Shown: one piece after another, positions 1-64,000 of the stretch
Layout: the number at the start of each line of letters is the position of its first letter
How positions within the stretch are numbered: position 1 is the first letter of the stretch
Origin: Candidatus Nanoarchaeia archaeon
GTDB lineage: Archaea; Nanobdellota; Nanobdellia; Woesearchaeales; JACPBV01
Assembly: GCA_028279655.1 (NCBI GenBank)
Contig: JANQNH010000018.1
Coordinates: 1-64,000, forward strand
Reading direction: 5' to 3'
Length of the DNA: 64,000 bases
Position numbers and translations under genes: made by a program
The notes under the pieces: generated by a model
What the model saw: only the letters and a program-made list of their open reading frames with translations
What the model was told of the DNA's origin: nothing
The model's database searches: none

Positions 1-1
1 T

Positions 2-1441
2 GATTATGATGATGTGGATAATACATGCCTTGGTGATTGCAGCTGTTCAAGCAATTCATGCGGGCAACCAACCATAACTACAAATGATGCAAGATGTACA
101 GAATGCCAGACAGATGGTGACTGTGATGATGGATTACACTGCAATGGTGTTGAGACCTGTGACGGTAACTTTGAATGCCAGGCAGGTGTAGCAGTTGATT
201 GTAACGACGGTGTAGGCTGTACAGATGATTCATGTAATGAGGCAACAGATAGCTGTGATAACATAGCTAATGATAACAACTGTCCAGACAGACCTGCAAT
301 TGCAGGATGTGATTATGACCCAGACAACAAGCCATATACATGGGACCAGGCAGCTAAGGTAGAAGGTGTCTGTGATCCTGTAAATGACTGTCAGTTGGCT
401 GATTATTCATTTGGACATTACTGCGATATCGCTACCTGCGGTGCAGGTTGTGAGTATGATACCGACTGTGATGCAACTGACTGTGATGCTCTTGACGGGT
501 GTGTGGGCAATGATTATTATGAGTATGATAATGTTGATAACTGGTGTGATTCGACAATCTGTGAATGCAGCCAGAATTCATGCGGGCAACCAACCATAAC
601 TACAAACGATGCAAGATGTACAGAATGCCAGACAGACGATGACTGTGATGATGGATTATACTGTAACGGTATAGAGACCTGTGACGGCAACTTTGAATGC
701 CAAGACGGGACTCCAGCAGACTGTTCAATATATAATATTGGAGGGATATCAACATGCGATAATGATCCTGACAATAATCCATATACATTGGATCAGTTTG
801 GCGGATTTGTATCTGTCTGCCAGGAAGGAGTGAGCTCTGCTTTATGTACCTCAGTTCCTACGTATACTGTTACGCATACCTGTGATGTCGTCCAGTGTAA
901 TGCAGAATGTGAAGAAGATTCTGACTGCGATGATTCGGATAAGTATACAGAGGATTCATGCGTCGGATGCGTCTGTAATTATGAAGATATAGAGTGCTTT
1001 GAAAACAAAGACTGCTATGATTCAGACACATCTACCGTCGATAGCTGCGTCAATGCCGGCAGCGTTGACAGCTATTGTAACTATCGAAAGGCAAAGTTGG
1101 ACTTCCTGTCAAGAGAGAAGTTCTTCATTGGAACGATAAGGACAAATCAGCTGGTCTATGATACTATCAGTGCAGGGGATCAATTATTCATCGATCTAAG
1201 CTTTGAGAATATTGGGAGATATAATACAAAACATGCTACTATAAGGGTTACAGTGGAGGAGTTGGGTATATCTAGGAAGCTAGGCCCATTCAATGGTCCG
1301 GATGTTGATGAGGCCATGTCGAAGGGCCTTCACTTAGACATACCTGATGATGCCAAACCAGGTGTTTACACCGTAAGGATTTCCTTGTCAGATCTGAACG
1401 GGATCAGAAGGACGAGGCACAGGGATTTTAGGATACAGTAG
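2..1441 (+). CDS. Cys-rich secreted/surface protein, 5' end cut by window edge
   Basis: The frame is open to the window edge, so the true start lies upstream; the GTG at 14 is not a convincing start because the preceding codons continue a repeat. The protein has dense Cys-Asp-rich modules (CDDGLYCNGIETCDG type) and two long copies about 174 residues apart. A CARDB-like beta domain covers the last ~115 residues, containing LVYDTISAGDQLFIDLSFEN. No membrane anchor is seen in the visible part. CNG-type Cys modules occur in extracellular proteins of many microbes, so cell-surface adhesion or binding is likely, but the ligand is unknown. The ORF ends in TAG. The next gene also encodes a CARDB-like surface protein, so this looks like a surface-protein locus. 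Confidence 0.8.
   Translation, partial: DYDDVDNTCLGDCSCSSNSCGQPTITTNDARCTECQTDGDCDDGLHCNGVETCDGNFECQAGVAVDCNDGVGCTDDSCNEATDSCDNIANDNNCPDRPAIAGCDYDPDNKPYTWDQAAKVEGVCDPVNDCQLADYSFGHYCDIATCGAGCEYDTDCDATDCDALDGCVGNDYYEYDNVDNWCDSTICECSQNSCGQPTITTNDARCTECQTDDDCDDGLYCNGIETCDGNFECQDGTPADCSIYNIGGISTCDNDPDNNPYTLDQFGGFVSVCQEGVSSALCTSVPTYTVTHTCDVVQCNAECEEDSDCDDSDKYTEDSCVGCVCNYEDIECFENKDCYDSDTSTVDSCVNAGSVDSYCNYRKAKLDFLSREKFFIGTIRTNQLVYDTISAGDQLFIDLSFENIGRYNTKHATIRVTVEELGISRKLGPFNGPDVDEAMSKGLHLDIPDDAKPGVYTVRISLSDLNGIRRTRHRDFRIQ
53..180 (+). repeat. Intragenic 128-bp direct repeat, copy 1
   Basis: This stretch is nearly identical at DNA level to 575-702 (offset 522 bp). It encodes the NSCGQPTITTNDARCTECQT module and the following CNG module. 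High DNA identity implies recent intragenic duplication or recombination. Confidence 0.85.
575..702 (+). repeat. Intragenic 128-bp direct repeat, copy 2
   Basis: Second copy of the module at 53-180, with scattered mostly synonymous changes. The copies lie in the same reading frame, so repeat number could vary without breaking the gene. Confidence 0.85.
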
Positions 1442-1599
1442 TAATTAAGTGTTAACTAAAGAATAGTGATAATTAGTAACTACTTATGTATACTAAAACA
1501 CCGAAATATTTAAATATAAGCGGTGTATAACATAGGATAAACCTTTATAGTCGAGATTTAAATATCTCAATTTTAAATAAAACGTTCGGGGGTAAAAAA

Positions 1600-2913
1600 A
1601 TGTATATGAAAAATCTATTGATGTTGGTCTTGGTAAGTGTGTTAGCTTGCACTGCAGCAAGTGCTACCATAGACATTAGTGATGTTGTTGTTGAGGTTGA
1701 AGATGTTACTGTTTATGATATCAACGACCTTACAAATAATGGGCTTGTTGATGTTTCAGGTCTAGAGAAGGATGATACCATAGAGGTTGAGGTCAGGTTT
1801 ACAGCTGATGCTGATATGGAAGTTGAGATAGAGGCTGAGTTGAGCGGCGATGGAAGAAAGGATAAAATAAGTGACTCAACAGACGAGTTCGATGTTCACG
1901 ATGGAACAACCTATGTTAAGAAATTGGAATTAGAGCTTCCTCAAAGGATGGACCCAGATAGGGAATATCAGTTGAGAGTTACCATTTCAGACAGATATGA
2001 TTACATGACAATAACAGGCACTCTGGATATCGCTTCAAGCGAACATTCCTTGCAGATAAGGGACATCACATTGAGCCCTGAGAATGAAGTTAAGGCTGGA
2101 AGAGCTTTACTTGCAACTGCCAGGATAAAGAACAGAGGAAGTGAAGAAGAAGAGGATATCAAGGTTAAGGCATCTATCCCTGCACTAGGTATCAGTGCTT
2201 CAGATTATATCGATGAGCTTGACGAAGAGGATTGTGACGAAGAGGATTGTGACGATTCAACAACTTCAGAAGAGCTATATATGAGAATTCCAGACTGTGC
2301 AGAACCTGGCGAATATACAGTCAAGGTATGCGTAGAGTATGACGATGGAGATGAAGAGGAGTGTTCAACAACCAAGATAAACGTTGTTGAGAGCGACACA
2401 TGCAGAGCAGCTCCAGAAGCAGCTCCAGTTGCTGGTAAGACCATAATAACAATCGGTCCTGATACACAGGATATCGCAGCAGGCGGATCAGCAATGTATC
2501 CAGTTACAATCGCTAACCAGGGATCTGAATCAAAGATATACTCAATAAGTGTTGATTCAGCAGACTGGGCTGACTTCAGCGTAACTCCTTCAAATGTTTT
2601 GGTTGTAGGGGGCGGAGAGTCAAAGGCAGCTTTTGTTTCAGTTGATGCAAAGCCATCTGCAGAAGGATTGCAGGTATTCTCAGTTACCATAAAAAGCGGA
2701 GAAAGTGTCTTGAAGCAGGTTCCTTTGAGAGCTAACATTGCAGGCGGATCTGCAGTTGTTAAGACAAACTTGGGAAGCATCAAGAGAGCTTTGGAAGTTG
2801 GTCTTGTTATCTTAGTTGTTCTTTTGGTTATCCTAGGTTTGATAATCGGCTTCAACAAGCTAAAGGGCAGCGAAGACGAAGAAGACATGGGTGAAGAGAA
2901 GACCTATTATTAA
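1600..2913 (+). CDS. Secreted CARDB-like surface protein with C-terminal membrane anchor
   Basis: 437 residues. An N-terminal signal peptide (hydrophobic LLMLVLVSVLACTAASA) is followed by beta-rich domains resembling CARDB/COG1361-type adhesion modules and a highly acidic linker near residues 205-222 (repeats of DEEDCD). A second Ig-like domain around 280-380 is followed by one transmembrane helix (about 397-420) and a short charged cytoplasmic tail. A GGGGGT ribosome binding site precedes the ATG, and TATA-like AT boxes lie at 1504-1567. A thymine-rich tract after the stop (2920-2955) is a plausible archaeal terminator. A role as an abundant envelope protein is inferred; the specific function is unknown. 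Confidence 0.85.
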   Translation: MYMKNLLMLVLVSVLACTAASATIDISDVVVEVEDVTVYDINDLTNNGLVDVSGLEKDDTIEVEVRFTADADMEVEIEAELSGDGRKDKISDSTDEFDVHDGTTYVKKLELELPQRMDPDREYQLRVTISDRYDYMTITGTLDIASSEHSLQIRDITLSPENEVKAGRALLATARIKNRGSEEEEDIKVKASIPALGISASDYIDELDEEDCDEEDCDDSTTSEELYMRIPDCAEPGEYTVKVCVEYDDGDEEECSTTKINVVESDTCRAAPEAAPVAGKTIITIGPDTQDIAAGGSAMYPVTIANQGSESKIYSISVDSADWADFSVTPSNVLVVGGGESKAAFVSVDAKPSAEGLQVFSVTIKSGESVLKQVPLRANIAGGSAVVKTNLGSIKRALEVGLVILVVLLVILGLIIGFNKLKGSEDEEDMGEEKTYY

Positions 2914-2990
2914 GACCAAAGTTTTTTATTTTTTTATCTATTTCTTTTTTTATAGTTGTTTTTTAGAACCTTCCTAGGGGGGATATCGAG

Positions 2991-4739
2991 ATGAAGAATA
3001 AACTTATGATCATATTGGGGATTTTGCTGCTTTTTGTGCACGCTGTTGCAGCAGATGTAAGTGTAGAGTTAGGAGAACCTTATATCAATGTTGAGAGTTT
3101 CTCTGAAGTTAGGTTTAAGGCCCACTCAGACTATTATGATATCTGTTCCCTGGATGAGACTATAATCCCTGTAGTTGTGAGGAATAATAATGATTTTACA
3201 GATATGTTCACCTTTAAGGTAAATAGGGATTATGCTTCTTTGCCTACATCCAGCGCATTTTTGGGAGAAGGGAAGAGTGCAATACTTCCTCTGATATTGA
3301 GCCCTCCAATAGATGTTGAGGATAATACTTCTGTAATGCTTGATATCATAACAAAGAGGGAAGGCCTTAAAAGGAGCCTGGTAATCAAAACAAACATCAA
3401 GAAGTGTTACGAGTTTAATCTTACGATTGATAAGGAAAATGAGGAGATATGTGGCTGTGATGAAGCTATGTACAGGGTAATGCTTTCCAATGAGGGTGAG
3501 CAGGAAGATACTTTTGATCTTAAACTTGATGTGCCTGAATGGGTTTTTACTAACACTTCTGATTCTGTAAAACTCTTTGATGGGCAGAGAAAGGAGATGT
3601 CCCTGCTTGCAGTCCCTGACTGCGAGGAAAAAGGTAATTATGATGTTGTTATAGAGGCTATTTCTGATAAGAGCAATGTTGTTCTTAGGGACAGTATAGA
3701 GCTTAAGGTAATGCATCAAAAGGAATGTTATAATACAATCATCGATGTTGATGATGTTCGTATAGACTACTTTGGAAAGAACATTCCAGTCACGCTGAAG
3801 AACAAGGGTTCTAAGGATATGGGTTATTCCCTGATTGCAGAAGGCGCTTCGTGGTTTTCACTCAGCCAGACCAATTTTAGTATCGATTCCGGTGAAGAGA
3901 AGACTATAAATCTTGCACTTTTCCCAGGAGAAGATGTTGTTGAAGGAGAATATACTATTGATATAAAGGCAGAGGCAGCAGGCAGGGTGTTTGAGGAATC
4001 AGTTATTGTTAAACTTAGGGGCAAGGCTTCTGGACTAGGCAAGTTTGGATTTTATCTTAATTATTTCAAATATTATATACTGGTGGGGGTTGTTCTGCTT
4101 TTTGTTATCCTGGTTTTAATTGTCCTGATCAAGAATCGGATGAAGGATAAGCCTAAGGTCAAGAAGGAGACTGAAGAAAAGGAAGTTAAGAAGGTTCCTA
4201 AGGTTGAGAAGAAAGAGACTAAAAAGGTTAGTGAGAAGGTTGTGAAGGAAAGTCCCAGAAATGGAAGGAAGCTTAGGCTTTTTGAATATATCTATCTTAT
4301 CCTTGTTGTAATCCTCTTCCTGGCTGTTATTATCTACTCTATCTATAAATTCTCTGGTGTATCTTCTCTTCTAATCCAGGGTATTATTGCATATGGCTGG
4401 TATATTGTTATTGGTATAGTGGTTTTGGCTCTACTGATCTTTATCCTGGTCAAGAGTAAAGGAAAGAAAGGCAAGGGTAAGGCTACAAAGAAGGCTAAAG
4501 TTTCAAAGAACGTTAAGGCTGCAAGGAAAGCCAAGAATACCAAGAAGCTAAGGAATATAGGGATAATAATCCTTGGCCTTATAATACTAAGTGGAATAGT
4601 CTATTCATTCGCTTATTTTAACCTGGTCAGTTACGTCAGGGATTCTCTTGTTGTTTACTATCCTTATGTCTTGATGGGGATAGGAATACTGGTAATATTG
4701 ATACTCATACTTAACTTTCATACCAAGAAGATCTCATAG
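2991..4739 (+). CDS. Membrane-anchored surface protein with CARDB-like ectodomain and polytopic C-terminus
   Basis: 582 residues: signal peptide (1-21), then an extracytoplasmic region of COG1470/CARDB-like repeats to ~350, then about five transmembrane helices (roughly 356-378, 432-452, 462-486, 522-545, 555-577). Two Lys-rich cytoplasmic loops contain KKETEEKEVKK and KGKKGKGKATKKAK. The ectodomain has spaced cysteines that could form disulfides. The gene follows another surface-protein gene in the same orientation with its own GGGGGG ribosome binding site. Its 3' end overlaps the convergent permease gene by 22 bp. The Lys-rich loops might contact nucleic acid or acidic partners inside the cell, but that is speculative. 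Confidence 0.8.
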   Translation: MKNKLMIILGILLLFVHAVAADVSVELGEPYINVESFSEVRFKAHSDYYDICSLDETIIPVVVRNNNDFTDMFTFKVNRDYASLPTSSAFLGEGKSAILPLILSPPIDVEDNTSVMLDIITKREGLKRSLVIKTNIKKCYEFNLTIDKENEEICGCDEAMYRVMLSNEGEQEDTFDLKLDVPEWVFTNTSDSVKLFDGQRKEMSLLAVPDCEEKGNYDVVIEAISDKSNVVLRDSIELKVMHQKECYNTIIDVDDVRIDYFGKNIPVTLKNKGSKDMGYSLIAEGASWFSLSQTNFSIDSGEEKTINLALFPGEDVVEGEYTIDIKAEAAGRVFEESVIVKLRGKASGLGKFGFYLNYFKYYILVGVVLLFVILVLIVLIKNRMKDKPKVKKETEEKEVKKVPKVEKKETKKVSEKVVKESPRNGRKLRLFEYIYLILVVILFLAVIIYSIYKFSGVSSLLIQGIIAYGWYIVIGIVVLALLIFILVKSKGKKGKGKATKKAKVSKNVKAARKAKNTKKLRNIGIIILGLIILSGIVYSFAYFNLVSYVRDSLVVYYPYVLMGIGILVILILILNFHTKKIS

Positions 4740-5869
4740 AGTTTTAATACTATCCCAAGAATCATCATAACTATCAGTATCAGTCCTAATATATTATTAG
4801 GTATTGCGTATTCTGGTTTTCTTTTCCCAGTTTTTCTTGCTTTCCACCATATACACAGGATCAGGATCCCTGTCAGTGATCCCCCTATAGAACCTGTTAT
4901 GTCCAACACCTGGAAGAAGGCATTTTTCATATTGGAGTTCATTATCATCAAGGCTGCTGCCAAGGGAATAAAGCAGGAGAACATAGGAGGTGTAATGTCC
5001 ATCAGTTTGTAGTCAAAACGATACATCTCAGTAAGAGCAAACGCAATAGCTATGAAGGAGGTTGTCATTGTGAGTATTCCAAGGATGGTTCCCATAACCA
5101 TGATCTTTGCTCCCAGGATACTGGCAAGACCAAGTATCGCTCCATCGGTTGTATTGGCTCCTGAGATGCCTACAACAACCAGTGCGAACAGTATATATAC
5201 TATCATGGGTATTACGGATCCGATTATTATTGCTTTCTTAAGGTGTTTCTTGTTCTTCAATTCCTCGTTCATCTCTGGTATTGCCGGAGTTGCTAGGAAT
5301 GCAAAGAAGACCACACCATAGGGTATGAAAAGGTTTTTGTAGCTGAATGAAGTAAGGTTAGCCGGGTCTATGTGGGGTATAGCGAAGATTGCCAGAAGGG
5401 TGATTATAGAGATGATCGCAAGGACCATATAAAATTCGCTTCTCTCTACTATCTTTATCCCTTCAAAGACTATGACAAAGGATAAGGTGGTGAATAGAAT
5501 AGAGTATATGATTGGTGTTCCACCAAGCGAGGGAGATAGCAGGGCATCTAGGAACTCTCCTGTTTTCATTATGTAAGCGATCATGGCACCATGCGTGAAT
5601 ATTATAAATGATGCTGTCATCAACATATTTCCTATATTATTCAGATACAATCTTGCATAGCCTGTCAACTGATGGATCTCTTTTGTCCTTAGGCTTACCT
5701 CACCCAGATATAGGTTTAGGATCAAAATCATGATTCCCAGGACCACTATATTTACAATGCCTGTAATGAATCCTGCTCTTGCTATTACAAAAGGAATCCC
5801 AAGGATACCTGCCCCTATTGTGAGCCCAATCAATGTTGAGATTGCAGAGAATACGTGTTTTTCAGGCAT
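4718..5869 (-). CDS. Amino-acid permease, aromatic/hydroxy amino acid (SdaC/Trp-Tyr permease-like)
   Basis: 383 residues with about 11 hydrophobic helices. The N-terminal TIGAGILGIPFVIARAGF segment (residues ~15-33) is the substrate and sodium-site helix typical of the APC-superfamily Trp/Tyr permease branch (COG0814). It probably imports an amino acid by cation symport across the cell membrane. Substrate cannot be read from the sequence; the adjacent tRNA-Trp is a coincidence that proves nothing. It is convergent with the upstream surface-protein gene (22 bp overlap). Confidence 0.8.
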   Translation of the reverse strand: MPEKHVFSAISTLIGLTIGAGILGIPFVIARAGFITGIVNIVVLGIMILILNLYLGEVSLRTKEIHQLTGYARLYLNNIGNMLMTASFIIFTHGAMIAYIMKTGEFLDALLSPSLGGTPIIYSILFTTLSFVIVFEGIKIVERSEFYMVLAIISIITLLAIFAIPHIDPANLTSFSYKNLFIPYGVVFFAFLATPAIPEMNEELKNKKHLKKAIIIGSVIPMIVYILFALVVVGISGANTTDGAILGLASILGAKIMVMGTILGILTMTTSFIAIAFALTEMYRFDYKLMDITPPMFSCFIPLAAALMIMNSNMKNAFFQVLDITGSIGGSLTGILILCIWWKARKTGKRKPEYAIPNNILGLILIVMMILGIVLKLYEIFLV

Positions 5870-5967
5870 GGATTTTTTTTGACAAAGGAGTTATTTAAAG
5901 TTATTGGTAAGAGAAAAGAATGAGGACGTGAGAATTTTTTTAATTTAAGTAATCTTTTAAAGATAAA

Positions 5968-6090
5968 TGGGGACGTGAGGATTTGAACCCCAATCAAACG
6001 GTATAGCCCATGTTTAAGTCATCGGGAAGTTCCCTCATCGCTCCAACATGACTGGAGCCGTCTATACTAGCCAGGTTATACTACGTCCCC
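5968..6090 (-). tRNA. tRNA-Trp (CCA) with a 49-nt intron at position 37/38
   Basis: The acceptor stem GGGGACG/CGTCCCC, discriminator A (5968), T-arm with TTCAAAT loop, D-arm and anticodon stem GACGG/CCGTT are all visible. The loop reads CT-CCA-G before the intron and A after it, giving anticodon CCA. 5' exon 6090-6052, intron 6051-6003, 3' exon 6002-5968; mature length 74 nt. The intron opens with a CATGTT/AACATG helix, as expected inside a bulge-helix-bulge substrate, and holds a small GGGA/TCCC hairpin. Position 37/38 is the usual archaeal tRNA-Trp intron site. CCA is not encoded. Confidence 0.93.
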
Positions 6091-6133
6091 TTGATAAGCT
6101 TAGAATTGGTATTGGTTATTTAAAATTGTCGGT

Positions 6134-6481
6134 TTAAAAACTAATGATGTCGCCTAATCTTGTATCTGTCCTATCTATGGTTTTGTCTGGAAGTTCCATT
6201 ATGTATCTTGCTGGTTTTTTTGCAATCAATATCCTGAACGGTTTGAAGTTTTTCCTCATCTGAACAACTTTCTTGTTTCTATCAAGGTATATAACATCTA
6301 TGGGGAAGAGGACGAAGAACATATGCAGGGACACTATCTTTTCCTTTTCGAATATGAACAACAATGTCTTGCTCTTTCTTGAAAACATAAGGCCAAGGGC
6401 TTTTGAGAAAGAGCTGCTGCACCTGATTGCTCTTTTTGAAAGAATCCTGTTATTTCTTCTGTTCTTAATCATGATGATCAT
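6134..6481 (-). CDS. DUF192 family protein
   Basis: 115 residues. The C-terminal 90 residues match the DUF192 pattern: a central hydrophobic MFFVLFPIDVIYLD strand pair, then KKPARYIMELP and a Gly-Asp-Ile ending. DUF192 proteins are small beta-rich proteins of unknown function, common in archaea. The first ~20 residues are basic with no clear signal peptide; translation may start at the internal Met at 6472. It lies downstream of the tRNA-Trp locus in reading direction terms and appears monocistronic. Confidence 0.75.
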   Translation of the reverse strand: MIIMIKNRRNNRILSKRAIRCSSSFSKALGLMFSRKSKTLLFIFEKEKIVSLHMFFVLFPIDVIYLDRNKKVVQMRKNFKPFRILIAKKPARYIMELPDKTIDRTDTRLGDIISF

Positions 6482-6606
6482 TTTATTCCTTAGTTTAAAT
6501 AATTTACTTTTATCTCTTTCATCACTTTCAAGAAGTCTCTACTCATGCAAAAGATTTAAATATTAACAATATTCCATTATCTTTCAACGTTGGGTTAATC
6601 GAAACA

Positions 6607-6617
6607 TTTATATATAT
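6607..6617 (+). promoter_or_regulatory. TATA box for the giant surface-protein gene
   Basis: A strong AT stretch (TTATATATAT) lies about 135 nt before the ATG at 6745. Start would fall near 6634, giving an unusually long leader of about 110 nt, unlike the leaderless pattern of many neighbours. Confidence 0.55.
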
Positions 6618-6687
6618 GTTTTAAAAATATTAGGTTGGTGGGTTTAGTCTATCAATCATGGGGATTAATTAGTAAATCGAAATTGGG

Positions 6688-6709
6688 GGATAAAAGTCTT
6701 CTTTTATCC
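6688..6709 (+). promoter_or_regulatory. Perfect 9-bp hairpin in the leader of the 905-aa gene
   Basis: GGATAAAAG-TCTT-CTTTTATCC is a perfect stem with a 4-nt loop, 35 nt before the start codon. It could stabilise the mRNA or modulate translation. No thymine tract follows directly, so it is not a standard terminator. Confidence 0.5.
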
Positions 6710-6744
6710 GTTACTATATAAAAAATAAAAACGAGGTTGGTAAA

Positions 6745-9462
6745 ATGAAGGTGTTATCTAAAAAAGAGGGTGGTTTCTATAACAATAGGATTTTGTTTGG
6801 TTCTGTTTTTGTGTTGATGGCAATTTTGCTGATGGTTTTTGTCTACGCGATAGAGGGAGTGACTGTATCTTTGGATAAACCTATAAACACCTACAATTCC
6901 TCGAGCTTAACTGTTTATTTCAACTGTTCTCCAATAGCGAGCCTTAATCCTGTTAATGTTACAAATGTTACTTTGTGGCATAATTTTTCAGGAACTTATG
7001 CTGCCAACGAGACGTCCAGTTCAGCTACTACTCTTAACGGCACAAATGTTTCTTTTACCAAGACTATTGCTGCTGATGGAATCTATGTCTGGAATTGTGT
7101 TGCATGTGAAAGGAATGCAACCAATGGATCTGTGTGTAATTCTTCAACATCAAATTATACCTTAACTGCAGATGCTACTGCACCATCGATTAAGACTGTT
7201 AGATTATTAACTTCTCTAACTAAAAAAGGAAGTTCTCAGAACGTGACTGTTAATGTTACTGACGTAACTTCAGGAGTTGCTACTGTTACTGTTGACGGTG
7301 TCACACTTACACAAGAGGGCACTGGTGATACATATAGCAGCAGCCTTGTTAATATAAGTGCAAGTCCAATAACAGTAACTGTTACGGATCATGCCGGCAA
7401 TACAGCTACAAACGGTACGGTTACTATTACATTTGATAATACTGCTCCAACTACGACATACGCAAACGACTCTGATATTGACAGTGATGTTTGGTATGGA
7501 AAGGATTTATTGCTTCACCTATCTGCTATAGATACAGGAGGTAGTGTAGCAAATACTACTGAGTATAGAAATGGCACTTCTGGTACATGGAGTACCTGGT
7601 CTGCTAACCTTACATTTAAATCCAATCTTAGTTCAAATACCTTCCAGTTTAGATCCAACGATTCATTGGGTAATGTGGAAGCTTATCAGAGCAGAACCAT
7701 TAAGATTGATCAGACTGCTCCAGTGGTAAACATAGTTTCAATGAGCGCAACAGAAATAGGTCCAAGCCAGACAATTGCTGTTTCAGCTAATATGACTGAT
7801 ACATTATCAGGTCTGAATGTTTCCTTGTTAACTGCATGGCATAATGGTACAGGTGGAAACAACGGAACAAATCAAGTGACCTTAGCCTTACAGAACGGGA
7901 GATATGTTGGAACGATTACAGGACCTAGTTCAGCTGGTTCATATATAGTTACTGTTAATGCTACTGACAGGGCTGTATATTCGAGGAACTCTAACACAGC
8001 AACAACGGCTTTTACAGTCATGAACCTTACGGCTCCAACTATAACCTCTAATGTATCTAATAATACGTATATTACGAACGGAAGCGTTATTGGCTTTACT
8101 GTAGTAGGCGCAAACAATACCTACTACAATACCAGCGAGACTACTGCATATTCTGCACCACAGAGTGTTACTACCAGCACTACCTTGGCTGTTACGGTGA
8201 CGATGAATACAAGCACCAGCATAGAGATCCAGGTACATGCAAATAAGACTGATTCCAATACAACAACCAAATCCTATACATATCTGGTTGATGATGTTAT
8301 TCCACCAATTGCATTTAGTGGACTTACTGCAAACCAGGTTATTAATGGTACGACAAAAATAATCGCAGTATCCTCAGATGCTGGTTCGGGTACGGCATAT
8401 GTTGATTTCTATGATGGATCAGCTAGCGGGGAATTGAGTCTTAGAAAGAGAGATAATTCAACACCATTTACCTATGAAAGGGATACGCTTATCTTAGGTG
8501 ATGGGAACTTTACCTTAAATATCACTGCAGTAGATCATGCAGGGAACGTCAACTCTACAATGATCCATGTTACAGTAAATAACTCTAGACCACAGACACA
8601 AGCAGTTACAGATGGTACTGCTGACTTTGGTGGAACTGGAATCTACGACATGGTACCACAGATAACTGGTCTGAACTCAACAAATGCAGTTGTTACAGTT
8701 GCTAAAGGGGATTCACCTTTTATTTCAGGAAGCACTGATCTTGGTTCCCCTGAGATGTACATAAACATATCAGCAGACACTGCAGCTACTGCAAGGGTAT
8801 ATTTCAGGATACCTACAACTCAGATAACCTTGGCGGATACGACAAATCTTATAGTGTACATGGACCATGACGATGATGGAGCTTATGAGCAGAGAGAATC
8901 AGTTACGTATGTAAACTCTGTTGGCGGTTACTATAATTTCTATTTTGCAACAACCAGTTTTTCAATATTTGCGATTGTTGTGGAAGCTTCATCCCCTAAT
9001 ACTGGTTCAGGTGGAGGCGGAAGTGGAGGTGGAGGAGGTAGTTCAGTGACCAAGCGTTCAATAGCATTTACTACATCAGGAGTTAGTGTTGGATTGAAAG
9101 TAGACGACAAAGCACTGTTTGTATTTAATAAACTTACACAGACTGTAATGCCTACCAAGATATCGGGAGATACGGCAACCTTTAAGGTTATGCCTAGCGG
9201 TGAGGTTGTGGAGCTTACCAAAGGACAGTCAAAGGACATAGATCTTGATGGAGATGGCGTTAGTGATATGAATCTGAAGCTGGATTATGTATCGGGGACT
9301 ACCAAGGCATTCGCAATCATCAAGAAAGCCTATGCATCCAAGAAGGCCCCATCTACAGCTTTTGAGATCATAGATGTTATCAAGGACTTCTATGGCGGGT
9401 CTACGACATATACAGCGTTTGAGTTGATCGATATCATAAGAGCATTTTACGGAGGTACCTAA
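6745..9462 (+). CDS. Giant Ig-like surface protein with Gly-Ser linker and dockerin-like tail
   Basis: 905 residues. One N-terminal hydrophobic segment (about 17-35) serves as signal or anchor. Several tandem Ig-like/bacterial Ig-type beta domains follow, with repeated DxTAPxxxxV openings and NGT/NST sequons suggesting N-glycosylation. A Gly-Ser linker near 755-770 leads to a C-terminal module. That module holds a DLDGDGVSD calcium-binding-like loop (~832-840) and a duplicated helix, TAFEIIDVIKDFYGG and TAFELIDIIRAFYGG, resembling dockerin type repeats. Ribosome binding site GAGGTTGGT. It is separated by one base from the next gene, so the two are probably cotranscribed. A role as adhesin or scaffold is inferred. 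Confidence 0.8.
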   Translation: MKVLSKKEGGFYNNRILFGSVFVLMAILLMVFVYAIEGVTVSLDKPINTYNSSSLTVYFNCSPIASLNPVNVTNVTLWHNFSGTYAANETSSSATTLNGTNVSFTKTIAADGIYVWNCVACERNATNGSVCNSSTSNYTLTADATAPSIKTVRLLTSLTKKGSSQNVTVNVTDVTSGVATVTVDGVTLTQEGTGDTYSSSLVNISASPITVTVTDHAGNTATNGTVTITFDNTAPTTTYANDSDIDSDVWYGKDLLLHLSAIDTGGSVANTTEYRNGTSGTWSTWSANLTFKSNLSSNTFQFRSNDSLGNVEAYQSRTIKIDQTAPVVNIVSMSATEIGPSQTIAVSANMTDTLSGLNVSLLTAWHNGTGGNNGTNQVTLALQNGRYVGTITGPSSAGSYIVTVNATDRAVYSRNSNTATTAFTVMNLTAPTITSNVSNNTYITNGSVIGFTVVGANNTYYNTSETTAYSAPQSVTTSTTLAVTVTMNTSTSIEIQVHANKTDSNTTTKSYTYLVDDVIPPIAFSGLTANQVINGTTKIIAVSSDAGSGTAYVDFYDGSASGELSLRKRDNSTPFTYERDTLILGDGNFTLNITAVDHAGNVNSTMIHVTVNNSRPQTQAVTDGTADFGGTGIYDMVPQITGLNSTNAVVTVAKGDSPFISGSTDLGSPEMYINISADTAATARVYFRIPTTQITLADTTNLIVYMDHDDDGAYEQRESVTYVNSVGGYYNFYFATTSFSIFAIVVEASSPNTGSGGGGSGGGGGSSVTKRSIAFTTSGVSVGLKVDDKALFVFNKLTQTVMPTKISGDTATFKVMPSGEVVELTKGQSKDIDLDGDGVSDMNLKLDYVSGTTKAFAIIKKAYASKKAPSTAFEIIDVIKDFYGGSTTYTAFELIDIIRAFYGGT

Positions 9463-9463
9463 A

Positions 9464-10060
9464 ATGAAGAAACTTTTAATCTACTTGGCGATTTTTGGAT
9501 TGCTAGCTGCTTTTGTTTCTGCAGCTTCAGTGACCAGGAACATGGCATCTACTATTGAACCAGGAAAGGAGCTTTCTGTGTCCTTTAATGTAGCAGATAT
9601 GGAAGTCGGTAAATCTGTTGCGATTAGCGATACGGTTCCATCTCAGTTTAGTATAAGCAGCTGGTCTGTCAGCGGAGCGAACAAAGCGGATGTGACATAT
9701 GAGGTAAACGGCAAGGAGTACAGGTGGGATATCCCTGCACAAGCTACCTCTGTCTCACTTACCTATACAATCCAGGTTCCGTCATCAGCGTCAGGGAGCT
9801 ATTCCTTTAGCGGAATATATATTGCACCACCTGCAAAATTTGATGAGCTAAAGGCAACATTGAATGTAGCAGCTGCACAGCCTGAGGCACCACCTGCTCC
9901 AGCAGAGACACCACCACCAGAGACACCCCCTCCTGCACCTGCTGAGGAAGCACCTGTAGAAGAGGCTGAAGGAAAATCAAATACAGGGGTTATTATCGGA
10001 GTCATACTAGTGATAATTATTGTAGTGGCCTTTGTATTGATAAGCCGGAAGAAGAAGTAG
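9464..10060 (+). CDS. Small membrane-anchored surface protein partner
   Basis: 198 residues: signal peptide (1-20), a beta-rich ectodomain (~21-125), a Pro-Glu-Ala-rich stalk (~128-165) and one C-terminal transmembrane helix (~172-193) ending in RKKK. The stalk probably spans the cell envelope. The ATG follows the upstream stop codon by one base, so the pair is an operon. The small protein may be the membrane receptor for the dockerin-like tail of its neighbour (a cohesin analogue), but no sequence similarity to cohesin is obvious by eye. Confidence 0.75.
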   Translation: MKKLLIYLAIFGLLAAFVSAASVTRNMASTIEPGKELSVSFNVADMEVGKSVAISDTVPSQFSISSWSVSGANKADVTYEVNGKEYRWDIPAQATSVSLTYTIQVPSSASGSYSFSGIYIAPPAKFDELKATLNVAAAQPEAPPAPAETPPPETPPPAPAEEAPVEEAEGKSNTGVIIGVILVIIIVVAFVLISRKKK

Positions 10061-10085
10061 ATCTTCAGATCTATTTTTATTTTTC
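10058..10085 (+). terminator. Hairpin plus T-tract terminator
   Basis: TAGATCT-tc-AGATCTA overlaps the stop codon of the preceding gene and is followed by a T-rich run. It ends the surface-protein operon just before the convergent MEMO gene. Confidence 0.65.
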
Positions 10086-10096
10086 TTATTCTTTTT

Positions 10097-10963
10097 TTAT
10101 TCTATAGATATTGCACCATAACCTACTGCAGATGTGTAGTCATCAGTAATATCTCCAGAGGTGTAATAATTCAATAGATGCGCTTTTTTTGCCTTAAGTA
10201 TCTTACAAGCAGTTATTATCGTTGCGATTGGCATCCTCCCGCAAATGGTGGCCTCGGTTTTTTTGATATATTCAAGGAATTCCCTTGCATCCAGGTTTTT
10301 GATGTGTTCTATGGCCCCTTTATCCAGCTCATACATGCTTTCTTTTACATTCTCTTTGAAAGGAAAGTAACCATAGTTAATCCCATAATGGGTGAAGTCT
10401 GAGGATGCAATTATTATAGCTTTTTTCTTTGTTTGTTCTATTGTTTTAGCTATTGCCTCTGCTATCATTTCGTAATTTTTGTCCTCGGATATTATTATTG
10501 GAGCGATCCTTAGCATATGCAAGTAATCTTTGCTGGCAAACTGGAGGAAGGGGAGCTGCACCTCTATAGAATGCTCATTGGCATGGGCCTGCTCATCCTG
10601 TTTTAGGCCTGAATTTGCCATAAATACCTTCTGGAAGTCTTGGTCTGTCTTTATGGTTCCAATCGGGGTTTCCCAATCCTCTAATGAGACACAAGAATGG
10701 AGCCCTGAGTGAGACAGTCCAAACATTATATAGACATCTGCTGGTTTGCTCTCTGCTATCTCTTTGTAAGCCCAGGCTGCTCCTGGACCCGAAAACTGAT
10801 AGCCTGCGTGAGGAGCGATTATACCAAGAATCTCTTTTGTCCTTTTTTTTACAGGTAATGCTCCTGGACCATATTCAGAGTGAAAGGAATCATCTATCTG
10901 ATTGCTTAACTCTTCGAAATTGTCATGGTAGAACATCCCAGCAACTATTGGTTTTCTTGCCAT
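10097..10963 (-). CDS. MEMO1 family protein (AmmeMemoRadiSam system protein B)
   Basis: 288 residues, typical family length. Conserved segments in order: PIVAGMFYHDN at the N-terminus, IIAPHAGYQFSG (~48-59), FGLSHSG (~101), HSIEVQLPFL (~150) and SDFTHYG (~193). These place conserved His residues as in the MEMO/extradiol-dioxygenase-like fold. The family is non-haem-iron-dioxygenase-like, often found beside AMMECR1 and radical SAM genes; neither partner is visible here. The biochemical role is not established. The start ATG is at 10961-10963. Confidence 0.9.
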   Translation of the reverse strand: MARKPIVAGMFYHDNFEELSNQIDDSFHSEYGPGALPVKKRTKEILGIIAPHAGYQFSGPGAAWAYKEIAESKPADVYIMFGLSHSGLHSCVSLEDWETPIGTIKTDQDFQKVFMANSGLKQDEQAHANEHSIEVQLPFLQFASKDYLHMLRIAPIIISEDKNYEMIAEAIAKTIEQTKKKAIIIASSDFTHYGINYGYFPFKENVKESMYELDKGAIEHIKNLDAREFLEYIKKTEATICGRMPIATIITACKILKAKKAHLLNYYTSGDITDDYTSAVGYGAISIE

Positions 10964-11025
10964 ACTAATAATTAAGTTAGGGAGATATTAAAATCTTATG
11001 ATTTTTATTGATACAGGGGTATCCA

Positions 11026-12447
11026 TTAGTATCTGTAAAACTCAGGCTTATACGGACCTTCTACCTTAACCCCGATGTAGTCTGCCTGTTCTTTTGTGAG
11101 TTCTGTCAGTTTTGCCCCTAGCTTTTCAAGATGCAGTCTTGCAACTTCTTCGTCCAGTTCTTTAGGAAGCATGTATACCCCTATCTTATGCTCCTTTGTC
11201 CAAAGTTCTATCTGAGCAAGGGTCTGGTTGGTAAATGAGTTACTCATCACGAAACTTGGGTGGCCTGTTGCACAAGAAAGGTTAATAAGGCGGCCTTTGG
11301 CTAACATGTATATCGAATGTCCGTCCGGGAAGGTGTATCTGTCTACAGGGCATTCGCTTCCTTTTATCTCTTCTTTCTTTATTCCAGGCCAGTTATCCAG
11401 CTGAGAGACCTGTATTTCATTATCAAAGTGGCCTATGTTGCATACGATTGCCTGGTCTTTCATCTTGCTCATGTGTTCTGCTGTTATGATGTCACAGTTT
11501 CCGGTTGTGGTAACATAGATATCTGCGTAAGGCAGGGCATCCTCTACAGTACATACCTGGTATCCTGCCATGCATGCCTGCAAGGCACATATGGGGTCTA
11601 TCTCAGATACCATCACCTTTGCTTTTTCATTGCCTAAAGACTCTGCGCTCCCTTTTCCAACATCTCCGAAACCACAGACCATCACGGTCTTGCCTGATAA
11701 GAGTATGTCCATTGCTCTTTTTATACCGTCGGTAAGGCTATGCCTGCAGCCATATACATTGTCAAACTTTGATTTTGTGACAGAATCGTTGACATTGATC
11801 GCAGGGAACAACAGTTTTCCATCTTCCATCATCTGGTACAGCCTGTGTACTCCTGTTGTTGTCTCTTCTGAAACCCCCTTTATCTCTTTAGATATTCTTG
11901 TCCACCTCTCTTTGTCGCCTTTGTTTATCTCTTTCAGGGCTTTCATAAGCTCACGAAGGTCTTCTCCTTCTTTACTATAGTCTTTTTCTAATATTGACGG
12001 ATCCTTTTCTGCTTCCACCCCTTTGTGAATCATCAATGTGGCGTCTCCCCCGTCGTCTACTATAAGTGTCGGGCCTTTTCCATCTCCAAAGTCCAATGCC
12101 CTATCTGTGCAGTGCCAGTACTCTTCTAATGATTCTCCTTTCCATGCGAATACAGGGATGCCTGCTTTTGCTATAGCTGCAGCAGCATGGTCCTGCGTGG
12201 AGAATATGTTGCATGATGCCCATCTTACCTGTGCACCAAGTTCGACTAATGTCTCAATCAATACTGCTGTCTGGATCGTCATGTGTAATGAGCCTGTAAT
12301 CCTTGCTCCTTCAAGCGGTTTTTTGGGTCCGTATTTCTTTCTTGTTGCCATCAAGCCAGGCATCTCCTTCTCTGCTATGCCTATCTCCTTTCTTCCGAAT
12401 TCAGCTAGATTTAGGTCCTTAACTTCATAATTATCTGTCTTGTCCAT
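11026..12447 (-). CDS. ahcY: S-adenosylhomocysteine hydrolase
   Basis: 473 residues. It hydrolyses S-adenosylhomocysteine to adenosine and homocysteine with tightly bound NAD, in the cytosolic methyl cycle. Visible are the [18 protein letters not shown] substrate segment, the NAD-binding [14 protein letters not shown] (~250-263) and the C-terminal YKPEFYRY. The protein has the ~40-residue insertion (about 150-195, rich in Lys/Glu) and the extended C-terminus of the large bacterial/plant type. The usual archaeal enzyme is shorter (~410-420 aa), so lateral acquisition from bacteria is likely. A PfkB kinase nearby (15957-16943) could remove adenosine. A GGTGAT ribosome binding site precedes the ATG. 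Confidence 0.95.
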
Positions 12448-12508
12448 ATTATCACCAGTATATATTAATATGGGATTATTTATATATTTTTCTTAATTTT
12501 TTATCTGA

Positions 12509-12541
12509 TTTGTCCAATTTTTTCTTATTTTTATGGACAAA
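12509..12541. promoter_or_regulatory. Inverted repeat, candidate Lrp operator
   Basis: TTTGTCCA (12509-12516) and TGGACAAA (12534-12541) form an exact 8-bp inverted repeat with a 17-bp AT-rich spacer. It sits between the divergent ahcY and Lrp-type genes, just upstream of the latter's TATA box. Autoregulation is plausible. Confidence 0.5.
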
Positions 12542-12550
12542 TAACGAAAG

Positions 12551-12560
12551 ATTTAAATAT
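12551..12560 (+). promoter_or_regulatory. TATA box, leaderless promoter
   Basis: ATTTAAATAT is centred about 28 nt before the ATG at 12583, so transcription should begin at or next to the start codon. Confidence 0.6.
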
Positions 12561-12582
12561 AAGTGGGACACTGATTATTCTA

Positions 12583-13008
12583 ATGGATGTTGACAAGAAG
12601 GATCTTGCAATCATCGATGTTTTGAAGGGCAATTCCAGGCTATCTATCAGGGACGTTGCAAGGTCTGCTAAGTTAAGGCCAAGTACAGTGCATCAGAGGA
12701 TAACGAGACTAAAAGAGAGAGGGGTTATCGAGCAGTTTACCTTAAAGTTAAACAACAAGGCTGTGGGGGAAGGATTCATTGTTTTCATGCTGGTAAAGAC
12801 AAAGCCTTCGGCTGTTCTCGAAAGGATAGTAAATAACAAGCATGTAAAGGAGTTTTTTGGGGTAACAGGGGAATACGACCTGTTGCTGAAACTGAAGTTC
12901 AGAGATGTTGAAGAGTTCAATGATTTTGTGATTCGATTCAGAAAGGAGCAGTCGATCCAAACTACCCTGACTATGGTCGTGACGGCTGATGTTAAGGAGG
13001 AAATTTAA
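12583..13008 (+). CDS. Lrp/AsnC family transcriptional regulator
   Basis: 141 residues, the normal length of single-unit Lrp/AsnC proteins. N-terminal winged helix-turn-helix (about 5-55, with LSIRDVARSAKLRPSTVHQRI) and a C-terminal ligand-binding RAM domain (about 65-140, containing GEYDLLLKLKF). These proteins act as oligomers that sense amino acids. The gene is divergent from ahcY, with a shared inverted repeat between them, suggesting control of methionine/SAM metabolism or of itself. The stop is followed by an AAAACA/TGTTTT hairpin and a T-rich tract at about 13043-13100. Confidence 0.92.
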   Translation: MDVDKKDLAIIDVLKGNSRLSIRDVARSAKLRPSTVHQRITRLKERGVIEQFTLKLNNKAVGEGFIVFMLVKTKPSAVLERIVNNKHVKEFFGVTGEYDLLLKLKFRDVEEFNDFVIRFRKEQSIQTTLTMVVTADVKEEI

Positions 13009-13096
13009 TCATGTTTATTTACGAACCGGGATATATCCATTAAAACACCCCCAATGTTTTAAGAAGTTCTATAATGTCCTGGTTCTTTTTTTTCTT

Positions 13097-13351
13097 TTAT
13101 CCATACCTTATTTTAGAGAATAAGATTGTCAATGACAGGGCAAGACTTATGGTGTTAGCGGCTATTACAGGTATATCTTCTATAAAAAGACCATAGATCA
13201 GCCATAGGGCTATCCCTGTGCAGAGTATTATATACATGAGTAAGGATATGTCTTTGGTTTCTTTAAGCTTTAGAGTCTTTATGACCTGGGGCAGCAATGC
13301 AAATGTCGTTAATGCTCCTGCAGTCAGACCTAAAATGAGGATAGGTTCCAT
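13097..13351 (-). CDS. SemiSWEET-type (MtN3/PQ-loop) small transporter
   Basis: 84 residues, three transmembrane helices, matching the half-size SemiSWEET fold that works as a dimer. A PQ motif (LLPQVIKTLK, ~20-29) is present, and the last helix carries NTISLALSL. Characterised members move sugars by facilitated diffusion; the substrate here is unknown. Confidence 0.85.
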   Translation of the reverse strand: MEPILILGLTAGALTTFALLPQVIKTLKLKETKDISLLMYIILCTGIALWLIYGLFIEDIPVIAANTISLALSLTILFSKIRYG

Positions 13352-13403
13352 CTGGATAGGTTATAGTTGTTTGTTTAAATTCTTTTTGGAAAAAAAGTGA
13401 AGA

Positions 13404-13430
13404 AAGTCTGGCTTGGCGAAAGCCAGACTT
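13404..13430 (-). terminator. Strong hairpin terminator
   Basis: An exact 11-bp inverted repeat (AAGTCTGGCTT/AAGCCAGACTT) with a 5-nt loop. Read on the minus strand it is followed by TCTTCACTTTTTTTT, so it should end transcription of the 13486-14238 gene. A second smaller hairpin (TCAAGG/CCTTGA, 13439-13457) lies between it and that gene. Confidence 0.75.
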
Positions 13431-13485
13431 CCTTCAAATCAAGGCTGATTCCCTTGAATGTGAATAATTGAGTTTGTGTGAAATA

Positions 13486-14238
13486 TTATGATGCTTTCTT
13501 GAGCTGTTGATCGTACCCATTAGCTGGTTTTCCATCTATGATCCTGTGTTCATATTTGTAAGGATCTGCTTCGTGCAGGTATCTTGATCCTACTGTTGTT
13601 CTCCATATTAGTCCCGAAGTTAATGATATTGGGAAGTGTGTCTGTGGAGGCAGGTATCTGGCAACAAACAATTCTGGTATGGAGAAATACTTGAAACTGG
13701 TTTTCCAGTTTCTCCATCCTAGGTCTTTGATCCCATATTCATAAAGTCCTTTTGTAGTCCCCTGCACTACAGGATATCCAATCAGGTTGCCTGCTACTGT
13801 CATGGTAGGATAATAAACAAAGTTCTGAGCTGCAAACCTAGCAAGAAGGCCAGACCATTTGGTTACATCCCATATCTTGTTCATCCATTTGAATGCATAA
13901 TGGCCCGGTATAGAGAATAATGAAGCGAATATAGCGTTGTTTCTTACCTGTCTAGATGGTGTGTCTCTATTTCGTTTGTAGTTGACGATTCTAGTACTTG
14001 CAAATGAAATAGCATTTGCGATTATGGCAGGCATACCTATAAGGGAATATGATGCTGCAATGGCTCCTGCAGCGACTGTGTAATCTGCTATTCTTCCCAG
14101 AAGCCCCCTTGGTTTACGTTGCTTTGCCTTTTCCTGAAGAAAATTGATTATCTTTGGATTGCTATGGCCGTTTGCTTTGGATTCCAGATTATCAGAATTA
14201 TCGTTATCATTAAGTCTATCTTCAAGGTTATCAGCCAT
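13486..14238 (-). CDS. Orphan membrane protein
   Basis: 250 residues, family not recognised. A hydrophilic Asn/Asp-rich N-terminus (1-45) is followed by weakly hydrophobic helices around 50-75, 95-115 and 130-150. A Tyr/Trp-rich C-terminal half contains YLPPQTHFPISLTSGL, and the C-terminus is basic. No catalytic motif is evident. It has its own strong terminator and is divergent from another orphan gene. Confidence 0.6.
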   Translation of the reverse strand: MADNLEDRLNDNDNSDNLESKANGHSNPKIINFLQEKAKQRKPRGLLGRIADYTVAAGAIAASYSLIGMPAIIANAISFASTRIVNYKRNRDTPSRQVRNNAIFASLFSIPGHYAFKWMNKIWDVTKWSGLLARFAAQNFVYYPTMTVAGNLIGYPVVQGTTKGLYEYGIKDLGWRNWKTSFKYFSIPELFVARYLPPQTHFPISLTSGLIWRTTVGSRYLHEADPYKYEHRIIDGKPANGYDQQLKKAS

Positions 14239-14360
14239 TTTAACTCATTAAACTATGCTTATTTTAATTTAGGTGCCACCTACTGGTGGTAAAAAATAAA
14301 GAACCCATATTTAAAGGTTACGGTTTTATAACTCTTTTATAGTAGTTACAAATTAGAAAG

Positions 14361-14372
14361 CTTTATATAAAT
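14361..14372 (+). promoter_or_regulatory. TATA box, leaderless promoter
   Basis: GCTTTATATAAA is centred about 28 nt before the ATG at 14395. No ribosome binding site is present, consistent with leaderless transcription. Confidence 0.55.
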
Positions 14373-14394
14373 TAACCCATTAATATCAATAAAA

Positions 14395-14991
14395 ATGGTA
14401 TTTATCTTATCCGCGTTATTGCAAGGATTGAAAACAACTTTTCCGATTAAAGCAAAGACCTTGGATGATTTTATTTCAATATTGGAGAGAGAGGGTGCTG
14501 AAGAGGTTGAAGCACTTCCAGTATGGAGTAAAAAGTCAGATAGAAAAATCGATTTGGTTGGCTATCGTGATTTTTTTCGTTGGGATTTTTCTACTACTTA
14601 TGAAGCTTTAACAAAGACTGGGCGACCGATTCTGTTCAAGGAAAACTATGGGAGTAGGCACACTAAGCCATATGAATCTTTGGAAATTGAAAAATGGGAA
14701 GAAAAAGAGGAATTAATGATGCGAAAATCACTATTAGAAATATATGCAACAGGAGCTAATCGCTTAGATATAATTAAGGAAAGAATTCCAAAGATAAATA
14801 CTACGTTCTATGGAATCCCTGTAGAGCATCCTAACTTAGGTGAAGAACCCCATAAGTATGATGGATTAGATCATCAGAACCTCAAGAAGGCAATAGAACA
14901 ATATGGTATAAAGCCCTACCCTTTGGGATTTAAACTCATAATGGCCCCCTTTACTTCTGAAGGGAGGAGGTTTTCTCCGGGTGGATTTTAA
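14395..14991 (+). CDS. Hypothetical soluble protein
   Basis: 198 residues, not recognised. Mixed alpha/beta with many charged residues, no signal peptide beyond a short hydrophobic start, no Cys cluster and no nucleotide-binding motif. The C-terminal half holds IPVEHPNLGEEPHKYDGLDH, with several His. Support as a real gene comes from the TATA box at the right distance, even codon use along the frame and lack of competing frames. Confidence 0.6.
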   Translation: MVFILSALLQGLKTTFPIKAKTLDDFISILEREGAEEVEALPVWSKKSDRKIDLVGYRDFFRWDFSTTYEALTKTGRPILFKENYGSRHTKPYESLEIEKWEEKEELMMRKSLLEIYATGANRLDIIKERIPKINTTFYGIPVEHPNLGEEPHKYDGLDHQNLKKAIEQYGIKPYPLGFKLIMAPFTSEGRRFSPGGF

Positions 14992-15023
14992 AACTGAAGT
15001 ATGATAAATTCTCTATTCTAGAT

Positions 15024-15686
15024 TCAATTCTCTCCCCTAAAACCAAAGATCTTTGTGCCTATCCTGACCATGTTTGCTCCTTCCTGGATAGCTATCTTGT
15101 AGGAATGTGTCATCCCCATTGATAAGATCTCTATCTCTGTGTTTGGGATGTTTAGTGCCCTTATTTTTTCGAATAATTGTTTTGTAAGCTTAAAGAAAGG
15201 CCTGTCCTTTTCAGGATCTTCAAAGTAAGGGGCCATTGTCATAATGCCTTTGATCTTTATGTTTTTTAGTTGTGAGATCTCTTTGATTAGGTCGATCGCG
15301 TGATCTGGTGCTATACCATCTTTATTCGCTTCTTTGCCTGAGTTTATCTCTATGAGGGCTGGCATTATCTTGTCTATATACTTGCATCTCTTGTCTATCT
15401 CTTTGGCTATCTTTACAGAATCAACGGTCTGGATCATATCAAAGATCTCAACTGCTTTCTTTACCTTGTTGGTCTGCAGATGACCTATGCAATGAATCTC
15501 TACCTTTCCTTTTAGTTTTTGGTATTTATTTTCTGCTTCCTGCAGGTAGTTCTCTCCTATTGCAATTATCCCTGATTCTATAGTTTGATCTATCTCTTCT
15601 ATGGAACGTGTTTTTGTTGCTGCCACTATCTTTATCTCTTTGGATATGTCCTTTCTTATGCCCTCTATGTTTTCTTTTATTGACAT
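15024..15686 (-). CDS. YggS/PROSC family pyridoxal-phosphate homeostasis protein
   Basis: 220 residues, usual length for this alanine-racemase-fold, PLP-binding family. The PLP lysine lies in IVAATKTRSIEEI (~20-32). Other conserved segments are IGENYLQEAENKY (~41-53), HCIGHLQTNK (~63-72), SMGMTHSYKIAIQEGANMVRIG near the end and a terminal IFG. It buffers PLP and amino-acid pools in the cytosol. Three bases separate it from the upstream MazG-like gene, which in turn overlaps a PfkB kinase gene, so all three form an operon. Confidence 0.93.
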   Translation of the reverse strand: MSIKENIEGIRKDISKEIKIVAATKTRSIEEIDQTIESGIIAIGENYLQEAENKYQKLKGKVEIHCIGHLQTNKVKKAVEIFDMIQTVDSVKIAKEIDKRCKYIDKIMPALIEINSGKEANKDGIAPDHAIDLIKEISQLKNIKIKGIMTMAPYFEDPEKDRPFFKLTKQLFEKIRALNIPNTEIEILSMGMTHSYKIAIQEGANMVRIGTKIFGFRGEN

Positions 15687-15688
15687 CC

Positions 15689-15970
15689 TTATCCCTGGTT
15701 TTTTTGTGTTATCAACTGGTTTAGTTTCTTATCAAACCTGTCGTAGCAGGTCTCCATTATCTTCTTTGTAGAATATCCTTCAATCATCAGCAACTGGATG
15801 CATAGAATTATTAAGTCTCCTGTTTCAATTGCGAAGTGTGTGTCTTTATTTTTATGAAGTTCATTTATCTCTGCTGTATGGTGCTTCATCATGTCGATTA
15901 TCTTCTGAGGATCATTGCCAAGCTTATTAGAAAGACCTATTATATTGTTTATTCTTTCAGGATCGATCAT
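15689..15970 (-). CDS. Small MazG-like helical protein
   Basis: 93 residues, all-helical. The central segment FAIETGDLIILCIQLLMIEG followed by RFDKKLNQL resembles the E-xx-D and K/R-rich helices of MazG-type nucleotide pyrophosphohydrolases, but the full EExxE motif is not obvious. It overlaps the upstream PfkB kinase gene by 14 bp and precedes the YggS gene by 3 bp. A nucleotide-handling role is an inference. Confidence 0.55.
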   Translation of the reverse strand: MIDPERINNIIGLSNKLGNDPQKIIDMMKHHTAEINELHKNKDTHFAIETGDLIILCIQLLMIEGYSTKKIMETCYDRFDKKLNQLITQKNQG

Positions 15971-16943
15971 TTTTTAGTCTATTTATATCGTCTGTAGGCA
16001 TATTATCCAGTCTTGCCCCTTTAACTTCAACAACCTTGGATGCAATAAAGGAAGCTATCTTTCCTGAGGTTTCCAGGTCAAGATCATTCAATAGCCCATA
16101 TAGGAAGCCTGCTGTATAGGTATCTCCTGCACCTGTTGTGTCTATTGCGTTTGCCTTGAATCCAGGTATCTTGATTATCCTTCCATTGCTCTTTATCAAA
16201 GATCCTTCTTTTCCAAGCTTTATTATTGTGATCTCTGCTGTTTCTGATAATGTGTTTATCGCTTGTTCTGGTTCCTGACCTGTGAACTCCTTTGCTTCAT
16301 TTTCATTTGCGATCACTATGTTTGCATATTCATCAATGACTGATTTTAATAGGTCTTTGTTTGCTTTTACCATGTTTGGATCTGCAAGATCGAGGCATAT
16401 CTTTACATTGTTGTTCTTGGCTATATCCATTGCCTTCATTGATGCCTTCCTTGTCGGTTCTCCATTCAGCATGTATGCAGTTACATGCAGGTATTTAGCC
16501 TCCATTATGTCTGCTTCGTTTATTTCAGTATCTTCTAATAGGATTGATACACCCAGATGGGTTGCGAAGGTCCTTTCTGAGTCTGGGGTTATGAAGGTGA
16601 TCGCTTTGCCTGTAATCCCATCTACTTTGACTACCTTTGAGAGAACGCCGTCTTCCAGCAGTTTCTTATGATACGTTTCTCCATAGTTATCCTGGCCTAC
16701 TTTCCCGAAGAATACAACCTTGTGTCCCAGCATGGAGAGTGCGGACAGGGTATTTGCTTCAGAGCCGCCAGGAGCAAGCTTTATGTTATTTTGGTCCAGT
16801 TTGTTCTCTATCTCTGCAATCTGTTTCTCGTCGAGAAGATGCATATTTCCTTTTACGAGGTTTAATTCCTTTAGAAACCCTTCTTCAACATCTATCAATA
16901 TATCCATCAATGGATTGCCCAAACTTACTACGTCGTGTGCCAT
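15957..16943 (-). CDS. PfkB family kinase, adenosine-kinase-like
   Basis: 328 residues. PfkB signature 1 lies in GGSEANTLSALSMLGHKVVF (~58-77). Signature 2, with the catalytic Asp and anion hole, is DTTGAGDTYTAGFLYGL near residue 270. The N-terminus (VVSLGNPLMDILIDV) and the GGSEANT form resemble the adenosine kinase branch rather than ribokinase. It would phosphorylate adenosine or a related nucleoside or sugar with ATP in the cytosol. If the substrate is adenosine it would pull the ahcY reaction forward. First gene of a three-gene operon with the MazG-like and YggS genes. Confidence 0.85.
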   Translation of the reverse strand: MAHDVVSLGNPLMDILIDVEEGFLKELNLVKGNMHLLDEKQIAEIENKLDQNNIKLAPGGSEANTLSALSMLGHKVVFFGKVGQDNYGETYHKKLLEDGVLSKVVKVDGITGKAITFITPDSERTFATHLGVSILLEDTEINEADIMEAKYLHVTAYMLNGEPTRKASMKAMDIAKNNNVKICLDLADPNMVKANKDLLKSVIDEYANIVIANENEAKEFTGQEPEQAINTLSETAEITIIKLGKEGSLIKSNGRIIKIPGFKANAIDTTGAGDTYTAGFLYGLLNDLDLETSGKIASFIASKVVEVKGARLDNMPTDDINRLKNDRS

Positions 16944-16991
16944 AAAAAATAAGAATAAGAAGAGTTATTAAAAACTTTTTGGTTAGTGAGA

Positions 16992-17273
16992 TTACCTAAG
17001 CATATCCTCAATAGGCTTTGCCTGTACTTTAGCTTTTTTTGGTGTTGTCTTTGCTTCTTTTGCAGCTGCTTCTAAGTCCACTCCCAGGTCTTTTAATCCT
17101 TTTATGTGCATCTGCATCAACTGTTCCACTATCTGGAGGATCCTAAGCATCTCTTCCCTTTCTTTTGCCAATGTAGATAAAGATCCTTTATGGAAACCTA
17201 TCTGTTCTTCTGTGCTTACGTTTGCAGCTGGTGCTGTTTGGTCTGGTTGTTTTGCTTGTTTTTTCTTTGCCAT
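16992..17273 (-). CDS. Small coiled-coil protein with basic tails
   Basis: 93 residues from the ATG at 17273, chosen because AGGTGAT lies 5 nt before it; an earlier ATG at 17282 has no such site. A Lys-rich N-terminus (KKKQAKQ), a helical coiled-coil core (about 30-65, EEMLRILQIVEQLMQMHIKGL) and a Lys/Ala tail. No family was recognised. It sits just downstream of the DRG GTPase promoter region, but in its own unit. Confidence 0.65.
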   Translation of the reverse strand: MAKKKQAKQPDQTAPAANVSTEEQIGFHKGSLSTLAKEREEMLRILQIVEQLMQMHIKGLKDLGVDLEAAAKEAKTTPKKAKVQAKPIEDMLR

Positions 17274-17344
17274 TGCGATCACCTTTGTTATTGTAAATGA
17301 TATGTGTTAAGATTAGTTCATTATTTAAAATAGTTTGCTTTTTT

Positions 17345-18511
17345 CTACCTCATATGCAGTTCAAGAATGTCTTTATCTGAGAGTACTTTGTCCAGCTTTC
17401 TTATCACCTGGGCATCGAACTTAGCTGATGTGCCCCACAACCTTGCATACTTGAAGTTACTTATGAAATCCTTATGGAGTTTTGAACATACATCCCTTAT
17501 GGTGCAGCCTTTGAACATTATCAGGGGCTCTTCCATGTCTGGCTTTTTATTCACCTCTTTCAGGAATATTCTTATGAAGCCCATCTTCTGGTAGATAGCT
17601 TCTTTTAGCTCTTCAATCCCCTCTCCTTTTTCAGCAGATACTACCACATCTGGTCTTATCATACCTTTTAGCTTTTTTAGCTCTTCTTCGTCTACAAGGT
17701 CTGCTTTTGTGAGGATAGTAAGTGCCTTGGTGTATATCTTGTCACCTGATATAGCGTCTATGAGATGGTTGGTATCTATGTCTTCCCTTATCTGTATGTC
17801 TGCGTTTGTTAATCTCATCTCCCTTGCGATGTCTGCTATAGTCTTCCTGTCGATCTTGGTAAGCATCATCATCTCCCCTATGGTTATCCCTCCTTTTTCT
17901 CTTTTTGTTATCTTTACATCCGGCTTATTTTCGTTAATCCTTATGTCTGTCTCATATATCTCTTTTAGGATTGCCCTGTAATGCTCTGGATAGAGGGCAT
18001 CTACCAGTATCAATATGAGATCAGCTGTCCTTAGCATCCCCATAACCTCTTTTCCACGGCCTTTTCCAGAGGCTGCTCCACTTACTATTCCTGGGACGTC
18101 TATTATCTGTATCTTCGCGAACTTGTACTGCATGAGTCCAGGAACGGCACTTAGTGTTGTAAAAGAATAAGCAGCTGTGTCTGATTTTGCCTTTGTTATC
18201 TTATTGAGCAATGTTGATTTTCCAACAGATGGGAATCCCAGAAGAACCACTGTTCCATCTCCTGTCTTTCTTACAGAGAAGCGGTCGTCTCCTTTCCCCT
18301 TGCCTACGGATGCTCTTTTTTGAGCCCGGTCTTTGAGCATGGCAAGCTTTGCTTTCATCAAGCCTATTGCATGCTGTGTTCTCTTGTTGTATTTGGTCTT
18401 GCTTATCTCTTCCTGCAGCTCCTTTATCCTTTCCTGGGAAGAGAGCTTCTTTCTTTCAGTTACCTGCTTCTCTTTCTTCTTTCCTACCTTAACAGCTTGT
18501 TTTCCTGGCAT
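17345..18511 (-). CDS. DRG family GTPase
   Basis: 388 residues, typical of archaeal/eukaryotic developmentally regulated GTP-binding proteins. A basic helical N-terminus is followed by G1 GFPSVGKST (~92-100), switch/G3 DVPGIVSGAASGKGRGKE (~139-156), G4 TKADLV (~278-283) and a C-terminal TGS domain (~310-385). These proteins associate with ribosomes and relieve stalled translation. The S5D2L insertion between G3 and G4 is visible. The start at 18511 gives the expected MPGKQAVKVGKKK basic start. Confidence 0.93.
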   Translation of the reverse strand: MPGKQAVKVGKKKEKQVTERKKLSSQERIKELQEEISKTKYNKRTQHAIGLMKAKLAMLKDRAQKRASVGKGKGDDRFSVRKTGDGTVVLLGFPSVGKSTLLNKITKAKSDTAAYSFTTLSAVPGLMQYKFAKIQIIDVPGIVSGAASGKGRGKEVMGMLRTADLILILVDALYPEHYRAILKEIYETDIRINENKPDVKITKREKGGITIGEMMMLTKIDRKTIADIAREMRLTNADIQIREDIDTNHLIDAISGDKIYTKALTILTKADLVDEEELKKLKGMIRPDVVVSAEKGEGIEELKEAIYQKMGFIRIFLKEVNKKPDMEEPLIMFKGCTIRDVCSKLHKDFISNFKYARLWGTSAKFDAQVIRKLDKVLSDKDILELHMR

Positions 18512-18629
18512 AGGCTTGATAAATAATATTTGGTTTATAAAGTTATCTTTAGGGATATGTTTTTATGGGTCTTAAATCAAAAGTTTTTTATATTATTGAA
18601 GTTGAAGAAGTATTAAAAGAGGTGTTAAT

Positions 18630-18920
18630 TTGGTACAATATCTGGAAGGTATACTGAAGATTGCGAATTTGATTCTTGCTGTTGTAGCAGGTTTTATAGG
18701 ACTTAGCCTGATAAGGATTTCCAGAAAGAAGAAAGAACTGAATGCGTGGGTGTTGCTGATAGTTGCACTTGTTTTCTTTGCCATCCAGGAGATCTTGGGT
18801 GCTTTGAGGGCCTTTAAGATATATGAGAGTGCTTACCTGACGCATATAGTCCCTACAATCATCCTTGTGTTTTTGATGGTAGCTCTAATAAAGCAGATAG
18901 GTATATCTAAAGGAAAGTAA
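18630..18920 (+). CDS. Small three-helix membrane protein, first gene of prepilin operon
   Basis: 96 residues starting at TTG, preceded by GAGGTG. Three transmembrane helices (about 8-28, 38-58, 70-90). Not recognised. It is one base from the next gene, which has the same size and topology, so the pair may be diverged duplicates. The third gene encodes a type IV prepilin-like protein, so these could be membrane partners of a pilus or sensor assembly; this is inference from context. Confidence 0.65.
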   Translation: MVQYLEGILKIANLILAVVAGFIGLSLIRISRKKKELNAWVLLIVALVFFAIQEILGALRAFKIYESAYLTHIVPTIILVFLMVALIKQIGISKGK

Positions 18921-18921
18921 A

Positions 18922-19221
18922 ATGGTAGAAACACTGGCTTATTGCATCGGAAGGGTAGCTCCTTTGTATAATCTTGTACTTGTGATTATAGTGATATTCC
19001 TATTTCTGAAGCTATTTAAGACAAAGACAAAGAAGAACCTTACTCCCTGGAAGTACCTGTTTGCAGCGGTACTGGTTTATGTGCTGGAGGAGGTTGTTAC
19101 TGTATTTGATATGGCTGGCCTAATCAATGCACCTAAGCTGATCTTTCCATTGTTTGAGATGGTAATAATCACCCTATTTATCTATGTTCTTTTGTCGCAG
19201 AAGGAGAATACCAAAAAATGA
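18922..19221 (+). CDS. Small three-helix membrane protein, second gene of prepilin operon
   Basis: 99 residues with three hydrophobic helices (about 15-32, 43-62, 73-92) separated by a basic KTKTKKN loop. Its layout parallels the preceding protein. Its 3' end overlaps the prepilin start by 4 bp (ATGA), indicating translational coupling. Confidence 0.7.
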   Translation: MVETLAYCIGRVAPLYNLVLVIIVIFLFLKLFKTKTKKNLTPWKYLFAAVLVYVLEEVVTVFDMAGLINAPKLIFPLFEMVIITLFIYVLLSQKENTKK

Positions 19222-19496
19222 ACAGAAGGGGATTGTCTCCATTGATCGCAACAGTTTTGTTAGTGGTATTTGCATTAGTTATAGGGACTATCACTATGAA
19301 CTGGGGCAAATCATATGTCGATAAGATAAAGGATGAGCCTTCGGTTGAAGAGGCGATAAGCACCATTGACAGCGCGGTCATAATCAGCATAAAAGACCTG
19401 AATACGCCTTTAAAGGAACTTCAATTGCAGCATATTACAGGCAAGATAACACAGCAGGAATATCTTGAGAAAGAAAAAGAGCTTGTTAGTGGTTGA
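19218..19496 (+). CDS. Archaeal type IV prepilin-like protein with SHOCT-like tail
   Basis: 92 residues. The N-terminus MNRRG-LSPLIATVLLVVFALVIGT is a class III signal: a basic leader, Gly at the cleavage point, then the hydrophobic assembly helix (about 6-24). The rest is short, without the usual globular beta domain. The last ~30 residues (LKELQLQHITGKITQQEY) resemble a SHOCT oligomerisation motif. It would be processed by prepilin peptidase and inserted in a pilus-like structure or remain in the membrane. Cotranscribed with two membrane proteins. Convergent overlap of 11 bp with the UPF0147 gene. Confidence 0.8.
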   Translation: MNRRGLSPLIATVLLVVFALVIGTITMNWGKSYVDKIKDEPSVEEAISTIDSAVIISIKDLNTPLKELQLQHITGKITQQEYLEKEKELVSG

Positions 19497-19740
19497 TCTT
19501 TTCTAATATAGATACTATATTCCAGATCTGAGTTCTGGTATAGGATTCAAGGTTAGGGTCGTTGGATATCTCGTCCAACTCGTCCAAGGCTTTGTTGGTC
19601 TTAATAGAATCTTCAGTGTCTTCCTTCAGTATGTTTATTATGTTCCTTATCTTTGTTTTTATGTTCTTTGGTATGTTCGGATCCTCTTCTAGCTCTTGAA
19701 GTTGTTCTATCGTCTCTGATGTTAAATCTTCAGAACTCAT
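19486..19740 (-). CDS. UPF0147 family protein
   Basis: 84 residues, acidic, all-helical, matching archaeal UPF0147: LEEDPNIPKNIKTKIRNI and a repeat-like DELDEISNDPNLESYTRTQIW. Function unknown, probably a small helical-repeat protein. Its usual archaeal neighbourhood of prefoldin and ribosomal genes is preserved; it follows prefoldin beta by 2 bp in the same operon. Confidence 0.88.
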   Translation of the reverse strand: MSSEDLTSETIEQLQELEEDPNIPKNIKTKIRNIINILKEDTEDSIKTNKALDELDEISNDPNLESYTRTQIWNIVSILEKINH

Positions 19741-19742
19741 TT

Positions 19743-20069
19743 TTACTCTTTAATCTTCTTAGAGACTTCTTCCTGGATCTTCTTAGCCTTCTCCCTGATG
19801 CTATTTTCCTGTTTTTCTATTGTCTTTATCCTGAGGTCTGCAGCTTCTTTTTTTGACTCCAGCTCTTTCTTCAGGTCCTCTTTCTTTGAGGATACCATTA
19901 TGTTGCCTACGATCTTATAGGCCTGCTTTGTCTTTTCCAGCTCTTTTAAGGCTGACTCTATCTCCATAGACTGTGACTGGAACTGCTGCTTTTGCATCGT
20001 GATATTCTGCAGGCTCTGCTCGAACAACTGCAGTTGTGCTATCTTTTGTTCTGTTTCTTTTTCAGCCAT
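19743..20069 (-). CDS. pfdB: Prefoldin subunit beta
   Basis: 108 residues, two long coiled-coil helices joined by a short beta hairpin (~40-70, containing YKIVGNIMVSS). This is the standard archaeal beta subunit that makes a hexamer with alpha subunits and delivers unfolded proteins to the thermosome. One base separates it from rpoP upstream; the order L37Ae-RpoP-prefoldin beta is a conserved archaeal cluster. Confidence 0.93.
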   Translation of the reverse strand: MAEKETEQKIAQLQLFEQSLQNITMQKQQFQSQSMEIESALKELEKTKQAYKIVGNIMVSSKKEDLKKELESKKEAADLRIKTIEKQENSIREKAKKIQEEVSKKIKE

Positions 20070-20070
20070 C

Positions 20071-20208
20071 TTATCTCGCCTTTACCGTTGTTGTTACGTT
20101 TCTAGGTTTGAACAGAATCTTACTCCCGCAATACGGGCATCTGACCTTCTTCCTTAGGTAATCCTGAGAAACCTTCTTGTTACAATCAAAGCATCTATAT
20201 TCGACCAT
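20071..20208 (-). CDS. rpoP: DNA-directed RNA polymerase subunit P (Rpb12/RPC10-like)
   Basis: A 45-residue gene starting MVEYRCFDCNKKVSQDYL and ending in TVKAR. The zinc ribbon CxxC (residues 6 and 9) pairs with CPYC (24-27), followed by KILFKPRN, typical of archaeal RpoP. It bridges Rpo3 and Rpo10 in the polymerase. It begins one base after the L37Ae stop codon and ends one base before the prefoldin beta start. Confidence 0.95.
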   Translation of the reverse strand: MVEYRCFDCNKKVSQDYLRKKVRCPYCGSKILFKPRNVTTTVKAR

Positions 20209-20209
20209 T

Positions 20210-20485
20210 TTAAACTACCTCTTCTTTTTTTGATTCTTCGATATCCTTTGAATCTTCAGAAGTCACTCTTTTTGACACAGAATAGGCTTTACCTGTAAAT
20301 TTTGTGTTGCACTTTCTGCATTCCCAAATCCCAACAGCTATCCTTTTTACCCTGTCAGCAGAACAATATGGGCATTTCTGTTTCTTTCTCTGTTCTTTTT
20401 CTATCTTTCCGAATCTCTCTTTAAGTCTCCTACCGTATCTTGCTCCAAATCTCTTAGTTGACTTGTATTTTCCTTTTTCTGCCAT
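20210..20485 (-). CDS. rpl37ae: 50S ribosomal protein L37Ae
   Basis: 91 residues. A basic N-terminus STKRFGARYGRRLKERF is followed by a zinc finger CPYC (~38-41) and CRKC (~56-59), and WECRKCNTKFTGKAY is characteristic. The C-terminus is extended by an acidic, Lys-rich tail. First gene of the rpl37ae-rpoP-pfdB-UPF0147 operon; tRNA-Pro lies just upstream. Confidence 0.95.
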   Translation of the reverse strand: MAEKGKYKSTKRFGARYGRRLKERFGKIEKEQRKKQKCPYCSADRVKRIAVGIWECRKCNTKFTGKAYSVSKRVTSEDSKDIEESKKEEVV

Positions 20486-20537
20486 TTTTTATACCTTTAA
20501 ATTTGTTTTTTGCCTTTTTACTCCCTGGATCATAAAG

Positions 20538-20647
20538 TGGGGCTACCCGGATTTGAACCGGGGTCGTCTGGCCCCAAACCAGAAAGGATGAGTTTGCTCC
20601 TAATAAACTTTTTAGAAGGTTATTAGTCCAAGCTACCCCATAGCCCC
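20538..20647 (-). tRNA. tRNA-Pro (TGG) with a predicted 34-nt D-loop intron
   Basis: Acceptor GGGGCTA/TAGCCCC, discriminator A (20538), T-arm CCCGG-TTCAAAT-CCGGG and anticodon arm TCTGG-TTTGGGG-CCAGA, giving anticodon TGG. The D-loop carries ~34 extra nt. A bulge-helix-bulge fits: GCTT (exon) pairs with GAGC (intron), flanked by 3-nt bulges GG^A and AA^A, with a 7-bp intron stem CTAATAA/TTATTAG. Predicted 5' exon 20647-20628, intron 20627-20594, 3' exon 20593-20538; mature 76 nt. The D-stem does not directly abut the central helix, so it is a relaxed motif. CCA not encoded. The 5' exon overlaps the end of a LAGLIDADG gene. Confidence 0.9.
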
Positions 20648-21474
20648 GTGTTAATATGCCTTATTTTATCTATATGTTTCATATTGGAAAACCCAGCTCT
20701 TTTTAAATACTTTTCTATTTCGCTCCTCTTATACAAGCAAATGCTTGTTTTACCTGACTTAGCGAATTTTAACCCAAGGATATCTGCCATATGCTTAAAA
20801 CCTTCTAATATTCCTAATGAGGTATTTGTGAACTTAATGTACGTCTTTTTGTCTCTTTTATCCCAATAAACGCAGCCATCAGTATCCATTAACCCTTTCA
20901 TACACCTTGAAGTAAATTCATTATCCTTTAATATCCATTTTGGAACTTTTACGTTATTTTTTAATTTGTTTCCTCTTTTTAAACCATATTTAAGTAAGAT
21001 ATTAGTTAAGTTCTTACTGTCTTTATGTAATCTTGATTCATTAGAGTTCTTGCTTTCATGCTCGTTTAATCTAATCTTGAAAAGGTTATAGAATAACTCT
21101 TTGAGGTATTCTCTATAATCTCTTTCTCTTTTATCAATCATTATCCGGATGGAATTTTTATAGATGTTCCCATCACCCAACATGATTCCAATAAACTCAG
21201 CGAAATCTCCATTTATTCCATTAAATTTAACTTCAGCTGGTTTTATAGAATCTCCAAAGTTCTTCTCCTTATGGAATTTAATTTCCGATAAGTTCAATGT
21301 TTTAATATCAATTTTTAGTATATTGCATATTTCATTAAGTAAATCTTTACTTATTGAGATATTGTTATAAAGGACATTCTTTATAGGCCACTTTAGATTT
21401 TTGTCGCTTTCTATCAATGTTTTCTTATTATCTTTTACAATTGTTCTTAAATTCTTATTTATTTTATACCTCAT
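20623..21474 (-). CDS. LAGLIDADG homing endonuclease overlapping tRNA-Pro
   Basis: 283 residues with two LAGLIDADG-type motifs: AEFIGIMLGDG (92-102) and RCMKGLMDTDG (190-200), each ending in the catalytic acid. An N-terminal ~80-residue segment may be a DNA-recognition or helix-turn-helix extension. The last eight sense codons are the 5' exon of tRNA-Pro, and the TAA stop lies in the predicted tRNA intron. The gene is Lys/Asn-rich and AT-rich compared with neighbours, as expected of a mobile gene. It probably cleaves the intronless tRNA-Pro allele. No displaced second 5' exon is seen upstream (21475-21650). Confidence 0.88.
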   Translation of the reverse strand: MRYKINKNLRTIVKDNKKTLIESDKNLKWPIKNVLYNNISISKDLLNEICNILKIDIKTLNLSEIKFHKEKNFGDSIKPAEVKFNGINGDFAEFIGIMLGDGNIYKNSIRIMIDKRERDYREYLKELFYNLFKIRLNEHESKNSNESRLHKDSKNLTNILLKYGLKRGNKLKNNVKVPKWILKDNEFTSRCMKGLMDTDGCVYWDKRDKKTYIKFTNTSLGILEGFKHMADILGLKFAKSGKTSICLYKRSEIEKYLKRAGFSNMKHIDKIRHINTGLWGSLD

Positions 21475-21617
21475 TTAAGTCACCAACTTATCATTGGTCA
21501 AAACTTCGTAAATGATTTCTTTGAAATTATAATTTGGAATGTTGAGATTTCTTTTGAGTGATTTAGGGGGTATGTAAAATAGAATTTAAATGTTTGTATT
21601 TATGATTATATCCAAAA

Positions 21618-21627
21618 TTTTATAAAG
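21618..21627 (+). promoter_or_regulatory. TATA box of the aRF1 gene
   Basis: TTTTATAAAG is centred about 30 nt before the ATG at 21652, consistent with a leaderless mRNA. Confidence 0.5.
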
Positions 21628-21651
21628 AAACTTGCTCCTCTGGTATGTTAT

Positions 21652-22749
21652 ATGGCTTTAACTGAAAAACAGAAACATGAATTGAAGAAGTTTATCAAGG
21701 ATCTAAGTACTCATAGGGGTAGACATACAGAGCTTGTATCTGTCTATATACCTCAGGGTTATGATATGAACAAGATCATACAGCATCTATCTCAGGAAAG
21801 CGGGACTGCAACCAATATTAAGGATGCTACAACAAGGAAGAACGTGATCGATGCCCTGGAGAAGATGATACAGCACCTTAGGTTGTTTAAAAGAACACCC
21901 GATCATGGGTTGGCTGCATTCTCTGGTAATGTTGCTGCACAGCAGGGTAAGCAGGATTTTGAGGTATGGAGCATAGAACCACCTGTTCCTTTGAAGACTA
22001 GGATCTACAAGTGTGATAAGACCTTTATTCTTGACATATTAGAGGATATGATGGAGACCAAGGAGGTCTTTGGGCTGGTGGTCTTGGATCGAAGGGATGC
22101 TGATATAGCTTATCTGAAGGGAAAGACCATAATACCTCTTAGGAAGACACATTCTGAGGTGCCAGGAAAGATAAAAGCCGGAGGGCAGTCTGCTAAACGT
22201 TATGCTAAGAATACAGAGCTTGCTGCAAAAGCCCATTATAAGAAAGTAGCTGAATATGTTAAAGACCAGTTCTTTGAGAATAAGAACCTAAAGGGAATCA
22301 TAGTTGGCGGTCCAGGTCCTACAAAGTACCAGTTTGTTGATGGGGGCTTTATCACAACCGAGCTTAGGAATAAGATAATAGCAATAAAGGACCTTAGCTA
22401 TACTGGAGAGTTTGGTCTTCAGGAATTAGTGGATAAGTCTGATGATGTTTTGGCAAAAGAAAGTATAATGGATGAGAAGAAGATCATGGGTAAATTTTTT
22501 GATCTGTTGTCTAAGAAGCCAGGGATGGTAAGTTACAGTGAAAAAGAGGTTATGACTAATCTTAAGAACGGTGTTGTTGATGTCTTATTGTTATCTGAGG
22601 AATTGGAGGATAAGAAGATTGAGGAGTTTGAGGAGGAGGCTAAGGCCATGGGTTCTGAGGTAAAGATAGTTTCTACAGAGACCAGAGAGGGAGTCCAGCT
22701 TAGGGATATAGGGAAGGTTGCTGCAATACTTCGGTATGAGGTACAATAA
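21652..22749 (+). CDS. prf1: Peptide chain release factor aRF1, shortened, with NIKD motif
   Basis: 365 residues. It reads stop codons and triggers peptide release on the ribosome. The catalytic GGQ is at 177-179 (KAGGQSAKRY) and YxCxxxF at 119-125 (YKCDKTF). The codon-recognition motif reads TATNIKD (52-58) in place of TASNIKS. Archaeal aRF1 is normally ~410-425 residues; the missing ~50 lie in domain 3, where the zinc-binding minidomain (paired CxxC) is absent. Window genes end in TAA, TAG and TGA alike, so no reassignment is apparent. Pelota is excluded because Pelota lacks GGQ. Confidence 0.93.
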   Translation: MALTEKQKHELKKFIKDLSTHRGRHTELVSVYIPQGYDMNKIIQHLSQESGTATNIKDATTRKNVIDALEKMIQHLRLFKRTPDHGLAAFSGNVAAQQGKQDFEVWSIEPPVPLKTRIYKCDKTFILDILEDMMETKEVFGLVVLDRRDADIAYLKGKTIIPLRKTHSEVPGKIKAGGQSAKRYAKNTELAAKAHYKKVAEYVKDQFFENKNLKGIIVGGPGPTKYQFVDGGFITTELRNKIIAIKDLSYTGEFGLQELVDKSDDVLAKESIMDEKKIMGKFFDLLSKKPGMVSYSEKEVMTNLKNGVVDVLLLSEELEDKKIEEFEEEAKAMGSEVKIVSTETREGVQLRDIGKVAAILRYEVQ

Positions 22750-22781
22750 ACCTTATTAAGTAGTTAGGAATTACTTTTTCT

Positions 22782-23456
22782 ATGCTTAAAGATGCTATCG
22801 ATGATCTGTATAAGGAATTTCCGTATACCTATTCTCTAAAGTATTCAGGTAAGTTCAAGCCTTTTAGGGCGAATGTTAAGCTAATGGGAGATCATATTGA
22901 GTTTGGGCTTTCCAGAAGATGGAAGAGGATCAGCAAGGACATCCAGATCGGACTTATCCAGGAGTTGTTGCTGAAGATAATGAAGAAAAGGTTGAAGCCA
23001 TTGAAGACAGAGACGTATCATATCGAGCTTTATAACTTCTTTATGAAGAAGATACACATAGCTGTTCCTAAGGATTCTATAGACCCTGTGCTGGAGGAGA
23101 GCTTTGACAGGGTCAATGCAGAGTATTTTTATGGATTACTCGATAAGACCAACTTAAAGTGGGGCAATGGGTCTTTGTCTAAGCTTGGATCCTATGAATA
23201 TGGGACGGATACGATAACCATAAGCAGAGTTTTGGATGATGTTCCTTTGGAGATACTGGACTATATCATGTACCATGAGATGCTGCATAAGAAGCATAAG
23301 TTCACTAAAAGAGGGAGCAGGAGCTACCATCATACGTCTGCCTTTAAGAAGGATGAAAGAGGGTTTAGGGATAGCGAGCTTATCGAGAAGAGGCTTAGGA
23401 GATTATTAATTAAAAAGAGGCTTTCTTTTAGGAATTTGGCTAGAGAATTGTTTTAG
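22782..23456 (+). CDS. SprT/YgjP-like zinc metallopeptidase
   Basis: 224 residues. A single HExxH motif, YHEMLHKKHKF (~166-176), lies in the helix after an I-LDYIMY segment, with a downstream HH (SYHHTSAF) and a Glu/Asp region giving the third ligand. The preceding strand (KLGSYEYGTDTITISRVLDDVP) is typical of SprT/YgjP-like or DUF45-like peptidases. No signal peptide or membrane helix, so cytosolic; DNA-protein crosslink repair is one known SprT role, but this branch is uncharacterised. It starts 32 bp after aRF1. Confidence 0.75.
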   Translation: MLKDAIDDLYKEFPYTYSLKYSGKFKPFRANVKLMGDHIEFGLSRRWKRISKDIQIGLIQELLLKIMKKRLKPLKTETYHIELYNFFMKKIHIAVPKDSIDPVLEESFDRVNAEYFYGLLDKTNLKWGNGSLSKLGSYEYGTDTITISRVLDDVPLEILDYIMYHEMLHKKHKFTKRGSRSYHHTSAFKKDERGFRDSELIEKRLRRLLIKKRLSFRNLARELF

Positions 23457-24294
23457 GGTTGGATTTTCTTTTAAGCAACGGATAGAATACAATATTTAGG
23501 AATATTCCAATAAAAATTATATTTGTGAATATTAGGCTTTGGTTTGTGAAATAACTGATTAGGTTGATGCTTAGGAATGACGTAATTATTATCATAAGTT
23601 GATGCATTATATATCCGTTTTTGTAGAATGGGAGCATAACACAAAGTGCGACAAGGGGTATTGTTATTAAGATATTGAAATATCTGATTAGGATTAAAAT
23701 ACTGGATAAAACTAAGATTTCTATTAATATGATGCCTAGATTTAATCCATAGTTTACAATGAATGTGTTTTTGCCTGCCTCTTTGTTGTGTTTTCTGTCC
23801 CTTATGTCTCCTATTAATGCTCTTGATGTGTAGATCAAGAAGATTATTATGCTTAAGATAACTTGTGTGGTGTTAATTGTGTTTGTGTAGAGCATTAAAG
23901 CATAGAGGAAGTATGTGATTTGAATTAACCCTCTTATAATTGAACTAAGATTACCTAGAATCTGGTTTTTGTTCTTGAATAGATAGATTATTACCAATAA
24001 TGTAGATATGATTATGAATGTTATGGATAATCTATTGGTATAATATCCAATTATTAATGCAGGCAATATTGAGATAAGTGCTATTGTTGTGCTTGATTTT
24101 GCCCTGTAGGAATAGTTATGCCTTAGCTCAAGCACAAGGTTGAAGAAAAACCATAATGACATTAATCCTATAAACATGGATATGTCTTTTTGGGTGAAAA
24201 TTAATTGACCTGTTAAGCTAAATTTTGCAACTAAACCTATCAAAAGGAGGTCTATCCAGCTGTAAGGCCTTAGATTGTATATTGTTTTTTTCAT
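23440..24294 (-). CDS. UbiA-like prenyltransferase family membrane protein
   Basis: 284 residues with about eight transmembrane helices. The second UbiA aspartate motif is recognisable in GDIRDRKHNKEAGKNTFIVNY (~163-183). The first motif (NDxxDxxxD) is degraded to ELRHNYSYRAKS (~56-67), so prenyl diphosphate binding may be lost or altered. UbiA proteins attach prenyl chains to acceptors, such as archaeal ether lipids or quinones. It overlaps the upstream gene by 4 bp and converges on the metallopeptidase gene (17 bp overlap). Confidence 0.6.
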   Translation of the reverse strand: MKKTIYNLRPYSWIDLLLIGLVAKFSLTGQLIFTQKDISMFIGLMSLWFFFNLVLELRHNYSYRAKSSTTIALISILPALIIGYYTNRLSITFIIISTLLVIIYLFKNKNQILGNLSSIIRGLIQITYFLYALMLYTNTINTTQVILSIIIFLIYTSRALIGDIRDRKHNKEAGKNTFIVNYGLNLGIILIEILVLSSILILIRYFNILITIPLVALCVMLPFYKNGYIMHQLMIIITSFLSINLISYFTNQSLIFTNIIFIGIFLNIVFYPLLKRKSNPKTIL

Positions 24295-24770
24295 TTGTAG
24301 TGTTTTTTATAGATTTTTATGATCTCTTCGTTTAATTGCGAGATATCTTCTATGTATATTATCTTTTTTTGTTTTAGTATAGGGTCTTTTTTTAATATAA
24401 GCCATGTTTTTGAGCTATTTGTTATTACATAATCCAATCCGCCTTTTACCATCCAGTCTCTGAGCCATTTTAATTGGCCCTCTATGAAGATGATCATGGG
24501 TTTTTTTGAGTTAGAATACCATCCAACTTCCCAGGCACAATCCTTTCCGTACTCTGGAAGGAGCAATCCTATGTGTGATTCTCTCATAGCTGCTATATCT
24601 TCATCATAAACCTCTTTAGGGAATTCCTCATGAGGCATATTCCAGGGATTATGTTTCTGTGGCATGAACACGCTGATTGGAGAGGTTAAGCTATTGCAAA
24701 CTTTGTCATTCCATTCGTGCGCATCCTTTGAGATCCTTGCACTTAGGTATACTTTTATTTTTGTTATCAT
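24291..24770 (-). CDS. Nucleoside 2-deoxyribosyltransferase-like protein
   Basis: 159 residues. The opening YLSARISKDAHEWN, central DIAAMRESHIGLLLPEYGKDCAWEVGWY (~78-105) and FMPQ segment match COG3613-type nucleoside 2-deoxyribosyltransferases or the related CMP-hydrolase (DNPH1-like) group; the Glu in WEVGW is the usual nucleophile. The enzyme would act on nucleosides or nucleotides in the cytosol. Translationally coupled to the UbiA-like gene downstream (4-bp overlap). It is divergent from the tandem Lrp gene. Confidence 0.75.
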   Translation of the reverse strand: MITKIKVYLSARISKDAHEWNDKVCNSLTSPISVFMPQKHNPWNMPHEEFPKEVYDEDIAAMRESHIGLLLPEYGKDCAWEVGWYSNSKKPMIIFIEGQLKWLRDWMVKGGLDYVITNSSKTWLILKKDPILKQKKIIYIEDISQLNEEIIKIYKKHYK

Positions 24771-24774
24771 TAGG

Positions 24775-24823
24775 TAGTAATACTAATTATTAATATATTA
24801 ATATTATCATTAAAATATTACTA
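24775..24823. promoter_or_regulatory. Nested palindromes in a divergent promoter region
   Basis: TAGTAATA (24775-24782) and TATTACTA (24816-24823) form an exact inverted repeat around a perfect 14-bp palindrome ATTAATATATTAAT (24789-24802). It lies between the deoxyribosyltransferase-like gene and the tandem-Lrp gene and may be the Lrp protein's own operator. The region is extremely AT-rich, so some symmetry may be chance. Confidence 0.45.
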
Positions 24824-24830
24824 AAATAGA

Positions 24831-24843
24831 AAATTTTATATAC
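24831..24843 (+). promoter_or_regulatory. TATA box, leaderless promoter of tandem-Lrp gene
   Basis: AAATTTTATATAC is centred about 27 nt before the ATG at 24865. Confidence 0.55.
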
Positions 24844-24864
24844 TATTTTTACTTTTTTATTAAA

Positions 24865-25836
24865 ATGGAGTTGGATTTACTGGATAAGAAGATAATGTAT
24901 GAGCTGGATATTAATGCTAGAGCATCAGTCACATCTATAGGGAAGAAGATAAGGGCCTCTAAGGAAACAGTGAATTTCAGGATAAAGAGGCTTTTGAAAG
25001 AGGGTTATATAAAAGGGTTTTATACTGTTTTTAACTCTTCAAAGTTAGGGTATTATTACTATAAGACATTCCTAAAGTTTCATAGGACCACTCCTGAGAT
25101 TGAAAGGGAGATAGTGGAGTATATAAGGCAGCATAAGAACTGTGCTTATTTGGGGAGCTGTGAAGGGCCTTATGATGTTATCTTCCTGATCATGGTTGAG
25201 AATGCAAGACAATTTAAGGAATTTTTGACGAAATTTAAGGAGAGGTTTATGGATTATATCCTGGAGAAGGAAATCCATACTGTACTTTCAACACATAGAC
25301 TTAATGAGAAGTTTCTTTTTTCTGGTAAGACAAGCAAACATTCCTTTTATCAGGATGAGATATCCAAATACCCTATCGATAAGCTGGATATGAGGATCAT
25401 GCAGGTTATTTCAACTGAAGCAAGGATAAGTTTGATTGATCTTGGGAAAAAAGTGGATGCTGATCCTAAGGTGGTTAAGTATAGGATAAAGAAACTAGAG
25501 AAAGAAGGGATAATAATCTCCTATACCTCTTCTCCTAATTTTGACAAATTAGGATTGCAGTTTATACAGATTAACTTTAGCCTTAAGGACCTTAAAACGA
25601 TCCCTGCTATCATTGATTATTTTGATATGACTAATAAATGTTTATTTGCTTTAGAGCTTTTGGGAAAATATGATCTCACGATTGAGATTCATGTGGAGAA
25701 TGACAGGGTTTTAAGGCAGATTATGGAGGACTTTAAGGATAAGTTTGTGGACCAATATATCAACTATGATGTTTTTAATGTGTATAAAGAACATTTGATG
25801 GTGTGGTCTCCTTTTGGGGTTGAGGTTGAAGATTAA
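24865..25836 (+). CDS. Tandem-duplicated Lrp/AsnC regulator (HTH-RAM-HTH-RAM)
   Basis: 323 residues, twice the normal Lrp length. Unit 1: winged HTH (~5-50, RASVTSIGKKIRASKETVNFRI) and RAM (~65-145, GSCEGPYDVIFLIMV). Unit 2: HTH (~170-215, ARISLIDLGKKVDADPKVVKYRI) and RAM (~225-310, LLGKYDLTIEIHV). A single chain would form a pseudo-dimer and can hold two different DNA and ligand specificities. It is leaderless from a TATA box and faces a palindrome-rich region. The downstream gene is PEP synthase, with a separate promoter, and may be a target. Confidence 0.9.
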   Translation: MELDLLDKKIMYELDINARASVTSIGKKIRASKETVNFRIKRLLKEGYIKGFYTVFNSSKLGYYYYKTFLKFHRTTPEIEREIVEYIRQHKNCAYLGSCEGPYDVIFLIMVENARQFKEFLTKFKERFMDYILEKEIHTVLSTHRLNEKFLFSGKTSKHSFYQDEISKYPIDKLDMRIMQVISTEARISLIDLGKKVDADPKVVKYRIKKLEKEGIIISYTSSPNFDKLGLQFIQINFSLKDLKTIPAIIDYFDMTNKCLFALELLGKYDLTIEIHVENDRVLRQIMEDFKDKFVDQYINYDVFNVYKEHLMVWSPFGVEVED

Positions 25837-25911
25837 AGGTCAGATTGTGAATAAAAACACAATCTTTATATACCATCTGACTTAATAAAGAACTAAAAAA
25901 GAGGTGTTATT

Positions 25912-28308
25912 GTGAATAAAGATACTAAGTATATTCTATGGTTTGATGAAGTCGGTATTGGAGACGTGCCTTTGGTAGGCGGGAAGAATGCTTCGCTTGG
26001 AGAGATGTATAGGGCGCTGAGCAAGAAAAAGGTTGCTGTTCCTAATGGTTTTGCTGTTACAGCTTATGCTTATATGTATTTTCTTGAAGAAGAGCATCTT
26101 ATGGAGGAACTTAAGAGGGTTCTAGGTAAGGTTAATATCAAGAGTGTTGAGAGTCTGCGGAAAGTAGGGCATGAAGCTAGGCAATTGATACTGAGGGCAG
26201 ATCTGCCTCCACCGCTCAGAATGGCTATTACTGATGCTTATCGTAAGTTATGCAAGAGATATGGAAGCAATACAGATGTTGCGGTCAGAAGCAGCGCTAC
26301 AGCTGAGGACCTTCCAGATGCTTCTTTTGCCGGACAACAGGAAACCTATCTTAATATCAGAGGAGAGCATGCTCTGATGGATGCTTGTAAGAAATGTTTT
26401 GCCTCTCTTTTTACAGACAGGGCTATCCATTACAGAATTGACAAGGGATTTGACCATTTTAAGGTCGCTTTAAGCATCGGTGTGCAGAAGATGGTCAGAA
26501 GTGATGTTGGTGCAAGTGGTGTTATGTTCTCTATTGATACAGAGTCTGGTTTCAAGGATGCGGTTCTGGTAAACGCAATCTATGGTTTAGGGGAGAATAT
26601 AGTCCAGGGGGCTGTAAATCCTGATGAATACTATGTCTTTAAGCCTACACTAAAGAAGGGATTTAATTCAATAGTGAGCAAGACTATCGGGAGTAAGAAT
26701 CTTCAGATGGTTTATGCTACAGGCGGTTCCAAGAATACAACGAAGAATGTTAGTGTATCTCCAGAGGACAGGAATAGGTTTGTCTTGAGCGATAAAGAGG
26801 TACTTCAGTTAGCGAAGTGGGCCTGTGTTATTGAAGAACATTATAAGAAACCAATGGATATGGAATGGGCTAAGGATGGCAAAACAGGTAAGCTGTTTAT
26901 AGTCCAGGCAAGGCCCGAAACAGTACAGAGCCAGAAGGATGTCAATGTTTTAGAGGATTATGTCTTGAGTAAGAAAGGAAAATTGTTGACTACTGGCAGA
27001 AGTGTTGGTTCTAAGATAGGCACTGGAAAAGCAAATATCATAAAGAATGTGGAAGATATCAGGAAATTTAAGCCTGGCGAGGTTTTGGTTACAGAGATGA
27101 CTGATCCAGACTGGGAACCCATAATGAAGATCGCCTCTGCTATTGTTACCAATAAAGGAGGCAGGACATGTCATGCTGCTATCGTGTCCAGGGAACTTGG
27201 AGTCCCTTGTATTGTGGGAACTAATAATGCAACTCATGTGGTAAAGAGCGGGAAGGGAATCACTGTTAGCTGTGCTGAGGGGGAGGTTGGTTATGTTTAT
27301 GACGGTATAATCCCTTTTAAGGTTGTAAAACATAATCTTAAGAATTTCAAGAGGCCCAGGACAAAGGTGATGATGAATGTTGGTAATCCAGAGCAGGCAT
27401 TTGAGTTTTCTTTTATACCTAACGATGGTGTGGGGCTTGCGAGGGAGGAGTTTATCATCAATGAATATATCAAGATACACCCTAAGGCCCTCATACATTA
27501 CAGCATGATTAAGGATCCTAAGATAAAGGGAGAGATTGATAAGCTAACTGCAGGATATGGGGATAAGAGGCAGTTTTTTATAGATAAATTAGCTTATGGT
27601 GTTGGGATGATCGCTGCTGCTTTTTATCCAAAGGATGTTATTGTCCGTATGAGTGATTTTAAATCTAACGAATATGCTAATCTGATAGGGGGACACATGT
27701 TTGAGCCTATGGAGCATAATCCGATGATAGGTTGGAGGGGGGCTTCCAGATATTATTCTGAGGATTATAAAGGAGCGTTTGCCCTGGAATGTATTGCTAT
27801 GAAAAAGGTCAGAGAGGAAATGGGATTAACGAATGTGAAGCTGATGATCCCTTTCTGCAGGACTATAGATGAGGGAAAGAAGGTACTAAAGGAGATGGAG
27901 AAGAACGGCCTGAAGAGAGGCAAGAACAAATTGCAGGTTTATGTTATGTGTGAGATACCTTCTAATGTGATACTTGCTGATGAGTTTTCAAAGATCTTTG
28001 ATGGATTTTCAATAGGAACGAATGATCTGACTCAGTTGGCACTAGGATTAGATAGAGACTCTGAACTTGTTAGCCATGTTTATGATGAGAGGAATATGGC
28101 TGTTAAGACATTGGTAGCTTCTGTGATTGCCAAGGCCAAGGCTAATAAGAGGAAGATTGGATTGTGTGGCGAAGCGGGTTCGATACCTGAGTTTGCTGAG
28201 TTTTTAGCAGAATGCGGTATAGACTCTATCTCTGTTGTTCCAGATGCGGCAATTTTAACAACTCTCACTGTTTATAATGCTGAGCAGAGATTAAAGAAAA
28301 AGAAGTGA
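25912..28308 (+). CDS. ppsA: Phosphoenolpyruvate synthase
   Basis: 798 residues, normal length. It converts pyruvate, ATP and water to PEP, AMP and phosphate, a gluconeogenic entry step. Start GTG with GAGGTG site upstream. N-terminal ATP-grasp-like domain (VGGKNASLGEM at ~24, AVRSSATAEDLPDASFAGQQ ~124-143). Swivelling phospho-His domain with GGRTCHAAIVSRELGVPC (catalytic His ~421). C-terminal PEP/pyruvate barrel with PNDGVGLAREEF, MIPFCRT, MCEIPSN and the catalytic Cys region IGLCGEAGS. Ends in TGA. Confidence 0.96.
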   Translation: MNKDTKYILWFDEVGIGDVPLVGGKNASLGEMYRALSKKKVAVPNGFAVTAYAYMYFLEEEHLMEELKRVLGKVNIKSVESLRKVGHEARQLILRADLPPPLRMAITDAYRKLCKRYGSNTDVAVRSSATAEDLPDASFAGQQETYLNIRGEHALMDACKKCFASLFTDRAIHYRIDKGFDHFKVALSIGVQKMVRSDVGASGVMFSIDTESGFKDAVLVNAIYGLGENIVQGAVNPDEYYVFKPTLKKGFNSIVSKTIGSKNLQMVYATGGSKNTTKNVSVSPEDRNRFVLSDKEVLQLAKWACVIEEHYKKPMDMEWAKDGKTGKLFIVQARPETVQSQKDVNVLEDYVLSKKGKLLTTGRSVGSKIGTGKANIIKNVEDIRKFKPGEVLVTEMTDPDWEPIMKIASAIVTNKGGRTCHAAIVSRELGVPCIVGTNNATHVVKSGKGITVSCAEGEVGYVYDGIIPFKVVKHNLKNFKRPRTKVMMNVGNPEQAFEFSFIPNDGVGLAREEFIINEYIKIHPKALIHYSMIKDPKIKGEIDKLTAGYGDKRQFFIDKLAYGVGMIAAAFYPKDVIVRMSDFKSNEYANLIGGHMFEPMEHNPMIGWRGASRYYSEDYKGAFALECIAMKKVREEMGLTNVKLMIPFCRTIDEGKKVLKEMEKNGLKRGKNKLQVYVMCEIPSNVILADEFSKIFDGFSIGTNDLTQLALGLDRDSELVSHVYDERNMAVKTLVASVIAKAKANKRKIGLCGEAGSIPEFAEFLAECGIDSISVVPDAAILTTLTVYNAEQRLKKKK

Positions 28309-28478
28309 GCACTTGCCAATCCTGATTCTTTAGAATTTTGTGCTTTTAGAGTCTTTATTCTTAGAATCACTAGTTCACTTGCCACTTGCCAACCACCCGT
28401 AGGACATATAAATCAATACTTCTTACTTTGTTTTCATTAATTTGAAATCCAAATAAGGTTATGATTTGGTGATTTCAA
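28309..28478. other. Intergenic region with repeated CACTTGCCA and an inverted repeat
   Basis: Between ppsA and a homing endonuclease gene. It contains three near copies of CACTTGCCA (28310, 28377, 28384) and a near-symmetrical GATTCTTTAGAAT/ATTCTTAGAATC pair that could form a transcript end for ppsA. No tRNA or other RNA gene was recognised. Confidence 0.4.
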
Positions 28479-29429
28479 ATGAACTCAACAAAGATAAGAT
28501 TGAATCTGTATGATTTTCTGATAGATAATTCTGTGGTTCATGTCAAGATAGACAAGTATTTTAGGGATTTAATTCATAAAAAGTTGATTGATAAGTATGA
28601 TTCTCTTAGGAAGTACCATTATGGAAGGTTTAGAGTCACATATGGTGCTTTAAAAAACGATTTTAACCTAAATACCTATTTTAAGCTTCATAGATTGCTT
28701 AGAATAGCAAATGATGTTGATATTTCTAGAGAAGATGTCTTTAATCATGTATTATCTTTTTTTGCTTATGGTTCAAATAAGAATAAGCAGGTAATTATTC
28801 CTAAAGAAATTACAATCGACGAACAATTTGTAGAAGGTTTTGCTTTGTATCTTGCTGAAGGAGATACAGGACTTAGTGGAGACAAAATCCCCAGGAAATT
28901 TAGGTTTACAAACTCAGAGATTGATGTTATTGAGCACATGGCTAAATGGATTAATAAATATCTTCCAGGGAATGAATCCTATTTGATGGCAATAACTCCC
29001 TCTGAGGGCAACTATAATAAAATTATAAAATATCGGCTTTGCTTGGACAGTGCAATAATAATAGACTTAATTTTAGCAATGGATACTAAAATTAAGAATA
29101 TCTGCTCAAATAATCCTAAGTTGGCGGCTGCTTACATCAGAGGGATGATGATTGGTGAAGGTACTGCTTATTTTAACAAAAGCAGATATGTAAGGATTGA
29201 GATGAGGAATGAAAAAGAGATTAAATACCTTCATAGGTTATTTACTTTATTAGGCTTTAATTGTAGGCCTTCTCTCAGGACCAATAGACATAATATGTGG
29301 AGCATTTATATTGGTGCTAAACAGCTTAAAAGATATAATGATCTGATTGGTTTAGGGATTCATAGTAAGAGGCAGGCCATTTTGGAGAGGGCCGTTAATA
29401 AGAAGTTGAGGGTTAATCAGTATTGTTGA
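28479..29429 (+). CDS. LAGLIDADG endonuclease, free-standing
   Basis: 316 residues. Motif 1 FVEGFALYLAEGDTG (~117-131) and motif 2 AAYIRGMMIGEGTAY (~215-229) are the paired dodecapeptides of a monomeric LAGLIDADG nuclease, each with an acidic residue at the end. The N-terminal ~100 residues may be an added DNA-binding region. GGTGAT lies about 5 nt before the ATG. It is not inside an intein or an evident intron; the flanking genes ppsA and the AN1-like gene look intact. It could be a selfish gene in an intergenic site or a domesticated WhiA-like regulator. Confidence 0.82.
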   Translation: MNSTKIRLNLYDFLIDNSVVHVKIDKYFRDLIHKKLIDKYDSLRKYHYGRFRVTYGALKNDFNLNTYFKLHRLLRIANDVDISREDVFNHVLSFFAYGSNKNKQVIIPKEITIDEQFVEGFALYLAEGDTGLSGDKIPRKFRFTNSEIDVIEHMAKWINKYLPGNESYLMAITPSEGNYNKIIKYRLCLDSAIIIDLILAMDTKIKNICSNNPKLAAAYIRGMMIGEGTAYFNKSRYVRIEMRNEKEIKYLHRLFTLLGFNCRPSLRTNRHNMWSIYIGAKQLKRYNDLIGLGIHSKRQAILERAVNKKLRVNQYC

Positions 29430-29485
29430 GTTAAGTAACTAATTGATGGAAGAATGAATTTTTTGTTTAGATTACCTTAGAAAAT

Positions 29486-29992
29486 TTATCTGCCAGTTAC
29501 AATTACTTTTCCTTTTGACCAAATCTCTCTTAAGGGTTTAGGCATTGATGGAGGATTTCCTTTACATTCGTGATTTTCAGGTATCCTATGTTCTGGACAG
29601 TGCCATTTTTGACAATAAGAGCAATAAAATCTGTCAAACTTATACTCTATTTTCTTTTTACAGTATTCACACCTACCTTTAAATGATTTCCTTTTATTTA
29701 TCTCTGGTGCTTCATAAGTTGTAGTTTTATAATTTAATGTATGCCTCTCATCTTTTCTTTTGACTTCTATTATGTTTTTTACGTCTTTACATGCTTTAAT
29801 TGCATGTTTTCTACAAAAATATCTATTGTCACCAATATTATATATTCTTCCATCTATTCGTTCATTACATACGTAACATCTTGCTCTCCCACCAGAGACT
29901 GTAATACCTAACTTTCTTAAAGTTTTACCTCTTTGATACATCCATAATATAAATATAACAACCCCAATAATAATTAATAATTTAGTATCCAA
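29486..29992 (-). CDS. Membrane-tethered AN1-type zinc-finger protein
   Basis: 168 residues. One N-terminal transmembrane helix (~4-20), then a treble-cleft-like Cys pair (CYVCNERI ~39, YFCRKHA ~58). A C-terminal AN1-like zinc finger follows: CEYCKKKIEYKFDRFYCSYC, then WHCPEHRIPENHEC (~108-145). AN1 fingers in archaea are linked to ubiquitin-like or membrane protein handling, but function here is unknown. Its upstream region borders the TrmG10-like gene, same strand. Confidence 0.75.
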   Translation of the reverse strand: MDTKLLIIIGVVIFILWMYQRGKTLRKLGITVSGGRARCYVCNERIDGRIYNIGDNRYFCRKHAIKACKDVKNIIEVKRKDERHTLNYKTTTYEAPEINKRKSFKGRCEYCKKKIEYKFDRFYCSYCQKWHCPEHRIPENHECKGNPPSMPKPLREIWSKGKVIVTGR

Positions 29993-30041
29993 TTAGACCA
30001 CCCTCTTCACTATTGTTATAGACGAGAATATTTAAATCTTT

Positions 30042-31073
30042 CTAACTCAAAACAACAATCTTCCTCGTCAAGCTTCTATGAATATACTGAGAAAATTCCT
30101 TCTCTAGCTTGAGGTTAGCTTTTTTGATTAATCTTTTGTAGTTTACGTAGTTTGGGAAGATTATGACTGCCCTTATTTTTAGTATCTTTTTTAGGTTTTT
30201 TAGGAATGTTAAGTAAAACTCTTCAAGGTTCTTGATCCTCTGCTTCTGGTTGCTCTGTTTTAATGAGATCTTCTGGTTCTTTTTTCCTTTCTTGATCCAT
30301 ATTGATGTGTTTAAGCCGTAAGGGACGTCTGTTATGATGTAATTGTACTTATTCTTTATCTTGAGAGCGTCTTGATTTATCAGTTTGTACTTCTTTACCT
30401 TGTAATAGTCCAGGTTTGTTTTTGATCTCTTTATCATCTCTTTGTATAGGTCATATCCTATTGGTTTTATCCCTATTAATGCTGCTTCTAGTAGTATTCC
30501 TCCTGACCCACAGAATGGATCCATTATCTCTTTTTCTGCTCCTGCTAAGTTGATTAAGGCCCGAGCTAGCTTTGGATTTAGAGCAGTTGGGTGGAGTTTT
30601 GGTCTTTTGTGTGCTTTTCTTTTTTCAAAGTCCTGTTTTAGCTCTTTTATCAGTTTTGTTGCATAAACCTTGTTTCCAATAAAAAAGAATTCAATCTGTG
30701 TTTTGGATTTAGTTAGATCTACTTTTGGGTTTTTTAGCTTTCTCCAGATGTAGCCTGCTAGGGTTCTTTCATTAATCCCTTCCCTACCACCCTCTCCTGC
30801 CTCCAATTGATAGGTTTTTATTGCGAAATCCTTTTTGTAAATAGACTGCCAGTCAAAATCCTTTATTTTTTTTGTTAGGTCTTTCTTATTTGTTTCAAAC
30901 AGGTACTTATAGACTTTTCTTGTATATGCTAATCTCTCGGCCTTTTGTGTATCCTTTAGGTCTAGGAACAGAAGGTTATCGACAAGTTTGTGTTTCCTGG
31001 TGTTGAACAAGGATAGAACCTCCTCTTTGGCTAGCTTTAGATCTTCTTTTGATAAGAGAAATAGGTATTTCAT
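30042..31073 (-). CDS. TrmG10-like tRNA (guanine-N2) methyltransferase (THUMP + MTase)
   Basis: 343 residues. The N-terminal ~150 residues fit a THUMP RNA-binding region. The Rossmann methyltransferase has motif I DPFCGSGGILLEA (185-197) and motif IV DVPYGL (249-254), a variant of the DPPYG seen in COG1041 enzymes that make m2G/m2,2G10 in archaeal tRNA. HPTALNPKLARALINLAG (161-178) is the usual motif X. The stop overlaps nothing; the start overlaps the GDYXXLXY gene by one base, indicating an operon. Confidence 0.88.
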   Translation of the reverse strand: MKYLFLLSKEDLKLAKEEVLSLFNTRKHKLVDNLLFLDLKDTQKAERLAYTRKVYKYLFETNKKDLTKKIKDFDWQSIYKKDFAIKTYQLEAGEGGREGINERTLAGYIWRKLKNPKVDLTKSKTQIEFFFIGNKVYATKLIKELKQDFEKRKAHKRPKLHPTALNPKLARALINLAGAEKEIMDPFCGSGGILLEAALIGIKPIGYDLYKEMIKRSKTNLDYYKVKKYKLINQDALKIKNKYNYIITDVPYGLNTSIWIKKGKKNQKISLKQSNQKQRIKNLEEFYLTFLKNLKKILKIRAVIIFPNYVNYKRLIKKANLKLEKEFSQYIHRSLTRKIVVLS

Positions 31074-31615
31074 TATGATGTAAGTCTTGCTTTTTTATAC
31101 TCTATTTGTACTGGTTCGCCGTTCTGAAGAAGATTTACTAACCTTGCTTTTCCAGAGCTGTCAACCTTGGCCTCTACAGTGATGTCCCTTGTAGGTACGT
31201 CTGCATCTCTTTCGAAGAAGAACTGCTCAATACCATACTTTATGTTAGTGCTGTTTCCTCTCACCCTAGTTACAGTCCCCCTGATGAATGTTCCATGTTG
31301 TGGCTTTGTTAGGGTTGCTTTTTCAAGTCTCCAGATATTATTCTCATCTGGTTTAAGGATTACATAGATCTTGTCTCCTTGCCTGATATCTCCTTCAAAT
31401 TCAACAGTGCCTATCTCATAGTTTATTGTCATATACTGTCCTCTGAGAGGATCAAAAGGATCTACTGGCCTGGTATCAAGAATGACTGTTGTGCCTGTAA
31501 GTAAGGGCCAGGATAGGTAGAAGATAAAACCTCCTGCTATTACAAGAATAACTAGAATGCCTATAATCAACCTTTTGTATTCTGTTTTGTTCTTTCGATC
31601 AGTTTCCTTCTCCAT
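31073..31615 (-). CDS. GDYXXLXY-type membrane-anchored protein
   Basis: 180 residues. An N-terminal transmembrane helix (~15-36) is followed by a beta domain containing DPFDPLRGQYMTINYEIG (~54-71), the GDYxxLxY signature in variant form. In bacteria such proteins are encoded next to DUF2157/DUF4401 membrane proteins, as here, where it overlaps the DUF2157 gene by 49 bp. Function unknown; a joint membrane complex is likely. Confidence 0.83.
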   Translation of the reverse strand: MEKETDRKNKTEYKRLIIGILVILVIAGGFIFYLSWPLLTGTTVILDTRPVDPFDPLRGQYMTINYEIGTVEFEGDIRQGDKIYVILKPDENNIWRLEKATLTKPQHGTFIRGTVTRVRGNSTNIKYGIEQFFFERDADVPTRDITVEAKVDSSGKARLVNLLQNGEPVQIEYKKARLTS

Positions 31616-33144
31616 TTTTCAATGAGCCACCCCCCTATCAGGAGGATGCTTCCTCCAGTGATAAATATGATGCTAAGACTGGTGTATCCCCAAAGATCCA
31701 TCATAAATCCAATGTATCTTGTTACTATATCCAGTGCAAAGAAGATTATCGCAAGATTGATGATCTTTGGTAACTTCAACCAGGTTCCATAAGCTATGAA
31801 TGTTAATATTATCATTATGAGTGCGATGTTGATTATTATCCAGATCGTCCAGACAATAATGGGAACATCATCATTTCCAAAATTAAAATCATTTGTACGC
31901 CATTTACATTCTTTTTCCCCTTTGCATGCTTCAAATTTGTTGTTATAATCTGAACACAGATCATACTCTCTGCAGCTGCTTCTTTCCCATTTGCAGCTTA
32001 ATTTGCTTTCTTCACATTCATCTTGTGATATATAAGCCCAACAGTTCTCTTTAACACACCCTCTTTCGCTCCACATACAACTCTGCTCAGAAAGGCATAA
32101 TTCTTTGTCTTTTTTGTCAAAGCACCTGATTTGTTCACACCTGCCTTCATGCCATTCGCATGATATCCTTTCGTCTGTCTCACATTCACTGGGTTCCTTG
32201 AGGTCCCAACAACTTAATTCATCACACCTATTGTCATCCCAAAGACACATTTTTTCTTCCGAAGCGGATTCACATTCTTCTTGATTATCGTTGTCAAAGC
32301 ATCTTTTCTCACTACATAAACCCAGCTTATCTGATGTCAATGCTGTAAGGCTGATCAGGGCTATAAGGACAATTACTATAGCCATCATACCAAGCAGTTC
32401 TTTTCTTTGGGCTGAGTTGTTATTTATGGCAAGGACTACTCCTGAGCTTATTACGATTATGGATGAGATCGCCAAAACAAAGAGCAGTATGATGGGTGCT
32501 GTAGTTACTACTGCTTCTTTGGGCCATAGCATCGGCAAGAATAACTGGAAGCTAAGCAGATATGTGAATGCCAGAAAATAAAATACAGTCCACCACTGAT
32601 ACAGACCTGCGAAATCATGTTTTTTTGCTCTATGCCAAAGACAAAGACCATACAACAATATTCCCACGATAAGGAAGTAGAATGCAAGGATTCCAGGAGA
32701 TAACAGATCTTTTGCAGCTTCAGAGTAGGCGATAAATTGAATTACGATCCAGACTAAAAATTCTATAAGGGCAACGACAAGGCTAATTGAAGATTGGAAT
32801 ATGTACGATAGTATGAACACGCCGATCCAAGCTATTAATAGTAACCATGCAGTTCCTTGAATAGTAGCATCAGTAGAGAATATCTGGGCTATGAGGAAGA
32901 TACTGAGAGTGTATAAAAGCGCTCCTAAAACAAGCAAAGCTTTTCCAATACCTGGATATTTATTAATTCTCAGCATTGTTCCAGCGAAATATGTCCCTGT
33001 TGTCGCCAGCAGGAGTATAATTATCTTTATGGGTGAAGGCATCTGATGCCAGTTTTGCGCAATCAACCAAGCAACACCTAACGCGATTAGAATAGAACCT
33101 ATTATAGCAACTATGGATCCAAAGGATAATCCCTTTTTGTTCAT
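31567..33144 (-). CDS. DUF2157 membrane protein with inserted Cys-rich repeats
   Basis: 525 residues. The first ~270 residues are multi-helix DUF2157: GSIVAIIGSILIALGVAWLI, NWHQMPSPIKI, many helices. Residues 277-415 form a soluble Cys-rich block of 4-5 repeats with a period near 28-30. Each unit carries CFD/CWD and C-x-W followed by a Cys, for example CLWDDNRC and CEWHEGRC. Three more helices follow (~428-510). The insertion is predicted extracytoplasmic and disulfide-bonded; equivalent proteins normally lack it. Coupled to the GDYXXLXY gene by overlap. Confidence 0.82.
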   Translation of the reverse strand: MNKKGLSFGSIVAIIGSILIALGVAWLIAQNWHQMPSPIKIIILLLATTGTYFAGTMLRINKYPGIGKALLVLGALLYTLSIFLIAQIFSTDATIQGTAWLLLIAWIGVFILSYIFQSSISLVVALIEFLVWIVIQFIAYSEAAKDLLSPGILAFYFLIVGILLYGLCLWHRAKKHDFAGLYQWWTVFYFLAFTYLLSFQLFLPMLWPKEAVVTTAPIILLFVLAISSIIVISSGVVLAINNNSAQRKELLGMMAIVIVLIALISLTALTSDKLGLCSEKRCFDNDNQEECESASEEKMCLWDDNRCDELSCWDLKEPSECETDERISCEWHEGRCEQIRCFDKKDKELCLSEQSCMWSERGCVKENCWAYISQDECEESKLSCKWERSSCREYDLCSDYNNKFEACKGEKECKWRTNDFNFGNDDVPIIVWTIWIIINIALIMIILTFIAYGTWLKLPKIINLAIIFFALDIVTRYIGFMMDLWGYTSLSIIFITGGSILLIGGWLIEKWRRKLIERTKQNTKG

Positions 33145-33220
33145 ATGTAGTTTAGTTCACAAATATACTTTATAAAGTTTACTTAAATTCTTTTTTACTT
33201 CATAAAAATAATGACACAAA

Positions 33221-33230
33221 GTATTTAAAC
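33221..33230 (+). promoter_or_regulatory. TATA box that decides the start at 33252
   Basis: GTATTTAAAC is centred about 26 nt before ATG 33252, so the mRNA would begin at that codon. The upstream in-frame start at 33234 would lie before the predicted transcription start. Confidence 0.6.
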
Positions 33231-33251
33231 CTCATGGTACTTACTTTTTTT

Positions 33252-33587
33252 ATGGGAAGGGGGAGACCAGTCAAATCACAGATTCGGCAGAATATAATAG
33301 AGCTACTTTTTTTTCTAAAGGAAGGTTATGGTTATGACATATACAGGCATTACAAAGACATATTTCCTCCTGTAAGCATGAGGGTTATCTATTATCATCT
33401 AAGAAAGGGTGCAGATATAGGTGAGTTTAAGGTCAATAAGGTAATAAAGGAGAACGGTGATTTTTCATGGGGATCAGAAGCAGAGAAGATATATTATTCT
33501 TTGGGTCACGAGGCTCAGCCGATAGGCAACCAGAGGGTTAAGGAACTTCTGGACAGAAAGAATCTAAAGACCCCCGAGTCCTCCTGA
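33252..33587 (+). CDS. PadR-like winged-helix DNA-binding protein
   Basis: 111 residues from MGRGRPVKSQ. Helical segment QNIIELLFFLKEGYGYDIYRHYKDI followed by SMRVIYYHLRKGADIGEF gives a PadR/ArsR-like winged helix (~10-75), including the Tyr-rich recognition helix. Divergent from the DUF2157 operon, so it may regulate that operon or the convergent membrane gene (24-bp overlap at the 3' end). Confidence 0.7.
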   Translation: MGRGRPVKSQIRQNIIELLFFLKEGYGYDIYRHYKDIFPPVSMRVIYYHLRKGADIGEFKVNKVIKENGDFSWGSEAEKIYYSLGHEAQPIGNQRVKELLDRKNLKTPESS

Positions 33588-34190
33588 GTTTAGGCCGCCT
33601 GAATTTCCTCCGAATCCTCCTAATCCTTTTTCGTTGAAACTGCTTTCTTTTCCTAAGCCTGTATCTCCAAATCCCTCTTTTCCCTTTATCATCTTCTTAA
33701 GCAGGAATGCAACAAGCATGACAAATAAATAGAATATGACGAGGGCTATCAATACGTATCTTGTGATTTCCAGCTTCCCATAGGTCCATAGGATGGCTAC
33801 GCCTGAGAGATAGTATGTTGCGGTCGGAGATGCCAACAGGAAGGATACCTTGTCTCTCAGTTTATGGGAGAAGGAGTTTAATATCAGGAAAGTAGCATAT
33901 ATCATCAAAAACAATAATGCGAAGAATTTTACCCATTCAAAGTTTTCTCTCTGGTTGTCAAAAAGGAATTTCATAGATATTATCAGGACCCAGAACACGC
34001 TTAATCCGTTTCCTAAGGCTGTGTTCCACCCTAGCTCTTCTGATTTGTATCTGCTGAAATAGATTTCTAGGACAAACCAGAAAATTAAGATCGGGCCTAA
34101 GTACCAGAACAAGGAAGGATCGATGAACATCGGCTTGAATATGTCTAAAAATGCTCTGAGTATATCTCCTAGGAATCCTTGTATGGCCAT
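33564..34190 (-). CDS. Membrane protein with Gly-rich C-terminal tail
   Basis: 208 residues with about five transmembrane helices (~22-42, 55-72, 83-103, 118-138, 143-165) and a Gly/Leu/Asn-rich tail of ~40 residues built from GLGGFGG-like units. Family not recognised. Convergent with the PadR-like gene. The low-complexity tail could mediate assembly. Confidence 0.65.
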   Translation of the reverse strand: MAIQGFLGDILRAFLDIFKPMFIDPSLFWYLGPILIFWFVLEIYFSRYKSEELGWNTALGNGLSVFWVLIISMKFLFDNQRENFEWVKFFALLFLMIYATFLILNSFSHKLRDKVSFLLASPTATYYLSGVAILWTYGKLEITRYVLIALVIFYLFVMLVAFLLKKMIKGKEGFGDTGLGKESSFNEKGLGGFGGNSGGLNSGGLGGL

Positions 34191-34282
34191 ATCCTTTATT
34201 CTTATGTTTTATTATATAAATTTAGTGTTTTGTAGTATTCTCATCATATAAACTATCTTCTGTAGAAACGAAATGGTTAAAA

Positions 34283-35686
34283 ATGAAATCAGGAGACTAT
34301 TTTATGATGGTAAAGGAATACAAAAACAGACGTTTAGGCATAGAGGCACTTGTCTGGGCAATGCTGGTTGCATATTCTGTATTAGGAGGATTTGTGAAAA
34401 AAGCAGAATCTTCTGAGAAACAACCAGATAAAAGACCAACTACTCAATATGTGGTAGAGGGTCCGCCTAAGGAATATATTGTAAAACCTGTGGTGGTGGA
34501 AAGCCCTCCGGATGATGGATTGACTGCTGATCTAGAAAGCACATTAAGCAATAGTGAGGAGGAGGTAAAACCTGAAAGAGAACATCCTTCTACATTTTTA
34601 ATCCCTTTCCATAATCCTGTAACGAACTTTCGTGCAAATGCAGACTCTGCCAAATCAGCTTTTCAAGGGATTGAAATTATAGGGAATAGATTAACAGATA
34701 GCCATGGCGATACCTGGTTAAACAGACTTTTAATAGGGGGTGTTGTAGGATATCTCGATAATTGGGTCATCTTTTCTTCAGGCAAACTTAGTCGTATAAG
34801 GGAAAATGAAACGCATGGAAATGGAGAGCTGTCCTGGGATTTTGAGGTTAGAGATCCCTTTAATCTAAATAATAATTTTCCCATGCATTATAGGAATACT
34901 CCTTCTGACAGGCAGCTTATCAGAGAAATGAGTGCGGGGCCGAATCAATCCGAGTATAATGCTTCCTTGTTTTACAGGGGCCATCCTGAGATATCATTTG
35001 CCGATGCTATAGCATCTTCCTCATTAGATCTTATGAGTGTCTTACTAAATCTGGAAAGCAGAAGAAGGCCAGGAGAAGGAGACCTAAATACATGTATCTC
35101 TCTTTTACAGGATCAAGATATTGAAGTAGACCTAAATGATCATCTTATGTGGACATTATTGACAAAGTTGAGCTCTCGGGGTACATTTGATTCTTTTAAA
35201 TTGTTTTGGGATTATCAAGAAAAAGGCAAAACATCAGCTGAAAGACCTAAAATTGACCTTAGAGGCATAGGAGTAGATGCAGACATCACTTATCCCGATT
35301 CGCGTCTTTATATTGCCCCTTCTCATGGGTTGTACGTAGATTCAATGATGACTGCTAATCCAGACGGTGAACATCCTATTGAGTTGGGTGTTGGTGCTGT
35401 TGTAGCAGGCAAGAATGATGTCTTAAGATTTGGTCTTGGGTATGGTAATCTTTTCAAATGGGAATCATTTGGAGATAAGGAGCTCTCAATCAGCCCCTCT
35501 ATCCATGCCAATGCTTATGATCTTGGGGAGTGCCATATTGGAACAACAATCTCACATGGAGTTATGAAAAACGTTTTTCTGGAATGGGATATATTCTATT
35601 GCAATGGTGATGTGATGCTTAACGATATAATGGGATTTGGTAAAGGTGTAAACTTGTATTGGAGAGCAAAGGTCCTTTTTAAGTGA
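34283..35686 (+). CDS. Orphan secreted or membrane-anchored protein
   Basis: 467 residues, not recognised. An N-terminal hydrophobic helix (~20-38) after basic residues acts as signal or anchor. A Pro/Glu-rich linker (~45-105) leads to a globular region. The C-terminal ~150 residues alternate hydrophobic and polar residues with Gly-Asn turns (GLGYGNLFKW, SPSIHANAYDLG, ending RAKVLFK), like an up-down beta-sheet. If the start at 34304 (MMVKEYK) is used, 460 residues. The next gene has similar style and may form a pair. Confidence 0.6.
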   Translation: MKSGDYFMMVKEYKNRRLGIEALVWAMLVAYSVLGGFVKKAESSEKQPDKRPTTQYVVEGPPKEYIVKPVVVESPPDDGLTADLESTLSNSEEEVKPEREHPSTFLIPFHNPVTNFRANADSAKSAFQGIEIIGNRLTDSHGDTWLNRLLIGGVVGYLDNWVIFSSGKLSRIRENETHGNGELSWDFEVRDPFNLNNNFPMHYRNTPSDRQLIREMSAGPNQSEYNASLFYRGHPEISFADAIASSSLDLMSVLLNLESRRRPGEGDLNTCISLLQDQDIEVDLNDHLMWTLLTKLSSRGTFDSFKLFWDYQEKGKTSAERPKIDLRGIGVDADITYPDSRLYIAPSHGLYVDSMMTANPDGEHPIELGVGAVVAGKNDVLRFGLGYGNLFKWESFGDKELSISPSIHANAYDLGECHIGTTISHGVMKNVFLEWDIFYCNGDVMLNDIMGFGKGVNLYWRAKVLFK

Positions 35687-35789
35687 TAGGTTCTTTGTTT
35701 AGTATTATGTAACTTCTATTTAGTAGTTAAAAAATAGAAAGGTTTAAAAACCAAAGTTCGTTCTTATCTATAGAAAGCTACTGATTAAA

Positions 35790-37478
35790 ATGCCTGGATA
35801 TTATTTATCATATAAGAATGGATTGAAGGCAACCTTGAGATATTCTGGAGAGCAGTTTTTGGAGATTCTTAGCGGGTTGAAAGGGAAAACTACAGGTACT
35901 GGCTATTCTAGCATTGTAGAAGATCTGGAGCAACGTACTACCCAGTGGTTGGAGGGATTTAAGGGCCAAGGAGAGTTAAATATGTCTATGATCCTGAATA
36001 ATAACCCCCTGGTTAATTTTGCTTTTGCTGTCCTTAATGATCATATACTGGCGAACCAATCTTCGGTTAATAGTGTGTTTGGTAATGTTACAGGGGCAGA
36101 TGGAAAAAGTCTTTATGATCATCAGTATGATGCGTCTTTGCTTATCCGTGCTCTGGGTGGTTTGTGTGATTATCTGACAACTGGTAATTCAGCTACTATA
36201 AATCCAGTGTGTGGTAAGTTTATGGGTGAACTGCCTTATCTGGCTGATACCTTTTCCAGGAAGAATCCTATTTTGTATTCTACCTTGGTTCATCTTGATT
36301 CAATCGGACTTTCAGCAGATACTATTTCAGAAGCTTACAAAAAAGGCGGATTAGCTGGTGCAGATGGTGTAGAGGGCTTATTGTTAAAAAGTTTAGAACA
36401 ACCTTTGGCTCCAAAGCTGTTTCGTATACTTATTATGAACTTTGAACAGGCATACCGTAAGGAGGGCGAGAAGATTGACCTTTCTGGGTTGAGTTTGCAG
36501 GAATGCATAAGTAGATACAGATCGGATGGGATTAATGGTACAGAAGGCTTGGCTAATTACATCGTTACCAATGTGATGGGTAATGGAACTGGTTTTGGGG
36601 GAAGGATATTTGGAGGATTCACAGGGAGATTTTTAAAAGAGAATCCTGATCTTGTTGAAAAGGCATTTGTAGAATCATTAGGGTATAGTTCTGGTTTTGT
36701 GGATGACATGCAGAGGTCTGCTTCTCCAGGGCATTCTATCGGGGGTTTGGAGCAGGGTCTGTTTTTTATGCATGGGAATGCTCCTAGGGGAAGCAGTGAG
36801 CCAAAGCATCCTCTTTTATTATGGGCAAAGAATATGCCTCCAAATTGTCTAAGGGACGAAAATCTATCAGCCCATATAAGAGATAAAGGTTTTATTGGTG
36901 AGGATGGGTTCTTTGGATATATGAGAGACCATCTTGAAGAGATACTAGGGCCTTTTGTAAGGGCAGATTTGATTGATGATAAGACAGTTAAAGATTATGC
37001 TTCCAGATATGATACTCTTAGCCATATTACCTCTGTTGAGGAGCTGATATGGGCTGCATCAGACCTATTGGGTCCTATGTTTAAAAAGGATCATAAAGGA
37101 TCCCCATTTGTGAATCTATCTGCAAGGGCTTTGACAGCTGGAGCTTCCCCATATAGATTTCTTGATGATCCGAAATATAGTTCCGGTAAGAGTGAATGGT
37201 TCCAAACCTATTTTCCAAACGAGAAGATTTTTGGACACCTTTCAACAATCAGAATGGGTGCAGATTCTATATCACATGATCCTAATAGGGCGAAGGATAT
37301 GATAAACATATTTAGGGTTATTCCCAACCACCCTTTGCAAAATATCATGAGGCCACTTCTATTTTATATACAATCTAATCTAGGGGATCAATCATTTTCA
37401 GAGAAAATTAAAGATTATGCTGCTGTGGTTAAGGATATCTCTGAAAATCTTCTTGAAAGGATGGAGCCCCCCAAATAG
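35790..37478 (+). CDS. Large orphan protein
   Basis: 562 residues, predicted soluble and helical, no signal peptide, no recognised domain. It contains repeated LDxxGL/LSADTI-type helices and several conserved-looking His/Asp segments (NHPLQNIMRPLLF near 515), but no catalytic motif can be assigned. A TATA-like GGTTTAAAAACC lies at about 35740-35751, 40 nt before the ATG. Codon use matches the neighbours, so it is probably a resident gene. Confidence 0.6.
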   Translation: MPGYYLSYKNGLKATLRYSGEQFLEILSGLKGKTTGTGYSSIVEDLEQRTTQWLEGFKGQGELNMSMILNNNPLVNFAFAVLNDHILANQSSVNSVFGNVTGADGKSLYDHQYDASLLIRALGGLCDYLTTGNSATINPVCGKFMGELPYLADTFSRKNPILYSTLVHLDSIGLSADTISEAYKKGGLAGADGVEGLLLKSLEQPLAPKLFRILIMNFEQAYRKEGEKIDLSGLSLQECISRYRSDGINGTEGLANYIVTNVMGNGTGFGGRIFGGFTGRFLKENPDLVEKAFVESLGYSSGFVDDMQRSASPGHSIGGLEQGLFFMHGNAPRGSSEPKHPLLLWAKNMPPNCLRDENLSAHIRDKGFIGEDGFFGYMRDHLEEILGPFVRADLIDDKTVKDYASRYDTLSHITSVEELIWAASDLLGPMFKKDHKGSPFVNLSARALTAGASPYRFLDDPKYSSGKSEWFQTYFPNEKIFGHLSTIRMGADSISHDPNRAKDMINIFRVIPNHPLQNIMRPLLFYIQSNLGDQSFSEKIKDYAAVVKDISENLLERMEPPK

Positions 37479-37513
37479 TTTCTCTTTTTTGATATGTGTT
37501 ATAGATAACAATA

Positions 37514-37522
37514 ATATATTTA
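37514..37522 (+). promoter_or_regulatory. TATA box of the gcv operon, leaderless
   Basis: ATATATTTA is centred about 29 nt before ATG 37547 and decides that start against an upstream in-frame ATG at 37526. Confidence 0.6.
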
Positions 37523-37546
37523 AGTTTGGTGTTTTGGAATCTTTTT

Positions 37547-38653
37547 ATGGGTGAACTGAGAAAGACGCCTCTTAATGATTCACATGTCAGGTTAGGGGCT
37601 AAGATGGTCGAGTTTTCTGGGTGGAGTATGCCTGTTTATTATTCAAGCGTTATCGATGAACATCTGGGTGTTAGAAAGAAATGCGGACTGTTTGATGTCA
37701 GTCATATGGGCGAGTTCTTTGTAGAGGGAAGCGGTGCTTTTAGGCTGATACAGAAGGTCATTACTAATGATCTAGGTAGTCTCTCTGATGGGAAGGCCTT
37801 CTATTCCTCTATGTGCAATGAGAGGGGCGGTGTGGTGGATGATCTTTTTGTTTATCGTTTTGATGCTAATAAGTTTATGCTTGTCGTGAATGCTGCAAAT
37901 GTAGAGAAGGACTTTAACTGGATCCTAAATCATAAGGATTTTTTTGAGGATGCCACTATCATTGATAAGACTGATGAGATGGCTAAGCTTGATCTGCAGG
38001 GACCTAGGTCTGAAGAGGTTTTACAAGGATTAACAGACCTTAGGTTAGGAGATCTGAGACGATTTTGTTTTTTTGAAGGAAGGGTTAATGGAATCCCTAT
38101 GATCGTTTCCAGGACAGGTTATACTGGGGAGGACGGATTTGAGCTTTATTTTGATTCATCTAAGGCAGTTGAGATGTGGTATAAACTATTGAGTGTTGGT
38201 GAGGAGTTTGGTATCAGGCCTGTTGGGTTAGGTGCTAGAGATACCTTAAGGATAGAGGCTGGTTATAGCCTTTATGGACATGAGTTGAGTGAACAGATCA
38301 ATCCTTTTGAGGCAGGTATAGGGTTTGCGGTCAAGCTTGATAAGGATGATTTTATTGGAAAGGAGGCTTTGTCTAGGGCCAAGGAAGATCTGAAGAGAAA
38401 GATTGTTGCTTTTGAGATGACTGATAGAGGGATAGCAAGAGAAGGCTATCCTGTCTTTGTTGGAGGAAGGGAGATAGGGTATGTCTCTTCTGGTACGATG
38501 TCCCCTACTTTTAGGAAAGGGGTGGGGATGGCTTTGATTGATGTTGGGGAGGCATCATTGGAAAACGAAATACATATAAAGATAAGAGAAAAACTGTATA
38601 AGGGGAAAATTGTTAAAAGACCGATTTACGCTTTTAATGATAAAAATGATTAA
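37547..38653 (+). CDS. gcvT: Glycine cleavage system T protein (aminomethyltransferase)
   Basis: 368 residues from MGELRKTPL. It transfers the methylene from aminomethylated H protein to a tetrahydrofolate-type carrier, releasing ammonia. Family landmarks: KMVEFSGWSMPVYY (~17-30), CGLFDVSHMGEF (folate site Asp region), YTGEDGFELYF (~195-205) and LGARDTLRIEAGYSLYGHEL (~228-247), then the C-terminal barrel ending KRPIYAF. First gene of gcvT-gcvH-gcvPA-gcvPB. Confidence 0.95.
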   Translation: MGELRKTPLNDSHVRLGAKMVEFSGWSMPVYYSSVIDEHLGVRKKCGLFDVSHMGEFFVEGSGAFRLIQKVITNDLGSLSDGKAFYSSMCNERGGVVDDLFVYRFDANKFMLVVNAANVEKDFNWILNHKDFFEDATIIDKTDEMAKLDLQGPRSEEVLQGLTDLRLGDLRRFCFFEGRVNGIPMIVSRTGYTGEDGFELYFDSSKAVEMWYKLLSVGEEFGIRPVGLGARDTLRIEAGYSLYGHELSEQINPFEAGIGFAVKLDKDDFIGKEALSRAKEDLKRKIVAFEMTDRGIAREGYPVFVGGREIGYVSSGTMSPTFRKGVGMALIDVGEASLENEIHIKIREKLYKGKIVKRPIYAFNDKND

Positions 38654-38668
38654 TGAGGTGGTTATCTT

Positions 38669-39055
38669 ATGGAAACTCCAGCTGATTTGAGATATAGCAA
38701 AGAGCATGAGTGGGTTAAATTGGAGGGGGATGTTGCTATCATCGGCATTACTGATTTCGCACAGAAACAGCTTACTGATATAGTGTTTGTGGAGCTGCCT
38801 GATAAAGGAAGGGGTGTTGAGAGTGGGAAGCAGATTGGAGTCATTGAATCTGTGAAATCTGTCTCTGATATCTTCTGCCCGGTTACAGGGGAGATAGTTG
38901 AGGTTAATGAAGCTCTGCAGGATAATCCGGATACTATCAATAAGGACCCTTATGGGGAAGGATGGATCGTCAAGGTAAAGCTAGCTGATAAGACCGAGGT
39001 TGATGGATTGATGTCAACTGAGGATTATGATAGGTTTGTATCTGAGAGCAAGTAG
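38669..39055 (+). CDS. gcvH: Glycine cleavage system H protein
   Basis: 128 residues, typical. The lipoyl-lysine lies in GVIESVKSVSDIFCPVTG (Lys ~63), which shuttles the aminomethyl group between P, T and L proteins. The N-terminal LRYSKEHEWVKLEGD and C-terminal LMSTEDYDRF are conserved. An AGGTGG ribosome binding site lies in the 15-bp gap after gcvT. No lipoate ligase or L protein gene is in this window. Confidence 0.96.
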   Translation: METPADLRYSKEHEWVKLEGDVAIIGITDFAQKQLTDIVFVELPDKGRGVESGKQIGVIESVKSVSDIFCPVTGEIVEVNEALQDNPDTINKDPYGEGWIVKVKLADKTEVDGLMSTEDYDRFVSESK

Positions 39056-39097
39056 TTTTTTTAGAGGTGATGGGTTTCTAGATATATAGGTGAAAGA

Positions 39098-40426
39098 ATG
39101 GACTTTATCCCAAATACAGAATCAGATAGGGAAGAGATGCTTAAGGTCATTGGTGTTGATACTGTATCTGACCTTTTTGGGGATATCCCTTCCTCTTTGC
39201 TGACAGGCGGACTGAGGATTCCTTCAGGATTGTCTGAGATGGAGGTTAAGGATCTCCTACGGAAGATAAGCGAGAAGAACCGGACTGAGTTTTCTTCTTT
39301 CCTTGGTGCTGGCTCCTATAGGCACTTTATACCTTCTGTTGTTAATCATATAATATCAAGGAGCGAGTTCTATACTGCATATACCCCTTATCAGCCAGAG
39401 GTCTCCCAGGGGATGCTGCAGGCTATCTATGAGTATCAGACTATGATCTGCAGCTTGACTGGAATGGAGGTTGCGAATGCTTCTATGTATGATGGAGCTT
39501 CTGCTTTGGCTGAGAGCTGTATAATGGCTGCTAATATCACAAAGAAGAAGGAGATACTTATCTCAAACTCTGTGCATCCTGATTATAGAGAGGTTGTCAG
39601 GACTTATTGTGAGGCTCATGGCTTTTCCCTGGTGGAGATCGATTTTATGGATGGTGTAACTTCTGTCAATAAGCTGAAAGCAAAGATATCCGATAAGACA
39701 GCTGCTTTCTTGGTGCAGAGCCCTAATTTCTTCGGTTGTATAGAGGATCTGCATAAGATTGAGCAGATTGTTCATTCTTATGGTGCTTTACTTAATGTTT
39801 GTGTTGTTGAGGCTACTTCGCTCGGTGTTTTGAAGAGCCCCGGTAGCTTTGGTGCTGATATTGTTGTTGGTGAGGGCCAGGGTCTTGGAAATAGTGTTAG
39901 TTTTGGAGGGCCTTATCTTGGGGTCATGGCCACAAAGAAGAAGTTTGTGAGGCATCTTCCTGGCCGCATAGTGGGCGGGACTACTGATAAGGAAGGTAGG
40001 AAAGGATATATCTTAAACCTGCAGGCCAGGGAGCAGCATATACGTCGTGAAAGGGCATCTTCTAACATATGTTCGAATCAGGCCCTGAATGCTTTGGCTG
40101 CTACTGTCTATATGTCTTCTTTAGGTAAGAATGGTTTAAGAAATGTAACTTCTTTATGTCTGCAAAAGGCACATTATCTCTATAATTCTCTTTTGGAGGC
40201 TGGTGCTGAGGTTGTTTTTAGCGCCAAATTCTATAACGAGTTTGTCGTAAGGGTCGAGAACGCTAAGAAGTTTAATCTTGAGCTGTTGAATAATGGGATC
40301 ATAGGGGGGCTAGAGTTAGGAAAATATCATGCTTCTCTTTTAGATTGTATGTTATTTTGTGTTACTGAGCTGAATACAAGGGAAGACATGGATAAGGTTG
40401 TGGATATATTTAGGAATTTGGGTTGA
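39098..40426 (+). CDS. gcvPA: Glycine dehydrogenase (decarboxylating) subunit 1
   Basis: 442 residues, the first half of the split P protein typical of archaea and Gram-positive bacteria. Fold-type I PLP-like domain without the PLP lysine. Recognisable segments are [15 protein letters not shown] (~68-82), [24 protein letters not shown] (~94-117) and [20 protein letters not shown] (~310-330). It works only as a complex with GcvPB. An AGGTGA site lies before the ATG. The TGA is 5 bp before the likely start of gcvPB. Confidence 0.96.
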
Positions 40427-40431
40427 TTATA

Positions 40432-41853
40432 ATGAAACTTATCTTTGAAAAATCAAGAGAAGGAAGGTGCGGTGTTAGTCTGCCTGAGTTGGATGTTCCT
40501 CTTAGGAAAGGCTTGCTGGATTCTGAATTAGTCAGAGATGAACTTGATCTTCCTGAAGTAAGTGAGGTTGATGTTATCAGGCACTATACTAAATTGTCCT
40601 GCCGTAATTTCGGGGTTGACAGCGGTTTTTATCCTTTAGGTAGCTGTACTATGAAGTATAATCCTAAGGTCAATGAGGATGTCAGCAGATATTCGGGATT
40701 TATTGACTGCCATCCCTTGCAGCCATACAATCAGGGTTGTTTAAAACTGATGTATCACCTTGAGAAGATGTTGTGTGAAATATGTGGTATGGATGCTTTT
40801 ACGCTTCAGCCTGCGGCTGGTGCACATGGTGAATTGACTGGCTTGATGATTATAAAGGCTTATTTTTCTGATAAAGGCGAGATTAGAAGTAAGATCATAA
40901 CACCCGACAGTTCTCATGGAACTAATCCTGCTTCTATCTCAATGTGTGGGTTTGAGACAGTGCAGATCAACAGCGATGACAAGGGGCAGGTGGATATTGG
41001 AGAACTTAAAGAGGTATTGGATAGTAATGTTGCTGCTGTAATGCTTACGATACCTAATACACTTGGGATATTTGAGGAGGACATCCTGGAGATTACAAGA
41101 TTGGTGCATGATAATGGTTCTTTGGTGTATATGGATGGTGCTAATATGAATGCTCTTTTAGGTTATGTCAAGCCAGGAGATATGGGTGTTGATGTTATGC
41201 ACTTGAATCTGCACAAGACTTTTAGTACACCTCATGGAGGAGGAGGGCCAGGAGCAGGTCCGGTGGGTGTGAAGAGGGATTTGTCCAAGTTTTTGCCAAA
41301 TCCATCAATCGTGTTGAATGATGATATCTATGAATTTTCTAATAGCTCTAAGTCAATCGGCAAGGTAAGGGCTTTTTATGGAAGTTTTGGTGTTATGGTA
41401 AAGGCGTTTTCCTATATCCGAGCTTTGGGAAGCGAGGGCCTTAGAAAAGTAAGTGAGAATGCTGTCCTGAATGCAAATTATCTGAAGGAGAGGCTGAAAG
41501 GAGATTATAATCTCCCCTATGATTCTTTGTGTAAGCATGAGTTTGTGCTTTCTGATGAAGGATTGCCTAATGGTGTTGCTACACTGGATATTGCAAAGAG
41601 GTTACTGGACTATGGGATACATCCTATGACTGTCTATTTTCCTTTGATCGTTAAGGGTGCGATGATGATAGAGCCAAACGAGACAGAGAGCAAAGAGACC
41701 TTAGATAATTTTGTTGATGTTATGAAGAAGATCAGGGTTGAGATTGATAATAATCCTTCTTTGGTGTTAGAGGCCCCTTCCAATACTGTTGTCAAGAGGT
41801 TGGATGCTGTTAAGGCTGCAAGAGAACTGAATCTAACGTATAAACGCGAATAA
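40432..41853 (+). CDS. gcvPB: Glycine dehydrogenase (decarboxylating) subunit 2
   Basis: 473 residues from [11 protein letters not shown], which is the usual N-terminus; an overlapping TTG start at 40423 is less likely. It binds PLP through the Lys of [15 protein letters not shown] (~262-276) and decarboxylates glycine, loading the aminomethyl group on Gcv[13 protein letters not shown] and [13 protein letters not shown] are also family-specific. The 3' end overlaps the convergent site-2 protease gene by 21 bp. Confidence 0.96.
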
Positions 41854-43170
41854 TATATTAATCAGAACAAGAGCCAGGAAGAATATTCCTATGTTTTTCC
41901 ACCATTTCAATGCTTTCTTCTTGTCCATGAACTGTTGTAATCCTACCAGCAGCATCCTTCCTCCATCCAATGGACCCATTGGTGCCAGGTTGAACAGTCC
42001 TATGCCAAGATTCAGGACGTGTAGCCAGTAGATCAAACCGATTACCCAATAGATTATCCTTGGAGTTAATGTTCCGTACCTTTCTATGAAGCTTGGCCTT
42101 ATCTTATTGTTTCCACTGACATAAACCCCCAGGTATGCTTTATTCTTGTCATTAGGATTTTCAGAAAGAGTTATCTGGTATGTAGAAACATTGGTCTTTA
42201 AGGAAATTGTGTCTCCTGGACTCTTTTGGTCCAGTATTCCCTGAAAGGTTTCAATGTTCTCAATCTCTTTTCCATCTATACTGATTATCAGTTCATTCTC
42301 TGATACTCCGGCTTGAGCTGCGGGAAGACCTTCCATTGTTTCTGTTATTATAATCCCTCCTTCCATCATGGATGAACCTACTGCAAGCAAGACCAATAGA
42401 AATATCCCAAGGAATATGTATCCTAAAACTATGTTTGCAAAAGGGCCTGCTGCAAATACACTCAGCTGCTCTCTGGCTGGTCTTTTTACCATCTCTTTCT
42501 CGTCTGGCTCAACAAAGGCAGCAGGGATTATAGGCAGCATTATCTTTTTGAACAAGGGGATTATAGTTAATATGATCCCTATAACGATCCAAAAGTCTGG
42601 AGAGGAGGTATGGAAATTAAATGATGCGAACAGATTTATCAGGTTTCCTTTAGCTTTATTTAGTACAGAGAAGAAGATCATCAATATTCCTACAAGTTTA
42701 AGACTTATATCTACAAAAGCAAAACCGCTTGACTTGATCTTCATCTTGTATTTTCTTCCAAGAATTCCGTGTGCAAATTCGTGGAAGACAGCAATTACGA
42801 ATATGGATATGATCCAGTATTCAAAAGGTACGTAGAATACTCCCTTTGCTTCAATAGGGAGCACTAATCCTGCTCCTGCCGGAGCATCTGGCTTGGTAAG
42901 CAGGTTGTATGCACTGAAGCTCAATGCTATTGCAATCACTATCATTCCAAGGAAGCCTACAAATATTGCCAGGTAACCTATGGCTTTCAAAGGCTTTGAG
43001 AATCTCTTGGCAAATCTATCCATGAACACAAGACCGCCCTTTGTCCTGAACATCTGGAAAGAGAGATATCCTTTAAGGACCTCCTGTTTATCTATCTTTT
43101 TTCTTTTAAGATATAGAAACAGCATCATGATAAGGACGAATATTATGAATAAAATATATCTAGGGTTCAT
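41833..43170 (-). CDS. Site-2 protease family zinc metalloprotease with PDZ domain
   Basis: 445 residues, multi-pass membrane. Zinc site HEFAH at 130-134 in a transmembrane helix ([20 protein letters not shown]). Second motif [13 protein letters not shown] (~393-405) supplies the third ligand Asp. A PDZ domain at about 275-355 ([17 protein letters not shown]) lies between helices. It would cleave membrane-spanning regulators or signal peptides within the bilayer. Last gene of the histone-aIF5A-L40e unit, 36 bp after L40e. Confidence 0.9.
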
Positions 43171-43206
43171 AATCCAAAAAATAAGAAAGGATGTTTTTAA
43201 ATGTTT

Positions 43207-43368
43207 TTATTTCTTCCTTACCGGCCTGAATGCATGGCCCCCACAAGTCTTACATGTTACCTTCTCTGCTATAACCTTTAGGTTTGGCGCTCTAAGCTTT
43301 TGCTTGCAGTTCTTGCAAACGAATACATTGTGGAACTTTCTTGCTTCTGCTTCTTTGAATTTTACCAT
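43207..43368 (-). CDS. rpl40e: 50S ribosomal protein L40e
   Basis: A 53-residue gene starting MVKFKEAEARKFHNVFVC and ending AFRPVRKK. Zinc-ribbon CKNC (18-21) and CKTC (39-42), with KLRAPNLKV between, match archaeal L40e. It follows the aIF5A stop by one base, so it is cotranscribed with it. Confidence 0.94.
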   Translation of the reverse strand: MVKFKEAEARKFHNVFVCKNCKQKLRAPNLKVIAEKVTCKTCGGHAFRPVRKK

Positions 43369-43369
43369 T

Positions 43370-43765
43370 CTAGCTACCCTGAACCTGTTTCATCACTTTA
43401 TCACTTAATATTATCCAGTATAATACATTGCATCCTTCAACTACGTTTCCTTTTATGTCCTCTGGGATCTTTAGATCAAAGGTCTCATATGTCTCTGAGT
43501 CCATTACGTTTGCCGTGTCTCCGCTGATCGATAACACCTGGGCTATCTTCTTCTCTACAATAGGTGCATCAATATTGTCATGACCTGGAAGAACTATAAC
43601 TCTTTTTTTTCCGTCCACCATCCCAACTGCTGTTAATCTTACCTTTGCATGGCCGTGCTTGCCTGGCCTTGAGGTCTGTGTGTCTGATACTATACAAGCT
43701 GCCCCTTCAATTACAACATAGTTTCCTTTTTTTAGTGAACCTACACTTACCGGTTTTGTTGTCAT
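43370..43765 (-). CDS. eif5a: Translation initiation factor aIF5A
   Basis: 131 residues. The N-terminal SH3-like domain carries the hypusine loop TSRPGKHGHAKVR, with the modified Lys near residue 36. The C-terminal OB domain ends with KVMKQVQGS. It stimulates peptide-bond formation at difficult sequences. Deoxyhypusine synthase is not in the window. Ten bases separate it from the histone gene upstream, and one base from L40e downstream. Confidence 0.96.
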   Translation of the reverse strand: MTTKPVSVGSLKKGNYVVIEGAACIVSDTQTSRPGKHGHAKVRLTAVGMVDGKKRVIVLPGHDNIDAPIVEKKIAQVLSISGDTANVMDSETYETFDLKIPEDIKGNVVEGCNVLYWIILSDKVMKQVQGS

Positions 43766-43775
43766 TTTATCCCCC

Positions 43776-43991
43776 TTATTGTTTTACTGCTAGTTTGATA
43801 TCCCCCTCTTTGACTGTCTTTCGACCTGCATGGGTTGCCAGACGCCATGCTTTTTCTGCTATCTGCTCTGCTTTTTCTTCGATCACTGCCTTCAAAGCAG
43901 ATTTTGCCTTGTCTGAAACCCTGATATCAGAGCCGCCTACTTTCTTTATGATTTTTTCCATAGCGGCTAAAGGTAAAAGCTTATCTGACAT
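43776..43991 (-). CDS. Archaeal histone
   Basis: 71 residues from MSDKLLPLAAMEKII; GGTGAT precedes this ATG by 5 nt, whereas an upstream in-frame GTG at 44000 overlaps that site. Histone-fold helices cover the whole protein: LPLAAMEKIIKKVG, then DIRVSDKAKSALKAVIEEKAEQIAEKAWRLATHAGRKTVKEGDI, including the RKTVK DNA-contact loop. No N-terminal tail. It heads an operon with aIF5A, L40e and a site-2 protease. Confidence 0.95.
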   Translation of the reverse strand: MSDKLLPLAAMEKIIKKVGGSDIRVSDKAKSALKAVIEEKAEQIAEKAWRLATHAGRKTVKEGDIKLAVKQ

Positions 43992-44075
43992 AAATATCAC
44001 CTATTTTTGTTTATTTTTTGGTTTAAAGCTTGTAATTGGTGTATCTTTGGAATAGGGGGTGATTTATAAACTTTG

Positions 44076-44083
44076 TGCTTTGC
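44076..44083. repeat. Target site duplication, left copy
   Basis: TGCTTTGC directly abuts the left inverted repeat and is repeated exactly at 49014-49021. Eight bases is the usual IS6-family duplication length. Confidence 0.9.
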
Positions 44084-44096
44084 GGTTGTGTTGCGT
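44084..44096 (+). repeat. Left terminal inverted repeat
   Basis: GGTTGTGTTGCGT, exact complement of 49001-49013. A second, degenerate end-like sequence (GGTGCGTTAAGGGTGAT) follows at 44117-44133 and resembles the inner part of the right end. Confidence 0.9.
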
Positions 44097-44149
44097 AAAC
44101 GGGATATAGACTTAGTGGTGCGTTAAGGGTGATACAGATTCATACTTCA

Positions 44150-44308
44150 TTATGTTTTTCTTAGGTCTGCAAGTGTATCCTCCTTTAATTCAATCTCTCT
44201 TTCGTGTCCGTCAGACCTCATACATTTTAGGATATATTTCCCATTACTAACTCTATGTATATGAAACGCATTTGCATTACAATCTGGGCAATTAATGTTT
44301 TTCTCCAT
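44150..44308 (-). CDS. Small zinc-ribbon protein of the transposon
   Basis: 52 residues from the ATG at 44308, chosen because GGAGGA lies 7-8 nt upstream and the previous gene ends 4 bp before it. CPDC (7-10) and a later single Cys-Met-Arg segment give a possible partial zinc ribbon. Function unknown. Confidence 0.6.
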   Translation of the reverse strand: MEKNINCPDCNANAFHIHRVSNGKYILKCMRSDGHEREIELKEDTLADLRKT

Positions 44309-44312
44309 AATA

Positions 44313-44687
44313 TCAATCCTCCTTAGGAATCTCTTTATCCTTCCAATAATCATATACTTTGTTTAATTCTTTTACATGGAATAACTGTTCATCTTCACCT
44401 CTTTCCAAAACTCCTATCTCCCTAGCTAAATTAAAAAAACCATCACTGGAAATTCTAGGGTTTTTGTTTTTTAAAACTACTACTGCTGTAAGCATAGGTC
44501 TTTTTTCGTCTTTATCTTTTTCGTATTTATTGATTTCATCCAAAACCTTACATAATTCAATTTCTCGTTCATCTGGTTTGTCTAAGTTAAGACCACATAT
44601 ATCCGCTACTTCTTCATAATACACCAAACCCCTATTTTTAGCAACTTCTATGAGCCTTTTGTATAGCGTTTTATTAATCATCTGCAA
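44313..44687 (-). CDS. Small accessory protein of the transposon, unknown
   Basis: 124 residues. Helical N-terminus (LYKRLIEVAKNRGLVYYEEVADICGLNL), a central RPMLTAVVVLKNKNP strand and FFNLAREIGVL helix. Similar proteins of unknown function appear, from memory, near restriction or defence genes in bacteria; this cannot be verified here. It lies in a three-gene minus-strand unit with the zinc-ribbon and coiled-coil genes. Confidence 0.6.
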   Translation of the reverse strand: MQMINKTLYKRLIEVAKNRGLVYYEEVADICGLNLDKPDEREIELCKVLDEINKYEKDKDEKRPMLTAVVVLKNKNPRISSDGFFNLAREIGVLERGEDEQLFHVKELNKVYDYWKDKEIPKED

Positions 44688-44699
44688 TACCCAATAAAG

Positions 44700-44927
44700 C
44701 TACTCAAACCCTTTAAAAGAATAATCTAGCAGTAGAGTTAATGTATCATTCATTACTTTCTGTTTTTCTAATATTTCCTTTAGAATAACTTTTATTTCAT
44801 TCTGATAATGGTTTGTTGGGATTGTTTTGTCTAGTTTTGCTATATCTTCGCTTATTCCTTCACTTAGCTTCTTGAGATGGTCTATTCTGTCTAATACTCC
44901 CTGTTTTTCTAATGTTTGCGGTGACAT
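44700..44927 (-). CDS. Small coiled-coil protein of the transposon
   Basis: 75 residues, strongly heptad-like (LDRIDHLKKLSEGISEDIAKLDK and ILKEILEKQKVMNDTL). A TATA box CTATAAAAATT at about 44956-44966 lies ~30 nt before the ATG, so it probably begins a leaderless three-gene transcript. No family recognised. Confidence 0.6.
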   Translation of the reverse strand: MSPQTLEKQGVLDRIDHLKKLSEGISEDIAKLDKTIPTNHYQNEIKVILKEILEKQKVMNDTLTLLLDYSFKGFE

Positions 44928-44955
44928 ATAGCTATAGGAATATCCTGAGAATTTT

Positions 44956-44966
44956 TATAGTTTACG
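44956..44966 (-). promoter_or_regulatory. TATA box for the small accessory operon
   Basis: On the minus strand CTATAAAAATT is centred about 33 nt before the ATG at 44927, consistent with a leaderless or very short leader. Confidence 0.45.
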
Positions 44967-45033
44967 GAAGAATGGTGTTGGTAAGTCTTAGGGTGTTAAG
45001 TATCGGCTGGTAAGGCAAGGGTGATAGAAATTT

Positions 45034-47286
45034 TTAAATATCCTTAAATTTTTCTCTAAATTCTTCGATTGATTTTTTATCAAACAATTTAAAGTTTACT
45101 TTGAAGTTACCTAACTTAAAGGGGGTTATTTGTCTTCCGTATTTAAATCTCCACCTTTCCCTACGAACTACACATGCAATATAAAACAATTCTTCTATGG
45201 ACAATTGTTTTTTAGGAATTAATGTTAAGCAATTATCATCTACACAACACTCTTTTAATTGAACAAATGCGTATCCTACACTCCCAGTACTTGGTACTGT
45301 AATAATCTTTTCTTTATAAATTGGATTTATATTAAAATAACCATAACAACCGTTTTGTTTACTCTGAGAAGATATTAATAGTGTATTCCCTTTCTTTAAA
45401 TCTTCTTTATTATGGTACTCTCTTTGTCCATAATCAATCTCAAATAAATCACTCAAATACTCGGTATCTTTATGTTTAGGTAAGTTGATATTAGTGACGC
45501 TATCTTTCACTTTGCTTAATTTATCTTCATGTATGATTTTAAAAGCATAATAATATCTTATTAATTGTTTAACTTCTAATTCTATATCCCCCCACTTTTC
45601 ACCATCTAAATAAGATTCTGGTGATAAATCAAAATCTTGGTCTTTGTAATTAATTTTTTTGTAACAAGAAAATGCAGGTTTAGTTATTTTACTTATAAAA
45701 TTATTTCCAGCTTCTTCTATCTGTCCATCTTTTACTTTTATTCTTTTTCCTTTTTTCTCTATAAACCCATCCTCTGTAATTTTACAGAAAAATGTTTTTT
45801 CTTCTTTTTGAGGTATATGTGCTTTTATAAAAACTAATGCTGTTGTTATACTTACAGGATAAAACGTTTTATGTGGGAGACTAAATACTGCTTCCAGAGT
45901 ATGTTTGCCTATTATGTTTTCCCTCCATTTTTTACATTCTCCGCTTTGTACTAAAATTGAAAAAGGAATAACTGAAATAAGTTTTCCGCCAACTTCTAAA
46001 CAATTTAGAGCATGGTCTATAAACTCAGTTTCAATAGGGTCGTCTCCATCTGTTTGAAATGGAGGATTCATCAATACTTTAGTAAATTGTTTTTCTTCTG
46101 GATACTCAAAACAATTCTTAAAAATGATGTTATTTTTTCCATCTCCTCTAAAAATCATATTGACAACACCTAATGGATATGCAGATGTTGAAGTATCATT
46201 ACCGAATATTTGACTATCACCTATCTTTTTTATTAGATGCTTATTATAATTAACTAATTCCCTAAATCTATTGAAAGCAGACACCAAAAAACCACCAGTA
46301 CCGCATGTAGGGTCATATATTTTATCTTTGGAAGTTATACCTATAATATCAGTACAAAAATCAGTAATATGTCTTGGTGTAAATACAATTCCTAATTGCT
46401 TATTATCTCCACCATATTTTAAGAACACTTCATAAAATGTACCAAGTACATCATATCCAGATTTCATTAGTGCATTAATATTTACTTTCTTTAATTCATG
46501 AATTACTAAAGGAATTGCTTTAGCCAGTAGTTTATCATGTTTATTTAAAGATAACATAGAATATATTTGGTCTGTTTTTTTACACTCGTTCAAAGCTTCT
46601 TTGACTCTGGTGTTTATGTCTTGAATAACTAAATTAATATCCAAAGAAAAATTTCCCTGATACATAGCTAAAATGATTGAAGCGATAACTTTTGCCCTAG
46701 ATGCTTCCTCTACCTTATGTTTATGTAGTATCTTATTTATTTTATCTGACCTCAGATATAAATAATCTAGGCTAGGGATAGCTACATCCAGAGAGGGTTT
46801 TTCATTCTTTAGGCATTGTTCTAATTCTTCATAAGTAATTATTTGAGTTAATTTCTGTTCGTGAGACTCGATTATTTTCCATACATTATTATCAAGATAG
46901 TAATTTTCTACTGTTACCCCTTCTTCTTCATTACCTGCTACCCCTATTAATATTTTTATATCAAATCCATCTATTTTATTTAAGAAACTAACATAATGTT
47001 TTGCATCTTTAATCGCTTCTTTTATATCAGTCTTATCTGGTTTTGTTTCAATTATAGCACTTACAACTTTATCATTATTCACTAGGAGGAAATCTAGAAA
47101 TCCACTACATTTACCGCTTTTTGAAGCATTTTGTAATGCTTCTTTTATTCGTGAATCATATTTTTGTGCTTCTCCCTCTTGAAGTAAATTTCCCCCTTTC
47201 TGGGGTTTTTTAATATTCCATCCTAATTCCTTAAGAGTGTGAGTTACATACATTCTTGCTCTTTTTTCAGAATCCTTTTCTTTCAT
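45034..47286 (-). CDS. Single-chain restriction-methylation-specificity enzyme (type IIG-like)
   Basis: 750 residues from ATG 47286, whose start overlaps the stop of a ribbon-helix-helix gene (ATGA). An apparent 75-residue Asn/Lys-rich N-terminal extension reaching to 47511 is that gene read in the wrong frame. N-terminal nuclease core: D65 (FLDF) and E80-T-K82 (IIETK), PD-(D/E)xK. N6-adenine methylase: motif I DPTCGTGG (325-332), motif IV NPPF (407-410). C-terminal target-recognition domain (~590-750, containing LSDLFEIDYG and LLISSQSKQN). It probably methylates and cuts the same site. Main transposon cargo. Confidence 0.88.
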   Translation of the reverse strand: MKEKDSEKRARMYVTHTLKELGWNIKKPQKGGNLLQEGEAQKYDSRIKEALQNASKSGKCSGFLDFLLVNNDKVVSAIIETKPDKTDIKEAIKDAKHYVSFLNKIDGFDIKILIGVAGNEEEGVTVENYYLDNNVWKIIESHEQKLTQIITYEELEQCLKNEKPSLDVAIPSLDYLYLRSDKINKILHKHKVEEASRAKVIASIILAMYQGNFSLDINLVIQDINTRVKEALNECKKTDQIYSMLSLNKHDKLLAKAIPLVIHELKKVNINALMKSGYDVLGTFYEVFLKYGGDNKQLGIVFTPRHITDFCTDIIGITSKDKIYDPTCGTGGFLVSAFNRFRELVNYNKHLIKKIGDSQIFGNDTSTSAYPLGVVNMIFRGDGKNNIIFKNCFEYPEEKQFTKVLMNPPFQTDGDDPIETEFIDHALNCLEVGGKLISVIPFSILVQSGECKKWRENIIGKHTLEAVFSLPHKTFYPVSITTALVFIKAHIPQKEEKTFFCKITEDGFIEKKGKRIKVKDGQIEEAGNNFISKITKPAFSCYKKINYKDQDFDLSPESYLDGEKWGDIELEVKQLIRYYYAFKIIHEDKLSKVKDSVTNINLPKHKDTEYLSDLFEIDYGQREYHNKEDLKKGNTLLISSQSKQNGCYGYFNINPIYKEKIITVPSTGSVGYAFVQLKECCVDDNCLTLIPKKQLSIEELFYIACVVRRERWRFKYGRQITPFKLGNFKVNFKLFDKKSIEEFREKFKDI

Positions 47287-47435
47287 TGATTTGCCCCTTT
47301 CAATCTCTTTATAGCTTCCACCACCGCTTTTGAACGTGGCAATCCATGATTTTTCTTGCAAAATTCGTCTAGAATCTCTAAGACTTCTTTTTTTAAAGAA
47401 ATTGTTATTCTTTCTATCTCTGTTTCTTTTTCCAT
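47283..47435 (-). CDS. Ribbon-helix-helix regulator hidden in another frame upstream of the restriction gene
   Basis: 50 residues, begins MEKETEIERITISLKKEVL and ends in IKRLKGANQ. It has the RHH layout: a strand (ERITISL), helix 1 (KKEVLEILDEFCKKN), the turn (GLPRSKA) and helix 2 (VVEAIKRL). An AAGGAA site precedes the ATG. Its TGA overlaps the restriction enzyme ATG. A perfect palindrome lies about 70 nt upstream. RHH proteins of this size act as dimeric repressors, so it probably plays the controller role for the restriction gene. Confidence 0.82.
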   Translation of the reverse strand: MEKETEIERITISLKKEVLEILDEFCKKNHGLPRSKAVVEAIKRLKGANQ

Positions 47436-47502
47436 TACTTTCCTTTTTCGGAGAATTAGTATAAAAGGTTTTCGTATTTTTCTTATTGTTATGATTATTC
47501 AT

Positions 47503-47526
47503 ACTATTCATAAAAATATGAATAGT
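47503..47526. promoter_or_regulatory. Perfect 10-4-10 palindrome, candidate RHH operator
   Basis: ACTATTCATA (47503-47512) and TATGAATAGT (47517-47526) are exact complements around AAAA. It sits at the promoter of the RHH-restriction operon, next to an AT-rich TATA-like stretch (minus-strand TTAAATATTA near 47527-47536). A further half-site ATTCATA lies directly before it at 47497. Confidence 0.72.
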
Positions 47527-47544
47527 AATATTTAATACTTCCTA

Positions 47545-47676
47545 TTATTTCTTTAATCCTTTCTTAATAAGCTCATTTACTGCCTGATTATTATTCTTCA
47601 ATCCTTTATCAATCTTATACTTTAATACCTCGTTCCAGAGCTTATCTTCACAATCTAATAATAGTTTCTTTGCCAT
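47545..47676 (-). CDS. Second tiny ribbon-helix-helix-like protein
   Basis: 43 residues beginning MAKKLLLDCEDKLWNEVLKYK and ending LIKKGLKK. Strand (KKLLLDC), helix (EDKLWNEVLKYKIDKG), Asn-rich turn (KNNN) and helix (QAVNELIKKGL) match a minimal RHH fold. A minus-strand TATA box (CTTTATATATAAG) about 28 nt upstream suggests a leaderless transcript. It is divergent from the transposase, and TTAA-N6-TTAA boxes lie between them, so it may repress transposition. Confidence 0.65.
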   Translation of the reverse strand: MAKKLLLDCEDKLWNEVLKYKIDKGLKNNNQAVNELIKKGLKK

Positions 47677-47680
47677 ATCA

Positions 47681-47811
47681 TTAATAGTTATTAATACTTA
47701 TATATAAAGGTTTCTATACTCCAATATATATTAACGATTATTAATAATCGTTAATAGAAAACTTTAAATACTAGCTTTACTTTCTTATTAATAGTTGTTA
47801 ATAAACATTAA
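47681..47811. promoter_or_regulatory. Array of five TTAA-N6-TTAA boxes between RHH gene and transposase
   Basis: Boxes start at 47681, 47731, 47741, 47788 and 47798; each is 14 bp. The second and third overlap to form one perfect 24-bp palindrome (47731-47754), and the last two also overlap. Offsets are 50, 10, 47 and 10 bp, near whole helical turns. The region holds both divergent promoters (minus TATA 47698-47711, plus TTTAAATAC near 47763-47771). Confidence 0.65.
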
Positions 47812-47825
47812 TAAGGTGATAAAAA

Positions 47826-48989
47826 ATGAAATATACAAACAATAAAAACCCATCAGAAAAGATGAGGGAAGTTAGAGGTTATGCAATAATCTCAAAAGGA
47901 GATACCCCAAAGAAGATAGGCAAAAATAAGTTTTCAATACCTTCGCAAAGCGGTAAGGGAAACTATACAATAACTATGGAAAAAAGACCAATATGCACCT
48001 GCCCTGACTTTCAGAATAGGGGAGTAGATTGTAAGCATATCCACGCAGTAAGGTTTTACCTTGACTTCAACAATAAAGTAAAGATAGAGAATAAGGGCAT
48101 AGTTACTGAAAAACAAGCCTGTCCTTACTGCAAAAGCATCCACACTGTAGGTTGCGGTAAAAGGCACACTAAAAGCGGACAGAAGCAGAGATACTTATGT
48201 AATGATTGTAAAAGGAAATTCATAGAGAATAAAGACTATGAGAGATATAAAGGCAACAGCAAGACAACTTCTCTTATTTTAGACCTTTACTTCAAGGGCA
48301 TATCATTAAGGGGCATTAAAGACCACCTAAAACAGTTTTACAGCCTTAGCTTAGACCATAGCAATATCCTAAGAAGGATTCATAAGTTTAGCAGAGTAAT
48401 CAACGATTATGTCCAGACATTAAAGCCAGAAGTTAAAGACATATGGAATCATGACGAAATGAAGATACAGGCGGGGGGTAAATGGCTTTGGCTATGGCAA
48501 ATAATGGATAAGGAAACGAAGTATCTAATAACAACGCAAGTCTCAACAAACGCTTATCAACCTATTAGCGACAAATTCTTTAAGCAAGCAAAAGAACAGG
48601 TAAATGAAGAGCCAACTTATATAATCACAGACGGAAGGCACAGCTTAAAGAACAGCATTAAGAGAGGTATGCCTTCTACAAGCCATGTAAGGTTAGTTAG
48701 TTTAACTGAAAAGAGGCAAAACAACCAAAACATAGAGAGGTTAAATGGAACTGTAAGGGACAGAGTTAAGCCTATGCGTGGTTTTGATAACGTTGAAACT
48801 GCTGAGATAATGACCTCTGCTTTCAGGAACTATTATAACTTCATAAAGCCCCATAACTCAATAGGCGGTTCAACTCCTGCTGAAATGGCAGGAATAGGGG
48901 TTGAAAACAGCAAGAATAAATGGGATGAATTGCTTAAAAGGAGTTTTGAGCATACCCCGCAACGCACCAAAGAAGCAGTTTTAGGGTAA
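47826..48989 (+). CDS. IS6/IS240-type DDE transposase with SWIM zinc finger
   Basis: 387 residues, longer than the ~230 aa of ordinary IS6 transposases. N-terminus: SWIM-type finger C57-x-C59...C69-x-H71 (CTCPDF...CKHIH). Next a zinc ribbon C99-x2-C102...C125-x2-C128. An HTH region (~145-185) precedes the RNase-H-like DDE core: D210 (WNHDEMKI), D269 (ITDGRHS), E304 (NIERLNG), with the family D-E spacing of ~34. AAGGTGAT lies 5 nt before the ATG. The gene ends 24 bp from the right end of the element. Confidence 0.92.
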   Translation: MKYTNNKNPSEKMREVRGYAIISKGDTPKKIGKNKFSIPSQSGKGNYTITMEKRPICTCPDFQNRGVDCKHIHAVRFYLDFNNKVKIENKGIVTEKQACPYCKSIHTVGCGKRHTKSGQKQRYLCNDCKRKFIENKDYERYKGNSKTTSLILDLYFKGISLRGIKDHLKQFYSLSLDHSNILRRIHKFSRVINDYVQTLKPEVKDIWNHDEMKIQAGGKWLWLWQIMDKETKYLITTQVSTNAYQPISDKFFKQAKEQVNEEPTYIITDGRHSLKNSIKRGMPSTSHVRLVSLTEKRQNNQNIERLNGTVRDRVKPMRGFDNVETAEIMTSAFRNYYNFIKPHNSIGGSTPAEMAGIGVENSKNKWDELLKRSFEHTPQRTKEAVLG

Positions 48990-49000
48990 ATCACCCTTTA

Positions 49001-49013
49001 ACGCAACACAACC
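49001..49013 (-). repeat. Right terminal inverted repeat
   Basis: ACGCAACACAACC, exact complement of 44084-44096; the inner sequence (TTAAAGGGTGAT read inward) also resembles the left inner region. Confidence 0.9.
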
Positions 49014-49021
49014 TGCTTTGC
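49014..49021. repeat. Target site duplication, right copy
   Basis: TGCTTTGC, identical to 44076-44083. Joining the flanks would recreate an uninterrupted intergenic region between the histone and flavoprotein genes. Confidence 0.9.
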
Positions 49022-49074
49022 ACAAATGGTTTATGAAAACAAGGTTTTTTCCAAAGGGTTTTGAATTTTAGAAG

Positions 49075-49641
49075 TTATTTGTGGATTTTTTCCAACAAAT
49101 CACATACCTTATCCACTGTGTCGTCTACTGTATTTTTTCCCAATTCGTCTTCTTCGAAAGGGGTCACTATCGTTCCACCGAAATGGTTGTTATCACCTAT
49201 TACTATCATACCATGTAGGTGCATGCAGTTCTGGATTGCCTGGATTGCCAGTTCCTGTCCTCCGTTCCTGCTTCTTCCTATCCCTATTGCTGCCCCTACC
49301 TTGTCTTTTAGCTTGAAGTCTTCTCTTCTTAATGGGAGTGTTCTGTCGAACATAGCCTTTAGCTGGGATGACATGGATGCGAAGTAGACAGGGCTTGAGG
49401 CTATTATTCCATCTGCTTGTGCCAGTTTTGGCCTTATCTCTTCCATATCATCTTTTATGGAGCAACTCCCTTTCATTCCTTTGCATTGGTCGCACGCTAT
49501 ACAACCTTTTATGTCTTTTTCTGATAATTTGATCTTTTCTGTTTCAAAGCCTTTTTCTTTGGCCCTATCTAGAGCATGCTCTATTGCCTTTTCGTTGTTT
49601 CCTCCTTTAACAGAGGACCCAGATATACCAATGATATTCAT
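49075..49641 (-). CDS. Iron-sulfur flavoprotein / NADPH-dependent FMN reductase family
   Basis: 188 residues, flavodoxin-like fold: N-terminal FMN loop GISGSSVKGGNNEKAI (~4-19), SSPVYFASMSSQLKAMFDR (~85-103). A Cys cluster CIACDQCKGMKGSC (~48-61) is arranged like the 4Fe-4S site of archaeal iron-sulfur flavoproteins. It carries electrons in the cytosol; partner unknown. Overlaps the upstream PfkB gene by 4 bp. Confidence 0.88.
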   Translation of the reverse strand: MNIIGISGSSVKGGNNEKAIEHALDRAKEKGFETEKIKLSEKDIKGCIACDQCKGMKGSCSIKDDMEEIRPKLAQADGIIASSPVYFASMSSQLKAMFDRTLPLRREDFKLKDKVGAAIGIGRSRNGGQELAIQAIQNCMHLHGMIVIGDNNHFGGTIVTPFEEDELGKNTVDDTVDKVCDLLEKIHK

Positions 49642-50627
49642 CTTATCAGCTTCTTTGTTACCTTGGTATTGTAACTCTTCATCACCTTAAATGCTTCCTT
49701 ATATGTCAAGAGTTTATTCTTTGCTCCGTGATGCTGTATTACTGACTCTGAGTTTGCGTTTGCCAGCTTAAGGGAAAACTCAATATCATTCTTTTTGATC
49801 ATCCCTGAAAGGAAGGTGCATGCAAAGGCATCGCCTGCTCCTGTTGTCTCAAGGACCTTTATGTTGTTTGGCTTTAGGGTGTAGATATATCTTCCATCAG
49901 ATGCCTTTGTATCTCTCTTGCCATCGGTTATAATTACTATCTTGGCTAGTTTCTGAAGTTCTTTCAGTGCATCTTCAGTACTATCTTTCTTGGTCATCAT
50001 CGCAGCCTCTTCCCTGTTCAATACAAATATATCTGTTCTTTTCAATATCTCCTTGGAATAGTCAATACCTTTCTCTGCTAGATATGAGCTTGCATTAAAG
50101 GCTATCTTTATACCTTTTTTCTCTGCGAACTTGGCCAGTTTTTCCAGGGTTCTGAACGATTCTCCTATCATTGTTGAGAAGTAGAACCATTTTGCAGTCA
50201 GTCTTCTTTTGTTGAGCTCTCTGAACCTTAGGTCATTGTTTGAGCCTTTAAAGGCCAATATGGTCCTGTCGTGCTCTATGCTGTCCAGGATTATGGAATA
50301 GCCGGTTCTTCCTTTTTTGTCACGGACTATGAGGTGGGTGTCTACCTTATCTTTCCATAGATGCCTGGTGATCTTTTCAGAGTTGGATCCGCTGCCCATC
50401 TTTGATATGCAGGCTACCCTATGGCCCAGCCTTGAAAGGGCAACTGCGGTGTTTGTCGCTCCTCCACCAGTTGTGAACTCCAACTGTTCTATGAGCAGTT
50501 TAGATCCTGTAGGATAAGCGAGAAGGTCTGTCTCTTTGTTATTGTTAATTATCTTGATGAGTTCAGAGCCCTTGGTGCTTGCGAAGACATCTACTGTAGA
50601 AGAGCCAACTGTGATTATATCATACAT
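49638..50627 (-). CDS. PfkB family sugar/nucleoside kinase
   Basis: 329 residues. Signature 1 in TGGGATNTAVALSRLGHRVA (~53-72), signature 2 ETTGAGDAFACTFLSGM (~258-274) with the catalytic Asp. It phosphorylates a sugar or nucleoside with ATP; the N-terminal ITVGSSTVDVFA is ribokinase-like. Substrate not assignable. Operon with the flavoprotein gene. It differs clearly from the adenosine-type PfkB at 15957-16943. Confidence 0.88.
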   Translation of the reverse strand: MYDIITVGSSTVDVFASTKGSELIKIINNNKETDLLAYPTGSKLLIEQLEFTTGGGATNTAVALSRLGHRVACISKMGSGSNSEKITRHLWKDKVDTHLIVRDKKGRTGYSIILDSIEHDRTILAFKGSNNDLRFRELNKRRLTAKWFYFSTMIGESFRTLEKLAKFAEKKGIKIAFNASSYLAEKGIDYSKEILKRTDIFVLNREEAAMMTKKDSTEDALKELQKLAKIVIITDGKRDTKASDGRYIYTLKPNNIKVLETTGAGDAFACTFLSGMIKKNDIEFSLKLANANSESVIQHHGAKNKLLTYKEAFKVMKSYNTKVTKKLIR

Positions 50628-50699
50628 AGTCAGGACTCAGATTCTCTACTATATATATCTTCCTGTTAAAATATAATAAAAAAGAAAAAATAAATATTT

Positions 50700-51050
50700 C
50701 TATGAGTTTTGGCCTAATGTCCATATATCCTTTAATGCTACAACAACCGTTGCAGGGACTACAAATGCTAGAACCTGGGTGAATATCCCGCTCAGATATT
50801 GCCCTATATACTGTACTCCACCTAACGTAGCGCTAGCTCCTCCCATGCTTGCAGCAATCACCAGGACAGTTGCTACTATCAGAAACTCTTTGGTCTCTTT
50901 GCCTGTTACATTTAGGAATCCAACAATCAATCCTAATACGACCAAGATTGAAGCCAGTATCGGCGTTGCTGTCCCTAAAGAGACAATGCCAAGAACTATT
51001 GCTATAATCACCCCTATTATGAAAGAGTAATTACCAACTCTTTTATCCAT
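50700..51050 (-). CDS. Small four-helix membrane protein
   Basis: 116 residues with four hydrophobic segments (~8-27, 30-48, 57-78, 88-107), Gly/Ala-rich, no charged motif. Preceded on the minus strand by an AGGTG site. Family not recognised. A GGCCTTAAGGCC palindrome lies just upstream at about 51070-51081. Confidence 0.65.
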   Translation of the reverse strand: MDKRVGNYSFIIGVIIAIVLGIVSLGTATPILASILVVLGLIVGFLNVTGKETKEFLIVATVLVIAASMGGASATLGGVQYIGQYLSGIFTQVLAFVVPATVVVALKDIWTLGQNS

Positions 51051-51121
51051 AGCACCTCACCTCTTTTTTTGGCCTTAAGGCCTATCTCCTTTTTGTGTTT
51101 AAGACTATATAAATCTTATGG

Positions 51122-52156
51122 TCAATAACTTATTGAATCCAGTATATTGTGGGTGTTCGAGGTGTTTAGATACTGTGCAATCTTCATATTGTCTTTTCCA
51201 AGTTTTGTCATGAAAACGGTCTTTAGATAGTCTTTTTCCCTGTTGCTCACTCTTGCGAACTGGTCTGCTTCAATCAGTCCATAGGGGTAACCTAGGAAGA
51301 CAGGATCCCTGGAGTTTTCCATTAGTACTGATAATATCTTGTCTGTAGCCTGGTTTGTTCCTTTGAATATCTCAAGTTTAAAGATATATCTCGAGTTCTT
51401 GTTCAGTTTTACTATATGCAGGTCTACTTTATGCGCTTGGTTGTTTATTTCAACCAAGGGGTGATAGTACCATTCGTTTTCAGGAGCCAATTCTTCTAGA
51501 ACAGGGATTAGTACATTTCCATTTTCTGTGAATAACTCTGAGGTTTTCGATATTGCTGCTATCACTATGTCCTTTTTGGCTGCTGCTTCGTACAGCCTGT
51601 CAAGGTAGCCCCTCTCGTTTGTAATTGATGATTTTAGGTCTCCATCTATCATTATTATATCTTGTTTTTCTAGCTCTTCTGTCAGGCCCTTTGCTGTTTC
51701 CAGTTCCAGAAATCTTCTTATTGCATTCCCGATCTTAGATATTGAGATCCTATGGTTGCCTTGCCTTAATGTCTGATCAAAAGAGCTGAAATCTAATTCT
51801 TCCTTGTTTAATCCGAAGAACTTTGTCCTGTATACTATGTTGTCCTTCTGGTTTATTGCACTTATTAATATGTAGAACTCCTGTTTTTTTGAGCTGATCC
51901 TTCTGTTTTCTTTGTAGATCGTGTGATATATCCTTATTAACTGTACTGAAAAGTTGGGGGCTTTTAGTATCTCAGTGTTGCCTCCATCTATGAAGGCTAT
52001 CTTTGCATTATCTGCCCTGTCTCCTATTTCATGGAAGTGTTCTTTGCTTATCTTTATTGGTCTGTATGAAGGATCGTTGAATTGAACATATTCTCCTTTT
52101 TCTTTTAGAGAGCTGTTTAGAGAAGTTATTATATCAGTAATGATCTCTTTTTCCAT
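51122..52156 (-). CDS. NurA domain nuclease-like protein
   Basis: 344 residues. Acidic motifs IAFIDGGNTEI (~53-63) and IIMIDGDLKSS (~167-177) are the metal-binding NurA pattern, and the C-terminal LGYPYGLIEADQFARVSNREKDYL (~293-316) is the typical ending. NurA works with the HerA helicase in end resection; no herA is in the window. No signal or membrane helix. A role in DNA repair is expected but not shown. Confidence 0.8.
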   Translation of the reverse strand: MEKEIITDIITSLNSSLKEKGEYVQFNDPSYRPIKISKEHFHEIGDRADNAKIAFIDGGNTEILKAPNFSVQLIRIYHTIYKENRRISSKKQEFYILISAINQKDNIVYRTKFFGLNKEELDFSSFDQTLRQGNHRISISKIGNAIRRFLELETAKGLTEELEKQDIIMIDGDLKSSITNERGYLDRLYEAAAKKDIVIAAISKTSELFTENGNVLIPVLEELAPENEWYYHPLVEINNQAHKVDLHIVKLNKNSRYIFKLEIFKGTNQATDKILSVLMENSRDPVFLGYPYGLIEADQFARVSNREKDYLKTVFMTKLGKDNMKIAQYLNTSNTHNILDSISY

Positions 52157-52403
52157 GGAAGGAGGTAATGTAATGTTGTTTTTAATATTTTTTGTTGTTT
52201 TGTACTTTCACTATTATAAATTTCTTATTAGGGGGAATAGACGATTACTTTCTCTTTATGTTTTAGCGATGTTCCCCACCCCCTTGCGCTTTTGTTTTTC
52301 TATAGAGCAGAAAACTAAATCTTTTTGGAAGCTTCATTTCTAGAACCTTGTTTCTAAAATATGAACATAAGCTTTTTATATAACTCCAAGTTAGCTTTTA
52401 CTT
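52157..52403. other. 247-bp divergent intergenic region with nadA promoter
   Basis: Between nurA-like and nadA genes. A TATA box CTTTTTATATAA (52372-52384) is centred 26 nt before the nadA ATG. A possible small plus-strand ORF (52173-52343) with GGAGGT upstream is not convincing. Nothing else was recognised. Confidence 0.5.
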
Positions 52404-53309
52404 ATGGAACACAAAGAAATGATTGATAAGATAAATAGCCTGAAGAAAGAGAAGAACGCAATAATACTGGTGCATAACTACCAGAGGTCTGAGGTCTATG
52501 AGATAGCTGATGCTCTGGGAGACTCTTTAGGTTTAGCTAAGAAGGCTGTGGATACAGATGCTAAGATAATCGTATTCTGCGGTGTTGATTTCATGGCAGA
52601 GTCTGCAAAGATATTGAATCCTGACAAAAAGGTGTTGCATCCTGAGAAGCTTTCTGAATGCCCTATGGCTAATATGGTCATTGTGGACCAGGTTATGGAG
52701 ATGAAGAAGAAGTATCCTGAGGCTGCGGTTGTTAGCTATGTAAACAGCACAGCGGATGTAAAGGCGGTCTCTGATATCTGCTGCACTTCAGCGAATGCTG
52801 TTAAGGTTGTCAGCAGTCTGAGCCATAAGGAGATCATATTTGTACCTGATAAGAACCTGGGAAACTATGTGCAGTCGCAGTTACCTGATAAGAAGATAAT
52901 AACACTGGATGGCCATTGTTATGTTCATGATAAGGTTTTGGTTGGTGATGTTAAGAGGGCAAAGGAGTTGCATCCTCAAGCTAAGGTCATGGTGCATCCT
53001 GAGTGTAAGATGGATGTTATCAAGGAAGCGGATGCTGTCTGTTCTACTGGCCAGATGATAACCTATGTTAAAGGGAGTTCAGATAAGGAGTTTATCGCTG
53101 TTACTGAATGTGGGATGGCGAACATGCTTAAGAGGGAGTTTCCTGACAAGGAGTTTTATGCTGTTGGGGGAACATGTATACAGATGAAGAAGATCACTTT
53201 AGAGAAGATCTATGATTGCTTACTTAATGAGAAGAACCCTATTTCGGTTGATCCTTCTATTGCAGAGAAAGCGAAGAAGGCCTTGAATGCTATGTTAGAG
53301 GTTTCTTAG
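52404..53309 (+). CDS. nadA: Quinolinate synthase A
   Basis: 301 residues, usual length. It condenses iminoaspartate with dihydroxyacetone phosphate to quinolinate, using a 4Fe-4S cluster. Cys ligands are within GVDFMAESAKI region and near residues 82-85 (SECPMANM), 170-172 (GHCYVHDK) and 256-258 (TECGMANML). The HNYQRSEVYEIADALGDSLGLAKKA segment is conserved. Leaderless from the TATA box. First of the NAD biosynthesis genes here. Confidence 0.95.
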   Translation: MEHKEMIDKINSLKKEKNAIILVHNYQRSEVYEIADALGDSLGLAKKAVDTDAKIIVFCGVDFMAESAKILNPDKKVLHPEKLSECPMANMVIVDQVMEMKKKYPEAAVVSYVNSTADVKAVSDICCTSANAVKVVSSLSHKEIIFVPDKNLGNYVQSQLPDKKIITLDGHCYVHDKVLVGDVKRAKELHPQAKVMVHPECKMDVIKEADAVCSTGQMITYVKGSSDKEFIAVTECGMANMLKREFPDKEFYAVGGTCIQMKKITLEKIYDCLLNEKNPISVDPSIAEKAKKALNAMLEVS

Positions 53310-53373
53310 TATTTTTTAAAACACTAAAAGTAAAAAATGAGGATTTTTCGACTAGTAGCACCACTTAAAAACC

Positions 53374-53385
53374 GAAACATTTATA
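53374..53385 (+). promoter_or_regulatory. TATA box of the small-ORF operon
   Basis: An ACATTTATATGC stretch lies about 45 nt before the ATG at 53426, and a strong AAGGAGGTG site follows at 53411-53419, so this is a non-leaderless promoter. Confidence 0.45.
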
Positions 53386-53425
53386 TGCTTCTTTTATCAA
53401 AATCATTCATAAGGAGGTGTTCATA

Positions 53426-53539
53426 ATGAGAAAAGAGGGGGAATCTTTCTTCTTCAAAATACTTCCGAAAGGTTTATATTACATTAATCATTCCTCAGTG
53501 GTATTGAAGGAGGTTAAGCAAGGGGGTGGCTTGACTTGA
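53426..53539 (+). CDS. Possible 37-residue leader-like small ORF
   Basis: Starts MRKEGESFFFKILPKG and ends KQGGGLT. A strong AAGGAGGTG lies 7 nt before the ATG and a TATA box further upstream. Its TGA overlaps the TTG start of the next gene (TTGA), as in coupled pairs. Against it: a second TATA-like promoter lies inside it at 53467-53500, and composition is not distinctive. Confidence 0.4.
   Translation: MRKEGESFFFKILPKGLYYINHSSVVLKEVKQGGGLT
53467..53500 (+). promoter_or_regulatory. Promoter copy similar to that at 62102-62136
   Basis: CGAAAGGTTTATATTACATT and the following AATCATTC nearly repeat the sequence upstream of the PLD lipoprotein gene. The TATA element is TTTATATTA. Confidence 0.5.
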
Positions 53540-53760
53540 ATAGGATAGACCGATTCCATAACCAGGTAGGTGTATTAGTCCCAGATGATGTTTGGAATAT
53601 TAATTTACCTACAATAAAAGTGGATCAGGAACAGAAAGAAAAACTTCGTAAGAATAAAAACCGAATTAGAGGTAGCGTTAGATTAAGGAATAGCCTATTC
53701 AATACTGATGAGGAGAATAAAATTATACGAAAGCGAGTTCTCTCAACCCCTTTGCCATAA
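53536..53760 (+). CDS. Small basic hypothetical protein
   Basis: 74 residues starting at TTG, with GGGGGTG upstream. Charged, Asn/Arg/Lys-rich, no membrane segment. It is followed 6 bp later by the next hypothetical gene in the same direction. Not recognised; start choice uncertain. Confidence 0.45.
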   Translation: MNRIDRFHNQVGVLVPDDVWNINLPTIKVDQEQKEKLRKNKNRIRGSVRLRNSLFNTDEENKIIRKRVLSTPLP

Positions 53761-53766
53761 TTTTAG

Positions 53767-54408
53767 ATGTTAAATAAACATGAGAAAGATCTTAGGAAGA
53801 TAGTTGAACTTTATAGGATCATAAAAGAGCTTACTTTATTTACTGAGCAGGTTAATTTTAAAATAGACGTTCAAGCATCAATGGAATTACGTAATGCCTT
53901 TGATCATTTTATGCGTGCTATGAGTTCTGAATTAAGTATACAACAAAAAAAAGATGCAGAGTACATAAAAAGACAGATTGATAAGGTTTGTGCTCACGTT
54001 ATAAGGTCAGGATACGACACCTTAGACACACTAGGAATTGAAATTAAAAAATCAATTATTGATGAAATGCGGTTTTTTTCATTAGAGACTATTAATGTTG
54101 TTTGGCCAGAGTATTATAGGAAGGAGCGCGGTAAAATGATGGATATTGTTGGTGCCATAACATCTGCTAGGTTTAATAAGGATTCAGGTGATGATGATCT
54201 TAATAATTTCTTGATGTATGCGGAAAAAATAAAAGAATCTACCGATATGTATAAAAAATTATTGCAGAAGAAAGGAGATATGATTGAATATCAAAAAAAG
54301 TTGAAAGAAGAAAAACTGAAGAAGCGTATGTTTGCTATCATAAAAGTATTATTTATTGGCTTGATTGGTTACTTATTTGCTTGGTTACAATATATTTGGC
54401 TTAAGTAA
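53767..54408 (+). CDS. Helical hypothetical protein with C-terminal membrane anchor
   Basis: 213 residues, almost entirely helical and charged, with a coiled-coil before a C-terminal transmembrane helix (~193-211, IIKVLFIGLIGYLFAWLQYIW). Tail-anchored topology is likely. Not recognised. AT-richer than its nad neighbours, and it lies between nadA and nadC, so it may be inserted. Confidence 0.6.
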   Translation: MLNKHEKDLRKIVELYRIIKELTLFTEQVNFKIDVQASMELRNAFDHFMRAMSSELSIQQKKDAEYIKRQIDKVCAHVIRSGYDTLDTLGIEIKKSIIDEMRFFSLETINVVWPEYYRKERGKMMDIVGAITSARFNKDSGDDDLNNFLMYAEKIKESTDMYKKLLQKKGDMIEYQKKLKEEKLKKRMFAIIKVLFIGLIGYLFAWLQYIWLK

Positions 54409-54434
54409 TCAATTGATTTTTCTAATCTACCAAA

Positions 54435-54444
54435 GATTTAAATA
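54435..54444 (+). promoter_or_regulatory. TATA box of nadC, leaderless
   Basis: GATTTAAATA is centred about 29 nt before ATG 54468. Confidence 0.55.
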
Positions 54445-54467
54445 CTCATTTCAAACTTTTTCTTTCT

Positions 54468-55403
54468 ATGAATAGGGGGCAGGTACTTAATAAGGCTTAT
54501 CAGAGAGGGCATCTTCTTACTCTGAGGAACAAGCTTTACAAGGATTGGATCAAGAAGTTTATAGTTGATGAGACAAAAGGAGATATAGGCAAGGGGGATA
54601 TAACCTCTGAATCGGTTCTTAGGAACGGAAAGGTTAAGGCTATTGTCTATTCAAGGTCTAATGGGATACTAGCAGGGGTTGAAGAGACTTCTTTATTGCT
54701 GAGGGATTCTGGAGTCAGGGTTAAGATTCTGAAGAAGGATGGAAGAAGGCTTACTAAGGGTTCTAAGATAATGTTATTGGAAGGGGGGGAGAAGGATATA
54801 CTTAAGCTAGAAAGATCTGTACTTGATCTTCTTGCAAGGATGTCTGGTATCGCTACCCTTAGTAATGCTTTGATTAAGAGAGTTAATGGAAAAGTTGGTA
54901 TTGCTCCAACCCGAAAGACACAGTGGAGATATCTGGATAAAAAAGCTGTTTATGTCGGTGGAGGATTAACCCACAGGCTAGCATTGTGGGAGTCCATATT
55001 GATAAAGGATAATCATCTGGCTGCGCTTAAGCGTGAGGGAGTAGAGGATGTTATCGGTGTTGCGTTGGAAAGGGCCTGGAGGCATAAAAATAAAGGTAAT
55101 TTTGTAGAGATTGAAGTAACGAGCGAAAAAGAGGCTGTAAGGGCTGCTAAGAAGTTTAAGGAACTAATGAAAGGACATTATCCACGAATAATAATGCTGG
55201 ATAATGTTAATCCTAGGAGGATCAAGAGAATAATTGATAGGTTGAAGAAAGATAAACTTTATAACTATGTGCTGATTGAGGCTTCTGGAGGGATAACCCC
55301 TAAAGAAGTCGTTAGTTATGCTAATTCAGGGGCAGATGTTATCTCATTAGGGTATCTTACCAAATCATCAAAGGCGCTTGATATTAAATTGGACATACAG
55401 TAG
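54468..55403 (+). CDS. nadC: Nicotinate-nucleotide pyrophosphorylase (carboxylating)
   Basis: 311 residues. It converts quinolinate and PRPP to nicotinate mononucleotide. Recognisable segments are GDITSESVL (~45-53), GILAGVEE (~66-73), ARMSGIATLSN (~126-136), APTRKTQWRYLDKKAV (~146-161), GGGLTHRLALWESILIKDNHL (~164-184) and GADVISLGYLT near the end. The first ~25 residues extend beyond usual homologues. Sixteen bases separate it from nadX, so the two form an operon. Confidence 0.94.
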   Translation: MNRGQVLNKAYQRGHLLTLRNKLYKDWIKKFIVDETKGDIGKGDITSESVLRNGKVKAIVYSRSNGILAGVEETSLLLRDSGVRVKILKKDGRRLTKGSKIMLLEGGEKDILKLERSVLDLLARMSGIATLSNALIKRVNGKVGIAPTRKTQWRYLDKKAVYVGGGLTHRLALWESILIKDNHLAALKREGVEDVIGVALERAWRHKNKGNFVEIEVTSEKEAVRAAKKFKELMKGHYPRIIMLDNVNPRRIKRIIDRLKKDKLYNYVLIEASGGITPKEVVSYANSGADVISLGYLTKSSKALDIKLDIQ

Positions 55404-55418
55404 GAAGGAGATAGAAAG

Positions 55419-56210
55419 ATGAGAATAGGGGTAATCGGTTGTGGAGCCATTGGGAGTGTTTTGTGTAGATTTATCGATAAAGACCTTGAGGGTTGTTCTT
55501 TGGTTTCTGTCTGTGATACTGATACGGATAAGGTTGAGAAACTAGTAGAATCTTTAGAAACTAATCCTGAGATACTTGACATCGATGGTGTAATTGACAG
55601 GTCTGATATCATTGTTGAGGCTGTTAGTCCTTCTATTGTCGGTGAGCTGATGCAGAAGTGTATCGACAAGAAGAAGCACCTGATGGTGATGAGTGTAGGT
55701 GGTGTTATCCAGAATCTGGATCTGCTGGATAAACTTACTGCAAGATTGTTTATACCTTCAGGAGCAATATGCGGTATTGATGGAGTGAAGGCTGCGAATA
55801 TTGAGGAGATCGATAGTGTTGTGATCACCTCTACCAAGTCTCCCAAGAGCCTTAAGGGTGCACCTTATCTGGCTGAGAAGGGGATCGATGTTGAAGCTAT
55901 TATGGAAAAGGAGACAATATTTGAAGGGAATGCACTTGAGGCTATCAAGGGCTTTCCAAAGAACGTTAATGTTAGTGCTGTCTTGAGTTTGGCAGGTATT
56001 GGTGCTGAGAACACAAGGGTTAGGGTTGTAGTGGATCCTTCCATCAAGAGAAATATGCATGAGATTGAGGTTGAAGGCAGTTTTGGGAAGCTATATACAA
56101 GAACAGAGAATGTCCTAAGTCCTTTGAATCCTAAGACTTCTCACATGGCTGTACTTGGAGCGTGTGCTACTCTAAGAAGATTGGTGGGTTTTGTTAAGAT
56201 AGGGAATTAG
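55419..56210 (+). CDS. nadX: L-aspartate dehydrogenase
   Basis: 263 residues. N-terminal Rossmann fold GVIGCGAIGSVLCRFI (~3-18), then the aspartate-binding region (SVGGVI ~93; IPSGAICGIDGV ~111-122) and the C-terminal alpha/beta domain with NVNVSAVLSLAGIG and THMAVL-like ending. It makes iminoaspartate with NAD(P), replacing L-aspartate oxidase, and feeds NadA. An AAGGAGAT site lies before the ATG. Confidence 0.93.
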   Translation: MRIGVIGCGAIGSVLCRFIDKDLEGCSLVSVCDTDTDKVEKLVESLETNPEILDIDGVIDRSDIIVEAVSPSIVGELMQKCIDKKKHLMVMSVGGVIQNLDLLDKLTARLFIPSGAICGIDGVKAANIEEIDSVVITSTKSPKSLKGAPYLAEKGIDVEAIMEKETIFEGNALEAIKGFPKNVNVSAVLSLAGIGAENTRVRVVVDPSIKRNMHEIEVEGSFGKLYTRTENVLSPLNPKTSHMAVLGACATLRRLVGFVKIGN

Positions 56211-56214
56211 TTTT

Positions 56215-57075
56215 TTATTTCATATAGAAAGCATCTTTTCCTTTTCTTACTATAGTTGGAAAATGCTCTGCATTTATACTGTTATTACTAACTAAAGCAC
56301 CATCGATATCTGGTTGAACCATAAAATCATCTATGTTTCCTGGTTCTACAGGACCACCATAAATAATTCTAATTCCTTGGGCAAAATTTTTACATACTTG
56401 TTTAATCATTTCTTCTGAGCAATTTGCATTCTGTTTTCCAACTTCAAATAATATGTCCCTAATCATGTTATGTATCTTCTGTGCTTCTTCAAATGATATA
56501 GTCTCTCCAGGTTCAATTGCCCTCCCAGGATCATAAGCAATAACTATGCTCTCCATATTGGATATTGGAGATGCTTCGCAATCCCCTTTTGGAAAATTCT
56601 CCAAAGCTTTGGTCAATTGTGCGTACAATACCTCTTTGGTCTCTTGGTTCTCTCTTTGTTGCTTGTTTTCACCAACACATATGATTGGAGATATTTTATA
56701 ATTTGCTTTATGGATATTGTACTCAATAATAGCCCTTAATCTCCTATTAACTAACTCATAGGTTTCACCATGATCTCTTTGTCCTGAATAACCTAAAATA
56801 ACACACCTTCCCTTTGCTTTAACCAAAGACTCTATGGATAGCTCACCTGTTCTCGGATTATCCTCATAACTGATATTTTGGCTGCCTACACTAATGAAAG
56901 AACCTGATGTATTATAAACCCTGGAAATATAACCATTTTGAGGAAAGATTACAACTTCTGCATCTACCACATCTGATAGGGGATCACTACCTTGTTTAGC
57001 TTGATCGATAGCTTGTGATACTGAATCAATCTCTTTTGTCCAGATCCAACCAAAAAAAGGTATCTTTTTGTCCAT
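56215..57075 (-). CDS. Triosephosphate-isomerase-fold protein with altered catalytic residues
   Basis: 286 residues, longer than archaeal TIM (~225). The fold signatures are present (IICVGEN ~131-137; IIYGGPVEPGN). However, the catalytic His of the GHSERR motif is Tyr (LGYSGQRD, Y96), the catalytic Glu of AYEPVWAIGTG is Asp (AYDPGRAIEPG, D182) and the N-terminal GNWK is GWIWTK. It is therefore probably not an ordinary isomerase and may bind a related phosphate compound. Tail to tail with nadX, 4 bp apart. No true tpiA is in the window. Confidence 0.75.
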   Translation of the reverse strand: MDKKIPFFGWIWTKEIDSVSQAIDQAKQGSDPLSDVVDAEVVIFPQNGYISRVYNTSGSFISVGSQNISYEDNPRTGELSIESLVKAKGRCVILGYSGQRDHGETYELVNRRLRAIIEYNIHKANYKISPIICVGENKQQRENQETKEVLYAQLTKALENFPKGDCEASPISNMESIVIAYDPGRAIEPGETISFEEAQKIHNMIRDILFEVGKQNANCSEEMIKQVCKNFAQGIRIIYGGPVEPGNIDDFMVQPDIDGALVSNNSINAEHFPTIVRKGKDAFYMK

Positions 57076-57188
57076 TCTTCATCTCAGTTATTCTTTTTTA
57101 TCTTCTAAGAACAAATCTTAGAGGAATATCCCTCTTTTTGCTGGAAGATTGGATTACGCTTTAAATATTTTACTGAATCCCAAAGTTT

Positions 57189-57197
57189 TTTAAATAT
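57189..57197 (+). promoter_or_regulatory. TATA box of topA, leaderless
   Basis: TTTAAATAT is centred 27 nt before ATG 57220. A small CTAAGA-acaaa-TCTTAG hairpin (57107-57123) lies upstream. Confidence 0.55.
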
Positions 57198-57219
57198 CGT
57201 CTAATTCTAAAGAAGAATC

Positions 57220-59457
57220 ATGTATGAACTTATTATAACTGAGAAACCAGCAGCAGCAAATAAGATAGCTGCTGCCTTGGCTAATGGGAAGCCAATCAAG
57301 GAAAATTCAAAGGGTGTTCCTTATTATAAGATCACCAGAGGAAATAAGGATATCGTTGTTGCCTGTGCGGTAGGTCACCTATATGGGCTTGACAGGAAGA
57401 AGGGAGAGAAGAAGTGGGCTTTTCCTGTATTTGACATAGAATGGCAGCCCGCTCATGAGACAAGAAAGACAGCTGCTTTCTCCAAGAAGTATCTGCAGGC
57501 AATAAAGAAGCTTGGCAAGGAAGCCAGTGAATTTACAGTTGCTACAGACTATGATGTTGAAGGTGAGGTAATCGGCCTTACTGTTATCAAGTATGCTTGC
57601 AAGAAGAAGGATGCTTCAAGGATGAAGTTCTCTACGCTTACTAAACCAGACCTGGTTGAAGCCTATGAAAATAAGTCAAAGACCCTGGACTGGGGGCAGG
57701 CCAATGCTGGAGAGGCAAGACACTTCCTAGATTGGTATAATGGGATTAACTTCAGTCGTGCATTGACATCAGCCTATAAAACAACAGGGGGATTTAAGGT
57801 ATTAAGCATAGGTAGGGTGCAAGGTCCAGCCCTAAAGATAATTGTTGACAGGGAGAAAGAGATCAAGGCATTTAAACCAGTTCCTTACTGGCAGATTGAG
57901 ATGAATGGAATTGTGAACAAAGGAGACATTAACGCTTGGCATATCAAGGATAAGTTCTGGGATAAAAAGGAAGCTGATAAGGTTATGAAGAACATAAAGG
58001 GTTGTAAGAAGGGAGAGGTAAACAAGGTTGAGAAAAAGCAATTCAAGCAAGCACCACCTAACCCATTTGATCTTACTTCCCTGCAGGTTGAGGCTTATAG
58101 GTTATTTAAGATACAGCCAAAGGATACACTTGCAATCGCTCAAGACCTTTATACCTCTGGGCTTATATCCTATCCAAGAACATCATCCAATCAGCTGCCA
58201 CCTAAGATAGGGTACTCTAAGATATTATCCTTGTTGAAGGAACAAAGTCATTATGATGAACTCTGTAGCAGCTTGCTGAAGCAGAAGAAACTGTTTCCTA
58301 ACAACGGAAAGAAGACAGATCCTGCACATCCTGCTATTTATCCTACTGGTCTTGCTGCTGAGGTAGATGAGAGGGCAGGCAAGATATATGATCTGGTGGT
58401 TAGGAGGTTTATGGCTACCTTTGGGGAAGCAGCCACCAGGGAGACTATGAAGGTTAGTATTGATGTCAATAAGGAGATATTTGTAGCCAAAGGTACAAGG
58501 ACTGTAGAGAAGGGATGGTTTGTCTATTATGGCAGTTATGTCAGATTAGAGGAGGAGGAGTTGCCTACTGTAAAGGAAGGGGATAATGTTGATGTTAAGA
58601 AGATAACCATGCATGATAAAGAGACATTGCCTCCAAAGAGATATACTCCAGCTTCTATTATTAAGGAATTGGAGAAGAGGGGATTAGGGACGAAAGCGAC
58701 TCGTGCTTCTATTGTTGATACATTGTTCCAAAGGCATTATGTACATGGGCAAAAGTCTATAGAGGCTACTGAGCTAGGGATCAATACCATGAAGACCCTG
58801 GAGAAGTTTGTCCCTAAGATAATTGATGAGAAGCTTACGAGACATTTTGAGGAGGAGATGGATGAGATCAGGGATGGGAAGAAAAAGAAAGAAACTGTCC
58901 TTGGAGAGGCAAAGAAAGATATAATCAGTGTTATCAATGATTTCAAGAAACATGAGAAAGAGGTTGGAGAGAGTCTGAAGAAAGCACACTGGGAGGCTAA
59001 GGATGCTATGGCTACTCTTGGTGCTTGTCCTAAATGCAAAGAGGGGGTACTGATGATGAGAAAAGGGAAGTTTGGTAGTTTTGCAGCATGCAACAAGTAT
59101 CCTAAGTGCAAAACAACATACTCTTTGCCAAGCAACGCTATTATCAAACCTTCCAAGAACGTATGTAAGACATGCGGGATGCCTATGGTCCTGGCGATAA
59201 AGAAGAAGAGACCAATGGAGTTCTGTCTGAACAGAGATTGCAAATCAAAGCATATAGAAGGGGAGGCTGGGAAGCTGGCTAAGGATATTGCTAAAGGAAA
59301 TGTTGAGAGGGATTGTCCTAAATGCAAGGAAGGGAAACTTGTATTGAGGAAATCGATCTATGGTAGCTTCCTAGGATGTTCGGCCTATCCCAAGTGCAGA
59401 TATACTGAGAAATTAGATAATAATAACGGAAATAAAGAAAGTAATAAAAAGGCATAA
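57220..59457 (+). CDS. topA: DNA topoisomerase I (type IA)
   Basis: 745 residues. N-terminal Toprim domain (LIITEKPAAANKIAAAL; acidic DYDVEGEVIG ~109-118). Catalytic Tyr318 in GLISYPRTSSNQLPP. The central gate domains follow. C-terminal zinc fingers use CPKCKEG (~604), CNKYPKC, CKTCGMP and CPKCKEG...CSAYPKCRY, so about three to four. It relaxes negative supercoils. Leaderless. The gene is followed by a Lon-like protease 16 bp later. Confidence 0.95.
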   Translation: MYELIITEKPAAANKIAAALANGKPIKENSKGVPYYKITRGNKDIVVACAVGHLYGLDRKKGEKKWAFPVFDIEWQPAHETRKTAAFSKKYLQAIKKLGKEASEFTVATDYDVEGEVIGLTVIKYACKKKDASRMKFSTLTKPDLVEAYENKSKTLDWGQANAGEARHFLDWYNGINFSRALTSAYKTTGGFKVLSIGRVQGPALKIIVDREKEIKAFKPVPYWQIEMNGIVNKGDINAWHIKDKFWDKKEADKVMKNIKGCKKGEVNKVEKKQFKQAPPNPFDLTSLQVEAYRLFKIQPKDTLAIAQDLYTSGLISYPRTSSNQLPPKIGYSKILSLLKEQSHYDELCSSLLKQKKLFPNNGKKTDPAHPAIYPTGLAAEVDERAGKIYDLVVRRFMATFGEAATRETMKVSIDVNKEIFVAKGTRTVEKGWFVYYGSYVRLEEEELPTVKEGDNVDVKKITMHDKETLPPKRYTPASIIKELEKRGLGTKATRASIVDTLFQRHYVHGQKSIEATELGINTMKTLEKFVPKIIDEKLTRHFEEEMDEIRDGKKKKETVLGEAKKDIISVINDFKKHEKEVGESLKKAHWEAKDAMATLGACPKCKEGVLMMRKGKFGSFAACNKYPKCKTTYSLPSNAIIKPSKNVCKTCGMPMVLAIKKKRPMEFCLNRDCKSKHIEGEAGKLAKDIAKGNVERDCPKCKEGKLVLRKSIYGSFLGCSAYPKCRYTEKLDNNNGNKESNKKA

Positions 59458-59472
59458 TCATTCTTCTCCCCT

Positions 59473-61281
59473 ATGAAATGGGGGTTTTTGGCTTTGTTTT
59501 TAGTGATCTTGATAGTTCCATCTGTATCTGCCAAGGAAGGCCATATCAAGCTACTGGCTGTAAGGGAAACAGGGGACGGGTATGAAGGTTCGATTGCAGA
59601 TCTTTATCTTGAGATACAAAAAGGAACAGGAAGGGTCTTTCTGGATACCTTTCCTCTTACAAAAGTGGATACCCAGATATCTACCAGATTTGCCAAGGAT
59701 ATGGCATGTGCTTATCTGGATAGGGATTGCCTGGAGTATGACTTCATATATACGATAAAGGCGGATTCACCTATAATTGCAGGGCCTTCAGCCGGAGGGG
59801 CTATTGCGATACTTACAGTAGCTTTGCTTGAGGATCTTGAGCTAGATGAGGAAATAAGCATTACTGGCACTATAAATTCAGGTGGGATAATCGGTCCTGT
59901 TGGTGGTATAAAAGAGAAGATAGATGCAGCAAATCGAAACGGATTAAGAAAGGTTTTGATTCCAGAGGGTGAGAGGTTTATCGATAAAGATACTAAGATT
60001 ATAGAGAAAATAACTGTCAAGGGAATCAAAGGTTCTGTTTATGAGAACGCTTCTATAATGAATAAGACCTTGGATCTTGTAGAGTATGGAAAAAAGGAGG
60101 GGATAGAGGTTGTTGAGGTGTCTGATATAAATGACGTTCTTTTTGAGTTTGTAGGAAGAAGGATGGAGGATATGAATTACCCGTTGATTATAGATGACCA
60201 TTATAATCATACTATGTCTTCTTTATCCTCCAGACTGTGCAACAGAAGTTCCAGGCTTTTTAGCATGGTTATGATGCATGATCATTCAGAGTATAACGAG
60301 ACTGTGGATTCTATATTGAATCTTACGTCAAAGGCTGATTCAGCAACAATCAAAGGCATGCCTTATTCAGCAGCTTCATATTGTTTTGGGGCTAATGTCA
60401 AACTTACTTATCTTTTGCTGGCTTTGGAGAATGCCAGTGAGGAAGAGATTGAGGGTAAGATAGACATAATAAGCAGGAATGTTGCAAAATTAGAGAGAAG
60501 TATTGATAAAAGGGAAAAGGAGACAGTTACAGATCTTGAGGCATATGCTATCGTTAAGGAAAGACTGATAGAGGCAGAGGACTTTAAGGACGAAGCATCT
60601 AAGAACATAACTGAGAAGGACGTGTATAGTCTTGCATATTCATTTGAAAGGGTTTATTCTGCATTCTCATGGGCAAATTTCTTTGATCACAGGGGAAGAA
60701 AGTATGACTTCAACAAGGAACTTCTTGAATCATCATGCCAGAAAAAGATCGAAGAGGCAGAGGAAAGGTATCATTATGTTCTGCTTTTCTATCCTGCTTT
60801 GAGCTTAGAAGGTACGAGAAAGGAGATCGATTATGCTTATGATGATATGAGGAATAGCAGCTATGAGCTCTGTTTGTTTAAGGCTACAAAGGCAAAGGCC
60901 GAGTCTGATGTCATTTTAAGTGTCAGCGGTGTTGGGAACGACAAGATAGGTGCTCTGCTGGATAAGAAGCTGGAGGTAGCCAGGAAGAGTATAGCTAGGC
61001 AGATAAACAAAGGAAGCTTTCCTGTACTTGCTTATTCATACTATGAGTATGCGAATGAACTCCAGAAGTCTGATCCATATTCTGCTCTGCTTTACTCGGA
61101 GTATGCCCTTGAGCTTAGCGATCTAAGCATATATTTTAAGGAAATCAGGAGGCCCCCTGTCATTGGTTTTGATTTTAGGTCATTGGTGTTTTTGATCATT
61201 GGAATGTTAGTTGGTTATTTGTTGTTTAGGGTTGGTGGGGAGAAAAAAGAGACTAAAAGGAGCAAAAGAAGGAAAAGTTAG
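59473..61281 (+). CDS. Secreted, membrane-anchored Lon-like serine protease (S16)
   Basis: 602 residues. Signal peptide (1-20, ending SVSA), then a lone Lon protease domain with catalytic Ser106 (AGPSAGGA) and Lys147 (GGIKEKI), no AAA+ module. A long helical region (~230-560) with paired Cys is followed by one C-terminal transmembrane helix (~570-590) and a basic tail. Proteins like this (COG1750 type) act outside the membrane on envelope proteins. Sixteen bp after topA, in the same direction. A hairpin lies at its 3' end. Confidence 0.88.
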   Translation: MKWGFLALFLVILIVPSVSAKEGHIKLLAVRETGDGYEGSIADLYLEIQKGTGRVFLDTFPLTKVDTQISTRFAKDMACAYLDRDCLEYDFIYTIKADSPIIAGPSAGGAIAILTVALLEDLELDEEISITGTINSGGIIGPVGGIKEKIDAANRNGLRKVLIPEGERFIDKDTKIIEKITVKGIKGSVYENASIMNKTLDLVEYGKKEGIEVVEVSDINDVLFEFVGRRMEDMNYPLIIDDHYNHTMSSLSSRLCNRSSRLFSMVMMHDHSEYNETVDSILNLTSKADSATIKGMPYSAASYCFGANVKLTYLLLALENASEEEIEGKIDIISRNVAKLERSIDKREKETVTDLEAYAIVKERLIEAEDFKDEASKNITEKDVYSLAYSFERVYSAFSWANFFDHRGRKYDFNKELLESSCQKKIEEAEERYHYVLLFYPALSLEGTRKEIDYAYDDMRNSSYELCLFKATKAKAESDVILSVSGVGNDKIGALLDKKLEVARKSIARQINKGSFPVLAYSYYEYANELQKSDPYSALLYSEYALELSDLSIYFKEIRRPPVIGFDFRSLVFLIIGMLVGYLLFRVGGEKKETKRSKRRKS

Positions 61282-61294
61282 TTGTGATTATAAA

Positions 61295-61328
61295 CCCGAG
61301 CAAGGCTTTTGAAAAGCCCTGCTGGGAA
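61295..61328 (+). terminator. Hairpin after the Lon-like protease gene
   Basis: A stem formed by AGCAAGGCTTTT and AAAAGCCCTGCT, extended by CCC/GGG, lies 14 nt after the stop. An A-run rather than a T-run follows, so it may be an RNA stabiliser or processing site instead of a standard terminator. Confidence 0.5.
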
Positions 61329-61418
61329 AAAAGAGGTGATAGATTACTATCACTATAAAATAGACACAACTGATATATAAACTTTTCTTTCTAATATTAT
61401 CCTAGAGTGGTGACAAAA

Positions 61419-62093
61419 ATGGGATATCAGCAAATTAGGGTTAATCTTGGAAGGGAAGCGGAATTGTTGGATTTAGTTGATAGGATGAATGGATTTGATA
61501 GTAGCTTTTCTGCTTTAGCTAGAGCTCGGCAAGAGCTGGGTATTAGAGGTGAACCAATTACAGTTACTGATTTTTGGGAGTGGATAACAGAGGGAGAGAG
61601 ATATCAAAGTACAGGGGCTAGTTTTGTAATGACTCCCCCCATAGGAAGAACAAAACTAGCTGATAGGGTGCTTTTTGCAGGAACTTATGCAGAGATATGT
61701 GATATGAGTGAAATTTTACTTGCATCTAATCAGGATAAATATCAAGAGGTGTGGGGTAGTTTTGGTGATAGTGGGGTGGCTGCTGATTTTGAGTCAAAGG
61801 TGAGATACCTAAGAGGATCTGATAGCTATTCTTTTGCCTATAGTATCAATTCCTTTTGGGAGAGGTTTTTTGGATCAAAGAATTATCTTGGTGAAGAGGG
61901 AGTCCATGAAGTTCCATGGCTTATTGTAACAACAGGGTACATGAGAAATAAGCCTAGTTATGGTCTTGCCAGCGGTGATGGGGAGACTATAAATGTTTCT
62001 GCAAGGTTAGAGAAGATAGCTCGGGAGTGGGATATTCCTATAATGTATGTTCCTTCATGGGCATCAAAACCACCAAGATGTAGATCTCTTTAA
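61419..62093 (+). CDS. Hypothetical protein
   Basis: 224 residues from the ATG at 61419, with GGTGA 5 nt upstream. No signal peptide, mixed alpha/beta, Trp/Tyr/Ser-rich (FWEWITEGERYQST, SINSFWERFFGS). No recognised family or motif. Ends PPRCRSL. Confidence 0.55.
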   Translation: MGYQQIRVNLGREAELLDLVDRMNGFDSSFSALARARQELGIRGEPITVTDFWEWITEGERYQSTGASFVMTPPIGRTKLADRVLFAGTYAEICDMSEILLASNQDKYQEVWGSFGDSGVAADFESKVRYLRGSDSYSFAYSINSFWERFFGSKNYLGEEGVHEVPWLIVTTGYMRNKPSYGLASGDGETINVSARLEKIAREWDIPIMYVPSWASKPPRCRSL

Positions 62094-62101
62094 TCGAATT
62101 A

Positions 62102-62136
62102 TCGGAAGGTTTATATTACTCTAATCATTCTTCTCT
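62102..62136 (+). promoter_or_regulatory. Promoter of the PLD lipoprotein gene
   Basis: Contains TTTATATTA at 62110-62118 and nearly repeats the promoter copy at 53467-53500. The ribosome binding site GGTGGGGG follows at 62137-62144. Confidence 0.55.
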
Positions 62137-62149
62137 GGTGGGGGTTGTA

Positions 62150-63124
62150 ATGCTAAAGCCTTTTGTTTTTTTGTTCCTTATCCTGGTGATAGGATGTTCT
62201 ATTAGCGGTAATACAGTTCTGGAAACTGTTCCTATGGAGAGAAATAAAGGGATGAATGTCTATTTCTGTCCTAGAGATGACTGTGAGCAGGTTATGATCG
62301 ATATAATCCAGTCTTCTGATGAGCAGGTTCATTGCGCTTTTTTTGATATCAATCTTAAGGGCCTGATAAATGCCCTTGGTGAGAAGAGCAAGGAGGTTGA
62401 TGTTAAATTGGTGGTGGATGACGAGAATTATGGAGATATTATAGGCCCTAATGTCAGGAAAGATACATCCTCACAATTTTCCCATAATAAGTTTTGTGTT
62501 GTAGATGATAAGTTAGTGGTGACTGGCAGTATGAATCCTACTGAAAACGGAGCTAACAAGAACAACAATAATGTGATTGTTTTCTATTCAAATTATCTGG
62601 CTAAGAACTATGAGGATGAGTTTAAGGAGTTATGGGATGGGGAGTTTGGTTCTGGTGATAAGGTTAAGTATAGGGAGATTAGTCTGAATGGCAATAGGAT
62701 AGAGAATTATTTCTGTCCTGAGGATGATTGTGCCTCCCGGATAGCAAAGGAGCTGAGAACGGCTGAGAAGAGCATCTATTTCATGGCTTTTTCTTTTACA
62801 AATGAAGAGATTGCTGATGGCATATTGTTCAATGATCGGGCAGACATCAGGGGGTTGTTTGAGAAGAGAGGTTCAGGAAGCTCTTATTCCCAATATAGCC
62901 GTCTTAGAGATTTTGGATTAGACGTCAGGCTGGATAATAACCCCGCTACAATGCATCATAAGGTTTTTGTAATTGATAACAGGACTGTTATAACAGGGTC
63001 AATGAACCCAACTGGAGCAGGGGACAGGAAGAATGATGAGAATGTTCTTATAGTACACGATGAAGATTTAGCTATGAGATATGTAGAAGAATTCCTTGTT
63101 CTGTATTATTCTCCTGCCATATAA
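62150..63124 (+). CDS. Phospholipase-D-family lipoprotein
   Basis: 324 residues from ATG 62150. Signal with lipobox VIGCS (Cys16), so it is probably lipid-anchored outside the cell. Two PLD HKD motifs: H112-N-K114...D119 (SHNKFCVVDDKLVVTGSMNP) and, near the C-terminus, MHHKVFVIDNRTVITGSMNP. Each half also has a Cys pair (YFCPRDDC; YFCPEDDC), suggesting an internal duplication with disulfides. This bipartite pattern fits PLD-type endonucleases or phosphodiesterases. Overlaps the convergent gene by 19 bp. Confidence 0.87.
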   Translation: MLKPFVFLFLILVIGCSISGNTVLETVPMERNKGMNVYFCPRDDCEQVMIDIIQSSDEQVHCAFFDINLKGLINALGEKSKEVDVKLVVDDENYGDIIGPNVRKDTSSQFSHNKFCVVDDKLVVTGSMNPTENGANKNNNNVIVFYSNYLAKNYEDEFKELWDGEFGSGDKVKYREISLNGNRIENYFCPEDDCASRIAKELRTAEKSIYFMAFSFTNEEIADGILFNDRADIRGLFEKRGSGSSYSQYSRLRDFGLDVRLDNNPATMHHKVFVIDNRTVITGSMNPTGAGDRKNDENVLIVHDEDLAMRYVEEFLVLYYSPAI

Positions 63125-63759
63125 CTGATTAGGATATCCCAAAGACTCTTGGTGGTGGTTACATTTCTTGATTTGTTTTGGGTTACTGTTGTTGTGATAT
63201 TTTTTAGTGAGGTAGTAAATTTTGTTACGCACTTATCATAAACAGGGGGTTTAACATCAGCGTATACCCAATAGACAGATGCAGGATTCTTCTTTTTTGC
63301 ATTCGCTATGATCATTACAGAATCTCCGGATTCAATCTCCCTGTCGATACCATTCATCCACATAGAAGCATAGTCCCATTCCAGCTCATCTCTGACTGAG
63401 TCATAATGTCTATTCTCATAGTTATCGTACTTGTACTCGGATTCATCAAAGAAAGCGAAGTTTACCTTGAATACTCCTGGTCTGTTCTCTTTATTTATCA
63501 GGGTGAAACCTACTGATATCTGCTGATCGTATTCAGGATACCACTCCCCCCATTCATAGTCCCATTCATATTCAGTTTTATTGCATTCTTGGGTAGGCTT
63601 CATAACTGTTGTCTCATTTGTATCAAGGGATTCCACAGGAACCATCCTCTCTTCAACAACCGTGCATCTGGATAGGACCAAGAAAAGATGTATAACGAGT
63701 ATTATTACGATGAACCTGATAAATGATTTCTTAAACTCCTTTTTTTTACTCTCAGTCAT
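63106..63759 (-). CDS. Membrane-anchored extracytoplasmic protein
   Basis: 217 residues. One N-terminal signal-anchor helix (~14-30) after a basic start, then a Tyr/Trp/Glu-rich beta domain with several NxT sequons (NETT, NITT, NVTT). Family not recognised. Convergent with the PLD lipoprotein gene. Confidence 0.65.
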   Translation of the reverse strand: MTESKKKEFKKSFIRFIVIILVIHLFLVLSRCTVVEERMVPVESLDTNETTVMKPTQECNKTEYEWDYEWGEWYPEYDQQISVGFTLINKENRPGVFKVNFAFFDESEYKYDNYENRHYDSVRDELEWDYASMWMNGIDREIESGDSVMIIANAKKKNPASVYWVYADVKPPVYDKCVTKFTTSLKNITTTVTQNKSRNVTTTKSLWDILISYMAGE

Positions 63760-64000
63760 CTTAATATTGGCATAATGGACTCATGAGTATATAATCTTTT
63801 CCCAGATATCGGTTTTAGGAGAATTTTTTTTGGCTTTTTATTCTTTGTTGTGGATCAACTATAATATATGGGTATAGGGGACTTGATTTGCTCTTGCATA
63901 GCTTGAAGGATTGGAAGCTAAAAATGGAATATAGTCATTATTAGCGGATAGTAAATAATAGATATATTTAAAAATAAGAACTCATTTTAATGCGTTAATA
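63760..64000. other. 241-bp terminal intergenic sequence
   Basis: AT-rich, with a TATA-like GATATATTTAAAAATAAG near 63961-63978 that may drive a gene beyond the window. No coding frame or RNA was recognised. Confidence 0.4.

What the first reader, a model, noticed from the sequence alone, without database searches (positions are those of the whole stretch)
20538..21474. Homing endonuclease gene that ends inside a tRNA intron and uses the tRNA 5' exon as its own codons
The LAGLIDADG ORF reads through all 20 nt of the predicted 5' exon of tRNA-Pro and stops at nt 3-5 of the 34-nt D-loop intron. The nuclease is not within the intron, as is usual; its 3' end is the tRNA. One sequence is thus under protein, tRNA and splicing constraints, and the tRNA promoter must lie in the nuclease gene.
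Basis: partly seen in the sequence, partly recalled or inferred. Interest (0 to 1): 0.77.

Follow-up and report, generated by a model that had tools for sequence, protein, structure and literature searches.

The report
Homing nuclease that rebuilds its tRNA
In this archaeon a selfish DNA-cutting gene is fused to the front of an essential tRNA gene, and comparison with about 170 related loci suggests that it belongs to an undescribed group of mobile genes, in archaea and bacteria, that invade tRNA genes and carry a replacement tRNA half so that the invasion does no harm.

Summary
An intact LAGLIDADG gene (21474-20623, minus) reads through the 20-nt 5' exon of the genome's only detected tRNA-Pro(UGG) and stops at nt 3-5 of a 34-nt D-loop intron. 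In orthologous loci (aRF1 / tRNA-Pro / L37ae) the nuclease gene and the intron are both absent, so both were gained here.

It is not a one-off. Of 172 related nuclease ORFs, found by protein similarity alone, 67 stop inside a same-strand tRNA, mostly at the TAG/TGA of nt 8-10 or 13-15. Others abut tRNAs or end in the T-loop on the opposite strand. Nuclease lineages follow tRNA isotype. In relatives a duplicate tRNA 5' half lies upstream of the nuclease gene (13/85 at p<=0.005; 1/85 in controls). tRNA-Gln genes that carry the nuclease almost never have the ordinary, uninterrupted D-arm (1/23 versus 60/84 without it).

Best reading: a tRNA-invading homing element. It cuts the D-arm (or T-loop), inserts there, and rebuilds the tRNA from a tRNA end carried at its own 3' end, in a form it cannot recut (intron or recoded stem). 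The tRNA-encoded protein tail lies outside the fold. Cleavage, splicing and the promoter are untested, and the window locus itself has no leftover half.

The parts
20623..21474 (-). LAGLIDADG homing endonuclease ORF, 283 aa; the stop TAA (20625-20623) lies in the tRNA intron
   Evidence: PF14528, 6.8e-10; AF2 pLDDT 92; best Foldseek hits: TliVMA intein endonuclease, I-Tsp061I, I-DmoI
20538..20647 (-). pre-tRNA-Pro(UGG) gene with D-loop intron; only TGG copy detected in the genome
20628..20647 (-). tRNA 5' exon (nt 1-20), also the last codons of the nuclease gene; proposed replacement 5' half carried by the element
   Evidence: sequence
20594..20627 (-). 34-nt D-loop intron with relaxed bulge-helix-bulge; absent from orthologues; proposed shield against recutting
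20538..20593 (-). tRNA 3' exon (56 nt)
21169..21198 (-). LAGLIDADG motif 1 (EFIGIMLGDG, aa 93-102; invariant E93, G96, G100, D101, G102)
20875..20901 (-). LAGLIDADG motif 2 (MKGLMDTDG, aa 192-200; invariant G194, D197, T198, G200)
20699..20708 (-). TATA-like ATTTAAAAAG (11.0 bits) inside the ORF, 61 nt upstream of the tRNA; possible internal promoter, unproven
21475..21651 (.). upstream gap to aRF1; no duplicate tRNA 5' half detectable (p 0.80); TATA-like CTTTATAAAA at 21627 (-), 9.3 bits
21652..22749 (+). aRF1 gene, conserved divergent neighbour that marks the orthologous site
20210..20485 (-). ribosomal protein L37ae gene, conserved downstream neighbour

Best explanation
The nuclease gene and the tRNA 5' exon it runs into are one mobile unit, a free-standing tRNA-homing LAGLIDADG element. 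Proposed cycle: (1) the nuclease recognises the D-arm of one tRNA species (here tRNA-Pro) and cuts an uninterrupted copy; related lineages use the T-loop instead. (2) The break is repaired from an allele that carries the nuclease gene, using tRNA sequence as homology. The nuclease gene enters the D-arm together with a complete tRNA 5' half at its 3' end, so the tRNA is rebuilt at once and the old 5' half is left upstream as a relic. (3) The rebuilt D-arm is a form that the enzyme cannot recut: split by a spliceable intron (as here), recoded in its D-stem, or changed by an inserted base. (4) The element brings no stop codon of its own, so translation runs into the tRNA to the first in-frame stop: U8-A9-G10, U13-A14-G15, or, as here, the intron. 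Shown by sequence: the overlap, empty orthologous sites, isotype-specific nuclease lineages, relic halves in relatives, altered D-arms on nuclease-bearing tRNA-Gln. Inferred: cleavage, target site, repair route, immunity, splicing, and that this locus, which has no relic, arose in the same way.
For: Empty orthologous sites without nuclease gene and without intron, e.g. L064, L077, L063, L069 with aRF1 and L37ae on either side. 67 of 172 homologues end inside a same-strand tRNA and 21 more within 60 nt upstream; stop position 8 n=19, 13 n=26. tRNA isotype on the nuclease tree needs 21 changes against 63.7 when shuffled, 0/200 as low; window, L030 and L089 form a tRNA-Pro clade with SH-aLRT 98. 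Duplicate tRNA 5' halves upstream of the gene in 13/85 (p<=0.005 each) against 1/85 in crossed controls, ending near nt 20-22 in the clearest cases, including the Pro-clade relative L030 (GGGGCCGTAGTGTAGCTTGG). Mirror case: orphan 3' halves in 5 of 28 opposite-strand loci, e.g. L188, and around tRNA-Thr in L055, L056. Ordinary uninterrupted D-arm in 1/23 nuclease-bearing versus 60/84 other tRNA-Gln, p 3e-9; intronless genes only 1/8 versus 42/46, p 1e-5. Protein fold complete before the tRNA-encoded tail.
Against: The window locus has no detectable relic 5' half; most loci have none. No cleavage data. The D-arm pattern for tRNA-Gln was written after seeing the sequences, and related loci are not independent. 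One nuclease-bearing intronless tRNA-Gln (L098) has an ordinary D-arm. Introns also occur without the gene (G141). Bacterial tRNA-Ser cases have no matched control set.
Confidence: 0.68

Rival explanations
1. Collaborative homing: the D-loop intron is a mobile element of its own, and the neighbouring free-standing nuclease cuts the intron insertion site, so that intron and gene travel together.
For: The gene's stop lies in the intron and both are absent from orthologues. Introns tend to lie on the gene's side: D-arm 21 against T-arm 3 with upstream genes, 1 against 6 with opposite-strand genes, Fisher p 7e-4. The arrangement is known in phages (PMC10448857, PMC2988022).
Against: In the same tRNA-Pro clade the intron is in the D-loop (window), in the T-loop (L030) or absent (L089). 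Many gene-bearing tRNAs have no intron, and the bacterial ones look intronless. G141 has the intron without the gene. The Fisher test is confounded by isotype clades.
Confidence: 0.17
2. Simple upstream insertion: the gene landed next to the tRNA, lost its own stop, and now reads into the tRNA; it has no targeted relation to tRNA genes.
For: Tail not conserved and outside the fold; stops are the first available; no relic in the window.
Against: Very frequent tRNA adjacency in independent lineages, isotype-specific clades, relic halves and altered D-arms; no ordinary gene among the control tRNAs ends inside a tRNA.
Confidence: 0.08
3. The upstream relic half is functional: the gene sits in a very long tRNA intron, and the upstream 5' half is spliced or trans-spliced to the 3' exon.
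For: Relic halves in some relatives are perfect over 22 nt (L033, L035, L104, L155); split archaeal tRNAs are known (PMC3218864).
Against: The adjacent 5' exon is complete and folds with the intron; most loci, this one included, have no upstream half; bacterial members are not expected to have a splicing endonuclease of this kind.
Confidence: 0.04

Closest known systems
Free-standing homing endonucleases of T4-like phages (SegB, SegG, MobE)
   Same: Free-standing gene beside its target; SegB cuts inside tRNA genes (PMC13096335); promoters of essential neighbour genes can lie inside the endonuclease gene (PMC2988022).
   Different: T4 enzymes are GIY-YIG or HNH and, as far as the cited texts say, do not carry a piece of the target as their own last codons. 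Here LAGLIDADG, cellular genomes, gene fused to the tRNA end.
Collaborative homing (T3/T7-like phages; cyanophage psbA)
   Same: Nuclease gene outside but next to an intron that may sit at its target site.
   Different: Those introns are group I; here a short BHB-type tRNA intron that is dispensable across the family.
Intron-encoded archaeal LAGLIDADG enzymes (I-DmoI, I-Tsp061I)
   Same: Same fold.
   Different: Those genes lie within rRNA introns; this one lies outside the intron, on a tRNA gene.
Fungal mitochondrial endonuclease genes that carry a replacement end of the host gene (Allomyces atp6; from memory, not tested)
   Same: Insertion into a gene, host piece carried along, old piece left behind as a relic.
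   Different: Protein-coding host gene in mitochondria; here tRNA genes of archaea and bacteria.
tRNA-targeting integrative elements (from memory)
   Same: The element carries a tRNA piece that restores the tRNA on insertion.
   Different: They use a tyrosine recombinase, usually at the tRNA 3' half; here a homing nuclease and repair.
tRNA intron transposition in Thermoproteales (Fujishima et al. 2010, cited in PMC10714607)
   Same: Non-canonical archaeal tRNA introns that appear at new sites.
   Different: No nuclease gene is linked there to the introns, as far as the cited text says.

Membership tests
LAGLIDADG homing endonuclease | Two LAGLIDADG motifs with acidic residues | tested here: met
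   D101 and D197/D199 in invariant or nearly invariant motif columns; PF14528
LAGLIDADG homing endonuclease | LAGLIDADG fold | tested here: met
   AF2 pLDDT 92; Foldseek prob 1.00 to inteins, I-Tsp061I, I-DmoI
LAGLIDADG homing endonuclease | Site-specific DNA cleavage and homing | not testable with these tools
   needs enzyme
Archaeal BHB tRNA intron | Bulge-helix-bulge at the splice sites | tested here: inconclusive
   5' bulge and 4-bp helix fit; 3' side is an internal loop; 1.1 kcal/mol above MFE
Archaeal BHB tRNA intron | Splicing endonuclease gene present | tested here: met
   one PF01974 gene, E 1e-27
Archaeal BHB tRNA intron | Homologues without this intron at the same site | tested here: met
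   G003, G030, G044
Intron-encoded homing endonuclease | ORF within the intron | tested here: not met
   the ORF starts 827 nt upstream of the tRNA and only its stop is in the intron
Collaborative-homing pair | Intron and adjacent gene move together | tested here: inconclusive
   both absent from orthologues, but gene lineages are not tied to one intron
Collaborative-homing pair | Enzyme cuts the intron insertion site | not testable with these tools
   needs enzyme
tRNA-restoring homing element (proposed group) | Gene 3' end fused to a complete tRNA end | tested here: met
tRNA-restoring homing element (proposed group) | Relic of the displaced tRNA half beyond the gene | tested here: not met
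   window p 0.80; present in 13/85 relatives including L030
tRNA-restoring homing element (proposed group) | Rebuilt tRNA arm altered relative to the empty allele | tested here: met
   D-loop split by the intron here; 22/23 tRNA-Gln cases altered
Group I intron with HEG | Group I ribozyme | tested here: not met
   no Rfam group I match in the window or 31 other loci; intron is 34 nt

The most novel reading that the evidence does not exclude
Many non-canonical tRNA introns and recoded D- and T-arms in DPANN-like archaea are shields against, or scars of, tRNA-invading homing endonucleases, so that homing attack drives the gain of tRNA introns. The window would show the full state: gene, rebuilt 5' exon and shielding intron, all new at one site.
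Probability: 0.3. Interest if true: 0.9.

Novelty: new variant of a known kind. Interest (0 to 1): 0.78.

Why it matters
Why archaeal tRNA genes gain introns at odd positions is an old question. A group of nucleases that is isotype-specific, fused to tRNA ends and linked to altered D-arms offers a selective agent that can be tested with one purified enzyme and two short DNAs. It would also show how a selfish gene can live inside an essential, nearly invariant RNA gene, with the tRNA supplying its stop codon. It may lead annotation to miss such tRNAs (ARAGORN with default settings and whole-window cmscan missed this one) and to misplace the ends of the nuclease genes.

Tried and rejected
Default ARAGORN and whole-window cmscan found no tRNA; cmscan on a short stretch did. 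No homologue in 50,697 phage records. Group I intron rejected. Promoter inside the nuclease gene: tested with a TATA matrix from 42 control tRNAs. Gene-bearing tRNAs score lower (median 4.25 against 9.5 bits, p 1e-6), while a subset has good boxes near -30 of the nuclease start or inside the gene; undecided for the window. Relic half upstream of the window gene: not found. Congener empty sites: G104/G141/G031 informative, G022/G100 not. The home-made intron finder reports the long variable arms of Ser, Leu and Tyr tRNAs as 'ACarm' introns and mis-sites some double introns; those rows were ignored. Full-text searches found no description of nuclease genes fused to tRNA ends; subscription papers and preprints are not held, so novelty is provisional.

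Full report
OBSERVATION. The minus-strand ORF 21474-20623 encodes a 283-aa LAGLIDADG protein (PF14528, 6.8e-10). Its last codons are ACG GGG CTA TGG GGT AGC TTG GAC TAA. The tRNA at 20647-20538 is a full RF00005 match of 43 bits with anticodon TGG and an insert in the D-loop. Taking out 34 nt gives AGCTTGG|ACTCATCC, exactly the D-loop of the tRNA-Pro of a same-family genome (L071). The splice sites fit a relaxed bulge-helix-bulge 1.1 kcal/mol above the free minimum, and the genome has one splicing endonuclease gene. No other tRNA-Pro(TGG) was found in this genome, which is 90% complete.

THE SITE WAS EMPTY. The order aRF1 (divergent), tRNA-Pro, L37ae, rpoP is conserved across the archaeal order. 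In several relatives (L064, L077, L063, L069) aRF1 lies close to an intronless tRNA-Pro with no nuclease gene between. Gene and intron were therefore both gained here.

IT IS A FAMILY. I searched 193 relatives and a GTDB contig collection with the protein only, fetched loci, and looked for tRNAs afterwards. Of 172 ORFs with a stop codon, 67 end inside a same-strand tRNA, 21 within 60 nt upstream, 9 inside an opposite-strand tRNA and 8 near one; 53 had none within 400 nt by the model, and by eye roughly 30 of those also abut a tRNA or a tRNA half. Stops cluster at tRNA nt 8 (n=19) and 13 (n=26), and on the opposite strand at 17 nt from the tRNA 3' end (n=6), i.e. at conserved tRNA letters. In these cases the gene's 3' end faces the tRNA or tRNA half. 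Members occur in archaea (Gln, Glu, Pro, Val, Gly, Met and others) and in Patescibacteria, Omnitrophota and other bacteria (mostly Ser, some Tyr). One of 42 control tRNAs has a long same-strand ORF ending inside it; that is a second LAGLIDADG gene of this same genome.

LINEAGES FOLLOW tRNA ISOTYPE. On a tree of 104 proteins the isotype label needs 21 changes against 63.7 for shuffled labels (0/200 as low). All but one of the tRNA-Gln cases (24) form one clade, all 6 Met another, and the window groups with L030 and L089, both on tRNA-Pro, at SH-aLRT 98. In that Pro clade the host tRNA has a D-loop intron (window), a T-loop intron (L030) or none (L089), so the gene is tied to the tRNA and not to an intron.

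RELIC HALVES. Upstream of 13 of 85 same-strand genes lies a second copy of that tRNA's 5' half (p<=0.005 each; 1 of 85 with another isotype's half). It ends near nt 20-22 of the D-loop in the clearest cases; in L035 it is followed within 6 nt by the start codon. Opposite-strand genes show the mirror image, orphan 3' halves broken near the T-loop, in 5 of 28. Around tRNA-Thr in L055 and L056 an intact tRNA plus the gene lies between two orphan halves. The plainest reading is insertion into the tRNA gene, with the gene's 3' end bringing the replacement half. The window has no relic (p 0.80), which I take as loss with time; this is inference.

ALTERED ARMS. Among tRNA-Gln genes, an ordinary uninterrupted D-arm is found in 1 of 23 with the gene and 60 of 84 without (p 3e-9); among intronless genes, 1 of 8 and 42 of 46 (p 1e-5). 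Alterations are of several kinds: D-loop introns, recoded D-stems (L092, L113, L134, L151), an extra base (L102, L110, L143). This is what an enzyme that reads the D-arm would select. Caveats: the pattern was written after seeing the data, and loci are related. Three congeners show the states separately: neither (G031), intron only (G141), intron and gene (G104).

PROTEIN. AF2 gives a confident fold (pLDDT 92) whose last long helix ends at residue 276, where the tRNA begins; residues 280-283 are below 50. Nearest structures are intein endonucleases, I-Tsp061I and I-DmoI. Both motifs keep their acidic residues. The tRNA-encoded tail is thus probably free of protein constraint.

EXPRESSION. Control tRNAs have a TATA box near -35 (median 9.5 bits). 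Gene-bearing archaeal tRNAs are weaker (4.25; p 1e-6), and a number of the nuclease genes have a good box about 30 nt before their start codon. Co-transcription of gene and tRNA is then likely in many loci. RNase P cutting would remove the stop codon from the mRNA, so each transcript could serve as message or as tRNA but not both; this is inference. For the window the source of the tRNA transcript is open: an 11-bit box at -61 inside the gene and a 9.3-bit box 153 nt upstream of the gene are candidates.

KNOWN WORK. T4 SegB cuts inside tRNA genes (PMC13096335). T4 endonuclease genes may hold promoters of essential neighbours (PMC2988022). Collaborative homing pairs a free-standing gene with an intron (PMC10448857). 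From memory, fungal mitochondrial elements and tRNA-targeting integrases also carry replacement gene ends. I found no text describing nuclease genes fused to tRNA ends in cellular genomes. I call it a new variant of a known kind.

Noticed in passing
L016 (G000:C24:93856-93966, same genome): A second LAGLIDADG ORF of this genome ends with TAG = nt 8-10 of another tRNA.
   Followed up: partly
L049, L054, L055, L056, L170: Intact tRNA-Thr, then the nuclease gene, then an orphan tRNA 3' half; in L055 and L056 also an orphan 5' half upstream.
   Followed up: partly
L046, L181, L200, L206, L215, L220 (also L180, L186, L193, L223 by eye): Nuclease genes convergent with a tRNA, using TGA of the T-loop complement as stop codon.
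   Followed up: partly
L090, L099, L141: Nuclease ORFs that read through an entire tRNA-Ser and stop about 40-60 nt after it.
   Followed up: no
L254, L266, L267, L258, L079: tRNA genes that appear to have an intron near the acceptor stem or nt 9/10 boundary.
   Followed up: no
L012, L026 (own genome), L071 (G003): T-loop introns in tRNA-Val, tRNA-Ile and tRNA-Pro.
   Followed up: no
L098: The only nuclease-bearing tRNA-Gln with an ordinary intact D-arm; its upstream relic half differs from the rebuilt one.
   Followed up: no

Follow-up and report, generated by a model that had tools for sequence, protein, structure and literature searches.

A restriction-modification cassette inside what is very probably a unit transposon of an archaeal IS6-like lineage

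Positions 44084–49013 of the window (the whole stretch of 64,000 nucleotides that was analysed), which comes from a Woesearchaeota-like archaeon, hold a complete unit of 4,930 bp. Its features, from left to right, are as follows.

44076..44083, no strand: left copy of the target-site duplication, TGCTTTGC, from the repeat/duplication scan
44084..44103, plus: left terminal inverted repeat, with end box 1
44117..44133, plus: second end box of the left end (GGTGCGTTAAGGGTGAT), its spacing matching that in other family members
44150..44353, minus: small gene, 67 aa, Cys-rich (CPDC...C, zinc-ribbon-like), no family match
44313..44687, minus: small gene, 124 aa, no family match
44700..44927, minus: small gene, 75 aa, no convincing family match
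44974..45023, plus: relic (degenerate) left end of the L091/L094 type, ~10 bp from the end of the restriction-methylase stop codon
45034..47286, minus: type IIG-like single-chain restriction-methylase, 750 aa, from domain and PADLOC matches
47283..47435, minus: RHH (CopG-like) regulator, 50 aa, with an ATGA overlap with the restriction-methylase start
47545..47676, minus: second RHH-like protein, 43 aa, divergent from the transposase, identified by reading without a family search
47723..47809, no strand: AT-rich palindromes in the gap between the second RHH gene and the transposase, a candidate operator/promoter region (function inferred)
47826..48989, plus: transposase, 387 aa, with SWIM zinc finger, zinc ribbon and DDE triad
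48951..48968, minus: second end box of the right end, within the 3' coding end of the transposase
48994..49013, minus: right terminal inverted repeat, the distance from transposase stop to end being 24 bp
49014..49021, no strand: right copy of the target-site duplication, TGCTTTGC, from the same scan

The terminal inverted repeats, 20 bp each, are complementary at 18/20 positions (90%), including all of the first 13 (GGTTGTGTTGCGT), and the exact 8-bp duplication abuts both outer ends. In a joint terminal-repeat and duplication scan covering ~10 kb, this outer pair scored 38.0, compared with 22.0 for the best pair in the reversed sequence used as the null. The end box is doubled at each end: box 1 lies in the terminal repeat and a second copy lies further inside. 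Across the 2.07-Mb host genome, a full-length transposase of this type occurs once and this type of end pair once, with no second pair. Four two-mismatch matches to the end pattern in the host genome were no better than the control level, and the surroundings of a two-mismatch pair on another contig (C24) read as ordinary sequence. An Rfam search returned no RNA family. The transposase and restriction-modification (RM) genes are enclosed by one end pair and one duplication, which meets the criterion for a unit transposon or transporter IS; the criterion for an IS6 pseudo-compound element (two direct IS copies around cargo) is failed.

The transposase carries a SWIM zinc finger (C57 C59 C69 H71), a zinc ribbon of the IS1/IS1595 type (C99 C102 C125 C128) and a DDE triad (D210 D269 E304), and the triad and both zinc motifs are invariant in 17 aligned sequences. 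It matches DDE_Tnp_IS240, the IS240/IS6 catalytic domain, well above the cut-off (E 4e-17). The IS6 transposase model NF033587 is its best-matching model, though its 119.6 bits fall 5 bits below the curated cut-off of 125; the IS6 model matches 17/17 aligned transposases (best E 8.5e-38). A structure prediction reached moderate confidence (pLDDT 73), and a fold search with it returned DDE transposases and retroviral integrases, ISCth4 first; neither this search nor the solved structures gave anything beyond the DDE/RNase-H fold. The ends fit the IS6 pattern of a repeat starting GG with G at position 7, and a duplication of 8 bp is the IS6-family length; about half of the relatives described below have 9 bp, and the terminal repeats of several do not start with GG, as was already noted for archaeal forms (PMC6807381). 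The IS6 size criterion (~0.8 kb, up to ~1.8 kb, transposase only) is failed by a 4.93-kb element with cargo.

The restriction-methylase has a PD-(D/E)xK-like N-terminus (FLDFLL...ETK, with D...ExK at residues 63–82) that gave a weak model match to HSDR_N (0.009), an N6-methylase part (N6_Mtase 1.6e-39; DPTCGTGG at 325, NPPF at 407) and one Methylase_S recognition domain (2.9e-6). Its best PADLOC match is REase_MTase_IIG (E 2.4e-47). Nuclease, N6-methylase and target-recognition domains all lie in one chain, which meets the domain criterion for type IIG. We saw no essential difference from the type IIG enzymes of PADLOC's REase_MTase_IIG, which combine a nuclease-like N-terminus, an N6 methylase and a recognition domain in a single chain; the likeness is one of sequence, and activity is inferred. 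The gene is intact, with all motifs present. Its start is very likely the ATG at 47286 (750 aa) rather than 47511: the sequence ahead of it belongs to the RHH gene (47283–47435), which is read in another frame and whose stop overlaps this start as ATGA.

A reading made from the sequence alone had described this region as a complete IS6-type transposon carrying its own RM system, and overall that reading is supported. Its exact 13-bp repeats bounding 4,930 bp held, extending to 20 bp (18/20), as did its exact 8-bp duplication, its single DDE transposase, its content of a single-chain restriction-methylase, two regulators and three small genes, and its claim that no second end adjoins the transposase, so that the cargo lies inside one unit. 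Its statement that IS6 elements normally hold just a transposase agrees with the IS6 review (PMC7986276). The start at 47511 was corrected to 47286, and 'IS6-type' is only approximate: the model score is under the cut-off, and whether archaeal and zinc-finger forms belong to the family is disputed. Harmer and Hall (2019) held that archaeal and long zinc-finger forms should be removed from IS6 (PMC6807381).

The site was compared with a genome of another genus in the same family (G003). At its orthologous histone/FMN-reductase locus the 4.9 kb are absent. The histone gene and its promoter are conserved until 13 bp before the left end of the element, and homology picks up again 257 bp later, in the FMN-reductase C-terminus. 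This genome carries, however, a solo right-type end of ~60 bp (GGTTGTGTTGCGTTAAAGGGTG..., with its second box), which is of the window element's end type but in the opposite orientation (L200, G003:C92, oriented 1665–1725). Its distance is likewise 13 bp, upstream of the histone TATA region, and it has the look of a remnant left there by a different insertion. The locus favours insertion of the window element, yet it is not a clean empty site. The histone-upstream site is a possible insertion hot spot.

The sequence-only reading had proposed a search for further archaeal copies with cargo. We ran it from the transposase alone, over the phylum and 84,980 species genomes. Single-sequence scans of genome contigs and viral contigs gave no matches; an alignment-based scan did. 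The relatives found by the searches as a whole belong to the Woese-, Pace-, Micr- and further DPANN archaea and to Methanoregula, Methanocellaceae, Methanomethyliaceae, Bathyarchaeota, Nitrososphaeria and Thermoplasmata. We delimited 63 elements in archaea, the window's included: 40 of the SWIM type and 23 of a non-SWIM type with a shorter transposase. These are the delimitable subset (many SWIM loci gave no boundaries), and most come from draft or metagenome assemblies. They measure 1.8–8.0 kb (median 3.7), 62 of the 63 have an exact 8- or 9-bp duplication, and all 63 contain at least 0.87 kb of non-transposase DNA, with no transposase-only element among them. In 24/40 SWIM elements the transposase stop lies 8–26 bp from the right end. 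Most elements share one end anatomy: the terminal repeat contains box 1, and another box follows about 28–33 bp inside the left end or about 45 bp inside the right end. Both the window element and its close relative L064 fit it; the latter (~2.7 kb; transposase 67–68% identical to the window's) has the same end type, GGTTCTGGTGCGT, with other cargo and its own exact duplication, CCGTTTCA.

The host genome holds a second cargo transposon (L155, G000:C31:4500-14000, oriented 3252–7352), with a short IS6-like transposase, TGAGCTGTTAAGTTAGCG ends and an exact TCATTAGA duplication. Its cargo proteins are of 261, 241, 124 and 106 aa. Pfam gave no match for the three searched (261, 241 and 124 aa), and the 124- and 106-aa proteins have relatives in element L174 (55% identity). 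On a contig filed as Parcubacteria (L062), a transposase 70% identical to the window's is accompanied by family ends at 669 and 4800, without a duplication; this locus is rearranged or misbinned, and transfer from archaea to CPR remains a possible alternative to misbinning. For L069/L046 a first boundary pair (CTCTTCTTTG...) was discarded because it lacked the family end box, the likelier right end being CTCTCTGTCGTA. One element in Methanomethyliaceae (L078, oriented 6377–12968) has 45-bp perfect terminal repeats and a IIG-like RM homologue, and appears recently mobile. A ~68-aa zinc-ribbon gene (53–86% identical) lies divergent from the transposase in L057, L058, L098 and L127; present whatever the RM cargo, it may be a core component of the chassis.

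RM or DNA-methylase genes are cargo in at least 19 delimited elements. Their kinds are unrelated (IIG-like, type III, m5C, EcoRI-like, ApaLI, HinP1I, MvaI/BcnI, MjaI and D12), and RM cargo spans at least seven unrelated enzyme families. Cargo was assigned by Pfam, except in L102, L180 and L181, where it was assigned by identity.

IIG-like: the window element, L047
N6: L056
Type III: L055, L059, L102 (the last by 91–95% identity to L055)
m5C: L098
N4/N6: L057, L058, L133 (L133 also ApaLI)
D12 with HNH: L094
EcoRI-like with HNH: L115, L127 (GmrSD in L127)
Short-type elements: L153 HinP1I; L154 MvaI/BcnI; L166 D12
Short-type elements, MjaI: L177 and its close kin L180 (by identity)
Short-type element, RM: L181 (by identity to L058)

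Six further elements (L074, L078, L086, L087, L191, L192) are likely RM carriers. Some RM cargo appears broken: it is split in L056 and L057, and L115 has split HNH/GmrSD parts. The family is not confined to RM genes, because many cargos are of other kinds, including RelA/SpoT, Fic, PIN, an ABC transporter, LD-carboxypeptidase and unknowns. The transporter operon (BPD_transp_1, ABC_tran, NMT1/THI5-like), a metabolic cargo, lies in a short-type element with an exact 9-bp duplication (L164, oriented 4673–8546). A 372-aa protein without family match and a ~90-aa partner (34–41% identity) occur together in L102 and L191, across SWIM and short-type elements, and could be an unrecognised conflict cassette.

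In 14 genomes picked by their transposase and not by RM content, 7/46 N6 or N4/N6 methylase loci lie inside delimited elements, which make up 0.42% of the DNA; 0.19 would be expected. The enrichment has P about 1e-9, or 2.5e-8 with the window left out, on the assumption that methylase loci are placed at random.

Cassettes move between transposon chassis. A type III system (91–95% aa) is common to L055 and L102, whose ends differ and whose transposases have 70% identity. L102 and L115, with transposases 89% identical and the left 61 bp in common, carry unrelated cargo. An RM pair 88–94% identical in amino acids occurs on both a SWIM element (L058) and a non-SWIM one (L181), and L154 and L195 have chassis 82% identical in nucleotides with an MvaI-type RM system in one and a peptidase in the other. 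Placing the RM label on the transposase tree takes 11 changes, of which at least 9 are forced.

The window element itself contains a trace of another element type. Positions 44974–45023 align without gaps to ends of the L091/L094 type with a score of 28, where shuffled sequences reached at most 13. This relic has the orientation of a left end, adjoins the 3' end of the RM gene and lies ~2.8 kb from the transposase; no partner right end or duplication was found. Since a relic left end of another element type sits beside it, the RM gene likely came from a sister transposon with that end type, though the capture route is inferred. The outer 0.9 kb with the small genes is inferred to be part of the present chassis.

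One could argue that the transposase came in as a simple insertion of ~1.3 kb next to an RM locus that is immobile and has nothing to do with it, and that the outer repeats arose by chance. A typical IS6 element is ~0.8 kb long and encodes nothing but its transposase (PMC7986276), and the degenerate left-end-like sequence at 44974–45023 is a second end inside the unit. However, the sequence around the transposase start contains no end of the type that bounds the window element. At the outer pair both end boxes are present and the duplication is exact, and the 63 delimited elements are built on the same plan. The cryptic second end pair around the transposase that the sequence-only reading had named as a refutation was looked for and not found; the relic is not one, because it sits beside the RM gene and not the transposase, without partner or duplication. 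This alternative is all but excluded. Another explanation, that the unit is compound and the RM gene a decaying passenger, trapped by nested insertion and without selective value to the transposon, is favoured by the relic adjoining the gene and by the broken-looking RM genes in L056, L057 and L115. It is unlikely nonetheless: the RM gene in the window is intact and lacks none of its motifs, and RM cargo is enriched and recurs across at least seven unrelated enzyme families.

We conclude that 44084–49013 is very likely (probability about 0.88) a unit transposon of an archaeal IS6-like lineage with an exchangeable cassette, here an RM cassette from a sister element. The boundaries, duplication, domain content, recurrence and cassette exchange are shown by sequence. 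In the proposed mechanism, the constant chassis would consist of a ~60-bp left end, the gene for the SWIM-zinc-finger DDE transposase with its RHH regulator, and the right end, and the cassette slot would lie between the left end and the transposase. The transposase would bind the two boxes at each end, move the whole unit and duplicate 8–9 bp of target. The window's cassette would comprise a coupled operon of the IIG-like restriction-methylase and an RHH regulator of its own, together with the three small genes; its restriction part was probably acquired from an L091/L094-type sister by nested insertion or recombination, leaving the relic left end. Through the cassette, host DNA would be methylated and DNA without this methylation cut, which would protect both host and transposon and make loss costly, and the RHH proteins would regulate the transposase and the RM gene. 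The activities of transposase and enzyme, box binding, regulation, capture route and any defence or addiction benefit are inferred. The sequence-only reading's 'self-mobile' rests on anatomy only, and its 'defence or addiction module' is plausible as an inference. Recent movement is not shown, because the host genome has one copy and there is no second strain.

The RM genes might instead be mainly an addiction module, keeping the transposon by post-segregational killing rather than defending the host against viruses. A stabilising effect of RM systems on mobile DNA is known (PMC4176335), and toxin-like cargo (RelA/SpoT, Fic, PIN) occurs elsewhere in the family. Against this, a IIG single chain couples cutting to methylation, which should make for weaker addiction than separate type II proteins, and functional data are lacking. 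We lean slightly away from this alternative and retain the unit transposon with an exchangeable RM cassette, without assigning it mainly to addiction.

RM genes on mobile DNA and passenger-bearing IS are already known kinds of system; the archaeal family appears to be undescribed, and we found no description of these elements in the open-licence literature searched. One near likeness is to the IS6 zinc-finger clades h/i (ISCbo1, ISTet2; Varani 2021, PMC7986276; PMC6807381), which have in common with it the DDE_Tnp_IS240 domain, a zinc finger N-terminal to the HTH, GG-starting terminal repeats and 8-bp duplications. Setting the present case apart are an extra SWIM finger, a 387-aa transposase, a pair of boxes at each end, duplications of 8 or 9 bp and cargo in every delimited element; described clade h/i elements measure 1.2–1.8 kb. 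The single passenger-bearing IS6 member on record is ISDsp3 (1456 bp, a hypothetical protein), and IS6 members are thought to form cointegrates (PMC7986276), yet here single copies are flanked by a duplication; movement may be by cut-and-paste or through cointegrates. Transporter insertion sequences (tIS) likewise have one transposase and passenger genes between one IS end pair; here there is a whole lineage (63 delimited elements), with multi-gene RM cassettes exchanged between chassis. RM genes travelling with transposable elements are known from mobile RM systems of the Furuta/Kobayashi type (PMC3031569). In the plasmid-borne PaeR7I case, movement was IS-linked and in vivo in E. coli (PMC3031569), whereas in the window the RM genes are enclosed by the ends that belong to a unit transposon. 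IS-like archaeal transposons have been described as one- or two-gene elements (PMC6563490), an archaeal RM survey does not mention transposons (PMC10609329), and a recent survey found RM under-represented in DPANN archaea (PMC12988326).

A bolder reading, which we hold with only slight preference over its negation, is that these elements form an undescribed IS6-like superfamily in archaea, above all the small-celled DPANN groups, that is a main vehicle spreading RM and other conflict genes there, built from a constant chassis (paired-box ends and a zinc-finger transposase) and an exchangeable cassette slot. The chassis could also serve as a genetic tool for archaea. Because the end boxes, the transposase and the cassette junctions are defined, the 'guns for hire' idea of defence genes becomes testable, and transposons with swappable RM cassettes would offer a concrete route for the gain and loss of RM systems in reduced archaeal genomes.
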